Shown: in pieces, positions 1 to 64,000 of the stretch | Layout of the letters: each line of letters starts with the position of its first letter | Position numbering within the stretch: the stretch's first letter is position 1 | Source of the DNA: Arthonia radiata | Lineage: Eukaryota > Ascomycota > Arthoniomycetes > Arthoniales > Arthoniaceae | Reading direction: 5' to 3' | Assembly (NCBI GenBank): GCA_002989075.1 | Contig: PSQN01000013.1 | Span: 716,379-780,378 of the forward strand | DNA: 64,000 nucleotides | The notes under the pieces: generated by a model | Seen by the model: the letters and a program-made list of their open reading frames with translations, nothing else | What the model was told of the DNA's origin: nothing | Databases searched by the model: none | Translations under genes and position numbers: made by a program

Positions 1-477
1 ACCTAACTTTAAGTAGAGGTTACTCTAAAAGTTAATAGACAACCTACTTAAACATTTAAATATATTACTACTAGCTATTAACGCAGTAAACTTCTCTTGT
101 TTTAATAACTTATTTTAAGCTAACTTCGCTGCTATCCGCGTATAAGTCTTCTTAACCTTCTCTTTTAACTTTCGAACCTTAGATCGGTTACGCTATATAG
201 CCGCAATTAACGCTGCTATCTAAGACTTTAACGCGCGTAACTAACGTTTTATACGCTAAAGAGCAGCCGACTAAGAGAAATATTGAGAATAAACCGAACG
301 CGCTGTAACTAAGTTAGTTCTAGATATTATAGAAAGACAATAATAGGGTATACTATTTACGATCGATATCCGTAAATTACAACTCTTTTTATCTCAAGTA
401 TACACCAAACACGTTACCTTTTTAAACTAAACTATATATCTTTTCTTAGTCGATATATATTTAGAACAAGAAGGTAT
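1..477 (-). pseudogene. Antisense Zn2Cys6 ORF relic of G1 (type B tail, partial)
   Basis: This is the 3' internal tail of chromovirus copy G1, whose gag-pol lies off the left edge. On the strand opposite to gag-pol it holds the N-terminal part of the antisense zinc-cluster protein described fully at 38765-39346. The Met codon has become ATA (475-477). Cys1 is TGT (466-468), Cys4 is TGT (409-411) and Cys6 is TGT (379-381); Cys5 (400-402) has mutated to TAT. This is the copy in which Cys6 is still intact. Spacing is C4-x2-C5-x6-C6. By comparison with the full copies, about 100 nt of the C-terminal end are missing at the window border. Remaining stops are TAG/TAA of RIP type. Function is inferred only from the motif. 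Confidence 0.6.
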
Positions 478-647
478 TTCAATACCGCAGACTTTAATTA
501 ATAGGTATTAGCTGTACTTTTTATTAGAACCCGTAGTAATAGACTTTATACGAGGTATAGCGACTTATAGATTAGTTACAAAAGAAGGGACGAAACGTAA
601 CTTATAAGTGTTTAAAAGGCTAAGGGTCAATTAAGAACAATTTAACT

Positions 648-660
648 AGAAGAAGAGGAA
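648..660 (+). other. Polypurine tract of G1
   Basis: Purine-only run (AGAAGAAGAGGAA) ending three bases before the 3' LTR, the expected position of the plus-strand primer of a Ty3/gypsy element. The same tract precedes the type B 3' LTR at 39533. Confidence 0.6.
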
Positions 661-663
661 TTG

Positions 664-1135
664 TGTTACGAATACTAGTTCTAGACGGTCTAGCGTATAC
701 TTATATATTAACTACCGCTAGTTATCTTAGCCCTACTAGTATTATTCCTAACTAAGCCTATAAACCCGCTATAGATATTAATAGACAAGATAGCTATAAG
801 AGCCTACGTTCCCTATAAATCCGATATAGATATTATTAAGATTAACGAATATAGAGAAACTTCCCTATATACCTTAGATTATATAGCTAGACTAATAATC
901 GACCTTAGAATAGACTTTAGTCTATTAACTTAATATTTGAATATAAGTTTCTTAACTATATTTAAATAACGTACTTTACCTTCTATTTACTCTAGTTAAG
1001 CTTCTCTTACCTTTTATAATCTGTTTCGCCTCTCCTATCTTTTAGTCTCTAGTACACAAGACACCTACCATTAAGTTTAATAATTATACAAGGTAAGTAA
1101 GCCTTAGTTTGGTTCTCCTAGCAACCGGCGTTACA
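664..1135 (+). repeat. LTR type B, 3' LTR of G1
   Basis: Starts TGTTACGA and ends GGCGTTACA, so the TG...CA termini have escaped RIP. Length 472 bp, the same as the LTRs of G9. U3 is of type B, with two copies of a CCTATAAACCCG-like direct repeat. The R-U5 half is shared with all other chromovirus LTRs here. The next five bases (GAGAG) are the likely right-hand TSD; the left one is outside the window. It is followed abruptly by mid-element sequence of G2, which shows that G1 was inserted in G2. Confidence 0.85.
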
Positions 1136-4100
1136 GAGAGGAAGTTAAGCACTAATAGAGAAATTAACGACATTCTAGAATATATTTACTTACGCCTACA
1201 ACGACTAGTAGACTATCTTATTAGAGGTCTAAAATTACGTAGCTAGTACTAATATCTTTAATTAACAATATACAACCTATAGATACGACAAGTCTTAACT
1301 AGTAATAGTTGTATAATTAAAGCAGAGATCGTAAACAATAAACTAGACGTTATAATAAGAGTAGTACTAGAACACCCTATACAGGAATTCTTACAGCAAA
1401 TTAACTAACAATAGGTTTTAGTACCTAGATTACTCTAGAACGTATACAATTAACAGAGAAAAGACTAGACCGACTGCTTTAAGGGCAGTAGTACCGGCTC
1501 GTTTAATAGTTAGACCCTCTAAAAGTTTAGCTCTATATAAGCTTAGCTTTTTACAGAATATATTTATATACTTAGGCAACAATAAACTACAGAAACATTA
1601 AAATTATAATCGATTTAGGCGTAATAAGCAACTTTATCTCAATACGCTGCGTTGAAGAGTACTAGATATAAATATAAAAAAAGAAATTACCCTACGTACT
1701 ATTTAAATTTTAAGAGATAGAGAAAAGAGTTAACTATAAGACTTCGCTAATAGATATAATAATTAAGAACTATTAGAAAGAAATTATTTATAATATTATA
1801 GATATTAACTAGCACCACGCTGTACTAAGTATACTCTAGTTACAACAATATAATCTAAAAGTAGATTAGAGAACTAAGAAGCTCCTCTTTACTAGATACA
1901 AGCACTCTAGATAAGAGTTGTTCTGCGGAACAGATACTCTATAAGCTATTTTTAGTAGTAAGGATAAGAAGCGCGATAAAGAACTTATACGGGTTAGTAC
2001 TACTATACTCTAATATTTAAACATTCTATAAGAGAAGTCTAACGTAGTATCTTGTCTATAGTTAGCTATACGTAAGTATAAATAAGAGACAACTGTACGT
2101 TAACAATTCTATATAACGATAAGTACTTAGTTAATTACTAAGATACTTAAGGAATATAATTAATTCTAACACCTATTTAAAGAAGCTAAGCTAGACTTAG
2201 CTCTTCTAGAATATAAACTGTAGGATTATACAATATCTTTATAGAAGGGTAAAACGCCAATATTCGGTCTAATATACTCTCTATTAGAAGTAGAAAATTA
2301 AGCACTCTGCGACTATCTTAATAAGAATCTTAAGAAAGAATTTATCCAAAAATTAACATTACTAGCTAGATACTCGATACTCTTTATACTAAAGAAGAAT
2401 AGTAAACTACGACTCTACGTAGATTATAGACAACTAAACAGGATAACTATTAAAAACTAATATTCTTTACTATATATCGACGAAATAACAGATCGATTAT
2501 ATAACGCGCAATAGTTTACTAAGTTTAACCTATAAGAGGTATACAACCTAATCCGTATAAAGAAGGGTAAAGAATAGAAAACGGTCTTCTACACTAAATA
2601 CAGACTTTTTAAGTATTGCGTTATACTCTTCGGGCTAATAAACGCATTAACATTATTTTAGAAATTAATTAACAACATACTTAGCGATTATCTAGATATA
2701 TTTATAACTGCTTATCTAGATAATATCCTAGTATACAGCCGTATACTAAAAGAACATAAGAAATATATTAAAAAGGTATTAGAAAGATTAGCGCGTGCCA
2801 ATTTATAAATCAATATCAAGAAAATCTAGTTCTATTAATAATCTGTCGAATTTCTTAAATTTATAATTACTAAGCACAGTCTCTAAATAGAAGATTTAAA
2901 GATCTAATCTGTTCTAACCTAGCCTATACTAAAGAATATAAAACAACTACAATAGTTTCTTAGTTTTGCTAATTACTATAGGCAGTAGATATCTAACTTT
3001 AGTTAAATTATAGTATCGCTGTCTTAATAGACAAAACAATCGATAGAATTCTCTTAGACGTAAAAAGAATAATTAGTATTTAAAGAGCTTAAGGAAGCTT
3101 TTAAGATCGAACCTGTATTAGCAATATTTAACCCTAACCTACCGATTATTATAAAAATAGACGCGTTAGACTATATAATTAGAGTATGTATAAGTTAAAA
3201 CAATAAGGAAAGAAAGCCTAGATCAGTAGCTTTCTACTTAAGAAAGATATTATCTACAGAACAGAACTATAATATTTACAACAAAGAGCTCTTAGTTATT
3301 ATAGCAGCATTCGAGATATAGCGAGCTTACCTAGAAGGAGTAAACTATATAATTATAGTATATATAAACTATAAAAATCTAACTTACTTTACGACAAGAA
3401 AGAAACTTAACTATAGACAAGTTAGATAGTTAGAAACTATAGCTCTATACAACTTTATTATTACCTACAAGAAGGGTTCTAAGAACGATAGAGCCGACGC
3501 TCTAAGCCGACAACTAGATTACCTTAATAATAAGGAACACGTCGAGCATACAATATTCTAAGAATACAATAACAAAATTAGATACAATCAATTAGCTATA
3601 ATAACCGAGTTTGTTATTAAATTAGACAGCCGAATTTCAAACATCCTGAACGACCCTAAAACCTACTAAGAAAACGAAAAACGACATTTAGAGTTAACTA
3701 AGAACAACAAGAAATATTACGAATTTTAAGGCAAAATCTACGTTCCAAGGAATCTAATCCGAAATATTATTAGTAACTTCTACAATAACCCAACTAAAGA
3801 ACATAAAGGTATCGATAATACTATAGAAAAGATTATAAGAACCTACTACATTCTAAGAATCCGACACTACGTTAAGAATTATATCTAAGAATACGATATA
3901 TACGTAAGAACTAAGCACCCAAGGTATTTACTATACGGTAAACTATAACTACTCGAGATATCCGAAAGACTATAGTATACAGTCTTACTAAACTTTATTA
4001 CTAAGTTACTAACCTCCAAGAATCTACTTATAGAAGTAGCTTACAACGCTATTCTAGTTATATACAATAAACTAATAAAGTACGCGTACTTCGTACCTTA

Positions 4101-5029
4101 TAAGGAAGCTAGCAACTTAGAGCAGTTAGTATATACCTTCCTTTAGATTATCTTAGTAAACTATAGCTAACCGCAAAGAATTGTTTTAAATAGAGACCGG
4201 AAATTTGTTTTACGGTTTTAAATATCTCTAATGCAACAACTAGAGATAAAATAAAAGATATTAACGTTATTTTACCTATAAACAGACAGACAAACAGAAT
4301 AAACAAATTAAACGCTAGAACAGTATCTCTAGGCGTACATTAACTACTAGCAGAACGACTAAGTATAATTACTACTAGTAGCGTAAGCAGCGCACAACGA
4401 TATTAAAAACAATATAACTAAGATAACTCCGTTCTATACCTTGTATAGCTATTACCCTCTTTAGAGAAGATAACTGTACAATACTATTAAAAACGAGACA
4501 GCTACACAAATAGCTACAAGCATAAAAACCCTGTACCAGCAGTTAAAGTCTAACAGCGAGTTTATTAACGAACGAACAAAACAATAGTATAACAAATTAA
4601 GAACTACCCTAAATATAAGCATAAAAGAGAGGGAAAGAGCTTACTTGCTTATAAGAAACTTAAAAACTATTAGACTAAGTAAGAAACTTAACTATACTAA
4701 GATAGAACCGTTTAAAATCTTACAGTAATTAGAATCTATAACATTTAAACTAAAACTCCTAAAAACAATAAGAATATATTCTATATTCTATATAGCGCTG
4801 TTAGAACTAGCCTACTTCCGAGAAGTAGAACGACCCAACTTTAAAATCCTTTCTAACAACTAAGAACCCGAGTACAAGGTCGAAACGATTTAAGCTTATA
4901 GGCAATACCAAGGCAAACAACAGTATCTCGTAAAATAGAAAGGATATTTTAAACATAAAAATTAATAGAAACTAGAATAAAACCTAACTAACTGTAAAGC
5001 TACTATTTAACAGTATTGGAACTAAAATA
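1136..5029 (+). pseudogene. pol relic of chromovirus G2 (protease, RT, RNase H, integrase, chromodomain)
   Basis: Ty3/gypsy polyprotein, dead from RIP stops. It starts just after gag because the 5' part lies beyond the G1 insertion, off the window. Domains in order: aspartic protease, with the D-S-G-A-T region altered, at about 1606-1650; RT with the VDYRQLN motif at about 2417-2440; RT active-site box reading YLDN at 2713-2724 (ancestral YLDD); RNase H first Asp in IDALDY near 3150; integrase HHCC zinc finger and DDE core at about 3790-4300; chromodomain at about 4869-4990. Trp codons read TAG throughout, for example in the KWKGY motif of the chromodomain. The C-terminal chromodomain places the element among the chromoviruses. 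The order RT - RNase H - integrase separates Ty3/gypsy from Ty1/copia. Confidence 0.85.
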
Positions 5030-5611
5030 TTAATTAGTTATAGCAGCACTAACACTCTAATCTACTATCTAGTATACTTTATTGGTATCTAGGTTATCTA
5101 TAAACGAACTAGCTTACTATATTAGTAGCCTACTACCTAACTCTGGAAACAGATCGTTACAAAAATCTATACTTAGGCTACTTAGTATATCTATAATATT
5201 ACTACTAAACATAGCTGCTAGCTATTCTTCCTCGAACAATATATTATTCTAATTTATTTTGTTCTACGCCTAAATACGCAATCTTTCGAGCTTCTTCTCT
5301 AAATCTACTATTACCGCTTTAATAGCTTCGCGCTACCTTTTCGCCGTACAAACGACTTCCTTCTCTTCCGCTAGACGCTTGCGTTGCCCCTAGAGGGCAT
5401 CCGACACCTATAAGTACTAAGAACGAATACTCTGAGCTAAAAATAAGTTAAATTAATACGAATAATAAACGTAAAATAGAAACTAACTATCCTTTAACGA
5501 TAGACGAACGTTATACGACTTCTTATCGCAAGTATACATAAAATACAATGCCTTTCTAGACTTTAGAATACACTTCTTACTTAAGTAAGAGTAACAGAAA
5601 CACGGAAGCAT
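5030..5611 (-). pseudogene. Antisense Zn2Cys6 ORF relic of G2 (type A tail)
   Basis: Reading frame opposite to gag-pol, between the chromodomain and the 3' LTR. The start ATG survives (5609-5611, 177 bp from the LTR) and the frame runs 194 codons to TAA at 5030-5032, broken only by RIP-type TAG/TAA. The N-terminus begins MLPCFCY. Cys1 (5600-5602) and Cys3 (5570-5572) are TGT; the other cluster positions are TAC/TAT where other copies keep Cys. Spacing is C-x2-C-x6-C-x8-C-x2-C-x6-C, the fungal Zn(II)2Cys6 pattern, with Lys-Lys before Cys3 as is usual in that family. A Lys/Arg/Leu-rich stretch (putative coiled coil) and a conserved C-terminus (AAMFSSNI..., LSSLSIDF) follow. It may be a DNA-binding regulator; no function is shown. 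It is one frame here, whereas G7 and G8 lack one base. Confidence 0.7.
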
Positions 5612-5771
5612 CTCTCGACTATAGACTTTAGTAAGGACAGTATTAATCTTAAGCGCTTTATTAGCGTTAGAGACTTTCTTAACTTTAGGTATAATAACTT
5701 ATAGAACTAGATCTACTATAGAGGGGCAACAAGGTTTTAATGTCTCTAGGGCCGTTAAGGACGACTAGCCT

Positions 5772-5784
5772 TGAAGAGGGGACC
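5772..5784 (+). other. Polypurine tract of G2
   Basis: Purine-rich run GAAGAGGGGA just upstream of the type A 3' LTR. The same tract precedes the 3' LTRs of G7, G8 and G11, with RIP changes. Confidence 0.55.
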
Positions 5785-5787
5785 TTA

Positions 5788-6237
5788 TGTTACGATCTTA
5801 CTATATTAGGTTAGTACAAGGCTAAGCGCAGCCAGCCTTATTAGAGCATTATATAGTATACCCGACGACTCCGATATAGCGACGTTAGCAACGTCGCTAT
5901 ATCGCAATAGAATTCTAACTATGCGATAAAGGAAGTATTAAGACTATTAGATATAGAGAGATATACCTTTGTACCTTAGACTAAATAGCTAGACTAATAA
6001 CCGACCTTAGGATAAACTTTAGTCTATTAACTTAATATTTAAATATAAGTTTCTTAACTCTATTTAGATAACGTACTTTACCTTCTATCTATCTTAGTTA
6101 AGCCTCTCTTACCTTCTATAATCTATCTTACCTCTCCTACCTTTTAGTCTCTAGCACACAAGACACCTATTACTAAGGTCAACAAGTATACAAGACAAGT
6201 AAGCCTTAGTTCGGTCCTCCTAGCGATCAGCGATATA
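5788..6237 (+). repeat. LTR type A, 3' LTR of G2
   Basis: Begins TGTTACGATC and ends with a mutated form of CGTTACA; 450 bp. U3 carries a near-perfect inverted repeat around ATATAGCGACGT / ACGTCGCTATAT, typical of type A. The R-U5 half matches type B LTRs. It abuts a minus-strand gag fragment (G3), so G2 was inserted into the gag of G3; the other half of G3 lies off the window. Confidence 0.88.
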
Positions 6238-6521
6238 AGAGTAAATAAGAAATCGTTAAGATAGTACTTAACCTACTTGTAGACATCTCTATCTATATAA
6301 GAGGTAGCGAATAGAACTATAGTAGTATTGTTCAGAAACTAGTCTTTATAAGTTTTAAAGTATACGGCTAGGCGTATTAAAAATAAAGTAACTTTAGAAC
6401 GTTTATTTAAGAAGCTTTTTTCTATCTTAGTATTAATATTTAATATCTTACTTATACTAGCTATTCTGTTAGCTAACCTATTTGCAGCGTTACAGCTATT
6501 AGGTATTAAAGTAGTAAATAT
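6238..6521 (-). pseudogene. gag 5' fragment of chromovirus G3 (gag type 1)
   Basis: Reverse complement of the start of the type 1 gag seen in G7 and G8. The start codon, ATG in G9, reads ATA at 6519-6521. Only the N-terminal part (about 95 codons) is here because G2 splits the gene at 6237. The 5' UTR (6522-6563) carries the candidate self-priming site AGTCTATTAA at 6552-6561 (plus-strand reading). G3 combines gag type 1 with an LTR of type B, one of the mosaic combinations in this window. Confidence 0.7.
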
Positions 6522-6563
6522 AACTAATCTACTTTCTCTACTTTTATAGCGAGTCTATTAAAG

Positions 6564-7035
6564 TATAACGCTAGTTGCTAGGAAAACTAAACTAAGGCTT
6601 ACTTACCTTGTATACTTATTAACCTTAGTAGTAGGTATCTTGTATGCTAGAGACTAAAAGGTAGGAGAGGTAAGATAGATTATAGAAGATAAGAGAGGCT
6701 TAACTAAAGTAGATAGAAGATAAAGTACGTTATCTAAATATAGTTAAGAAACTTATATTTAGATATTAAGTTAATAGACTAAAGTCTATTTTAAGGTTAG
6801 CTATTAGTTTAGCTATATAATCTAAGGTATATAGGGAAGTTCCTCTATGTCCGTTAATCTTAATAATACCTATATTGGGTTTATAGAGAACGTAGGCTCT
6901 TATAGCCGTCTTGTTTAATAATGCCTACGGTGGGTTTATAGGCTTAGTCGGGAATAATGCTAGTAGGGCTGAGATAACTGGCGGTGGTTGATGCTTAAGT
7001 ATACGCTAGGCCGTCTGGGGCTGGTACCCGTAACA
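6564..7035 (-). repeat. LTR type B, 5' LTR of G3
   Basis: Reverse-oriented 472-bp type B LTR; read on the minus strand it starts TGTTACGGG at 7035. It keeps several CpA/TpG and GC-rich stretches, for example in U3 near 6975-7025, so it is less mutated than the LTRs of G4. Right-hand TSD candidate is TTAAT (7036-7040); the left partner is off the window. Confidence 0.8.
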
Positions 7036-7867
7036 TTAATAGAACTTTTTAGTAGTATATAAGGAGCCTAAAAGACTTTTAAAGATACTATATTAAAGTT
7101 AATAATAATTTTAGTACTATAGATCTTAAAACCTTTATTCTATATAAGACTTTTAAGCTAGTATAAGAAAAGAAAAGAGATATTATAAAGAGAAGATCTA
7201 ATACTAGCTATAGAATTAACTGAATAGTAAGATAAAGTAGATACTTTTATAGTATTTATCTATAAATATAGCTATTATTATAAGTAGTTATGTTATTACT
7301 TAAGATATATAGAATTATATCTATAAGTAATATTAAATATTACTCTTATTTAAGATATTTAAGCTTATTAACTATATCTCTAAATTTACTTTTGATAACT
7401 TAAAAAGCTTAGAAAACTATATCTATTAGTTTTTAAAGTATAGAGAGAAACTCTATATTCTAGAAAACAATAATTAAATATATTTAAACTCTATAATAAT
7501 ATTTTATTTCTATAAAGCCTAAAAATAAAGATAAAACTAACTATAGTAATAAGAGACTTATAGTTTATAAATCTAATTCTAATAATTTATATTATTATTA
7601 ACTAAACTTATACTAAACACTATTATAAGAATATTTTAATAGTAAAGAATAAGAAACTAGAGCTATTTATAGCTAAGTCTTATAAAAATCTTACTACTAC
7701 TAATAACCTACTAGCTACTTTAGCTACTAAGAGTAGATTAAGTTAAAAGAATTCTAATAGATATTCTAACTAATATAATTTATATTTTAATTCAATATAT
7801 AAGAATTTAAAATACTATAAATAGTACTCTAACCTTCTTATTAAAAATAAAAAATAATATAATATAG
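7036..7867 (+). pseudogene. C0 copia host relic, gag part
   Basis: Extremely AT-rich stretch, the most decayed in the window. In one frame near 7390-7480 it reads DNLKSLENYI..FLKYREKL, which resembles the gag of fungal Ty1/copia elements (UBN2/Retrotran_gag type). Near 7600-7660 a KHYYKN...VKNKKLELF stretch sits where a CCHC knuckle with a following basic segment would be, but the Cys residues are not visible. It is cut at 7867 by G4 (TSD ATAAG at 7868-7872) and continues at 51873. The assignment to gag is inference from order: integrase, RT and RNase H follow in the other C0 pieces on the same strand. Confidence 0.45.
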
Positions 7868-7872
7868 ATAAG

Positions 7873-8320
7873 TATAACGCTGGTTGCTAGAAGAACCAAA
7901 CTAAGGCTTACTTACCTTATATACTTATTAACCTTAGTAGTAGATATCTTGTGTACTAAAAACTAAAAGATAGGAGAGATAAGATAGATTACTAAGAGAA
8001 GAGAGGCTTGACTAAGTAAATAGAAGATAAAGTATGTTACCTAAATATAGTTAAAAAATTTATATTTAGATATTAAGTTAATAGACTAAAGTCTATTTTA
8101 AGATTAGTTATTAGTCTAGCTATATAGTCTAAGGTATATAGATATATTTCTCTATATTTAATAGCCCTAATAACCCCTTTATCGTATTATTAGAATTCTA
8201 TTATAATATAGTAACGTTATTAATATTACTATATTAAAGTTATTAGGTATCCTATACGATACTCTAATAAGGTTAGTTGTACTTAGCCTTATACTAGCCT
8301 GATATAGTAAAATTGTAATA
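7873..8320 (-). repeat. LTR type A, 3' LTR of G4
   Basis: Reverse-oriented; the inner end (8320) reads TATTACAATT on the minus strand, a RIP form of TGTTACGATC. Pairs with 51420-51867. Followed by type A tail sequence. Confidence 0.85.
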
Positions 8321-8497
8321 TAAGGTCTCCTCTTTTAAGGCTAGTTGTCCTTAACAGCTCTAGAGACATTAAAATCTTGTTATTACTTAGTAATAAATCT
8401 AGTTCTATAAGTTATTATACTAAAAGTTAAGAAGGTTTCTAACGCTAATAAAGTACTTAAGATTAATACTATTCTTACTAAAGTCTATAGTTAGAAG

Positions 8498-9077
8498 ATA
8501 TCTCTATATTTCTATTACTCTTACTTAGATAAAAAGTATATTCTAAAGTTTAGAAAGGTATTTTACTTTATATATATTTACGATAAGAAGTTATATAACG
8601 TTTATCCGTTATTAGAGAATAGTTAGTTTCTATTTTTATATTTATTTAGCTAGTTTTAACTTATTTTTAGCTTAAAGTATCTATTCTTAGTACCTCTAAG
8701 TATTAAACGCTCTTTAAAAGCAGTATAAGCGTTTAATAGAAGAAAAGAAAGTTATTTATATAGTAAAACGATAGCGTAAAGCTATTAAAGCAGCAGTTAT
8801 TAATTTAAAGAAGAAGCTTAAAAAATTGTATATTTAGACGCAGAATAAAATTAATTAGAACAATATATTGTTTAAGAAAAGATAGCTAGTAGCTATATTT
8901 AGTAGTAATATTGTAGATATACTAAGTAGCCTAAGTATAAATTTTTATAATAATTTCTATTTAAAGTTAGATAGTAGACCTCTAATATAGTAAGCTAGTT
9001 TATTTATAAATAACCTAGATACCAGCGGGGCGTACTAGATAGTAGATTAGAACGTTTATACTGTTACAACTAATTAA
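8498..9077 (+). pseudogene. Antisense Zn2Cys6 ORF relic of G4 (type A tail)
   Basis: On the plus strand because G4 is minus. The Met codon is ATA (8498-8500); the end aligns with the TAA at 9075-9077. All N-terminal Cys positions that I can place are mutated, mostly to TAT, for example CTA TAT TTC TAT after the start. The Lys-rich central part and the AAxFSSNI-like C-terminal block (GTAGCTATATTTAGTAGTAA near 8888) are recognisable. Length is about 580 nt against 582 in the intact-length copies, so small indels are present. Upstream 8321-8497 is the non-coding tail next to the LTR. Confidence 0.5.
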
Positions 9078-12062
9078 TACTTTAGTCTTAATATTATTAA
9101 ATAATATTATTATAGTTAGTTAGATTTTATTCTAGTTTCTATTAGTTTTTATATTTAAAGTATTCTTTCTACTTTATGAGATACTATTGTTTGCCTTAAT
9201 ATTATCTATAAGCTTAAATTATTTCGACCTTATACTCGGGTTCTTAATTACTAAGAAGGATTTCTAAGTTAGATCGTTCTACTTCTTAAGAATAGGTCAG
9301 TTTTAACAACGCTACATAGAATATAGGGTATATTCTTATTATCCTTAGAAGTTTAAGTTTAAATATTAAAGATCCTAGTTATTATAGAATTTTAAATAGT
9401 TTTATCTTAGTATAGTTAAGTTTTTTGCTTAGTTTAGTAGTCTTAAGATTTTTTATAAGTAGATATACTCTTTTCCTCTCTTCTATACTTATATTTAGGG
9501 TACTTCTTATTTTATTGTACTAGACTTTAGTTTGTTTATTAATAAACTTGATGTTAGACTTTAACTACTAGTACAGATATTTTATATTAGTTACGATTTG
9601 TATAGTAGTTTTATTTTCTATATAGCTCTATAACTATCTTTCTTAAAGAGGGTAGTATCTATATAAAGCGTAAAACAGAGTAGTCTTTATTATATTGTTC
9701 TTTATATTATTATACGTAGCTTATATAACTAGTAACAGTTGTATCTAGTTATCTTACTAATAGTTAATATATACTCAGAAATATTGTTCTAGAGTTTAGT
9801 TTATTCTTTTAGTTTGCCTATCTATTTATAGATAAGATAATATAGATATTTTTTATTTTGTTTCTAGTTGTTGTATTAGAGATATCTAAAATCGTAAGAT
9901 AAATTTTTAATCTCTATTAGAGACAATTCTTTGTAGTTGTCTATAATTAGCTAGAATAATCTAAGTAAAGGTATATACTAATTATTCTAAGTTACTAGCT
10001 TCTCTATATAGTATAAAGTATACGTATTTTATTAGTTTATTGTATATAACTAGAATAGCATTGTATTCTACTCTTATAAGTAAATTCTTAGAAGGCAGTA
10101 ACTTAGTAATAAAGTTTAATAAGACTATATACTATAGTCTCTTAAATATCTTTAGCGGTTATAGTTTGCTATAAGATAAATACCTTAGATACTTTATTTT
10201 TACGTAAATATTGTATTTTTAGATATAATTGTTAACGTAATGTTAGATTAATAGAATATAGTAAGTTCTTATAATTTTTTTAATAGTATTATTAATACTT
10301 TTATATTCTTTTGTTAGGTAATTATAGAAGTTACTAATAATATATTAGATTAGATTTCTTAGGACATAGATCTTTTCTTAGAACTTATGGTAGTCTTTAT
10401 CGTTTTTTGTTTTCTTAGTATATCTTTAAATTATTTAAGATATCTAGGATTTAGCTATTTAGTTCTATAACAAATTTAGTTGTTATAGCTAGTTAAGTAT
10501 ATTTAATCTTATTATTGTGTTTTTAAAATATTATATACTTAATATGTTTCTTATTATTAAGATAGTCTAGTTGTCGGCTAAGAGTATCTACTTTATTGTT
10601 CTTAGAATCTTTTTTGTAGGTAATAATAAAATTGTATAGAGTTATAGTATCTAACTATTAAACTTATCTTTAATTTAGTTTCTTTATTATAGTAAAGTAG
10701 GTTAAGTTCTTGTAGTCTGTATATACTATAATAGTATAGTTTACTCTTTCTAGGTAAGCTTGCTATATCTCGAATACTGCTATTATAGCTAAAAGCTTCT
10801 TATTATAAATATTATAGTTTTGTTCTGTAAGTAATATTTTTTTAAGTAGAAAGCTACTAGTCTAAGCTTTCCTTTACTATTCTTTTAACTTATATATACT
10901 CTAATAGTATAGTCTAATATATCTATTTTTATAATAATTGGTAGGTTAGGGTTAAATATTACTAATATAGGTCCGATCTTAAAGGCTTTTTTAAGCTCTT
11001 TAAATACTAATTGTTCTTTTTGTATCTAAAAGAATTCTATTAATTATTTTGTTTATTAAGATAGCGGTACTATAATTCGGTTAAAGTTAGATATCTATTA
11101 TCTATAGTAGTTAGCAAATTTAAGAAACTATTATAACTATTTTATATTCTTTGGTATTAGCTATATTAAAATAGATTAGATCTTTAAATCTTCTACTTAG
11201 AGACTGTACTCAGTAATTATAAATCTAAGAAATTTAACAGATTGTTAGTAGAACTAGATTTTTTAATATTAATTTATAAATTAGTACGTACTAATCTTTC
11301 TAATACCTTTTTAATATATTTCTTATATTCTTCTAATATATAGCTATATATTAGGATATTGTTTAAATAAGTAGTTATAAATATATCTAAATAATTACTA
11401 AGTATATTATTAATTAGCTTCTAAAATAATACTACTACGTTTATTAGCCTAAAAGGTATAACGCAATACTTAAAAAGCTTATATTTTGTATAGAAGGCTG
11501 TTTTCTATTCTTTACCTTCCTTTATATAGATTAGATTATAGGCTCCTTGAAGGTTAAACTTAGTAAACTACTATACGTTATATAGTTAGTCTATAATTTT
11601 GTTAATATATAGCAACGAGTATCGGTTCTTAATAGTTACTTTATATAGCTATTTATAGTCTATATAAAGTTATAGTTTGCTATTCTTCTTTAATATAAAG
11701 AGTATTAAATATCCGGCTAGTATTATTAATTTCTAGATAAAACCTTTTTTAAGGTTTTTATTAAAATAGTCGTAGAGCACTTATTTTTCTGCTTCTAATA
11801 GAGAGTATATTAGACCAAATATTAGTATTTTACCTTTCTATAAAGATATTATATAATCCTACGGTTTGTATTCTAGAAGTGCTAAGTTTAGCTTAGCTTC
11901 TTTAAATAAGTATTAGAATTAATTATATTTCTCTAGTATCTTAGTAATTAACTAAGTACCGGTCGTTATATAGAATTGTTAGTATATAGTTATCTCTTAT
12001 TTATACTTATATATAGTTAGCTATAGATAAGATACTATAGTAGACTTCTCTTATAGGATATC
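9078..12062 (-). pseudogene. pol relic of G4, C-terminal part (RT to chromodomain)
   Basis: Minus-strand Ty3/gypsy pol. Reading from right to left: RT VDYR region near 11655-11680; YLDD box mutated at about 11350-11384; RNase H near 10925; integrase about 9400-10400; chromodomain about 9085-9250. It is interrupted in the 5' part of RT by G5 at 12068 (TSD TAGTT at 12063-12067) and continues at 47327. Stops are of RIP type throughout. Plus-strand TpG is retained more than CpA here, the mirror image of the plus-oriented copies. Confidence 0.8.
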
Positions 12063-12067
12063 TAGTT

Positions 12068-12538
12068 TGTAACGCCGATCGCTAGGAGAACCGAACTAAG
12101 GCTCACTTATCTTATATGCTTATCGACCTTAGTAGTAGGTATCTTATATACTAGAGACTAAAAGATAGAAGAGGCGAGATAAATTATAAAGAGTAAGAAG
12201 AGCTTAACTAAGTAGATAGAAAGTAAAGTACGTTACCTAAATATAATTAAGAAACTTGTATTTAGATATTAAGTTAATAAACTAAAGTTTATTTTAAGAT
12301 CGGCTATTAGTTTAACTATATAGTCTAAGATATATAAGAGAGTTTCTCTATATTCGTTAATCTCGATAATACTTATAGTAGGTTCGTAGAGAACGTAGAC
12401 CCTCTTAACCGTCTTGTTTAATAATACCTACAGCGGGTTTATAGGCTTAGTCGGAAATAATACTAGTAGAGCTAAAATAACTAATAATAGTTAATACTTA
12501 GATGTACGCTAGGCCGTCTAAAATTAGTATTTATAATA
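12068..12538 (-). repeat. LTR type B, 3' LTR of G5
   Basis: Outer end reads TGTAACGCC on the plus strand, so the terminal CA of the LTR is intact; the inner end is TATTATAA on the minus strand. U3 direct repeats of type B are present. Adjacent tail (12539-12724) begins with a pyrimidine run, the polypurine tract seen from the other strand. Confidence 0.85.
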
Positions 12539-12724
12539 CAATCCCTTCTTTTCTTGTTAAATTATTTTTAATTAACTCTTAGCTCGTTAAACCTTTATAA
12601 GTTGTGTATTATCTCTTCTTTTATAATTAATTTGTAAGTCGCTATACCTTATATAAAGTTTGTTGCTACGAGTCCTAACAAAAAATATAGCTAATATCTG
12701 TTAATCGAGGTCTACAGTATTAAA

Positions 12725-13263
12725 ATACCTTCTTGTTCTAAATACGTATCGACTAAGGAACAGTATATAATTTAGTTTAGAAAGGCAATATATTTAGTAT
12801 GTACTTAAAATAAGAAGAGTTATAATTTATAAATATTTATAGTAAATAGTATATCTTACTTTTATTCTTTCTGTAGTATCTTAAACTAATTTAGTTGTAG
12901 TGCGTTTAATTTATTCTTAATATTCCTCTTAGTTAGCTGCTCTTTAGCCTACAAAGCGCTAATTACGTATATTAAAGGCTTAGATAGTAGTATTAGTCGT
13001 AGCTATATAGTATAACCGATTTAAGGTTTAGAAGTTAAAAAAGAAGGTTAAGAAGACTTATACGCGGACAGTAGCGAAGCTAGCTTAAAATAAATTGTTA
13101 AAGTAAGAGGAGTTAACTACGTCGATAGCTAGCAGCAATATATTTAAATGCTCGAGCGGGTTATCTATTAACTTTTAAAGTAACTCTTATTCGAAGTTGA
13201 GCGGTAGTTCTATAACGTAGTAAGATAGTTTATTTAAGAGTAACCTAGATATTAATAAGACGC
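12725..13263 (+). pseudogene. Antisense Zn2Cys6 ORF relic of G5 (type B tail), 5' part
   Basis: Opposite strand to G5 gag-pol. Start codon ATA (12725-12727), then I-P-S-C. Cys1 is TGT (12734-12736) and Cys5 is TGT (12800-12802); this is the copy that preserves Cys5. The distance Cys1 to Cys5 is 22 codons, as the C-x2-C-x6-C-x8-C-x2-C spacing requires. A basic Lys/Leu-rich region and a conserved SSNIFK block follow. G6 splits the C-terminus at 13263; the rest is at 41229-41272. Confidence 0.65.
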
Positions 13264-13370
13264 TATTATAGATACTAACTCTAGATAGCTTAGCATATAT
13301 CTAAGCGTTAACTACTACTAGTTATCTTAGCTCTACCAGCATTATTTCTAACTAAGCCTATAAACCTACT
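13264..13370 (+). repeat. LTR type B, 5' LTR of G6, first part
   Basis: Starts TATTATAGATAC, a RIP form of the type B start, and stops after TAAACCTACT where G7 is inserted. Continues at 20472 after the duplicated CTACT. Confidence 0.85.
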
Positions 13371-13820
13371 TGTTACGATCTTACTACATTAAACTAGTAC
13401 AAGACTGAGCGCAGTTAGCCTTATTAAAGCATTATATAGTATACCCAACGACCTTAATATAGCGACGTCGATAACGTCGCTATATTGCAATAGGATCCTA
13501 ACTACGCGACAAAGAAAGTATCGGAACCATTAAATACAGAGAAATATACTTTTATACTTTAAACTATATAGCTAGACTAACAGCTAACCTTAGAATAAAC
13601 TTTAGTCTATTAACTTAATATTTAAATATAAGTTTCTTAACTATATTTAAGTAACGTACTTTATCTTCTATCTACTTTAGTTAAGTCTCTCTTACTCTCT
13701 ATAATTTATCTTACTTCTCCTGTCTTTTAGTTTCTAGCATACAAGATACCTACTACTAAGGTTAATAAGTATATAAGGTAAGTAAGTCTTAGTTTAGTTC
13801 TTCTAGCGACCGGCGTTATA
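13371..13820 (+). repeat. LTR type A, 5' LTR of G7
   Basis: Starts TGTTACGATC and ends CGGCGTTATA (CA to TA). Contains the U3 palindrome: arms at 13457-13468 and 13474-13485, loop 5 nt. A TATA-like TATATAG lies about 40 bp before AGTCTATTAA (13604-13613), the proposed start of R. Confidence 0.92.
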
Positions 13821-13822
13821 CT

Positions 13823-13832
13823 TTAATAGACT
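13823..13832 (+). other. Candidate self-priming primer binding site of G7
   Basis: TTAATAGACT, two bases after the 5' LTR, is the exact reverse complement of AGTCTATTAA at 13604-13613 inside the same LTR. In the Tf1/sushi group the 5' end of the mRNA folds onto such a site and primes reverse transcription. No tRNA-type TGG start is seen, although RIP could have removed one. The same site follows the 5' LTRs at 25610, 33330 and, on the minus strand, 6561 and 51417. Confidence 0.55.
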
Positions 13833-13862
13833 CGCTATAAAAGTAGAGAAAGTAGATTAATT

Positions 13863-14765
13863 ATATCTACTACTTTAATACCCAATAGCTACAACGCTAC
13901 AGACAGGTTAGTCAATAGAATAGCTAGTACGAGTAAAATATTAAACGTTAACACTAAGATAGAAAAAAGCTTCTTAGATAAATATTTTAAAGTTACTTTA
14001 TTTTTAATACGCCTAGCTATATACTTTAGAATCTATAAAGACTAGTTTCCGAACGATACTACTATAGTTCTATTTGCTATCTTTTATATAGACAGAAATA
14101 CTTATAAGTAGGTTAAGTACTATCTTAACGATTTCTTATTTACTCTAATAAAGAGTAGGTGCGAGGATACCGATAAGTTCTTTGCTAGCTTTACCTTCTT
14201 TTAAAAGAAGCTCCGTAAGATTTTTAGATAGACTAACGCTAGACGCATCGTTATTAAGAAGCTTAGAAACCTTAAGTAAATAGAACTAGTAAGCAGGTAT
14301 ACCGCCGAATTTATACAGTATACTAATTAAACAGGATAGAACAAAAAACTCCTTATTAAGACCTTTTACGAAGGACTTAAGAATTATATTAAGAAAATAA
14401 TTTATATTTGTAAAGAGAAGTTTAATAACCTCGATAACTTTATATAACGAGTAAAGAAGATCGACGACAGCAACTTTAAAAAATAGATAGAAAAGAAAGG
14501 TAACTCTACTAATAGGTTCTATAGAACAAAGAATCGAGCAAACTTACAATAAGACTAAGGCGATCTAATGAAGTTAAATTTTATAAAGTCTCGAGGAAAA
14601 CTAAACAATTAGAAACAAGAACATAGAATAAAGAACAAGCTATACTTATATTACAGAAAACCAGGGTATTAAGTTAAAGAATACTGTTCTAAAAAACAAC
14701 AGTTTAATAGTACCGATAGAAACAAGCGCAATAATCGATTTTAGAAACCTTGTTCTCTACAATAA
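13863..14765 (+). pseudogene. gag relic of G7 (gag type 1)
   Basis: Start codon reads ATA where G9 has ATG; the next residues are STT.xPNS. The N-terminal half includes the conserved LTLFLIRLAxYF.xYKD block. The middle is of type 1 (KYYLNDFLFTLIKSR), different from G6/G9. A CCHC knuckle lies at about 14639-14690, with Cys and His codons mutated to TAT/TAC-type codons (CxxC reads as Y, H as Y). It encodes the structural capsid/nucleocapsid protein of the element. Many TAG/TAA stops; not translatable. Confidence 0.82.
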
Positions 14766-17700
14766 TATTTCAATATAGCTATCTAGATATAGGAGGACAG
14801 TTACTAAGTTACTCTTAATTAGAAGCACAATAAACTAAACTTGTTTAACTTATATAAGAACTAGGATACGGATAGTAAGTTATAGAAAGAGATAAAAGAA
14901 TAACAAACGAAATAGAAACAATAAAACCTATAGAACTAAAACAACATTAACCGCACTATTCTAAGGTACCGAGTATAGAGTACCGCTACAATATACGAAA
15001 CACTATTTTAAACCGTATACTACGATAATAATTGTACGATTTATAAATCTAACAAACTAGAGTTAGAATAGTAGCTAAAGAAACTAATATCTCTAAAACA
15101 AGATTCGATATAAGAACTAGGCCTTACTTAAGGACAATCTAGGTTACTTTATCTAGAAACTTAAGGAAAATTTAAGAAAGAATAGACTATAGAAGCTAAG
15201 CAAGATAGCGGCTACGATACGTTATAGATAAGAAAACGACTTAAAGACAAAAATATAGATTCTAATAATACAGAATTCTCTCTTGAGAACGATACTAACT
15301 AGAAAGAGTAAACTCTAATTCGTTGGAAAGGAATAATATAGAAACTTTGTTAGTTGGCCTTTTATAAGGAGAAGTTAAGTACTAATAGAGAAATTAATAA
15401 TATTCTAGGATATATTTACTTACGCTTACGACGACTAGTAGACTATCTTATTAGAGATCTAAAATTGCGTAGTTAGTACTAATATCTTTAACTAACAATA
15501 TACAATCTATAGATACGACGAGTCTTAACTAGTAATAGTTATATAATTAAAGCAGGAATTATAAATAATAAACTAAACGTTATAATAAGAGCAGTATTAG
15601 AACAATCTATACAGAAATTCTTATAGCAAATTAACCGATAATAGGTTTTAGTATCTAAAATACTCTAGAACGTATACAATTAACAGAAAAAAGACTAAGC
15701 CGACTACTTTAAGGACAGTAGTACCGGCCCGTTCAACGGTTAGACTCTCTAGAAGTTTAGCTCTGCGCGAGCTTAGCTGTCTATAAATTATATCTATACA
15801 CTTAAGTAACAATAAACCGTAGAAATATTAAAATTATAATCGATTTAGACGTAATAGACAAATTTATCTTAATACGCTGCGTTAAGGAGTACTAGATATA
15901 AATATAAAAGAAGAAATTACTCTACGTACTGTCTAGATTTCAAGGGATAGAGGAAAGAGTCGACTATAAGACTTTGCCAATAGGTATAATAATTAGGGAC
16001 TATTAGAAAGAAATTACTTATAATATCGTAGATATTAACTAGTACTACGCCGTACTAAGTATACTCTAATTACAATAATATAATTTAGAAGTAGATTAAA
16101 GAACTAAGAAACTCTTCTTTACTAAGTATAAGCACTCTAAACAAGAGTCGTTCTATAGAACGGATACCTTACAAGCTATTTTTAGTAGTAAGAATAAGGA
16201 GCGTAATAAAGAACTTACGCGGGTTAGTACCACTATACTCCAATATTTAGATATTCTATAAAAGAAGTCTAATGCAGTATCTTGTCTATAGCTAGCTACA
16301 TATAAGTATAAATAAGAGACAACTATACGCTAACGATTTTATACGATAATAAGTACTTAGTTAATTACTAAGATACCTAAGAAATATAATTAATTCCGAT
16401 ATCTGTTTAAAGAAGCTAAGCTAGACTTAGCTCTTCTAGAATATAAACTGTAAGATTATACAATACCTTTATAAGAAGGCAAAACGCCAACATTCGGTCT
16501 AATATACTCTCTATCAGAAGCAGAAAATTAAGCACTTTACGACTATCTTAATAAAAATCTTAAGAAAGGATTTATTCGAAAATTAATATTACTAGCCGGA
16601 TACCCGATACTCTTCGTACTAAAGAAGAATAGTAAACTACAACTTTATATAGATTATAGACAATTAAACAGAGTAACTATTAAAAACCGATACTCTTTAC
16701 TATATATCGACGAAATAACAGACCAATTGTATAACGCGCAATAGTTTACTAAGTTTAACTTACAAAGAGTCTACAATCTAATCTATATAAAGGAAGGTAA
16801 AGAATAGAAAACAGCCTTTCGTACTAAACACAAACTTTTTAAGTATTGCGTTATACTCTTTAAACTAATAAACGTACTAGTATTATTTTAGAAACTAATT
16901 AACAATATACTTAGTAATTACTTAAATATATTTATAACTGCTTATCTAAACGATATTCTAGTATATAGCTGTATACTAGAAGAATATAAGAAACATATTA
17001 AAAAGGTATTAGAAAGATTAGCGCGTACCAATTTATAAATTAATATTAAGAAAACCTAGTTTTACTAACAATCTATCGAATTTCTTAGATTTATAATTAC
17101 CGAGTACGGTCTCTAAATAGAAGATTTAAAGATCTAATCTGTTCTAACTTAGCCTATACTAAAGAATATAAAATAATTACAACAGTTTCTTAGTTTTGCT
17201 AACTACTATAGGCGATAGATATCTAATTTTAACCGAATTACAGCACTACTGTCTTAATAAACGAAACAATCGATAGAACTTTTTTAGACGTAGAAAGAAC
17301 AATTAGTATTTAAAGATCTTAAGGAAGCTTTTAAGATTAGGCCTGTATTAGCAATATTCGACTCTAACTTACCAATTATTATAGAAATAGACGCGTTAGA
17401 CTATACAATTGGAGCATATATAAGTTAAAATAATAAAGAAGGAAAGCTTAGACTAGTAGCTTTCTACTTAAGAAAAATATTACCTATAGAATAGAACTAC
17501 GATATTTATAATAAAGAGCTTTTAGCTATTATAGCAGCATTCAAAATATAACGAGCTTACCTAAAAGAAGCTAACTATACGATTATAGTATATATAAACT
17601 ATAAGAACCTAACTTATTTTACAACAATAAAGAAACTCAACTGCAAATAAGTTAGATAGTTAGAGACTATAGCTTTATACAACTTTATTATTACTTACAA

Positions 17701-19259
17701 GAAGGGTTCTAAGAACAATAGAGCTAACGCTCTAAGTCAACGACCCGATTATCTTAATAACAAAAAACACGTCGAGCATACAATATTCTAAGAATATAAT
17801 AACGAGATTAGATACAATTAATTAGCTATAACAATTAAGTTTGTTATTAAACTAAACAGTCGAATCCTAGATATTCTAAACGACTCTAAAACCTACTAAG
17901 AAAACGAGAAACGACACTTAGAATTAACTAAGAACAATAAGAAATATTATAAATTCTAAGGCAAAATCTACGTTCCAAGGAATCTAATTCAAAATATTAT
18001 TAGTAACTTCTACGATAACCTAACTAAAGGACATAAAGGTATCGATAATACTATAAAAAAGATTATAAGAACCTACTATATCCCGAGAATCCAATACTAC
18101 GTCGAGAATTATATCTAAGAATACAATATATACGTAAGAACTAAGTATCCGGAGTATTTACTATATAGTAAACTACAACTACTTAAGATACCCGAGAGAC
18201 TATAGTATACAGTCTTACTAGACTTTATTACTAAGTTACTAATCTCTAAAGATCTGCTTATAGGAGTAGCTTACAACGCTATTCTAGTTATATACGATAA
18301 ACTAATAAAGTACGTGTACTTCGTATCTTAGAAGGAAGCTAGTAACTTAGAATAGTTAGTATATACCTTCCTTCAGATTATTTTAGTAAACTATAGCTAA
18401 CCGCAAAGAATTGTTTTAAATAGAGATTAGAAATTTGTCTTACGATTTTAAACATCTCTAATACAATAGCTAAAAACAAAACAAAAAATATTAATGTTCT
18501 TCTATTTATAAACCGACGGATAAACAGAACGGATAAATTAAACACTAGAATAGTATCTTTGGGTATACATTAACTATTAGTAGAACGACTAGGTATAGTT
18601 ACTACTAGTAGCGTAAGTAGCGTACAACGATACAAAGAACGATATAACTAAGATAACCCCGTTCTACGCCTTATATAGCTATTACCCTCTTTAAAGAAGA
18701 AAACTACAAAATACTATAGAGAACGAATTAGCTATACGAATAGCTATAAATATAAAATACCTATACTAACAGTTAAAGGCTGACAGCGAGTTTATTATAG
18801 AACGAACAAAAAAAAAGTATAATAAGTTAAAAATAACCTTAAATATAGATATAAAAGAGAGAGAAAGAGCTTACTTACTTATAAGAAACTTAAAAACTAT
18901 TAGACTAAGCAAAAAACTTAATTATACTAAAACGAAACTGTTTAAAATTCTACAGCAATTAAAATCTATAACATTTAAACTTAAACTCCTAAAGACAATA
19001 AGAATATATTCTATATTCTATATAGCGCTATTAAAACTAGCCTACTTCTAAGAAGTAAAACAATCTAACCTAGAAATCCTTTCTAACAATTAAGAACTCG
19101 AGTATAAGGTCGAAATAATTCGAGCTTATAGACAATACCGAGGTAAACGACAGTATCTTATAAAGTAGAAAGGATATTCTAAATACAAAAATTAATAGAA
19201 ACTAGAATAAAACCTAACTAACTATAAAGATACTATTTAACGATATTAAAACTAGAATA
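14766..19259 (+). pseudogene. pol relic of G7
   Basis: Starts with a short gag-pol linker of the type also seen in G8 and G9. Protease at about 15831-15870, where D-S-G-A-T reads D-L-D-V-I by TCA to TTA and GCA to GTA changes. RT VDYRQLN at about 16649-16672; active-site box YLND at 16943-16954. RNase H block IDALDYTIGA at 17387-17416. Integrase zinc finger around 18029, catalytic region about 18220-18540. Chromodomain about 19092-19215, with WKGY-type Trp codons as TAG. This is the standard chromovirus order. The end of the frame meets the antisense ORF tail to tail. Confidence 0.88.
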
Positions 19260-19840
19260 TTAATTGGTCGTAGTAGCACTAATACTCTAATTTACTATTT
19301 AGTATGCTTTACTAATACTTAGGTTATTTATAAACAAACTAGCTTACTATGTTAGTAGCCTACTATCTAACTCTAGAAACAAATTGTTATAAAAATCTAT
19401 ACTTAAGCTACTTAGTATATCTACGATATTACTACTAAACATAGCTACTAGCTATTCTTCTTTAAACAATATATTATTCTAATTTATTTTGTTCTACGCC
19501 TAGATACGCAACCTTTTAAGCTTCTTCTTTAAATCTATAATTGCCGCTTTAATAACTTTACGCTATCTTTTCGCCGCACGAACGACTTTCTTTTCTTCCG
19601 CTAAACGCTTATGTTACTTCTAAAGGGCATTTAATACTTATAAGTACTAAAAATAGATACTTTAAGCTAAAATAAGTTAAACTTATACTAAAAATAGACG
19701 TAAGATAGAAACTAACTATTCTTTAACGACGAACGAACGTTATACGACTTCTTATTACGAGTATACATAAAATACGATACCTTTCTAGACTTTAGAATAT
19801 ACTTCTTATCTAAGTAAGCGTAGCAGAAACACAGAGGTAT
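19260..19840 (-). pseudogene. Antisense Zn2Cys6 ORF relic of G7 (type A tail)
   Basis: Start ATA (19838-19840), Cys1 TGT (19829-19831). The span is 581 nt, one less than in G2: an A is missing in an A-run between the zinc cluster and the Lys-rich part, so the two halves are in different frames. The Lys/Arg-rich stretch (AEEKKVVRAAKR) and the VAMFSSNIVDILSSLSIDF C-terminal block are very clear. Segment 19841-20016 up to the LTR is tail without a recognised gene and ends in a polypurine tract. Confidence 0.68.
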
Positions 19841-20016
19841 CTCTTAACTATAGACTTTAGCGAGAATAGTATTAATCTTAAGCGCTTTGTTAGCGTTAAG
19901 GACTTTCTTAACTTTAGATATAATAACTTATAAAACTAGATCTACTATAGAGAGGCAACAAGGTTTTAATGTCTCTAAGGCTGTTAAGAACGACTAGCCT
20001 TAAAGAGGAGACCTTA

Positions 20017-20466
20017 TATTACAATCTTACTATATTAGACTAGTATAAGGCTAAGCGCAGCCAGCCTTATTAAAGTATTATATAGTATATCCGACGACCT
20101 TAATATAGCAACGTCGGTAACGTCGCTATATCGTAATAGAATCCCGACTACGCGATAAAGGAAGTATTAAGACCGTTAGATATAGAGAAACATACTTTTG
20201 TATCTTAGACTATATAGCTAGACTAATAGCCGACCTTAGAATAGACTTTAGTCTATTAACTTAATATTTAAATATAAGTTTCTTAACTATATTTAGATAA
20301 TATACTTTATCTTCTATCTACTTTAGTTAAGCTCTTCTTACTCTCTATAATCTATCTTGCCTCTCCTGTCTTTTAGTCTTTAGTATACAAGATACCTACT
20401 ACTAAGGTTAATAAGTATACAAGGTAAGTGAGCCTTAGTTTGATTCTCCTAGCGACCGGCGTTACA
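20017..20466 (+). repeat. LTR type A, 3' LTR of G7
   Basis: 450 bp; starts TATTACAATC, ends CGTTACA with the terminal CA intact. Followed by TSD CTACT. Differences from the 5' LTR are C/T and G/A transitions. Confidence 0.92.
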
Positions 20467-20471
20467 CTACT

Positions 20472-20835
20472 ATAGGTATTATTGAACAGAACGGCTATAA
20501 GAACCTATATTCCTTATAAACCTAATATAAGTATTATTAAGTTAATAGACGTAAAAGAACTTCTTTATATATCTTAGACTATATAGCTAGACTAATAGCC
20601 GATCTTAAAATAAACTTTAGTCTATTAACTTAATATTTAAATATAAGTTTCTTAACTATATTTAGATAATATACTTTATCTTCTATCTACTTTAGTTAAG
20701 CCCTTCTTACCTTTTATAATCTATTTTATCTCTTCTATATTTTAGTCTCTAGCACACAAGATACCTACTACTAAGGTTAATAAGTATACAAGATAAGTAA
20801 GCCTTAGTTCGCTTTTCTTAGCGATTAGCGTTATA
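20472..20835 (+). repeat. LTR type B, 5' LTR of G6, second part
   Basis: Continues exactly where 13370 stops, with the second U3 repeat, the shared R-U5 and the end GCGTTATA. A RIP-altered self-priming site (TTAATAAACT) follows at 20838-20847. Confidence 0.85.
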
Positions 20836-20877
20836 CTTTAATAAACTCGCTATAAAAGTAGAGAAAGTAGATTAATT

Positions 20878-22010
20878 ATATCTACTACTTTAGTATCTAA
20901 TAGCCGCAACGCTACGAACAGGCTAGCTAGTAAAATAACCGCTACAGATAAAATATTAGACGTTAATACTAAGATAGATAAAAACTTCTTAAGTAAATAT
21001 TTTAAACTTACTTTATTTTTAATATACTTAGCTATATACTTTAAGACTTATAAAAATTAGTTTCTAAATAACAATACTATAGTTTTATTTACCGCATCCT
21101 ATATAAATAGCGAGGTATATAAATAGTTTAACTTCTATCTTAAAGACTATCTTTATAAGATACCTAACAAACAACAGAAAGAGACTAATAAGCTCTTCTC
21201 TAGCTTTACTACGTTCTAGCAAAAGCTTCGACAGATATATAGGAATACCGATTCTAAACGTACTACTATACGTAAACTTAAGACACTCCGCTAGATAAAA
21301 CTAGCCAGCTAATACGCCGCTAAGTTTCTGTAGTATGCTAACTAAACCAAATAGAATAAAGAACCTCTAGTTAACGCCTTTTATAAAGGTTTAAAGAACT
21401 ATATTAAGGAAATTATCTATATCCGTAGAGAAAAGTTTATTAAACTAGAGAAGTCTATAGAACGAGCCAAGAAGATTAACGATAGTAACTTTGAACGATA
21501 GTTAAAAAAGAAAGGAGCTAACTTAGATAAGTTTATCTAAACTTAAAGTAAGTACAACTTATAATAAAATCGAGGTAATCTAATAGAATTAGACTTTATA
21601 AAGCCTTAAGAGAAACTAAACAACTAAATAAGAGAATATAGAATAAAGAATAAGCTATACTTATATTGCGGAAAACTAGAGCATTAAGTTAAAAAATACC
21701 GTTCTAAGAAACAATAGTTTAACAGTACTAAGCGAAGCGGGTACCACAACAATTAATCTCAGAAACCCTGCTCGCTACGATAATAGTTCAATATAACTAT
21801 TTTAGTTACTATAGCTAGAGAACGACTCAACTAGCGTCTAAATTAGATAAGCTTACTTATATATATAGAAGACTTTTAGCTAGAATATCTTACTAGCTTA
21901 AATTCTGTATAAAGACGAGCGTTCAACTACCTAAAATTAAGAATAGATCTATCTTAACTAATTTTAAAGGACCTAAGGGAAAGAAATAGACTAAATTTAT
22001 ACAAACTTTA
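20878..22010 (+). pseudogene. gag relic of G6 (gag type 2) with long linker
   Basis: Start reads ATA at 20878-20880. The N-terminal block is common to all copies. The middle is type 2 (FNFYLKDYLYKIPNKQQ), as in G9 and G4. The CCHC knuckle region lies at about 21655-21710. From about 21790 to 22010 there is an extra segment of roughly 200 bp between knuckle and pol that is absent from G7, G8 and G9 but present in G5 and, in part, G10. The extra segment has no domain that I recognise. RIP stops throughout. Confidence 0.72.
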
Positions 22011-25000
22011 TTAGAATTAGGATACCGACAATAAGTTATAAGAAGAAATAAGAGAACAACAAACAATATAGAAACAATAAAAGCTATAGGACTGAAATAA
22101 TATTAACCGCACTATCCCAAGACATTAGATACAGAGTACCGTTACACTATATAAAATACTATTTCAAACCGCGTACTACAACGATAATTATATAATCTAT
22201 AAATCTAATAAACTGGAATAAAAATAGTAGTCGAAGAAATTAATATCTCTAAAATAAGGTTTAATATAAGAACTAGGTCTTTTCTAAGAACGATCTAGGT
22301 TACCTTATCTAAAAATCTAAGAGAAATTTAAGGAAGAATAGACCGTAGAAGCTAAGTAAGATAGCAACTATAATACGTTACAGACAAAATAACAACTTAA
22401 AGATAAAAATATAGATTCTAATAGTATAAAATCCTCTCTTAGGGACGATACTAACTAAAAAGAATAAACTCTAATTCGTTAGAAAGGAATAATATAGAGA
22501 CTTTATTAGTTAGCCTTCTATAATAGGAAGTTAAGCGCTAATAGAGATATTAACAATATTCTAAGATATATTTATTTACGCCTACGATAATTAGTAGACT
22601 ACCTTATAAGGGGCTTAGAATTACGTAGTTAGTACTAATATCTTCGATTAACAATATATAACTTATAAACATAATAAGTTCTAATTAGTAATAGTTGTAT
22701 AATTAAAGCAAGGATTATAAATAATAAACTAAATGTTATAATAAAAATAGTACTAGAACATCTTATATAGAAATTTCTATAGTAAATTAACTAATTATAG
22801 GTTCTAGTACTTAAGATACTTTAGAACGTATACAATTAATAGAGAAAAAATTAGGCCAACTACTTTAAGAGTAGCTATATTAGTCTGTCTAACGGTTAAA
22901 CTCTCTAAAAGTTTAGCTCTACGCAAGCTTAGCTATTTATAGAATATATCTATAAACTCGGGCAACGATAAACTACAGAAATATTAAAATTATAATTAAT
23001 TTAGACGTAATAGACAACTTTATTTTAATATGCTACGTCGAGAAGTATTAAATATAAATATAAAAAAAGAAATTACCTTATACACTGTTTAAATTTTAAG
23101 GGACAGAGAGAAGAGTTAATTATAAGACTTTACTAATAAATATAACTATTAGAGACTATTAAGAAGAAATTACTTATAATATTATAGATATTAACTAGTA
23201 TTACGCTGTACTAAGTATATTTTAGTTATAACAATATAATCTGAAAGTAGATTAAAGAACTAAGAAACTTCTCTTTACTAGGTATAAGTACTTTAAATAA
23301 GAGTCGTTCTATAGAATAAATACTCTATAAGCTAATTTTAGTAGTAAAAATAAGAAGTGCGATAAAGAACTTATATAAGTTAGTACTACTATACTTCGAT
23401 ACTTAAATATTCTATAAAAGAAGTTTAACGTAGTATCTTGTCTATAGTTAATTATATACAGGTATAAATAAAAGATAACTATACGCTAATAATTCTATAC
23501 GACAACAAGTACTTAGTTAATTACTAAAATACTATAGAAATATAATTAATTCTAAGACTTATTTAAGAAAGCTGAGCTAAACTTAGCTCTCCTAGAATAT
23601 AAACTATAGGATTATACAATACCTTTATAAGAAGGTAAAACGCTAATATTCGGTTTAATATACTCTCTATTAGAAGCAGAAAATTAAGCGCTCTACAACT
23701 ATTTTAATAAAAACCTTAAGAAAGGCTTTATTTAAAAATTAATATTACTAGCCAGATATCTAATACTCTTTATACTAAAGAAAAATAGTAAGCTACGACT
23801 TTACGTAGACTATAGACAACTAAACAGAGTAACTATTAAAAATTAATATTCTTTACTATATATTAACAAAATAACAGATCGATTGTATAACGCGTAATAG
23901 TTTACTAAGTTTAATTTATAAAGAGCCTATAACCTAATTTATATAAAGAAAGGTAAGAAATAGAAAACAGTCTTCTATACTAGATATAAACTTTTTAAGT
24001 ATTGCGTTATATCCTTCGAACTAATAAACGCACTAGTATTATTTTAAAAACTAATTAACAACATACTTAGTAATTATCTAGATATATTTATAACGACGAA
24101 GAAACTTAAATATAAATAAGTTAGATAATTAGAAACTATAGCTCTATACGACTTTATTATTACCTACAAAAAGGGTTTCAAGAACAATAAAGCCGACGCT
24201 CTAAGCCGACGTCTAAATTACCTTAATAATAAGAAACATATCGAGTATATAATATTCTAAGAACATAATAATAAGATTAGATACAATTAATTAGCTATAA
24301 CAACAGAGTTTATTATTAAACTAGACAGCTGAATTCTAAATATTCTAAACGACTCTAAGATTTACTAGAAAAACAAGAAACGATACTTAAGATTAACTAA
24401 GAATAATAAGAGCTATTACAAATTTTAAGGCAAAATTTATGTTCTAAGAAATCTAATCTAATATATTATTAGTAACTTTTATAATAACCTAATAAAAGAA
24501 TATAAAGATATTAATAATACTATTAAAAAGATTATAAGAACCTACTATATCCCGAAAATCCAACACTACGTCGAGAATTATATTTAAGAATGCGACGTAT
24601 ACGCAAGAACTAAGCATCTAAAATATCTATTTTATAGTAAATTACAACTACTAAAGATACCTAAGAAACTATAATATACAGTTTTACTAGACTTTATTAC
24701 TAAGTTACTAATTTCTAAGAATTTACTTATAGAAGTAGCTTATAACGCTATTTTAGTTATATATAACAAACTAATAAAATATATATACTTTGTATCTTAT
24801 AAAGAAGCTAGCAATTTAGAATAACTAGTATATACCTTCCTTTAAATTATTTTAGCTAATTATAGTTAACTACAAAGAACTGTCTTAAATAGAAACTAAA
24901 AATTTGTCTTATAATTTTAGATATCTCTAATACAATAACTAGAAATAAAGCAGAAAATATCTATCTTATTTTATTTATAGACAGACAAACAGATAGAAAG

Positions 25001-25157
25001 AACAAACTAAACTCTAAAATAATACCTTAGAGTATATATTAACTACTAGCAAAACGACTAAGTATAATTACTATTAGTAACGTAAGTTGTATATAATAAT
25101 ACTAGAAACAATATAATAAAGATAACTTTGTTTTATATCTTATATAGCTACTACCCT
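22011..25157 (+). pseudogene. pol relic of G6 with RT-RNase H deletion
   Basis: Protease about 22990-23025; RT VDYRQLN at about 23806-23830. At about 24091-24096 the sequence jumps from the RT segment just before the active-site box straight to the end of RNase H (GACGAAGAAACTTAA). Roughly 690 bp are lost against G7/G8, including YLDD and most of RNase H. Integrase follows up to the G8 insertion at 25158 (TSD ACCCT, 25153-25157). The element could not have reverse-transcribed itself after this deletion. The rest is at 32259-32855. Confidence 0.8.
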
Positions 25158-25607
25158 TGTTACGATCTTACTACATTAGGCTAGTATAAGGCTAAGCGCA
25201 GCCAGCCTTATTAAAGCATTATATAGTATATCTAACGACTCTAATATAGCGACGTCGGTAACGTCGCTATATCGCAATAGAATTTCGACTACGCGACAAA
25301 GAAAGTATCGGAACCGTTAAATATAGAGAAACATATCTTTGTACCTTAGACTATATAGCTAAACTAATAGTCGACCTTAGAATAGACTTTAGTTTATTAA
25401 CTTAATATCTGAATATAAGTTTCTTAACTATATTTAAGTAACGTACTTTACTTTCTATCTACTTTAGTTAAGCCTCTCTTACTCTCTATAATCTATCTCG
25501 TCTCTTCTACCTTTTAGTCTCTAGCATACAAGATACTTACTACTAAGGTCGATAAGTATACAAGGCAAGTAAGCCTTAGTTTAGTTCTTCTAGCGATTAA
25601 CGTTATA
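25158..25607 (+). repeat. LTR type A, 5' LTR of G8
   Basis: 450 bp, TGTTACGATC start intact. U3 palindrome with perfect 12-bp arms at 25244-25255 and 25261-25272. The R element reads AGTTTATTAA here (C to T). Self-priming site TTAATAGACT at 25610-25619. Confidence 0.92.
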
Positions 25608-25649
25608 CTTTAATAGACTCGCTATAAAAGTAGAGAAAGCAGATTAATT

Positions 25650-26552
25650 ATATCTACTACTTTAGTACTTAATAGCTACAACGCTATAAATAGGTTAGCC
25701 AATAGAATAGCTAGTACGAGTAAGATATTAAACGTTAACACTAAAATAGAAAAAAGCTTCTTAAATAAACGTTCTGAAGTTACTTTATTCTTAATACGCC
25801 TAGTTATATACTTTAAAACTTATAAAGACTAGTTTTTAAACGACACTACTATAGTTCTATTCGCTACCTCTTATATAAACGAAGATGCTTACAAGTAGGT
25901 TAAGTACTATCTTAACAATTTCTTGTTTACTTTAATAAAGAGTAGGCGCGAGGATATTAATAAGTTCTTCGCTAGCTTTATCTTCTTTTAGAAGAAGCTC
26001 TATAAGATCTTTAAATAGATCGACGCTAAACGCGTCGCTATTAGGAAGCTTAGGAACCTTAAGTAAATAGGACCAATAAGTAGGTATGCCGCTAAATTTA
26101 TATAGTATGCTAATTAAATAGAATAGAACAAGAAACTCCTTATTAAGACCTTTTACAAAGAACTTAAGAATTATATTAAAGAAATAATCTATATTCGTAG
26201 AGAAAAGTTTAATAATTTTAACAACTTTATATAACGAGCAAAGGAAATTAACAACAGTAACTTTAAAAGATAGATAAAAAAGAAAGGTAACCCTACTAAT
26301 AGGTTCTATAGAATAAAGAATTAAGTAAACTTACAACAAGATTGAGGCGATCTAATAGAGTTAGATTTTATAAAGCCTCGAGGAAAACTAAACAACTAGA
26401 AACAAAAATACAGAATAAAGAATAAGCTATACTTATATTATAGAAAACCAGGGCATTAAGTTAAAGAATACTGTTCTAAAAAACAACAGTTCAATAGTAT
26501 CGGTAGAAACGAGCGCAATAATCGATCTTAGAAACCTTGTTCTTTACAACAA
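25650..26552 (+). pseudogene. gag relic of G8 (gag type 1)
   Basis: Start ATA at 25650-25652. Same layout as the G7 gag: conserved N-terminal block, type 1 middle (KYYLNNFLFTLIKSR), knuckle at about 26428-26480 with C and H codons mutated (TTATATTATAG...GGGCATTAAG, so His is CAT here). Short linker follows. Confidence 0.82.
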
Positions 26553-29500
26553 TATTTCAATATAACTACTTAGACACAGGAGGACAGTTACTAAGTTACT
26601 TTCAATTAGGAGTACAACAAACTAAACTTATTTAATCTATATAAGAACTAGGATACGGACAGTAAGTTATAAGAAGAGACAAAAGAACAACAAACAAAAT
26701 AGAAACAATAAAACCTATAGAACTGAAACAACATTAACCACACTATTCTAGGGCATTGAGTATAGAGTACCGCTATAATATATAAAATACTATTCTAGAC
26801 CGCGTACTACGATAATAATTGTACAATCTACGAATCTAATAAACTAGAGTTAGAATAGTAGCTAAAGAAACTAATATCTCTAAAACAAGGTTTAATATAA
26901 GAACTAGGCCTTACTTAAGAACGACCTAGGTTATCTTATCTAGAAACCTAAGGGGAATTTAAGAAAGAATAGACCGTAGAAGCTAAGTAAGATAGCGGCT
27001 ACGATACGTTATAGATAAGAAAACAACTTAAAGACAAAAATATAGATTCTAATGGTATAGAATTCTTTCTTAAGAACGATACTAACTAGAAAGAGTAAAC
27101 TTTAATCTGTTAGGAAGGAATAATATAGAAACTTTGTTAGTTAGCCTTCTACAAGAGAAAGTTAAGCACTAATAGAGAAATTAACGATATTCTAGGATAT
27201 ATTTACTTACGCCTACGACGACTAGTAAACTACCTTATTAGGGGTCTAGAATTATATAGTTAGTACTAACATCTTTAACTAACAATATACAACCTATAAA
27301 TATAACAAGTCTTAACTAGTAATAGTTGTATAATTAAAGTAGAGATCGTAAACAATAAACTAAACGTTATAATAAGAGTAGTACTAGAACACTTTATATA
27401 GGAATTCTTATAGCAAATTAATCAACAATAGGTTTTAGTATCTAAAATACTCTAGAACGTATACAATTAACAGGAAAAAGACTAGGTCGACTACTTCGAG
27501 GGCAGTAGTACCGGCCTATCCAACAGTTAGACCCTCTAGAAGTTTAGCTCTACGCGAGCTTAGCTGCCTATAGAATATATCTATATACTCGGGCAACAAT
27601 AAACTGTAGAAACATTAAAATTATAATCGATTTAGGCGTAATAGATAACTTTATCTTAATACGCTACGTTAAGGAATACTAAATATAAATATAAAAGAAG
27701 AAATTACTCTACGTACTATTTAAATTTTAAGGAGTAGAGGAAAGAGTCGACTACAAGACTTCGCTAATAGATATAATAATTAAGGACTATTAAGAAGAAA
27801 TTACTTATAACATTGTAAATATTAACTAGTACTACGCTATACTAGGTATACTCTAGTTATAACAATATAATTTAGAAGTAGATTAGAGAACTAAGAAACT
27901 TTTCTTTACTAGGTACAAGTACTTTAAATAAGAGTCGTTCTATAGAACGGATACCCTATAAGCTATTTTTAGTAGTAAGGATAAGGAGCGCGATAAAGAA
28001 CTTACGTAGGTTAGTACTACTATACTCCAATATTTAGACATTTTATAAGAGAAGTCTAATATAGTATCTCGTCTGTAACTAGCTATACGCAAGTATAAAT
28101 AAGAGACAACTGTACATCAATAATTCTATACGACAATAAGTACTTAGTTAATTACTAAGATACTTAAGAAATACAATCAATTCCGATACCTATTTAAAGA
28201 AGCTAAGCCAAACTTAGCTCTTCTAGAATATAAACCGTAGGATTATATAATACCTTTATAAGAAGGTAAAATACCAACATTCGGTTTAATATACTTTCTA
28301 TTAGAAGTAGAAAATTAAGTACTCTGCGACTATCTTAACAAAAATCTTAAAAAAGAATTTATTTAGAAATTAACATTACTAGCCGAATACCTAATACTCT
28401 TTGTACTAAAGAAGAATAGTAAACTACGACTTTATATAGATTATAGACAATTAAACGGAGTAACTATTAAAAACTAATACTCTTTACTACGTATTAACAA
28501 AATAACAGATCGATTGTATAACGCGCAATAGTTTACTAAGTTTAATCTATAAGAGGCCTACAACCTAATTTATATAAAGAAAGGTAAAGAATGAAAAACA
28601 GCCTTCTATACTAGATACAGACTTTTTAAGTATTGTGTTATACCTTTTAGGCTAATAAACGCATTAGTATTATTTTAGAAACTAATTAACAATATACTTA
28701 GTAATTACCTAGATATATTTATAACTACTTATCTAAACGATATCCTAGTATATAGCTATATACTAGAAGAATATAAGGAATATATTAAGAAGGTATTAGA
28801 AAGATTAGCGCGTACCGATTTATAAATTAATATTAAGAAAACCTAGTTCTATTAACAATCTGTCGAATTTCTTAGATTTATAATTATCGAGTACAGTCTT
28901 TAAATAAAAGATTCGAAGATTCAATCTATTTTAACCTAGTCTATATTAAAGAATATAAAATAATTACAATAGTTTCTTAGTTTTACTAACTACTATAAGC
29001 AATAGATATTTAATTTTAGCCGAATTATAGTACCGCTGTCTTAACAGACAAAACAATCGATAGAATTTTTCTAGACGTAGAAAGAACAATTAGTATTTAA
29101 AGATCTTAAGAAAGCTTTTAAGATCGAGCCCGTACTAGCAATATTTGACTCCAATTTACTAATTATTATGGAAATAGACGCGTTAGACTATATAATTAAA
29201 GTATATATAAGTTAAAATAACAAGAAAGGAAAGCTTAGACCAGTAGCTTTCTACTTAAGAAAAATATTATTTATAAAACAGAACTACGATATTTACAATA
29301 AAGAGCTTTTAGCTATTATAGCAGTATTTAAAATATAGCGAGCTTACCTAAAAGGAGCTAACTATACGATTATAGTATATATAAACTATAAGAACCTAAC
29401 TTATTTTACGACAATAAAGAAACTTAACTACAGATAAGTTAGATAGTTAGAGACTATAGCTTTATACAACTTTATTATTACCTACAAGAAGGGTTTCGAG

Positions 29501-31046
29501 AACGATAGAGCTGACGCTCTAAGCCGACGACCTAATTATCTTAATAACAAGGAACACATTAAGCATACAATATTCCGAGAATACAATAATAAGATTAGAT
29601 ACAATTAATTAGCTATAACAACCGAGTTTGTTATTAAACTAGACAGCCGAATCCCAGATATTCTAAACGACCCTAAAACCTACTAAAAAAACGAGAAACG
29701 ACACCTAAAATTAACTAAGAATAATAAGAGATATTACGAATTTTAAGGTAAAATCTACGTCCCAAGAAATTTAATTCAAAACATTATTAGTAACTTTTAC
29801 GATAACCTAACTAAAGGATATAAAGGCATCGACAATACTATAGAAAAGATTATAAGAATCTACTATATTCCGAGGATCCGATACTACGTTAAGAATTATA
29901 TCTAAGAATACAATATATATACAAGAACTAAGCATCCAAGGTATTTACTATATAGTAAACTACAACTACTTAAGATACCTAAGAGACTATAGTATATAGT
30001 CTTACTAAACTTTATTACTAAGTTACTAACCTCTAAGGATCTACTTATAGGAGTAGCTTACAACGCTATTCTAGTTATATACGATAAACTAATAAAGTAC
30101 GCGTACTTCGTACCTTACAAGAAAGCTAATAACTTAGAATAGTTAATATATACCTTCCTTCGAATTATCTTAGTAAACTATAGCTAACCGTAAAGAATTG
30201 TCTTAAACAGAGATTAGAAATTTGTCTTACGATTCTAAATATCTTTAATACAACAGCTAAAAACAAAACAAAAAATATTAACGTTCTTCTATCTATAAAC
30301 CGACGGATAAATAGAACGGACAAATTAAACACTAGAATAGTATCTTTGGGTATACATTAACTACTAGTAGAACGACTAGGTATAGTTACTATTAGTAGTG
30401 TAAGTAGCGTACAACGATATAAAAAACGATATAACTAAGATAACCCCGTTCTACGTCTTATATAGCTATTACCCTCTTTAGAGAAGAAAACTATAAAATA
30501 CTACAGAGAACAAATTAGCTATACGAATAGCTACAAACATAAAATACCTGTACTAGTAGTTAAAGGCTAACAGCAAGTTTATTATAAAACGAACGAAAAA
30601 ATAGTATAATAAGTTAAGAACGACCCTAAATATAGGCATAAAAGAGAGGGGAAGAGCTTACTTACTTATAAGAAATTTAAAAACTATTAGACTAAGCAAA
30701 AAACTTAACTATACTAAAATAGAACCGTTTAAAATTCTATAGCAATTAGGATCCGTAACATTCAAACTTAAACTTCTAAAGACAATAAGAATACATTCTA
30801 TATTCTACGTAGCGCTATTAAAACTAGCCTACTTTTAAGAAGTAGAACGACCTAACCTAGAAATTCTTTTTAACAATTAAGAACCCGAGTATAAGGTCGA
30901 AACAATTTAAGCTTATAAACAATATCGAGGCAAACAACAGTATCTTATAAAGTAGAAAGAATATTTTGAACATAAAAACTAATAGAAACTAGAACAAAAC
31001 CTAACTAACTATAAAGATACTATTTAACAATATTAGAACTAGAATA
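26553..31046 (+). pseudogene. pol relic of G8
   Basis: Protease about 27615-27670, RT VDYRQLN about 28436-28460, active-site box YLND at 28730-28741, RNase H about 29170-29215, integrase about 29800-30330, chromodomain about 30880-31010. Complete in extent, with no large deletion, but full of TAG/TAA stops. It meets the antisense ORF tail to tail. Confidence 0.88.
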
Positions 31047-31627
31047 TTAATTAGTCGTAGCAGCACTAATACTCTAATTTACTATTTAGTATACTTTATC
31101 GATACCTAGGTTATTTATAAACAAACTAGCCTACTATATTAGTAGCCTACTATCTAACTCTAGGAACAAATCGTTACAAAAATTTATACTTAAGTTACTC
31201 GGTATATCTACAATATTACTACTAGACATAGCTGCCAGTTATTCTTCTTTAAACAATATATTATTCTAATTTATTTTGTTCTGCGTCTAAATATATAATC
31301 TTTTAAGCTTCTTCTTTAAATCTATAACCGCTACTTTAATAACTTTGCGCTGTCTTTTTGCCGTACAAACGACTTCCTTCTCTTTCGCTAAACGCTTGCG
31401 TTGCTTCTAAAGGGCATTCGATACCTATAAGTACTAAGAACGGATACTCTGAGCTAAAATAAGTTAGACTTATATTAAAAATAGACGTAAGATAGAAACT
31501 AACTATTCTTTAACGATAAACGAACGTTACACAACTTCTTGTTACGAGTATATATAAAACACGATACCTTTCTAGACTTTAGAACATACTTCTTATCTAG
31601 ATAAGCGTAGTAGAAACACAAAGGTAT
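31047..31627 (-). pseudogene. Antisense Zn2Cys6 ORF relic of G8 (type A tail)
   Basis: Start ATA (31625-31627), Cys1 TGT (31616-31618). Span 581 nt with the same one-base loss as G7, in GAGCTAAAATAAG against the extra A of G2. The Lys-rich centre and C-terminal block are conserved. Segment 31628-31803 is tail up to the LTR. Confidence 0.66.
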
Positions 31628-31803
31628 CTCTTAACTATAGACTTTAGTAAGAACAGTATTAATCTTAAGTGCTTTATTAGTATTAAGAACTTTCTTAACT
31701 TTAAGTATAACGACTTATAGAACTAGATCTACTACAGAGAGGCAACGAGGTTTTAATGTCTCTAGGGCCGTTAAGGACGACTAGCCTTAAAGAGAAGACC
31801 TTG

Positions 31804-32253
31804 TATTACGATCTTACTATATTAGGCTAGTATAAGACTAAGCGTAGCCAGCCTTATTAGAGTATTATACAGTATACCCGACAACCCTAATATAGTGACG
31901 TTAGTAACGTCGCTATATTGCAATAGGATCCCGACTACGCGATAAAGAAAGTATTGAGACCGTTAAATACAGAGAAACATACTTTTATACCTTAGACTAT
32001 ATAGCTAAACTAATGGCCGACCTTAGAATAAACTTTAGTCTATTAACTTAATATTTAAATATAAGTTTCTTAACTATATTTAAGTAACGTACTTTACCTT
32101 TTATCTACTTTAGTTAAGCCTCTCTTACCCTCTATAATCTATTTTACCTCTCCTACCTTTTAGTCTCTAGCATACAAGATATCTATTACTAAGGTCGATA
32201 AGTATATAAGGTAAGTAAGCCTTAGTTCGGTTCTCTCAGCGACCGGCGTTACA
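31804..32253 (+). repeat. LTR type A, 3' LTR of G8
   Basis: 450 bp, ends GGCGTTACA with the CA intact, then TSD ACCCT. The palindrome is partly broken by RIP (ATATAGTGACGT). Confidence 0.92.
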
Positions 32254-32258
32254 ACCCT

Positions 32259-32855
32259 CTTTAAAGAAAATAGCTATAAAATACTATAAAAAACGATACC
32301 GCTATATAAATAGCAATAAACATAAAAACTCTATACTAGTAGTTAAAGTCTAACAGCAAGTTTACTAACAAATAAACTAAAAAATAATATAATAAGTTAA
32401 GAATTATTCTAAATATAAGCATAAAAGAAGAGAAAAGAGCTTACTTACTTATAAAAAACTTAAAAACTATTAAACTAAGCAAGAAACTTAACTATACTAA
32501 AAGGAAACTATTTGAAATCTTACAGTAATTAAGACCTGTAATATTTAAATTTAAACTTTTAAAAATAATAAAAATATATTCTATATTCTACGTAACGCTA
32601 TTAAAACTAGTCTACTTTCAAAAAGTAAAATAATTTAACTTAGAAATCCTTTTTAATAACTAAGAATCTAAGTATAAGGTTAAAGTAATTTAAGCTTATA
32701 AACAATACTAAGGTAAATAATAGTATCTTATAAAATAGAAAGAATACTCTAAATATAAAAACTAATAGAAACTAGAATAAAACCTAACTAACTATAAGAA
32801 CACTATTTAATGGTATTGAAACTAGAATATTAATTAGTTGTAATAGTACTAACGT
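32259..32855 (+). pseudogene. pol relic of G6, integrase C-terminus and chromodomain
   Basis: Resumes after the G8 TSD with the same integrase sequence that stopped at 25157. Chromodomain about 32664-32790 (AAAATAGAAAGAAT where KWKGY is expected). Ends with AACGT (32851-32855), the TSD of G9. The stop of the antisense ORF of G6 maps to 32830-32832. Confidence 0.8.
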
Positions 32856-33327
32856 TATTACGAGTACTAGCTTCAGACGGCCTAGCGTACGTTTAAGCGT
32901 CAACTACTACTAATTATCTTAGCCCTACCAGTATTATTTCCGACTAAGCCTATAAACCCGCCGTAGGTATTATCGAACAAGACGGCTATAAGAGCCTATA
33001 TTCCCTATAAACCCGATATAGGTATTGTCGGGTTGATAAATATAAAGGAACTCTCCTTATATACCTTAGACTATATAGTTAGACTAATAGCCGACCTTAG
33101 AATAGACTTTAGTCTATTAACTTAATATCTAAATATAAGTTCCTTAACTCTATTTAGGTAACGTACTTTATCTTCTATCTATCTTAATCAAGCTTCTCTT
33201 ACCTTCTATAATCTATCTCGCCTCTCCTACCTTTTAGTCTCTAGTATACAAGATACTTACTACTAAGGTCGATAAGCACATAAGATAAGTAAGCCTTAGT
33301 TCGGTTCTCCCAGCGACTAGCGTTATA
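32856..33327 (+). repeat. LTR type B, 5' LTR of G9
   Basis: 472 bp. U3 has two direct repeats, CCTATAAACCCG...TAGGTATT at about 32949-32976 and 33004-33031. The TATA-like CTATATAG near 33072 precedes AGTCTATTAA (33111-33120), complementary to the site after the LTR. Confidence 0.92.
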
Positions 33328-33329
33328 CT

Positions 33330-33339
33330 TTAATAGACT
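33330..33339 (+). other. Candidate self-priming primer binding site of G9
   Basis: TTAATAGACT two bases after the LTR; exact reverse complement of 33111-33120. Confidence 0.55.
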
Positions 33340-33369
33340 TGCTACGAAAGTAGAGAAAGCAGATTGATT

Positions 33370-34290
33370 ATGTCTACTACTTCGGTACCCAATAGCCGTA
33401 ACGCTGCGAATAGGCTAGCCAGCAAAATAACCGCTATAGATAAGATATTGAACGTTAACACTAAGATAGATAAAAGCTTCTCTAATAAATATTCCGAACT
33501 TACTTTATTTCTAATACGCTTAGCTGTATATTTTAAGACTTATAAGGATTAGTTTCTGAATAACAGCACTATAGTTTTATTTGCCGTATCTTATATAGAT
33601 AGCGAGGCATACAAATAGTTTAACTTCTATCTTAAAGACTAGTTCTATAAGGTACCTAACAAACGACAAGAAGAGACTAACGAGCTCTTCTCTAGCTTTA
33701 CTGCGTTTTAGTAAAAGCTCCGACAGGTATACAGAGATACAGATTCCGAACGTACTACTGTACGCAAACTTAAGATACTCCGTTAGATAGAACCAGCCAG
33801 CCGATACGCCGCTAAGTTTCTATAGTATACTAACTAAACCGAATAGAATAAAGGACCCCTAGTCGATACCTCTTATAAAGGCTTAAAGGACTATATTAAG
33901 GAAATTATCTATATTCGTAGAGAAAAGTTTACCGAACTAGAGAAGTTTATAGAACGAGCCAAGAAAATCGACGACAGCAACTTTAAACGACAGTTAGAAA
34001 AGAAAGGAACTAACTTAGATAAGTTCGCCTAGATTCGGAGTAAGTACAACTTACAACAAGACCGAGGTAATCTAATAGAATTAGACTTTATAAAGCTCTA
34101 TAAAAAACTAAATAACTAGAAACAAGAACACAGAATAAAGAACAAGCTATACTTATATTACGGAAAACCAGGGTATTAAGTTAAAGAATGCTGTTTTAAG
34201 AAACAATAGTTTAACAGTACTAGTAGAAACGGGTACAACGATCGACCTTAGAAACCCTGTTTTCTACGATAACATTTTAATATAACTACC
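33370..34290 (+). pseudogene. gag relic of G9 (gag type 2)
   Basis: The ATG at 33370 is intact and the frame stays open to 33552 (MSTTSVPNSRNAANRLAS... to YFKTYKD). The stop there is TAG in place of an expected Trp. The frame then continues, through RIP stops, to a CCHC knuckle at about 34148-34195 (ancestral C-x2-C-x4-H-x4-C). There the first two Cys are TAC, His is TAT and the last Cys is TGC. The type 2 middle (FNFYLKDxFYKVPNKRQEE) is clear. This is the best surviving gag start in the window and sets the start chosen for the other copies. A TTG six bases upstream is in frame, but ATG is the better start because all other copies align there. Confidence 0.85.
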
Positions 34291-37200
34291 TAGACATAGG
34301 AGAACACCTACTAGGTTACTTCTAACAAAAAGTACAATAAATAGAACTTATTTAACTTACACAAGAACTAAGATACAGACATTAAGTTATAAGAGGAAAT
34401 AAAGAAACGACAAATAAAACAGGAACAATAAAACCTATAGAACTGGAACAACATTAACCGCACTATTCTAAGGTAGTAGATATAAGATACCGTTACACCC
34501 TATAAAACACTATCTTAGACCGCGTACTACGATAATAATTGTACGATTTATAAATCTAATAAATTAGAGTTAGAATAATGGCCGAAGAAACTAACATCTC
34601 CGAAACAAGGTTCGATACAAAAACTAGGCCTTATCCGAGGACGACCTAGGTCGCCTTACCTAGAAACCTAAGGAGAATCTAAGGAAGAACAGATCGTAGA
34701 GACTAAGTAAGATAGCAGCTACAATGCGTTATAGACAAGACAACAACTCAAAGACAAAAATATAAATTCTAATGGTACGGAATTCTTGCTCGAGAACAAT
34801 ACTAATTAGAAAGAATAAACCTTAATTCGTTGGGAAGGAATAATATAGAGACTTTGTTAGTTGGCCTTCTATAATAGAAAGTTGAGCGCTAATAGAGAAA
34901 TTAACAATATTCTGGAATATATTTACTTACGCCTACGACGACTAGTAAACTACCTTATTAAGGGTCTAGAATTGCGTAGCTAGTACCAATATCTTTAATT
35001 AACAATGTACAACCTATAGATACAATAGATTTTAACTAGCAATAATTGTATAATTAAAGTAGAGATTGTAAATAATAAACTAGACGTTATAATAAGAGCA
35101 GTACTAAAACACTTTATATAGAAATTCTTATAGCAAATCAACCGACAATAGGTTTTAGTATCTAGATTACTCTAGAACATATACAATTAACAGAGAAAAG
35201 ACTAGGCCGACTGCTTTAAGGGCAGTAGTACCGGCCTATCTAACGGTTAAACCCTTTAGAAGTCTAGCTCTATATAAGCTTAGCTTCCTACAAAATATAT
35301 CTACACACTTAAGCAACAATAAACTATAGAAACATTAAAATTATAATTAATTTAGGCGCAACAGGTAACTTTATCTTAATACGCTGCGTTAAGGAGTACT
35401 AGATATAAATAAAAAAAGAAATTACCCTACGTACTGTTTAGATTTTAAGGGGCAGAGGGAAGAGTTAACTACAAGACTTTACCAATAGATATAACAATTA
35501 GAAACTATTAGAAAGAAATTACTTATAATATTATAAATATTAACTAGCACTACGCTATACTAAGTATACTCTAGTTGCAACAATATAATCTAAAAGTAAA
35601 TTAGAGAACTAAGAAGCTCCTCTTTACTAGGTATAAGTACTCTAGATAAGAGTCGTTCTACAGAATAAATACCCTATAAGCTATTTTTAATAGTAAAGAT
35701 AAGAAGCGCGATAAAGAACTTATACGGGTTAGCACTACTATACTTCAATATTTAAACATTCTACGAGAGAAGTCTAACGCAGTATCTCGTCTATAGCTAG
35801 CTATACGTAAGTATAAACAAGAGACAACTGTACATTAACGATTCTATACGACAACAAGTACTCAGTTAATTACTAAGATACTTAAGAAATACGATCAATT
35901 CCGATACCTATTTAAAGAAGCTAAGCCAAACTCAGCTCTCCTAGAACACAAACCGTAGGATTATACAATACCTTTATAGAAGAGTAAAACGCCAATATTC
36001 GGTCTAATATACTCTCTATTAGAAGCAGAAAATTAAGCACTCCGCGATTATCTTAACGAGAACCTTAAGAAAGGATTTATCCGAAAGTCAACATTACTAG
36101 CCGAATACCCGATACTCTTTATACCAAAGAAGAATAGTAAACTACGACTCTACGTAAATTATAGACAACTAAACAGAGTAACTATTAAAAACTAATATTC
36201 TTTACTACGCAGCGACGAAATAATAGATCGATTGTATAACGTACAATAGTTTACTAAGTTTAACCTACAAGGAGCATACAATCTAATCCGTATAAAGAAG
36301 GATAAAGAATAGAAAACGGCCTTCTACACTAGACACAGACTTTTTGAGTATTGCGTTATACTCTTTAGACTAATAAACGTACCAGTATTATTTTAGAAAT
36401 TAATTAACAACATACTCGGCGATTATCTAGATATATTTATAACTGCTTATCTAGACAATATTCTAGTATATAGCCGTATACTAGAAGAATATAAGAAACA
36501 TATTAAAAAGGTATTAGAAAGATTGACGCGTATCGATTTACAAATCGATATCGAGAAAACCTAGTTTTATTAATAATCCGTCGAATTTCTTAGATTTATA
36601 ATTATCGAGCACGGTCTCTAAATAAAAGATTCGAAGATCTAATTTGTCTTAACCTAGCCTACACTAAAGAATATAAAATAACTGCAACAGTTTCTTAGTT
36701 TTGCTAATTACTACAGGCGGTAGATATTTAACTTTAGCCGAATTATAGCACCGCTGTCTCAACAGATAAAACAATCGATAGAATTCTTCTAAACGTAAAA
36801 AGAACAATTAGTATTTAAAGAGCTTAAGAAAGCTTTTAAGATCGAACCTATACTAGCGATATTTAACCTTAACCTACCGATTATTATAGAAACAGACGCG
36901 TTAGACTATACAATTGGAGTATATATAAGTTAAAACAATAAGGAAAGAAAGCTTAGACCAGTAGCTTTCTACTTAAGAAAGATATTACCTATAAAACAGA
37001 ACTATAATATTTACGACAAAGAGCTCTTAGCTATTATAGCAGCATTTAAGATATAGCGAGCTTACCTAGAAGGAGCAAACTATACAATTATAGTATATAC
37101 AGACTATAAAAACCTAACTTACTTTATAACAACAAAGAAGCTTAATTACAGACAAGTTAGATAGTTAAAAACTATAGCTTTATATAACTTTATTATTACC

Positions 37201-38764
37201 TATAAGAAAGGTTCTAAGAACAATAGAGCCGACGTACTAAGCCGACGTTTAGACTACCTTAATAACAAGAAACACGTCGAGCACACAATATTTTAAGAAC
37301 AGAATAATAAGATTAGATACAATTAATTGGCTATAATAACCGAGTTTGTTATTAAACTAGATAGCCGAATTCTAAACATTGTAAACGATCCTAAGACTTA
37401 CTAGAAAAACAAGAAACGACACCTAGAATTAACTAAGAACAATAGAGACTATTACGAATTCTAAGGCAAAATCTACGTCCCAAGGAATCTAATCTAAAAC
37501 ATTATTAGTAACTTCTACGATAACCCAACTAAAGAACACAAAGGTATCGACAATACTATAGAAAAGATTATAAGAACCTATTATATCTCAAGAATCCGAC
37601 ACTACGTTAAGAATTATATCCGAGAATACGATATATACGTACGAACTAAGTACCCAAGGCATTTACTATACGGTAAACTACAACTACTAGAGATACCCGA
37701 GAGACTATAGTATACGGTCTTACTAGACTTTATAACCAAACTACCAATATCTAAGGATCTACTTATAGAAGTAGCTTACAACGCTATTCTCGTTATATAC
37801 AATAAACTAATAAAATACGCATCCTTTGTACCTTACAAGGAAGCTAGCAACTTAGAATAACTAGCGTATACCTTTCTACAGATTATCTTAGCCAACTATA
37901 GTTAACCGCAAAGAATCGTCTTAAACAGAGACTAGAAATTTGTCTTACGATTCTAGACATCCCTAATGCAACAACTAGAGACTAAATAAAAAATATTAAT
38001 ATTATTCTACCCGCAAACAGACGGACAAACAGAACGAACGAATTAAACGCTAGAATAGTATCTTTAGACGTATATTAACTACTAATAGAACAACTAGATA
38101 TAATTGCTACTAGTAGCGCAAGTAGCGCATAACAACATTAAAAACAATATAACTAAGATAACTCCGTTCTATACCTTATATAGCTATTACCCTCTTTAGA
38201 GAAGACAACTATATAATACTACCGAAAACGAGACAGCTATACAAATAGCTATAAGCATAAAAACTCTACACCAGCAGTTAAAGTCTGACAGCAAGTTTAT
38301 TAACGAACAAACAAGACAATAGTATAACAAATTAAAAACTACTCTAAATATAAGCATAAAAGAGAGGAAAAGAGCTTACTTACTTATAAGAAACTTAAAA
38401 ACTATTAGACTAAGTAAGAAACTTAACTATACTAAGACAAGACCGTTTAAAATCTTATAGCAATTAGAATCTATAATATTTAAACTAGAACTCTTAAAGA
38501 TAATAAGAATATACTCTATATTCTATATAGCGCTATTAAAACTAGTCTACTTTCAAGAAGCAGAACGATCTAACTCCGAAATCCTTTCTAACAATTAAGA
38601 ACCCGAGTACGAGGTCGAAACGATTCGAGCTTATAGGCAATACCGAGGCAAACAACAGTATCTCGTAAAATAGAAAGGATATTCTAAATATAAAAATTAA
38701 TGGGAACCAGAATAAAACCTAATTAACTGTAAAGCTACTATTCGACAGTATTAGAACTAGAATA
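34291..38764 (+). pseudogene. pol relic of G9
   Basis: Protease about 35345-35395, reading IINLGATGNFI: the GAT and GNF parts survive while the catalytic Asp is Asn. RT about 36100-36520 with box YLDN at 36448-36459. RNase H block about 36888-36923 (TDALDYTIG). Integrase: HHCC finger about 37530-37640 with CxxC as YxxY; first catalytic Asp near 37722; second Asp region about 37917-37945, now Asn-Arg-Asp; Glu in QTDGQTER near 38015-38035. Chromodomain about 38604-38730, keeping one TGG (38701-38703) in the NxWEPE motif. No large deletions. Confidence 0.88.
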
Positions 38765-39346
38765 TTAGTCGGTCGTAGCAGCATTAATATTCTAATTTAC
38801 TATCTAATGTATCTCGCTAGCACTCAGATTATCTTTAAATAAACTAGCCTACTACGTTATAGAAACGCTATTTAACACCGAATAGAGGTTACTCTAAAAG
38901 TTAATAGATAACCCACTTAAACATTTAAATATATTACTACTAGCTATCAACGTAGTAAGCTTCTCTTGCTTCAATAACTTATTCTAAGCTAACTTTGCTG
39001 CTGTCCGCGTACAAGTCTTTTTAACCTTCTCTTTTAACTTCTAGACCTTAGATTAGTTACGCTATATAGCTACAACGAACGCTGCTATCTAAGCCTTTAA
39101 CGAACGTAATTGGCGCTTTACGCTCTAGAGGGCAGCCGACTAAGAGGAATATTGAGAATAAACCGAACGCGCTGCAACTAAGTTAGTTTTAGTTACTACA
39201 AGAAGACAGCAACGAGGTATACTATCTACCATTGATACTCGTAAATTATAACTCTTTTCGTTTTAAGTATATATCAAACACGTCGCCTTCTTAGACTGAA
39301 CTACACACCTTTTCTTAGTCGATATATATCTAAAACAAGAAGGCAT
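38765..39346 (-). pseudogene. Antisense Zn2Cys6 ORF of G9 (type B tail), reference copy
   Basis: Start ATG intact (39344-39346), 187 bp from the 3' LTR; 194 codons to TAA (38765-38767), broken only by RIP-type stops. The N-terminus begins MPSCFRY. Cys1 (39335-39337), Cys3 (39305-39307) and Cys4 (39278-39280) are TGT; positions 2, 5 and 6 are TAT here but TGC/TGT in other copies. The resulting C-x2-C-x6-C-x8-C-x2-C-x6-C is the Zn(II)2Cys6 binuclear cluster of fungal DNA-binding proteins. The middle is basic with Leu/Val spacing (putative coiled coil). The C-terminus (IASSNIFK, LSGLSINF, QASLFKDNLS) matches that of type A. Small regulator or nucleic-acid-binding accessory protein of the element: inference. 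Transcription would have to start near the 3' LTR, antisense to gag-pol. Confidence 0.75.
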
Positions 39347-39532
39347 TTTAATACCGTAGGCTTTAATTAATAGGTATTGGCTATACTTTTTATTAAGACC
39401 CGTAGTAACGGACTTTATACGAGGTATAGCGACTTACAGATTAGTTACGAAAGAAGGAACGAAACGTAACTTATACGTATTTAAAAAGCTAAGGGTTAAT
39501 TAAGAACAATTTAACTAGAAGAGAGGGAATTG

Positions 39533-40004
39533 TATTACGAGTACTAGCTCTAAACGGCCTAGCGTACGTTTAAGCGTTAACTACTACTAATTATCTTAGC
39601 TCTACCAGCATTATTCCCGACTAAGCCTATAAACCCGCCGTAGGCATTATTAAACAAGACGGCTATAAGAGCCTATATTCCTTATAAACTCAATATAAGT
39701 ATTGTTGAGTTAGTAAATATAAAGAAACTCTCTCTATATACCTTAGACTATATAGTTAGACTAATGGCCGATCTTAGAATAGACTTTAGTTTATTAACTT
39801 AATATCTAAATATAAGTTTCTTAACTCTATTTAGATAACATACTTTATCTTCTGTCTATTTTAGTTAAGTCTCTCTTATCTTCTATAATCTATCTCGCCT
39901 TTCCTACCTTTTAGTCTCTAGTATACAAGATACCTACTACCAAGGTCGACAAGCATACAAGGCAAGTGAGCCTTAGTTCGGTTCTCCTAGCGACCGGCGT
40001 TATA
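39533..40004 (+). repeat. LTR type B, 3' LTR of G9
   Basis: 472 bp; a purine tract (AGAAGAGAGGGAA) precedes it. Differences from the 5' LTR are nearly all C/T or G/A changes, as RIP would cause. Confidence 0.92.
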
Positions 40005-40009
40005 AACGT

Positions 40010-40566
40010 TCTAATTTACTATCTAATGCGCTTCGCTAGTATTTAAGTTATCTTTAAACGAACCGGTCTACTATATTATAGATCTACTATCTAACCTCGA
40101 GTAGGAGTTACTCTAGAAATTAATAGATAACTTATTAAAGCATTTAAATACATTGCTACTAGCTATTAACACGGCTAACTTCTTTTACTTTAACAATTTA
40201 TTTTAAGCTAGCTTTGCTGCTGTCTACGTATAAGTCTTCTTAACCTTCTCTTTTAACTTTTAAATCTTAAATTAGTTATAGTATATAGCTGCAACTAATA
40301 CCGCTATTTAAGCCTTTAATTTATATAATTAGCGCTTTGCTTGCTAAAGAGCAGCTAATCAAGAGGAATATTAAGAATAAACCGAACGTACTATAACTAA
40401 GTTAATTTTAAGTACTATAGAAAAAATAATAATAAGGCGTACTATCTACTATTAATACTTATAAATTATAACTCTTTTTAGTCTAAGTACATATTAAATA
40501 CATTGTCTTTCTAAACTAGACTATATATCTTTTCTTAGTCGATACGCATCTAAAACAAGAGGGTAT
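40010..40566 (-). pseudogene. Antisense Zn2Cys6 ORF relic of G6 (type B tail)
   Basis: Main part of the ORF; its last codons are at 32830-32855 on the other side of G9. Start ATA (40564-40566), then I-P-S-C-F-R-C. Cys1 TGT (40555-40557) and Cys2 TGC (40546-40548) are intact; this is the copy that proves Cys2. Cys3 reads TAT. The rest of the tail (40567-40752) is non-coding up to the LTR. Confidence 0.65.
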
Positions 40567-40752
40567 TTTAATACTATAGGCTTTAATTAGTAGGTATTAA
40601 CTATACTTCTTGTTAAGACCCGTAGCAACAGACTTTATACGAGGTATAGCGACTTATAGATTAGTTATAGAAGAAGGGATAACGTATAACTTATAGATAT
40701 TTAACGATCTAAGGGTTAATTAAGAACAATTTAACTAAAAGGGAGGGGATTG

Positions 40753-41223
40753 TATTATAGATACTAACTCTAGACGGCTTAACGTACGTCTAAGCGTTAA
40801 TTATTATTAGTTATTTTAGCTTTACTAGTATTATTCCCGACTAAGTCTATAAACCTGCTATAGGCATTATCGAATAGAACGGCTATAAGGGTCTATATTC
40901 TCTATAAACCCGATATAGATATTATTAAGTTAATGGACGTAGAGGAACTTCCCTATATACCTTAGACTATATAGCTAGACTAATAGCTAACCTTAGAATA
41001 AACTTTAGTCTATTAACTTAATATTTAAATATAAGTTTCTTAACTATATTTAAGTAACGTATTTTACCTTCTAACTACTTTAGTTAAGCCTTTCTTACCT
41101 TCTATAATCTATCTCGCCTCTCCTATATTTTAGTTTCTAGCATACAAGATACCTACTACTAAGGTTAATAAGTATATAAGGTAAGTAAGTCTTAGTTCGG
41201 TTCTTCTAGCAACCAACGTTATA
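40753..41223 (+). repeat. LTR type B, 3' LTR of G6
   Basis: 471 bp, starts TATTATAGATAC like its 5' partner, ends ACGTTATA. Followed by GGCGC, the TSD partner of GACGC at 13259. Confidence 0.88.
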
Positions 41224-41228
41224 GGCGC

Positions 41229-41272
41229 ACTAGATAGTAAATTAGAGTATTAGTGCTGCTATAACTAAATAA
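41229..41272 (+). pseudogene. Antisense Zn2Cys6 ORF relic of G5, last codons
   Basis: C-terminal end of the ORF that begins at 12725, rejoined across G6; ends AGT GCT GCT ATA ACT AAA TAA, aligned with the ends of the other copies. Confidence 0.5.
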
Positions 41273-44200
41273 TATTCTAGTTTTAATATCGTTAAATAGT
41301 ATCTTTATATTTAGTTAGGTTTTATTTTAGTTCCTATTAATTTTTATATTTAGAGTATTCTTTCCTTGTTAATAAGATACTATTGTTTACTTTAATATTA
41401 TTTATAAGCTCAAATTGTTTTAATCTTATATTTAGGTTCTTAATTGTTAAAAAGAATTTTTAAGTTAAATCGTTTTGCTTTTTAGAAGTAGACTAATTTT
41501 AATAGTGCTATATAAAATATAGAATATATTTTTATTATCTTTAAAAGTTTAAGTTTAAATATTATAGGTCTTAGTTACTATAAGATTCTAAATAGTTCTA
41601 TCTTAATATAGTTAAATTTCTTGCTTAGTTTAATAGTTTTTAAGTTTCTTATAAGTAAATAAGCTCTTTTTTCTTCTTTTATGCTTATATTTAGAGTTAT
41701 TTTCAACTTACTGTACTATTTTCTCGTATATTTGTTAATAAACTTGCTGTTAAACTTTAACTACTAATATAGAATTTTTATATTTATAGCTATTCGTATA
41801 GCTGTTTTATTTTCTATTGTATTCTAAAGTTATCTTCCTTAAAGTAGGTAATAACTATATAAAACGTAAAACAGAGTTATTTTTATTATATTATTTCTAA
41901 TATTATTATATACAGCTTACGCTACTAGTAGTAATTGTATCTAGTTGTTTTACTAATAGTTAATATATACTCAGAGGTACTATTTTAGAGTCTAATTTAT
42001 CTATTTAATCTATCTATTTATCTATAGATAGAATAAAGTAGATATTTTTTGTTTTATTTTTAGTTATTATATTAGAGATATCTAAAATCGTAAGATAAAT
42101 TTTTAGTCTCTGTCTAAGATAATTTTTTATAGTTAATTGTAGTTAGCTAAGATAATTTAAAGAAAAATATATACTAATTGTTCTAAATTACTAGCTTCCT
42201 TATAAAATATAAAGTACGCGTACTTTATTAGTTTATTGTATATAACTAAAATAGCGTTGTAAGCTACTTTTATAAGTAAATTCTTAGAAATTAGTAACTT
42301 AGTAATAAAGTTTAGTAAGACTGTATATTATAGTCTTTTAAGTATTTTTAGTAGCTATAGTTTACCGTATAGTAAATATTTTGAGTACTTAGTTCTTACG
42401 TATACGTTATATTCTTAAATATAATTCTCAATATAATATTAAATTCTTAGAATATAGTAGGTTCTTATAATCTTTTTAATAGTATTATTAATACCTTTAT
42501 ATCCTTTTATTAGGTTATTATAGAAGTTACTAATAATATTTTAAATAAGGTTTCTTAAGACGTAGATTTTACCTTAAAATTTATAATAGCTCTTATTATT
42601 CTTTATTAATCTTAGATATTGTTTCTTATTTTTCTAGTAGATTTTAAAGTCGTTTAAAATATCTAAGATTCAGCTATCTAGTTTAATAACAAACTTAATT
42701 ATTATAGCCAATTAATTGTATCTAATCTTATTATTATATTTTTAAAATATTGTATGCTCGACGTATTCCTTGTTATTAAGGTAATTTAAACGTTAGCTTA
42801 GAGCGTCGGCTCTATTATTCTTAAAACCCTTCTTATAAGTAGTAATAAAGTTATATAAAGCTATAGTTTCTAACTATTTAACTTATCTGTAGTTAAGTTT
42901 CTTTATTGTTATAAAATAAGTTAGATTCTTATAGTCTATATATACTATAATTATATAGTTTGCTTCTTTTAAATAAGCTCGCTATATCTTAAATACTGCT
43001 ATAATAGTTAAAAGCTCTTTATTGTAAATATTGTAGTTCTATTCTGTAGATAATATTTTTCTTAAGTAGAAAGCTACTGATCTAAGCTTTCTTTTTTTAT
43101 TACTTTAACTTATATATACTTTAATCGTATAGTCTAACGCATCTATTTCTATAATAATTAGTAATTTAAGGTTAAATATTGCTAATATAAGCTTAATCTT
43201 AAAAGCTTTCTTAAGCTCTTTAAATACTAATTGTTCTTTTTACGTTTAAAAGAATCTTATCGATTGTTTTGTTTGTTAAGATAGCGGTGCTATAATTCGG
43301 CTAAAGTTAGATATTTATTGTCTATAGTAGTTAGTAAAACTAAGAAACTGTTGTAGTTATTTTATATTCTTTAGTATAGATTAAATTAAAACAGATTAAA
43401 TCTTTAAATCTTCTATTTAAAGACTGTACTCGATAATTATAAATCTAAGAAATTCAATAGATTGTTAGTAAAACTAGGTTTTCTCAATATTAATTTATAA
43501 ATTGATACGCGTTAATCTTTTTAATATCTTCTTAATATATTTTTTATGTTCTTCTAGCGTACGGCTGTATACTAGGATATCGTTTAGATAAGCAGTTATA
43601 AATATATCTAGGTAATTACTAAGTATGTTGTTAATTAATTTCTAAAATAATGCTAGTACGTTTATTAGCCTAAAGAATATAATACAATACTTAAAAAGTT
43701 TATATTTAGTATAGAGAGCTGTTTTCTATTCTTTATCTTTCTTTATACGAATTAGGTTATAAACTCCTCTAAGGTTAAACTTTATAAACTATTACGCGTT
43801 ATATAATTAGTCTATAATTTTGTTAATACGTAGTAATAAGTATTAATTTTTAATAGTTACTTTATTTACTTGTCTATAGTCTATATAAAGTTGTAGTTTA
43901 CTATTCTTTTTCGGTATAAAGAGTATTAAGTATTTAGCTAGAGATATTAACTTCTAAATAAAGCTCTTTTTAAGGTTCTTATTAAAATAGTCGCAAAGCG
44001 CTTAATCTTTTGCTTCTAATAGAAAGTATATTAAACTAAACGTTAGTATTTTACCTTCTTATAAAGGTATTGTATAATCTTACAGTTTAGATTTTAAAAG
44101 AGCTAAGTTTGGCTTAGCTTTCTTAAATAGATATTAAAATTAATTGTATTTCTTAAGTATTTTAGTAATTAACTGAGTACTTATTATTATATAGAATTGT

Positions 44201-45600
44201 TAACGTACAGTTGTCTCTTATTTATATCTATATATAGTTAGCTATAGATAAAATACTACGTTAAACTTCTCTTATAAAATATCTAAGTGTTAAAGTATAG
44301 TAGTATTAATTTATATAAGTTCTTTATCGCGCTTCTTATCTTTACTACTAAAAATAGCTTATAAAGTATTTATTTTATAGAACAATTCTGATTTAGAGTG
44401 CTTATACCTAGTAAAGAGAAGTTTTTTTAGTTTTTTAATCTACTTTTAAGTTATATTATTATAACTAAGGTATACTTAGTATAGCATAGTATTAATTAAT
44501 ATTTATAATATTATAAGTAATTTCTTCTTAATAGTCCTTAATAGTTATACTTATTAGTAAAGTCTTATAGTTAACTCTTCTCTCTGTTCTTTAAAATTTA
44601 GATAGTACGTAAGATAATTTCTTTTTTTATGTTTATATTTAATACTCTTCGACGTAGTATATTAGGATAAAGTTGTTTATTACATCTAAATTAATTATAA
44701 TATTAATGTTTCTGTAGTTTATTGTTGTCTAAGTTTATAAATAAGTTCTATAGATAGCCGAGCTCGTATAGAGTTAGACTTTTGAAGGGTTTAACCGTTA
44801 AACGGGCCGGTACTACTACCCTTAAAGTAGTCGGTTTAGTCTTTTCTCTATTAATTATATACGTTCTAGAGTATTTTTAGTACTAGAATCTATTATTAAT
44901 TAATTTGCTATAAGAATTCCTATATAAAGTATTCTAATACTACTTTTATTATAACGTCTAGTTTATTGTTTACGATCTCTACTTTAATTATACAACTATT
45001 ACTAGTTAAAACTCGTTATATTTATAGGTTATATATTGTTAGTTAAAGATATTAATACTAACTATATAATTTTAAACTTCTAATAAGGTAGTTTACTAGT
45101 TATTGTAGGTATAAGTAAATATATCTTAGAATATTGTTAATATCTTTATTAACGCTTAACTTTTTATTGTAGAAGGCTAACTAACAAAGTCTCTATATTA
45201 TTTCTTCTTAACGAATTAGAGTTTGTTCTTTCTAGTTAATATTATTCTTGAGAGAGGATTTTATACTATTAAAATTTATATTTTTGTCTTTAAGTTGTTG
45301 TCTTACCTATAACGTATCGTAGCTGCTATCTTACTTAGCTTCTATAGTTTATTCTTTCTTAAATTTTTCTTAGGTTTCTAAATAAGGTAACCTAGATCGT
45401 TCTCAAGTAAGATCTAGTTCTTGTATCGAACCTTGTTTTAAAGATATTAGTTTCTTTAGCTACTATTTTAACTCTAATTTGTTTAATTTATAGATTGTAT
45501 AATTGTTATTATAGTACGCGGTTTAAAATAGTATTTTGTATAGTATAACGGTACTCTATATTCTAATGCCTCGGAATAGTGCAACTAATATTATTCTAGT
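41273..45600 (-). pseudogene. pol relic of G5
   Basis: Minus-strand Ty3/gypsy pol. From left to right: chromodomain about 41330-41480, integrase about 41700-42720, RNase H near 43133-43168 (CGCATCTATTTC is the ID.D region reversed), RT active-site box reversed near 43573-43604, RT start near 43860-44000, protease about 44655-44705. 45190-45600 is the region between protease and linker. Complete in extent; RIP stops throughout. It could not be active, but it is useful for comparison because it retains the long linker. Confidence 0.82.
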
Positions 45601-46808
45601 CCTATAAATTCTATTGTTTCTATATTATCTGTTGTTATTTGTTTCTTTCTATAACTTATTGTTAGTATCCTAATTTTAATAAAGTTTGTACAGATTTAGT
45701 CGGTTTTTCTCTCTCAGATCTTTGAAATTAGTTGAGGTAGATTCGTTTCTAACTCTAAGTAGTTGAACGCTCGTCTCTATACAGGGTTTAAGCTAGTAAG
45801 ATACTCTAGCTAAAAGTCTTCTGTATATAAAAATAAGTTTATCTAATTTAGACGTTAGTTAAGTCGTTTCCTAGCTATAGTAACTAGAATAGTTATATTG
45901 AAATATTGTCGCGGAGAGCAGAGTTTCTAAGATCGATTATTGTGTCCGCTTCGTTCTATACTATTAAACTGTTGTTTCTTAAAACAGTATTTCTTAACTT
46001 AATGCCCTAGTCTTCTGTAATATAAGTATAGCTTATTCTTTATTCTTTATTCTCTTTCTTAGTTATTTAGTTTCTCTTAAAGCTTTATAAAATCTAACTC
46101 TATTGGATCGCCTCGGTTTTATCGTAAGTTTGCTCGATTCTTTATTCTATAGAATCTATTAGTAGAGTTACTCTTCTTTTCTATCTATCTTTTAAAGTTA
46201 CTGTCGTCGATTTTCTTTGCTCGTTGTATAAAGCTGTCGAGATTATTAAACTTCTCTTTATAAATATAGATTGTTTTCTTAATATAATTCTTAAGTTTTT
46301 TATAAAAGATTTTAATAAAGAGTTTCTTGTTCTATTCTATTTAATTAGCATACTATATAAATTTAGTAGTATATCTACTTACTAGTTCTATTTATTTTAA
46401 ATTTTAAAGCTTTTTAGTAGCGATACGTCTAACATTAGTTTATTTAAAGATTTTACGAAGCTTTTTCTAAAAGAAAGTAAAGCTAGCAAAGAATTTATTA
46501 GTATTCTTATATTTACTCTTTATTAAGGTAAATAAGAAGTCGTTGAAGTAATACTTAACCTACTTATAAGCATCTCCGTCTATATAAAAGATAGTAAATA
46601 GAAATATAGTAGTATCGTTTAAAAACTAGTCTTTATAAGTTTTAAAGTATATAGCTAGGCGTATTAGGAATAAAGTAACTTTAGAACGTTTATTTAAGAA
46701 GCTTTTTTCTATTTTAGTATTAACGTTCGATATCTTACTTATACTAGTTATTCTATTAGCTAACCTATTTATAGCGTTGCAGCTATTAGATATTAAAGTA
46801 GTAGATAT
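45601..46808 (-). pseudogene. gag relic of G5 (gag type 1) with long linker
   Basis: Start ATA at 46806-46808 (minus). The type 1 gag middle (reverse of KYYFNDFLFTLIKSK) is at about 46490-46560. The knuckle is near 45960-46040. Between knuckle and pol, about 45650-45900, lies the long linker that also occurs in G6. G5 thus pairs LTR B with gag type 1. Self-priming site AGTTTATTAA (plus-strand reading) at 46839-46848, with one RIP change. Confidence 0.75.
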
Positions 46809-46850
46809 AATTAATCTACTTTTTTTACTTTTATAGCAAGTTTATTAAAG

Positions 46851-47321
46851 TATAACGTCAATTGGTAAAAAAACTAAACTAAGGCTTACTTACTTTATAT
46901 ACTTATTAATCTTAGTAGTAAGTATCTTGTATGCTAAAGACTAAAAGATAGAAAAAGTAAGATAAATTATAAAGAGTAAGAAGAACTTAACTAAGTAGAT
47001 AGAAGATAAAGTATATTATTTAAATATAATTAAAGAACTTATGTTTAGATATTAAGTTAATAAACTAAAGTCTATTTTAAGGTTAGTTATTAGTTTAGCT
47101 ATATAGTTTAAGATATATAGAAGAGTTTCTCTATGTTTATTAATCTTAACAATACTTATAGCGAGTTTATAGGGAATATAGGCCCTCTTAACTATCTTGT
47201 TCGATAATGCTTATAGCAGGTTTATAGGCTTAGTCGGAAACAATGCTAATAGAACTAAGATAACTGGTAGTATTTAATGCTTAAACGTACGCTAGACCGT
47301 CTAGAACTAGTGCCTGTAATA
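46851..47321 (-). repeat. LTR type B, 5' LTR of G5
   Basis: 471 bp, reversed; pairs with 12068-12538. Followed by TSD TAGTT (47322-47326). Confidence 0.88.
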
Positions 47322-47326
47322 TAGTT

Positions 47327-48189
47327 GTTAGAGTATAGTAATACTAATCTATATAATTTCCTTATTACGTTCCTTATTTTTACTACTAAAGATAGCTTAT
47401 AAGGTATTTATTTTATAAAACGACTCTTATTTAGAGTACTTATACCTAGTAAAAAGAAGTTTCTTAGTTCTTTAGTTTACTTCTAGATTATATTGTTGTA
47501 ACTAAGGTATATCTAGTACTATATAGTACTAGTTAATATTAACAATATTATAGGTAATTTCTTTCTAATAGTCTCTAATTATTATATCTATTAGTAAAGT
47601 TTTATAGTTAACTCTTTTCTTTACTTCTTAAAATTTAGATAGTATATAAGATAATTTCTTCTTTTATATTTATATTTAGTACTCTTTAATATAGCGTATC
47701 GAAATAAAGTTGCCTATTGCGTCTAACTTAATTATAATATTAATACTTCTGTTATTAATTATTGTCTAAGTATATAAGTATATTCTATAGATAGCTAAGC
47801 TTACGTAGAGCTGTGCCTCTAGGGAGTCTAACCGTTAAACAGACCGGAACTACTATCCTTAAAGTAGTTGGTCTAGTCTTTTTTCTATTAATTATATAAG
47901 TTCTAGAGTAATATAGATATTAGTATCTATTGTCGATTAATTTGCTATAGACATTCTAGTATCAAATATCTAAGCAATATCTTAATTATTATATCTATAT
48001 ATTGTTTATAATCTCTACTTTAATAATAGAACTATTGCTAGTTATAACTCGTTATGTCTATAGGTTGTATATTGTTAGTTAAAAATAGTAGTACTGACTA
48101 TACAATTTTAGACCTCTAATAAGATAGTTTACTAGTTGTTATAGATATAAATAAATATATCTTAGAATATTGTTAATATCTCTGTTAGC
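47327..48189 (-). pseudogene. pol relic of G4, protease region
   Basis: Continues the G4 pol that stopped at 12062. The protease motif is reversed at about 47694-47745 (GCCTATTGCGTCTAAC). It is cut at 48190-48194 (GCTTA) by G10 and resumes at 49832. Confidence 0.75.
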
Positions 48190-48194
48190 GCTTA

Positions 48195-48631
48195 TATTAC
48201 AATCTTACTACATTGGGCTAGTACAAGACTAAGCGCAGCCAGCCTTATTAGAGTATTATATAGGATACCCGATAACTTTAATATAGCGACGTTAGTATAC
48301 AATAAGATTCTAATAACGCGACAGAGGAAATATTAGAACTATTAGATATAGAGAAACATACCTATATACCTTAAACTATATAGCTAAACTAATAGCTAAT
48401 CTTAGAATAAACTTTAGTTTATTAACTTAATATTTAAATATAAGTTTCTTAACTATATTTAAGTAACGTACTTTATCTTCTATCTACTTAGTTAAGCCTC
48501 TCTTACTCTTTATAATCTATTTTACTTCTTCTATCTTTTAGTTTCTAGTATATAAGATATCTACTACTAAGGTTAATAAGTATATAAAGTAAATAAGCCT
48601 TAGTTTAGTTCTTTTAGCAACTAGTATTATA
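48195..48631 (+). repeat. LTR type A, 5' LTR of G10
   Basis: 437 bp; starts TATTACAATC. About 13 bp are missing at the right arm of the U3 palindrome (GTTAGTATACAATAAG). Confidence 0.85.
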
Positions 48632-48673
48632 CTTTAATAGACTTACTATAAAAGTAGAAAAAGTAGATTAATT

Positions 48674-49619
48674 ATATCTACTATTTTAGTATTTAATAGC
48701 TATAACGCTGTAAATAGACTAGCTAATAGGATAATTAGTATAAATAAGATATTAAATATTAATATTAAGATAAAAAAGAGCTTCTTAAATAAATGTTTTA
48801 AAGTTACTTTATTTTTAATATACCTAGCTATATACTTTAAAACTTATAAAAATTAATTTCTAAATAATATAACTATAGTTCTATTTACTACCTTTTATAT
48901 AGATAAAGATACTTATAAGTAGATTAAGTATTATTTTAACAACTTTTTATTTACTTCGATAAAGAGTAGACGTAAGGATACTAATAAGTTCTTTGCTAGC
49001 TTTATCTTCTTCTAAAAAAAACTCTAAAAAATCTTTAGGTAAACCGACGCTAGGCGCATCGCTATTAAAAAGCTTTAGAATCTTAAGTAAATAGAACTAG
49101 TAAGTAGGTATACTACTAAATTTATATAGTATGCTAATTAAATAGAATAAAACAAGGAATTCTTTATTAAGATCTTTTATAAAGAACTTAAAGACTATAT
49201 TAAGAAAATAACCTATATCTATAAAGAGAAGTTTAATAATCTTAATAGCTTTATATAATAAGTAAAGAAAATTAACGATAGTAACTTTAAAAAATAGATA
49301 GAAAAGAAGAGTAACTCTATTAATAGATTCTATAAAATAAAGAATCGAATAAATTTATAATAAAATTAAGACAATCTAATAGAGCTAAATTTTATAAAGC
49401 TTCGAAAGAAACTAAATAATTAGAAAAGAAATATAAAATAAAGAATAAGCTAAACTTATATTACAAGAAGCTAGAGCATTAAGTTAAGAAATACTGTTCT
49501 AAGAAATAATAGTTTAATAGTACTAAACAAAGCGAATACAACAATAATCGACCTTAGAAACCCCGCTCGCTACAACAATAGTTTAATATAACCTGTCTAG
49601 TTACTATAGCTAGGAAACA
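48674..49619 (+). pseudogene. gag relic of G10 (gag type 1)
   Basis: Start ATA at 48674-48676. Type 1 middle (KYYFNNFLFTSIKSR), knuckle about 49451-49502 with His as CAT. It ends in the first bases of a long-type linker (GTTACTATAGCTAGGAAACAA) before the deletion junction. Confidence 0.75.
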
Positions 49620-49826
49620 ACTTAATATCTAAATATAAGTTTCTTAACTATATTTAGATAACGTACTTTACCTTCTATTTACTTAGTTAAGCCCCTCTTA
49701 CCCTTTATAATCTATTTTATCTCTTCTATCTTTTAGTTTTTAGCATACAAGATATCTACTACTAAGATTAATAAGCATATAAGGTAAGTAAGCCTTAGTT
49801 TAGTTCTCTTAGCAACCGGCGTTATA
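49620..49826 (+). repeat. LTR fragment, 3' LTR remnant of G10
   Basis: Only the R-U5 half (about 207 bp, from CTTAATATCTAAATATAAG to GGCGTTATA) remains; U3 type can only be inferred from the 5' LTR. Confidence 0.85.
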
Positions 49827-49831
49827 GCTTA

Positions 49832-51377
49832 ACTTTCTGTTGTAGAAGGCTATCTAGTAAAGTCTCTATATTATTCCTTTCTAACGAATTAGAGTTTATT
49901 CTTTCTAATTAGTAGTATTATCCTTGAAAAAGGATTCTATACTATTAGAATCCCTTTCTTTGTCCTTAAGACGTTATCTTACCTATAACGTATTATAGTT
50001 ACTATCTTATTTAGCTTCTACGGTTTATTCTTCCTTAGATTTCTCTTAGGTCTCTAGATAAGATAATCTAGATCATTCTTAGGTAAGATCTAGTTTCTAT
50101 ATTAAATCTTGTTTTAAAGATATTAGTTTCTTTAGCTACTATCCTAAACCTAGTTTATTAGATTTATAGGTCGTATAGTTGTTATCGTAGTACGCGGTCT
50201 AGAATAGTATTTTATATAGTATAACGATACTTTATATCTAATGCCTCGGGAGAGTACAGTCGATGTTATTTTACTCCTATAGATTCTATTGTTCTTATTT
50301 TATTTATTGTTCCTTTATTTCTTTCTATAACTTATTATCGGTATCCTAATTTATATATAAATCGAATAAGTTTAGCCTAATATACTACTTATTGGAAGTA
50401 TTCTAGTAGGTATCTTTTTGTTTATTAGACAGGTTTTTGTTTTTCTATGTTTAAGTAGTTATATTAAACTATTGTTGTAGAGAGCAGAGCTTCTATAATC
50501 GATTATTATTGTACCCGTCTTATTCAGTACTATTAAACTATTATTTCTTAGAACAGTACTTCTTTACTTAGTGTCCTAGTTTACCGCAATATAAGTATAG
50601 CTTATTCTTTATTCTATTTTCTTGTTTCTAATTATTTAGTTTCCCTTAAAGTCTTATAAAATATAATTCTATTAGGTTACCTTAGTTCTATTGTAAGTTA
50701 TACTTACTCTAAGTCTAAATAAACTTACTTAAGTTAGTTTTCTTCTTCTTTAATTGTCGTTTAAAGTTACTGTTATTAATTTTCTTAGCTTGTTCTATAA
50801 AATTTTTAAGTTTAGTAAACTTTTCTCTATAAATATAGATAATTTTCTTGATATAGTTCTTTAAGTCTTTATAAAAGGCGTTAACTAAGGGTTCTTCGTT
50901 CTATTTAGTTTAGTTAGTATATTATAGAAACTTAGCAGCGTAATAGCTAGCTAGTTCTATTTAGTAGAGTATTTTAAGCTTATATACAGTCGTACGTTTA
51001 GAGTCAGTATTTCTATATATTTATTAAAGCTTTTATTAAAATACAGTAAAGCTAGAGAAGAGTTTATCTGTCTCTTTTTATTGTTTATTAGACGCCTTAT
51101 AGAGGTAGTCTTTAAAATAAAAGTTAAACTATTTATATATCTTACTATTTATATAGAATATAGTAAATAAAACTATAGTACTGTTATTTAGAAATTAGCC
51201 CTTATAAGTCTTAAAATATATAGCTAAGCGTATTAGAAATAAAGTAAGTTTAGAAAGTTTATTTAAGAAGCTCTCATCTATCTTAGTATTAATATTTAAT
51301 ATCTTATTTATAGCAGCTATCTTAATAGCTAGTCTGTCTACAGTATTATAGCTATTTAGTACTAAAGTAGTAAATAT
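49832..51377 (-). pseudogene. gag and linker relic of G4 (gag type 2, short linker)
   Basis: Resumes after the G10 TSD. 49832-50420 covers the start of pol and a short linker (near 50340-50450). The gag knuckle, reversed, is near 50540-50610. The type 2 middle (reverse of YKAxNKQxKET) is at about 51061-51110. Start ATA at 51375-51377. Self-priming site AGTCTATTAA (plus reading) at 51408-51417, two bases before the LTR. G4 thus pairs LTR A with gag type 2. Confidence 0.75.
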
Positions 51378-51419
51378 AATTAATCTACTCTCTCTACTTT
51401 TATAGCGAGTCTATTAAAG

Positions 51420-51867
51420 TATAATACTAGTTGCTAGAAGAACTAAACTAAGGCTTAATTACTTTATATACTTATTAACCTTAGTAGTAGATATCTTATA
51501 TACTAGAAACTAAAAGATAGAAGAGATAAGATAGATTACTAAGAGAAGAGAAGCTTAACTAAGTAAATAGAAGATAAAACATATTACTTAAATATAGTTA
51601 AGAAACTTATATTTAAATATTAAGTTAATAGACTAAAGTTTATTTTAAGATTAATTATTAGTTTAGCTATATAGTTTAAAGTATATAGATATATTTCTTT
51701 ATATTTAATAGCCTTAATAACTTCTTTATTGTATTATTAGAATTCTATTATAATATAGCAACGTTATTAACGTCGCTATATTAAAGTTATCGGGTATCCT
51801 ATACAATGCTCTAATAAAGCTGGTTGTACTTAGCCTTATACTAGCCCAATTTAGTAAGATTATAATA
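51420..51867 (-). repeat. LTR type A, 5' LTR of G4
   Basis: 448 bp; U3 palindrome arms are recognisable near 51763-51782 (GCAACGTTATTAACGTCGC). Followed by TSD ATAAG (51868-51872). Confidence 0.88.
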
Positions 51868-51872
51868 ATAAG

Positions 51873-52336
51873 AGTAAGTTCTCTAATATAGTAGATATTA
51901 CTATATCTATACTATTAATAATAATATTTAGTAGACTATTTATATAGTTTAGTAGATTTTTCTTCTTTAGTATCTAGATATATAATATTAAAGCTACTAT
52001 TCATATTTATGTAAATATCAATATCTTTATAGCTATTAAAAAGCTTAAAGAACTAAAGTAAATTAAGATTATAGATAGTCTACTTTTACTATCTAATTTA
52101 GTAATGTAATTTTAAATATTATACTTATTAATAGTAGTAAAAGCGTACTACGTTTACTAAACATTTTATATATACTATTAGAATTAATTAATATTATTTT
52201 TATCTATAAATTAAAAAAAAGATATAAAATATATTTTAACTACTAAAATAACTATTTTATAGTTAAAACTAAAGTATATACTAAACTTACTATTATTAAT
52301 AATCTTCTATCTATTATTTTTACTAATATTAAGATA
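51873..52336 (+). pseudogene. C0 copia host relic, between gag and integrase
   Basis: Continues the C0 sequence from 7867. By position it should hold the end of gag and the protease/pre-integrase part. I see no motif that I can name with confidence; the longest readable plus-strand stretches are hydrophobic and AT-driven. Interrupted by the solo LTR (TSD GTAAG). Confidence 0.35.
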
Positions 52337-52341
52337 GTAAG

Positions 52342-52835
52342 TATTGGAAATTAACCAACTAGCTAGTTAGCCGGAACCCCCAGGGGCCCGGAGTATTGGA
52401 CAGGTCCTACCAGCTATCTTGGTCTAGAATAGAACAAGCCTTTTACCTAAAGAGTCGGGCCTAGGACAAAAAGAAGCATTGTACGACCCGCCCTAGATAG
52501 CTGGCCCGTAGTCTAAGACAACACGGAATAGACTTAGAGACTAACAGTTTTAAATAGACGGAATTACTGTCTTGTGCGGTAAGTTACGGGTTATCTGGCC
52601 CCTATTAAAAGAACAGATATCTAGTAAGTCCTATACGGGCCGCTAGACTTAGATATATAAGCTAGGATCCCTCTAGAGAATTCTAGCTAACAAGACAGAC
52701 AACATAACAATAGCTTCTCCTTGCTATTAAGTATTGTATCTGTATTAAGCTTAAGTATTGTACCAGTCTCAAGCTGGTCTCGTCTTCCTACTCTTTGTAG
52801 TAGTATTCTTCTTCTTCTCTGCTACCTTTTTAACA
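52342..52835 (+). mobile_element. Solo copia-type LTR (494 bp)
   Basis: Starts TATTGG (ancestral TGTTGG) and ends TTTTTAACA; the TSD GTAAG is present at 52337-52341 and 52836-52840, so this is a solo LTR, not an element end. It is much richer in G+C and in CpA/TpG than its surroundings, so RIP has barely touched it. Contains a 12-bp palindrome AACTAGCTAGTT (52357-52368), a GC-rich stretch and a TATA box (ATATATAA, about 52653-52660). A chance open frame at 52721-52903 runs out of the LTR into C0 and is not a gene. Orientation is from the TATA box and the TG...CA ends. It is unlike the LTR of C1, so it comes from another copia family. Confidence 0.85.
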
Positions 52836-52840
52836 GTAAG

Positions 52841-54716
52841 ATAGTTTACTACTATAGTACTAGTAGAACTAGTAATACTACTATTACTAGAGCTTATTTA
52901 TAAATAACTAGGCTATTTAAAGATATTTATCTTAAAAAAAATAATAAAGAAATACAATAAGTTAAAAAGCTTATTTAATATCTTTTAGTATAAGATATAC
53001 TATATATTAAAATTCTAAAGAGTATAATCTAGTACTATAAAATAATCTAAATAGCCTATATAGTACCTCTATATAAATACTATTAGCTAGATTATATTTA
53101 CTAATAATAATAATATTCTATAAGAGACTAGTAAGTATACTATTATTATTATAAATAATTATATCTACTATAGATAGTTAATAACGTTTTTATTAAAAGA
53201 CTATATTATAAAGAGTATAATTTACTTATTTACTTATCTCTATAATTACTATTTAGACTACTATATTATAGAGTTTTATATTAATAGTAGTAAAAAGTTT
53301 AATACTATTATCTTTAAGATCTCTAAGCTAGAAATATAAACAAGAAGGTTTACTTTATATATATTTAAGAAATATAGCTTAGTAGAATTATTTAATAAGA
53401 TTATTTTTATTAAAGCTAGAAGTATAACAATTAAAAGCAGCGTTCTAAATTATCTTTAGCTTAATACATTAGTATATATAATTTATATTTTAAAATAAAA
53501 TACTATTTAGTAAAGAGAATAGATATTTTCTATAGATTTTTAATAGTTTTGAAAATAAAACTCTAAAGCTACTTAACTTAAGCTATCTTTATTAGTTTAG
53601 TTATATAGCTTATCTATATTTATCTATATAAATATATATAGTAAGTTAGAAGTTTATATTTAGAGCTAAAAAGCTTATCTTTATAGGATTTATTATTTAA
53701 ACTACTTATATCTATTAAATTATTAATTCTATTAACTTTAAAGTTTATTAAAGTTTATATATTACTTTCAATAAGTCTTTAATATTTAAGGACTACTAAT
53801 AATTATTCTATAATACTAATAATACCTTCTAGACTATATTAAATAATAGTATTATAGTTAATATCTTATATAGCTACCTTTAAGAAAATAATACTATTTT
53901 TTATACTACTTTTAGAGAGCTATAAATAAGTAGAACTAATATTCTAAATTATGACTATTTATATATACTAAACTTAGAAAAAATCAAATAGAATAATTTT
54001 TATATAAAAATTCTTCTAACTACTATAATAATAACTCTTCTAATAGTAGTAATTATTAAACTATTAATAGTAGTATTAATAGTAATACCTCTAAGTATAA
54101 AACTAATACTAAAAACGTCTCTTATAAAGAAACTAAAGCTCTATCTCTAATAGTTTAGTCTTAGTATTATTCTAGTAAAAGTATAATTTATTAAGATTAT
54201 AATAATATTAATAGAAATAGACTTTCTAAATCTACTTTATATATCTTTTCTATAGCTACTATTAATAAACTTTTACTTAATTCTATATTATATAAAAAAG
54301 CTATAAAATAGCTAGATACTTCTAAATAGAACTCTATATTTAAAGTTAAGCTAAAATAACTATATAATACTAGTACTATTGTATACAACTCTATATTAAG
54401 CCTTTTAAAGGATATAAAGCTAATATTAAGTATACTAGTATTTAAGCTAAAAAGATATCTAAATAAAATAATTAATAAATATAAGATATATTTAGTTATC
54501 TATAGCTTTAAATAATAGTATAGAATGAACTACTAGAATACTATAGCTTTAACTATAAGTATACCTATAGTATATATACTTCTTACTATTATTATATAAC
54601 TTAGCTAAATCTTTTTATAGATTAATATTATTAGTATCTATCTTAATAGTATATTAAACTATAGGAAACTACTATATATATAGTTTCTAAAAGAATTTAA
54701 AGAAAAAGATATAGTT
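52841..54716 (+). pseudogene. C0 copia host relic, integrase and first half of RT
   Basis: Plus-strand Ty1/copia pol. Integrase core remnants at about 53180-53390 (LYINSSKKFNTIIFKISK.E region). Integrase C-terminus with KARSITIKSSVLNYL at about 53410-53460. SH3-like domain at about 53640-53800, reading KFIFRAKKLIFIGF and then FKVY.SLYITFNKSLIFK, close to the copia consensus KxxPRAxKxxFVGY...V..SRDVxFNE. First half of RT at about 54440-54716 with INIISIYLNSILNYRKLLYI, the equivalent of DVKTAFLNG.L.EEIYM. Split in RT by G11 (TSD TAGTT, 54712-54716). Trp, Cys and Asp codons are largely lost. The order integrase - RT identifies copia. Confidence 0.72.
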
Positions 54717-55165
54717 TGTTACAATCTTACTACATTGGGCTAGTACAAGACTGAGCGCAGCCAGCCTTATTAGAGTATTCTATAGAATATTCGATAAATT
54801 TAATATAGCGATATTAGTAACGTCGCTATATTACAATAAAATTTTAATAACGCGACAGAAGAAATATTAAAACTATTAAATATAAAGGAATATACCTATA
54901 TATCTTAAACTATATAGCTTAACTAATAACTAACCTTAAAATAGACTTTAGTTTATTAACTTAATATTTAAACATAAGTTTTTTAACTATATTTAGATAA
55001 TATACTTTACCTTTTATTTACTTAGTTAAGCTTTTCTTATTCTTTATAATCTATCTTACTTCTTCTATCTTTTAGTCTTTAGTATATAAGATATCTACTA
55101 CTAAGATTAATAAGTATATAAGATAAGTAAGCCTTAGTTTAATTCTTTTAGCGACTAGCGTTATA
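54717..55165 (+). repeat. LTR type A, 5' LTR of G11
   Basis: Starts TGTTACAATC, ends GCGTTATA. Heavily mutated; palindrome only partly kept. Self-priming site TTAATAGACT at 55168-55177. Confidence 0.9.
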
Positions 55166-55207
55166 CTTTAATAGACTCGCTATAAAAGTAGAGAAAGTAG
55201 ATTAATT

Positions 55208-55791
55208 ATATTTACTACTTTAGTATCTAATAGCTATAACGCTGTAAATAGACTAGCTAACAGAATAACTAGTATAAATAAGATATTAAATATTAATACT
55301 AAGATAAAAAAGAGCTTCTTAAATAAACGTTCTAAAGTTACTTTATTTTTAATACGCCTAGCTGTATACTTTAAAACTTATAAAAACTAGTTTCTAAACA
55401 ATATAACTATAGTTCTATTTACTACTACTTATATAATAGAGATACTTATAAGTAAGTTAAGTATTATTTTAACGACTTCTTATTTATCTTTATAAAGAGT
55501 AGGTATAAGAATACTAATAAGTTCTTTACTAGCTTTATCTTCTAAAAAAAACTCTAAGAAATCTTTAGGTAGACCGACGTCGAATGCATTGCTACTAAAA
55601 AGCTTTAGAATCTTAAGTAAATAGGACTAATAAGTAAATATACTACTAAATTTATATAGTATACTAATTAAATAAAATAGAACAAGAAACCCTTTATTAA
55701 GACTTTTTATAAAGAATTTAAAGACTATATTAAGAAAATAATCTATATCTATAAAGAGAAGTTTAATAATCTTAATAGCTTTATATAACGA
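55208..55791 (+). pseudogene. gag 5' relic of G11 (gag type 1)
   Basis: Start ATA at 55208-55210. Type 1 gag (KYYFNDFLFIFIKSR) up to the deletion junction at about 55791, which falls after IYNEL.SFI in gag. Confidence 0.75.
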
Positions 55792-58771
55792 TCTTGTTTA
55801 TAGCTAGCTATACGTAAGTATAAACAAGAGACAACTATATACTAACGATTCTATACAACAACAAGTACTTAGTTAATTACTAAGATACTAGAGAAATATA
55901 ATTAGTTTCAATATCTATTTAAGAAAGCTAAGCTAAACTTAGCTCTTCTAGAATATAAACCGTAAGATTGAATAATATCTTTATAAAAAGGTAAAACGCC
56001 GATATTCGGTTTAATATACTTACTATTAGAAGCAGAAAATTAAGCGCTCTACAACTATCTCAATAAAAACCTTAAAAAGGGTTTTATTTAGAAATTAATA
56101 TTACTAGCCGGATACTTGATACTCTTTATACTAAAAAAGAATAGTAAACTACAACTCTATATAGATTATAGATAATTAAACAGAGTAACTATTAAAAATC
56201 GATACTCGTTACTATATATTAATAAAATTATAAACTAATTGTATAGCGTATAATAGTTTACTAAGTTTAACCTTTAAGGAGCCTATAACTTAATTTATAT
56301 AAAGAAAGATAAAGAATAGAAAATCGCTTTCTATATAAGATACAGACTTTTTAAGTATTGCGTTATACCTTTTAAGCTAATAAACGTACCTATATTATTT
56401 TAGAAACTAATTAACAATATACTCAGTAACTATCTAAATATATTTATAACTGCTTATCTAAACGATATCCTAGTATATAGCCGTATACTAGAAGAATATA
56501 AGAAATATATTAAGAAGGTATTAGAAGGATTAGTACGTATTAATTTATAAATTAATATTAAGAAAATCTAGTTTTATTAACAATCTATTAAATTTCTTAG
56601 ATTTATAATTACCGAGTACGGTCTTTAAATAGAAGATTTAAAGATTTAATCTATTTTAACCTAGCCTATACTAAAGAATATAAAATAACTATAACAGTTT
56701 CTTAGTTTTATTAATTATTATACGCAATAAATATCTAACTTTAGCTAAATTATAGTATCGCTGTCTTAACAGATAAAACAATCGATAGAATTCTTCTAGA
56801 CGCAAAAAGAATAATCTGTATTTAAAGAACTTAAGAAAGCCTTTAAGATTAGACCTATACTAGCAATATTCGACCCTAACCTACTAATTATTATAGAAAT
56901 AAATGTATTAGACTATACTATTAGAGTATATATAAGTTAAAGAAATAACAAAGGAAAGCTTAAACTAGTAGCTTTCTACTTAAAGAAAATATTACCTATC
57001 AAATAAAACTACAATATTTACAATAAAGAGCTTTTAACTATTATAGCAGTATTTAAAATATAGTAAGCTTATTTAGAAGGAGTATAACATGCGATTAAAG
57101 TATATACCGACTATAAGAACTTAATCTACTTTACTACAACAAAGAAACGTAATTAAAGACAGGTCCAATAGTTAAAAACTATAGCTATATATAACTTTAT
57201 TATTATCTACAAAAAGAGTTCTAAGAACGATAGAGTAGATACTCTTAGTCGACAACTAGACTATCTTAATAACAAGGAATACGTCGAGTACGCAGTATTT
57301 TAAGAATATAACAGTAAAATTAGATACAATTAATTAGCTATAACAACTAAGTTTGTTATTAAACTATACAGCCGAATCCTAGATATTCTAAGTAACTCTA
57401 AAACTTACTAAGAAAACAAAAAACAACACCTAAAACTAACAAAGAATAACAAGGGCTACTATAAATTTTAAGAAAAAATTTATGTTCCGAGAAATCTAAT
57501 CTAACACATTATCAGTAACTTTTACAATAACTTAACAAAAGGACATAACAATATAAATAATACTATCGAAAAGATTATAAGAATATATTATATCCCTAGA
57601 ATTTAATATTATATTGAAGATTATATCTAAGAATACGATATTTACGTAAGAATAAAATATCTGAGATATTTGCCTTATAGTAAGCTAAAACTACTAGAGA
57701 TATCTAAGAGACTATAGTATACAGTCTTATTAAACTTTATTACTAAGTTACTACCTTTTAAGGATCTACTTATAAGAGTAACTTACAATACTATTCTAGT
57801 TATATACAATAAACTAACTAAATACGTATACTTTATGCTATATAAGAAAGCTAGTAACTTAAAATAATTAGTATATACCTCTTTTTAGATTATCTTAGCT
57901 AACTATAGATAACTATAAAGGATTATTATTGATAGAGATCGAAAATTTGTCTTATAATTTTAAATATCTCTAATACAACAATTAAGAATAAAATAGAAAA
58001 TATCTATATCGTTTTACCTATAAACAGACAGACAAACTAAAAGAACTAATTAAACTCTAGAGCAGTATCTCTAAGTATATATTAACTACTAGTAGAACGA
58101 CTAGGTATAATTGCTATCGGTTGCGTAGGCCGCGCATAATAACACTAAAAACGATACAACTAAGACAACTCTGTTTTACGTCTTATATAGCTACTACCCT
58201 CTTTAAAGCAGGCAACTATAAAACACAATAGATAACGAAACAGCTACACAAATAGCTACAAACATAAAGACTCTGTATTAGCAGTTAAAGTCTAACAGCG
58301 AATATATTAACAAATATACTAGAAAATAGTATAATAAGTTAAAAACTACCCTGAGTATAGATATAAAAGAGGGAGGAAGAGCTTACTTGCTTATAAGAAA
58401 CTTAAAAACTATTAAATTAAGCAAAAAACTTAACTATATTAAGATAGAACCGTTTAAAATCTTATAGCAATTAGAATCTATAATGTTTAAACTTAAACTT
58501 TTAAGAATAATAAGGATATATCCTATATTCTACGTAGCGCTATTAAAACCGGTCTACTCTTAGAAAGCAGAACGGCCTAACCTAGAAATTCTTTTCGACA
58601 GTTAGAAACCTAAATATAAGGTCGAAATAGTTTAAGCTTATAAATAACATCGAGGTAAAATACAGTATCTTATAAAATAGAAAGAATACTCTAAATATAA
58701 AAACTAATAGAAACTAGAATAAAACCTAACTAACTATAATAATACTATTTAACAGTATTAAGACAGAAATG
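55792..58771 (+). pseudogene. pol relic of G11 (RT to chromodomain)
   Basis: Begins just upstream of RT. RT VDYRQLN region about 56155-56180; active-site box YLND at 56455-56466. RNase H near 56890-56935. Integrase about 57530-58060. Chromodomain about 58605-58730. RIP stops throughout; protease absent by deletion. Confidence 0.82.
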
Positions 58772-59349
58772 TTAATCGATTATAATAGTATTAACGTTCT
58801 AATCTACTACTTAGTGCGTTCCGCCGGTACTTAGGTTATCTATAAGCAAACCAGTCTACTATATTAGTAGTCTACTACCTAACTTTAGATATAAATTATT
58901 ATAAAAATCTATACTTAAACTACTTAGTATATCTACAATATTACTATTAAATATAGCCGCTAGCTATTCTTCTTTAAATAATATATTATTTTAATCTATT
59001 TTATTCTACGTCTAAACGCGCAACTTTTTAAGCTCCTTCTTTAAATTAATAACCGCCGTTTTAGTAGCTTCACGCTACCTTTTTGCTATATAAATAACTT
59101 TCTTTTTTTCTATTAAACGCTTATACTGCCCCTAAAGGGCGTTTAATACTTATAAGTACTAAGAACGGATACTCTAAGCTAAATAAGTTAGAACTAGTAA
59201 AACGAACGTTAGAGTACAAACTAACTATTCTTTAACGATAAACAAACGTTATACAACTTCTTATTGTAAATATACATAAAGCATAATACCTTTCTAAACT
59301 TTAAAACGTATTTTTTATCTAAATAAGAGCAATAAGAATATAGAGTTAT
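58772..59349 (-). pseudogene. Antisense Zn2Cys6 ORF relic of G11 (type A tail)
   Basis: Start codon reads ATA (59347-59349) and the end aligns with TAA at 58772-58774. Length about 578 nt, so small indels are present. Most cluster Cys codons are TAT. The Lys-rich centre and the SSNI/LS.L block near 58900-58990 remain visible. 59350-59525 is tail up to the LTR. Confidence 0.5.
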
Positions 59350-59525
59350 CTTCTAATTATAAACTTTAATAAGAATAGTATTAAGTTTAAGCGCTTTATT
59401 AGCGTTAAGGGCCTTCTTAACTTTAAGTATAACGACTTATAGAACTAAACCTATTACTAAGCAACAATAAAGTTTTAATATCTCTAAGACTGTTAAGAAC
59501 AACTAGCCTTAAAGAAGAGACCTTA

Positions 59526-59974
59526 TATTATAATCTTACTATATTAAACTAGTACAAGGCTAAGCGTAGCTAGCCTTATTCGAGTATTGTATAGAATACC
59601 TAATAACTTTAATATAGCAATATTAATAACATCGCTATATTGTAATAGAATCCTAATAACGCGACAGAGAAAATATTAGAACTATTGAATATAAGAAAAC
59701 ATACTTATATACCTTAAACTATATAGTTAGACTAATAGCTAACCTTAAGACAGACTTTAGTTTATTAACTTAATATCTAAATATAAATTTCTTAACTATA
59801 TTTAAGTAACGTACTTTACCTTCTATCTACTTAGTTAAGCCTCTTTTATTCTTTATAATCTATCTCGCCTCTCCTATCTTTTAGTCTCTAGTATACAAGA
59901 TACCTACTATTAAGGTCAATAAGTATATAAGGTAAGTAAGCCTTAGTTTGGTTCTCCCAGTAACCGGCGTTATA
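59526..59974 (+). repeat. LTR type A, 3' LTR of G11
   Basis: 449 bp, starts TATTATAATC, ends CGGCGTTATA; followed by TSD TAGTT. Confidence 0.9.
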
Positions 59975-59979
59975 TAGTT

Positions 59980-61030
59980 CTTTATATCTAGAACTTACTA
60001 TATAGCCTTAAGTAGTCTACTATACTATAGTAAGACAATTTTGAAGAAATAATATAGAAATTAAGCTTTACTAGCCTTTTTTCTAAAGTCTATCTATATA
60101 CTAATAAAAACTATATCTACTTAGTACTTATCTATATTAATAATATTAAAATTACTAAATCTAATTTTAAAGCTATTTAATAGCTTAAAGGGGACCTTAA
60201 AAAGAAATATAAAATTAAGAAAATAGATTAAGTAACTAGTTTATTTCTAGAGCTTATTATTAAGAATTTACTATAAGAACTTATTATAGCCTAGCTATAA
60301 TATATTAATAAGATACTATATAATTTTAGTATAGAAGACTATAATAAAATAAAGTCTCTTAGTAATATTTAGCTTAAAGCTTATACTATTAGTAGAGCAT
60401 CTTAAGATAAGGTTATTCTATATATGTTAGCTATTAAATTATTATAATATTTTACTATCTAAACTTAGCTAGATATCTTATATTAAATTAATATATATAC
60501 TAGATTTAATTATAACTCTAAATATATATATTAAGAAATAGTTAAGTAACTATTTTAATATTTAAAGAGTACTTACTAGCTAGGCTTACTTTTTACTAAG
60601 TATAACTATCTTACTATCAATATCTTTAGTAATACTAACTATACTAACAATCTAGATAACTATAAGTTAATAAGTAGCTCCATTATTAAGATTAGTAGTA
60701 GCTTTATTATCTAATATAGTAAACTTTAGAAGAAGATAGTTTTCTTTACTGCTAAAGTAGAATACTATATTTTATCTAAAATAACTAGAGATATTCTTTA
60801 GTTAAATAATATACTTAAGAAACTTTATTTTACTAAATTAGCTAATTTACTAATTATAATCTATAAGAATAGTAATAGCGCTATTAATCTAGCTACTAAT
60901 TATACTAATAATAAGTGTTCTAAGTATATTAATTTAGCTAATTATATTTATTAATAGTTAGTTAAAAACCGCTCTATTTATATTTAAAAGATAGATACTA
61001 TAGATTAAACTATAAATAGTCTTATTAAGC
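59980..61030 (+). pseudogene. C0 copia host relic, second half of RT and RNase H
   Basis: Continues the RT broken at 54716. RT active site at about 60145-60165 reads YIND; ancestral copia YVDD explains it by TG-to-TA changes. A KGDLKKKYKIKKI stretch and an FLGL-like motif follow. RNase H is at about 60580-61000: the block around 60730-60780 reads KIVFFTAKVEYYIL (family form KTVALSTAEAEYxAL), and a KNSNSAINLA...KCSKYINL block (family form DNxSAIxLAxN...RSKHIDVRYHFIRE) is at about 60870-60960. Ends in IKPLLL. This completes the order integrase - RT - RNase H in C0. RIP stops throughout. Confidence 0.8.
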
Positions 61031-61281
61031 CTTTACTACTTCTAATATAGATAGACTTTATTTAATACTTAGAGCTCTACGCCTAGCTATACTATATATA
61101 CTATTTCTTTTAGTACTTACTATCTTTAGTAGGCCATTTTTTTTATTTAAAATAATAATATTTAGCTTATTATTTATCTATATTAGTAATTCTAAGGAGG
61201 TATATTATATATAAAATTGCCTAGTCTAGATAATATACTAAGATACGGGATATCTAGTAGAGAACTGCCTGAATAGGCATA
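61031..61281. other. End of C0 and unassigned flank
   Basis: Up to about 61140 this looks like the C-terminal end of C0 pol and 3' UTR. An AAGGAGG purine run lies at 61194-61200. From about 61210 the sequence is less AT-rich and not repeated elsewhere in the window. I see no copy of the solo LTR here, so the 3' LTR of C0 is not identified. It could lie beyond C1 or be lost. Confidence 0.35.
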
Positions 61282-61620
61282 TATTGGAATTACATAATAG
61301 ACGCACTTATATTCTCCGTCTTATTCTTATATACCTACCTTCCTACCAATATTAGTCGGAACGTAATAAAAGCTATATACCTTATTAAGGGGCCATCGAT
61401 ACCTACAAACTACATGGAGGCTGTTAGAACACTGCTGGTGCCAGTATTATAGAATTGCGTATATTCTTTCTAATCTAGAAGACGTCCGGTGCTTAATACA
61501 AGGTCGAGCCAAGACTCTAGCTATCGAACATCCTAATACTATATAGCTTGTATAGTATCAACAAGATGTATTATAAAAGTTAAGACTGCACCTAAAAAAC
61601 ATAGACACAGATTTCTAATA
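61282..61620 (-). repeat. LTR of copia C1 (3' LTR, 339 bp)
   Basis: Bounded by inverted TATTGGAAT / TTTCTAATA ends (plus reading), a RIP form of TGTTGGAA...TTCCAACA. On the minus strand a TATA box (GTATATAAGAA) lies at about 61325-61335. On the inner side is a purine tract (CTACTAGAGGG on the minus strand, 61622-61634), the expected polypurine tract. Relatively rich in CpA/TpG. The partner LTR would be beyond the right edge. Confidence 0.6.
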
Positions 61621-61634
61621 CACCCTCTAGTAGC

Positions 61635-64000
61635 AACCTTCTCGACGATATCGATAATTAAACTTATCTGTTACCAGCAATTTAATACTCTAAGGCCTTT
61701 TACTACATCTACCTGCTTATTTAAAACTAGATCTTATTAAGTTTAACTTAGACTTAAGTAAATATAACCTTGCTATTAATATTAAATTTTAGCTAGCTAA
61801 AGCTCTTAGTCTATATTTAACTGCTGCAAGAATAAGACATACTTTTAAGCGTCTAGAACCTTAGTAAAACTATCGGCCCTATTTTTAGCTGTCGCGATAT
61901 AGATAATGTTAATATTGCCGTTTAGCTACTACTTCTGGTACTAATACTAACGTACCTTAATATACTTAGTAGCTTTATAATACTTAGGATTTTTACTGAG
62001 GCTAATTGTACTCGTATTGTCCTTTATTAACTTTATAATCTTAATAAGGCCCGTTATTGATGCTCTAAACTTACCGAGTAGACGCTTCAGTTAGACAGCT
62101 TTCTACGTAGCTACGGTTAAAGCAACCAATTTAGCTTCAGTAGTACTAAGCGTTACGATACGCTATAGCGCTAAATACTAGGTAACTAGAGCTTTCTTAA
62201 TATTTCTAATATCTTTCTTAGCGTTACCCCTAAAGTTAAACTCTACGCCTTTATTAAGTATTCCCTTAATGTAGCGGAGTATCTACTTAGTCTCTAGGTA
62301 GTACTGTTTAGTTAAGTTAGATATATAGCGACACAGCTTAATAACCGTTAAGACAATATTCGGTCGGGTAATTATCGCTGCGTATATAAGAAAGCTGTAA
62401 GCTCGCTAGTATTAACTTAGTAATTTGGCTAACGACTAATAGTCCTATAGCGGTAGCAGTATCTCAATATTTTTACTTAACGGTATGTCTTAGAGCTTAT
62501 AATTAGATATACCCAGCTTACTTAGTATACGCTTAAAGTAAGCTCTCTAGCTTAGCTTAAGCTTTTATAGCGCCTAATTATACTTAACTTTAATACCTAG
62601 AAAGTACTATAGCTCGCCTATATTCTTTATCTTGTAGCGGCTACTTAGCTTCTTCTTAGTCTTATTTATAAGTTTATAATTTAAAGCAGCAATTAGAAAG
62701 TTATTAATATAGATAAGTATCTAAACGCTGCTACGGAAGAACAGGTAGTAGTTATACTCTAAGCGGTTAAAGTCTTAGCTAACTAACGTACATACAGCAT
62801 CTTTATACTACTTCTAAGCTAACTGCTTGAGCCCGTACAGCGTACGGTTTAACTTCTATTTTATACCCGTCTCTAGCGGTTATACCCCTTTCGGCGGTTT
62901 TATCTATAACTTAACGTCGTTAGAAAGGAAAGGATTTAGAAAAGCTGTTACTATATTTATTTAGTCGTACTTAAGGTTATTAGTAGCGACTAATACTATA
63001 AATAGCCGAAACGTATTAGTCTTAGTAACTATAGTAAAGGTCTCATCGAAATCGATACCTTACTTTTGTACGAAGCTCTTTACTACTACGCGTATCTTAT
63101 ACCAAACAATCTTACCCTTATCGTTAACTTTTAGCTTAAATATCTATCTTATTAGAAGCGTCTTCTTCCCTTTTAATAGGTATCTCTAAGTAAACGTACC
63201 GTTCTACTGCTAACTACTAAGCTCTTTAGTAATTGCCTTGCTTTAGCGGTTCTAGTTAAGCTATATCGTCTACTTATAAGTCTTAGGCTCTAGTAGCTAG
63301 TAACTACTATTATCGACAGCGGCAGTAAATGCCTTAGCGAAGCTAAATACCGTAAATAGCCTAATAAACGCGCTAGAAATATAGCTGTAGTTAAATAAAA
63401 ATAAAAGCGGATTCTATAAGTCGTTCTCTACTATGCTAGCTACCGTCTTATTTAAATTAGAGTAATTTACCTTATCTATACCTCTATACCAGTATTTAGC
63501 TTCTTTAGTTAACAGCGTTACTAGCTCCTTAATAGCTAGCCTACAGCTAGTCGCAATATTAAATAAAGTACGTAGGTTAACAACTACTCTACGTATTAGA
63601 GTAAATTACGCTAATAATCCTAGTATTACGCTATAATAGCGTCTATCGCGCTTATTAAGGTCTTTAACGCTTATATCTATATTACCTAGAATGTTAGCTG
63701 AGTTATACTCGTCGAGCCTAGACTTTTACTAATAATCTTACTACTAAGGCTGCTTAAACTAGTCTAGCAGCGACTACCGTACTTACTTCTATTTAGCTAG
63801 CAATATCTTATCTGCTAGCTTCTTAGCTTTACCTTTGTTAGGCGGCTCCTCGGTATTAAATCGGATACAAACTCGCTTAGATTTAGGCTTAGAGTTAGAC
63901 TTAAGCTCCTCGCTATTATACAATATAAAGTCTTTAACGTTACTAAACGGCTAACTAAACGTTAAATCAATAGGATCTAAGTGGGGCTAAAGCGGCGTAT
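61635..64000 (-). pseudogene. pol relic of copia C1 (linker, RT, RNase H)
   Basis: Minus-strand Ty1/copia pol, better preserved than C0 but with TAG/TAA in place of Trp/Gln. Right to left: 63150-64000 covers the integrase-RT linker and start of RT; the family's EP.TY...AI..EL..QQNGTF precedes RT near 63200-63300. KVNDKGKIVWYKIRVVVKSFVQKQGIDFDETF is read in parts at 63035-63140. The AFLN block is near 62950 and YGLKQ near 62815-62850. The RT active site, ancestral YVDD, reads YINN at about 62703-62725. RNase H has LSTTEAKLVALT at about 62115-62152, then SISLSKNPKYYKATKYI-like sequence at about 61960-62025, and ADSFTKVL near 61870. Integrase lies mostly off the window. The lower RIP load suggests a younger insertion than C0. 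Confidence 0.82.

What the first reader, a model, noticed from the sequence alone, without database searches (positions are those of the whole stretch)
38765..39346. Antisense Zn2Cys6 zinc-cluster gene carried by a chromovirus
Seen: opposite to gag-pol, between chromodomain and 3' LTR, there is a 194-codon frame starting MPSC. Cluster spacing is exactly C-x2-C-x6-C-x8-C-x2-C-x6-C, with Lys-Lys before Cys3, followed by a basic putative coiled coil. Each Cys is intact in at least one copy: Cys1 (39335), Cys3 (39305) and Cys4 (39278) here; Cys2 in G6 (40546); Cys5 in G5 (12800); Cys6 in G1 (379). Known: this spacing defines the fungal Zn(II)2Cys6 DNA-binding domain. Inferred: the retrotransposon carried, or captured, a transcription-factor-like antisense gene, perhaps to control its own LTR or a silencing response. 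I know of no standard Ty3/gypsy gene of this kind.
Basis: partly seen in the sequence, partly recalled or inferred. Interest (0 to 1): 0.9.

Follow-up and report, generated by a model that had tools for sequence, protein, structure and literature searches.

The report
Spliced antisense gene in fungal retrotransposons
A large family of decayed jumping genes in a fungal genome carries, on the strand opposite its own replication genes, an extra intron-containing gene for a small protein with a fungal-type cysteine cluster and a long helix, which may be a self-regulator.

Summary
In detail: frame and C-x2-C-x6-C-x8-C-x2-C-x6-C spacing are there and are not chance. In 168 aligned rows from this genome (102 type A, 66 type B; 166 distinct copies) the six positions read Cys or Tyr in 101 of 102 A and 62 of 64 scorable B rows, as RIP would leave them. 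One natural copy is open for 193 codons with all six Cys. In B it varies, 47-54 nt in rows with a GT donor, yet exon 1 is 124 nt in 63 of 66 and exon 2 407 nt in 66 of 66. Between A and B, protein similarity exceeds a permutation null most in the predicted frame (z 6.1 and 7.3; next best 4.1). An in-frame segment of 27 codons lies upstream. Pfam Zn_clus stays below its cut-off (18.5 vs 21 bits), so I say Zn2Cys6-like. Antisense genes in this place are a known kind (plant aORF-3R; brtn of fungal Boty elements); homology to brtn was not testable. Function, probably self-regulation, is inferred.

The parts
39223..39427 (-). Exon 1 of the antisense gene (type A copy): upstream in-frame segment of 27 codons (39347-39427) plus 124 nt from MPSC to the donor site
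   Evidence: 124 nt from ATG to donor in 102 of 102 type A rows; upstream segment follows a stop at codon -30 in 100 of 102
39248..39337 (-). Zn2Cys6-like cysteine cluster, codons 4-33 (three of the six positions read Cys in this copy, three Tyr)
   Evidence: type B exon 1 matches Pfam Zn_clus at 18.5 bits, cut-off 21
39172..39222 (-). Predicted intron, 51 nt, GTATAC...CTAAC...GCAG
   Evidence: GT donor in 97 of 102 A and 65 of 66 B rows, AG acceptor in 102 of 102 and 66 of 66
38765..39171 (-). Exon 2, 407 nt including stop: helical (probable coiled-coil) stretch, then a conserved C-terminal part
   Evidence: 407 nt in 96 of 102 A and 66 of 66 B rows; A versus B similarity in this frame z 7.3
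38600..38760 (+). End of pol with chromodomain, tail to tail with the antisense gene
   Evidence: Read by eye; the homologous pol end in L088 matches Pfam Chromo, E 9.7e-15
32856..33327 (+). 5' LTR of the host element (472 nt)
   Evidence: Direct repeat 90.3% identical to 39533-40004; AACGT on both outer sides
39533..40004 (+). 3' LTR of the host element; 186 nt lie between it and the MPSC codon
1..477 (-). Type A copy cut by the window edge
12725..13237 (+). Type A copy, exon 2 aberrant
40009..40566 (-). Type A copy, exon 2 shortened
5030..5611 (-). Type B copy (intron 51 nt)
8498..9077 (+). Type B copy (intron 49 nt)
19260..19840 (-). Type B copy (intron 50 nt)
31047..31627 (-). Type B copy (intron 50 nt)
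58772..59349 (-). Type B copy (intron 47 nt)

Best explanation
This is an accessory gene of a fungal chromovirus (Ty3/gypsy) family, encoded on the strand opposite gag-pol between the chromodomain and the 3' LTR, tail to tail with pol. It makes a protein of about 203 residues from two exons: a short basic N-terminus, a Zn2Cys6-like six-cysteine cluster, a linker cut by a GT-AG intron of about 51 nt, a proline-free helix that is probably a dimerising coiled coil, and a conserved C-terminus. Shown: anatomy, conservation in two diverged types, protein-level constraint, RIP decay. [quoted passage not shown] the intron survives because the transposing RNA is the sense strand, from which an antisense intron cannot be removed. 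Inferred and less certain: the protein binds DNA as a dimer in the nucleus and regulates the element, most likely transcription from its own LTR, as HBZ does in HTLV-1.
For: Six positions read only Cys or Tyr in 101 of 102 A and 62 of 64 B rows; 13 of 102 A and 1 of 64 B rows keep all six Cys. A natural copy is open over 193 codons, while the other five frames of that stretch have 4-16 stops each. Intron: GT donor in 97 of 102 A and 65 of 66 B, AG acceptor in all; in B its length varies while exons keep 124 nt (63 of 66) and 407 nt (66 of 66), and 31 of 66 lengths are not a multiple of three; 14 gap events in 51 nt of intron against 6 in 531 nt of exon in B; shared transversions in 15 of 51 intron columns against 28 of 531 exon columns in B, Fisher p 4e-7. 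A versus B: predicted frame z 6.1 (exon 1) and 7.3 (exon 2), reached by 0 of 3000 permutations. Zn_clus is the top Pfam match of type B exon 1, E 0.0022. Chromodomain pol beside it. Own-genome searches list 152 and 150 matches, overlapping and capped.
Against: Zn_clus is below its curated cut-off (18.5 bits for B, 12.8 for A, against 21); for A exon 1 the top match is another sub-threshold family, DUF5651, and the A frame read through shows no Zn_clus at all. No relative in three protein-database searches. No RNA, splice read or binding data. In A the intron is 51 nt, a multiple of three, in 99 of 102 rows and shows 1 gap event against 13 in exons (from few aberrant rows), so A alone does not argue for splicing. 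Shared transversions: intron excess not significant in A (p 0.18); codon-position bias not significant in A (9, 6, 11; p 0.48), and in B the singletons are biased too (14, 22, 35), so they are no clean neutral control. The flanks have as few gaps as the exons. The branch-like word tested (YTRAY) is weak in AT-rich DNA. In one search one pol-strand frame also exceeds the null in exon 2 (z 4.1), and the permutation ignores uneven conservation along the gene. No stop-free type B copy among those translated.
Confidence: 0.78

Rival explanations
1. The region acts as antisense RNA (for example as a source of small RNAs that restrain the element), and the protein is secondary or absent.
For: Antisense transcripts of retroelements may act through dsRNA; this is put forward in PMC7264820 (parts 1 and 2 of 3 read).
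Against: Protein-level constraint is strongest in one frame, continued across an intron of changing length; conserved Cys positions.
Confidence: 0.1
2. The protein is an accessory factor of the replication cycle rather than a transcription regulator: for example a nucleic-acid-binding or nuclear-import partner of Gag or integrase, or an inhibitor of host silencing or of RIP.
For: A small basic cysteine cluster with a helix would serve this as well; the accessory protein GENE23 of plant Grande is nuclear with unknown role (PMC7264820).
Against: The Zn2Cys6 spacing followed by a helix resembles a DNA-binding plus dimerisation layout; there is no evidence on partners either way.
Confidence: 0.35
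3. A host Zn2Cys6 transcription-factor gene was captured recently and rides along without a role for the element.
For: The cluster is of a fungal type and the gene has a short intron of the kind usual in fungi (established knowledge).
Against: Present at the same place in two types at about 41% identity and under constraint; transduced genes are described as usually in sense and in one or a few copies (PMC7264820). Compared by eye, the only Zn_clus site that lies within a kilobase of a match or 44 is the type B copy in L088; those lists are capped.
Confidence: 0.04
4. The frame is a by-chance opening shaped by RIP or base composition.
For: The window copy has 13 internal stops, and all 40 copies first translated have 10-20.
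Against: Twenty less-mutated copies have 0-7 stops and more Cys; 0 of 200,000 shuffles give the pattern; constraint across A and B.
Confidence: 0.01

Closest known systems
brtn, antisense gene of Boty-like retrotransposons of Botrytis cinerea (Zhao et al. 2011, Virology; paper not held, known here from passages of PMC4227169, PMC8365987 and PMC5987419)
   Same: Fungal gypsy-type element with a CHROMO domain and an additional antisense gene. One Monilinia transcript is reported similar to both truncated Pol and BRTN, from which I infer that the two lie side by side. Conceivably the same gene family.
   Different: Homology could not be tested: no brtn sequence was available. None of the passages seen mentions a cysteine cluster or an intron in it.
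[quoted passage not shown]
   Same: Position, orientation, presence in most copies, conservation; GENE23 is nuclear and has its own promoter, per that review.
   Different: The review reports no clear similarity to other proteins, apart from an SMC domain in PvRetro13 and a transposase 28 domain in Retand; no cysteine cluster. No sequence comparison was made here.
HBZ of HTLV-1 (PMC3185765, abstract and passages)
   Same: Antisense, spliced, transcribed from the 3' LTR, DNA-binding-type domain with a dimerisation helix; lowers sense transcription.
   Different: bZIP instead of a cysteine cluster; a retrovirus of people; a parallel at best, not kin.
Fungal Zn(II)2Cys6 transcription factors (Pfam PF00172)
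   Same: Cys spacing, basic residues, downstream helix.
   Different: Below the Pfam cut-off; a small protein carried by a mobile element.

Membership tests
Antisense accessory gene (aORF-3R) of LTR retrotransposons | Between pol and 3' LTR, antisense to gag-pol | tested here: met
   Pol end with chromodomain at 38600-38760, gene 38765-39427 (-), 3' LTR from 39533
Antisense accessory gene (aORF-3R) of LTR retrotransposons | Present in most copies with conservation | tested here: inconclusive
   Conserved and present in many copies (152 and 150 listed matches; nine in the window), but the share of all elements that carry it was not measured
Antisense accessory gene (aORF-3R) of LTR retrotransposons | Antisense transcript | not testable with these tools
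   No RNA data
brtn of Boty-like elements | Sequence homology to BRTN | not testable with these tools
   Zhao et al. 2011 not held; no brtn sequence at hand
brtn of Boty-like elements | Antisense gene in a fungal chromodomain Ty3/gypsy element | tested here: met
Fungal Zn2Cys6 (PF00172) | C-x2-C-x6-C-x(5-12)-C-x2-C-x(6-8)-C spacing (recalled) | tested here: met
   Natural copies of A and B keep it
Fungal Zn2Cys6 (PF00172) | Pfam curated score cut-off | tested here: not met
   18.5 bits (B) and 12.8 bits (A) against 21
Fungal Zn2Cys6 (PF00172) | Zinc and DNA binding | not testable with these tools
   Needs a bench assay
Ty3/gypsy chromovirus (host element) | Pol ending in a chromodomain; LTRs with target duplication | tested here: met
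   PF00385 E 9.7e-15 and Tf2-1 SH3 E 2.5e-14 in L088; 472 nt LTRs flanked by AACGT in the window

The most novel reading that the evidence does not exclude
Fungal chromoviruses carry a spliced, antisense-coded Zn2Cys6 DNA-binding dimer that represses or tunes its own LTR: a fungal counterpart of HTLV-1 HBZ built from a different DNA-binding domain, and old enough to have diverged into at least two types in one genome.
Probability: 0.35. Interest if true: 0.85.

Novelty: new variant of a known kind. Interest (0 to 1): 0.62.

Why it matters
Antisense genes of LTR retrotransposons are a known class whose functions are described as undetermined (PMC7264820). Here one has a recognisable layout, cysteine cluster plus helix, and an antisense intron, so its role can be tested directly: does it bind its own LTR? 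It also shows a way to see antisense coding in heavily RIP-mutated genomes: intron length changes while exon lengths stay fixed. If it is the brtn family, it would supply a domain and a mechanism for a gene whose citations, as far as seen here, mention neither.

Tried and rejected
Protein-database searches with a seven-copy alignment, with part of one damaged copy and with the natural open copy found nothing; I do not read this as absence, since fungal coverage there is unknown. I recall abundant small fungal hypothetical proteins with this same cysteine spacing followed by a coiled coil; this is recall, from no call, and was not tested. PDB sequence searches gave weak matches only (none of the cluster type; TRIM21 first, a CBF3 subunit at E 2.1 and LEU3 at E 9.2 further down). 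Shared versus singleton transversions as a selection test was not significant in A and had an unclean control in B. Structure prediction was not run: the tool names the sources it accepts, and loci taken out of the own genome are not among them. No coiled-coil program was run. The host was not identified. Recent host capture and chance were considered and rejected (see rivals). Literature: ten searches were answered with a count; judged by titles and abstract starts, none listed a paper on a Zn2Cys6 or intron-bearing antisense retrotransposon gene. Lists 39, 67, 74 and 77 showed 20 of 40, 20 of 29, 20 of 2,740 and 10 of 30 papers, and subscription papers, Zhao et al. 2011 among them, are not held.

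Full report
Observation. The frame at 38765-39346 (-) reads as described. The window is strongly RIP-like (TG 0.26, CA 0.39, TA 1.39 of expectation). The host element runs from 32856 to 40004 with 472 nt LTRs, 90.3% identical, flanked by AACGT on both sides. The window lies in a held genome of 33.5 Mb in 16 contigs, unnamed.

Copies. A DNA search listed 40 copies. The 40 translated first (39 fetched plus the window's) have 10-20 stops each, counting the terminal one, and the six positions read only TGT, TAT or, rarely, TAC, with 0-5 Cys per copy. A protein search listed 151 matches, one of them without a stop. Twenty less-mutated copies were read: 0-7 stops and 3-6 Cys, seven of the twenty with all six. 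The open copy, in locus L048, gives 193 residues with all six Cys. Its other two gene-strand frames have 7 and 16 stops, the pol-strand frames 4, 8 and 4. A search with this protein listed 152 matches.

A second type. One match at 41% identity (L068) led to a further set of copies, type B (150 matches listed, some of them type A). Many B matches covered only the second half. In the eight of these that I read, the cluster half and the helix half are in different frames. Five further tails in the window carry type B at the same place relative to pol.

Intron. The frame shifts lie between one GT and one AG. In 168 aligned rows (102 A, 66 B; two rows are second readings of window copies), the stretch from ATG to donor is 124 nt in 102 of 102 A and 63 of 66 B; exon 2 is 407 nt in 96 of 102 A and 66 of 66 B. 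The six A exceptions are one copy cut by the window edge, two other window copies and three rows picked because truncated. The intron is 51 nt in 99 and 52 nt in 3 A rows; in B it is 47-54 nt in the 65 rows with a GT donor (57 in one truncated row), and 31 of 66 lengths are not a multiple of three. Donor GT: 97 of 102 and 65 of 66. Acceptor AG: 102 of 102 and 66 of 66. A YTRAY word lies in the last 22 nt before the acceptor in all rows, but this word is weak evidence in AT-rich DNA. In B the intron holds 14 gap events in 51 nt against 6 in 531 nt of exon and 1 in each flank of about 50 nt; the flanks are thus as quiet as the exons, so it is the intron that stands out. In A there is 1 event in the intron, 13 in exon 2 (from the six exceptional rows), 1 and 3 in the flanks, so the argument rests on B. 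Shared transversions in B: 15 of 51 intron columns, 28 of 531 exon columns (Fisher p 4e-7; misalignment in a gapped intron may add to this); in A 5 of 51 and 26 of 531 (p 0.18). That an antisense intron persists in a retroelement fits transposition through the sense RNA; this is inference.

Constraint. Comparing one lightly mutated copy of each type (L048, L088) exon by exon without gaps, similarity in the predicted frame exceeds a null that permutes substitutions among sites with the same base: exon 1 z 6.1, exon 2 z 7.3, 0 of 3000 each. The other ten frame tests have z from -0.4 to 4.1; the highest is a pol-strand frame in exon 2 (also 0 of 3000). The permutation ignores clustering of conserved sites. 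Amino-acid identity is 61% in exon 1 and 45% in exon 2. Transversions by codon position: 9, 3, 14 in exon 1 and 31, 29, 37 in exon 2. Within types, position bias of shared transversions is 9, 6, 11 in A (p 0.48) and 8, 4, 16 in B (p 0.018), but B singletons are biased as well.

Cysteines. Six positions all Cys or Tyr: 101 of 102 A, 62 of 64 B rows with letters at all six; all six Cys: 13 and 1. TGT to TAT is the change expected where CpA on the other strand is hit by RIP (established knowledge of RIP). Residue shuffles give the pattern 0 of 200,000.

Start. It begins at a codon that reads Met or, as RIP would give, Ile in 100 of 102 A and 57 of 59 B rows. It is open in some A copies and interrupted in most. 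The likely protein is therefore about 203 residues, with the cluster near, not at, the N-terminus; an upstream ORF is the alternative.

Domain. Pfam: type B exon 1 (L088) Zn_clus E 0.0022, 18.5 bits, cut-off 21; type A exon 1 Zn_clus E 0.13, 12.8 bits, behind DUF5651 at 14.0 bits; the A frame read through shows no Zn_clus. The genome's Zn_clus scan had already flagged the L088 site weakly (C9:1939336-1939401, E 0.067; same model, so no independent evidence). I therefore say Zn2Cys6-like and do not file it as a PF00172 member. Exon 2 of the open A copy has a stretch of some 70 residues without Pro or Gly (read), taken as a probable coiled coil.

Surroundings. Pol in L088 ends in a chromodomain (PF00385, E 9.7e-15) and lies tail to tail with the gene, four bases apart in that copy. 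The 3' LTR begins 186 nt beyond the MPSC codon in the window.

Known relatives. [quoted passage not shown] brtn appears in PMC4227169 (gag-pol with CHROMO domain and brtn), PMC8365987 (BcGypsy1) and PMC5987419 (a Monilinia transcript similar to truncated Pol and BRTN); of these I saw passages only. Zhao et al. 2011 is not held. HBZ is taken from abstract and passages of PMC3185765. No listing seen shows a cysteine cluster or intron for such a gene (titles and abstract starts, several lists cut). So the kind is known, and the cluster, the intron and the conservation over two types are what is added here.

Mechanism. Shown: anatomy, decay, constraint. Inferred: leftward transcription from the 3' LTR side and splicing (likely); nuclear DNA-binding dimer (about even); feedback on the LTR (about 0.35-0.4). 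The main rival is a replication accessory factor.

Noticed in passing
39347-39427 (-) and homologous places in other copies: Conserved in-frame upstream segment (27 codons) in both types, interrupted in most type A copies; either the true N-terminus or an upstream ORF.
   Followed up: partly
window 1-64000: Much of the window is made of nested, RIP-mutated Ty3/gypsy copies in both orientations, with no ORF of 120 aa or more and no tRNA gene.
   Followed up: no
L048, L088: Pol ends within a few bases of the antisense stop: a gap of four bases in L088 and, read by eye, a small overlap in L048, so each transcript would end inside or next to the other gene.
   Followed up: partly
49619-49832: A piece of about 214 nt that matches the LTR ends of many elements in the window, standing at the edge of other repeats; possibly a truncated LTR.
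   Followed up: no
L012 and L013: Two copies on different contigs with the same first 60 residues and identical scores and stop counts, perhaps a recent duplication of a larger segment.
   Followed up: no
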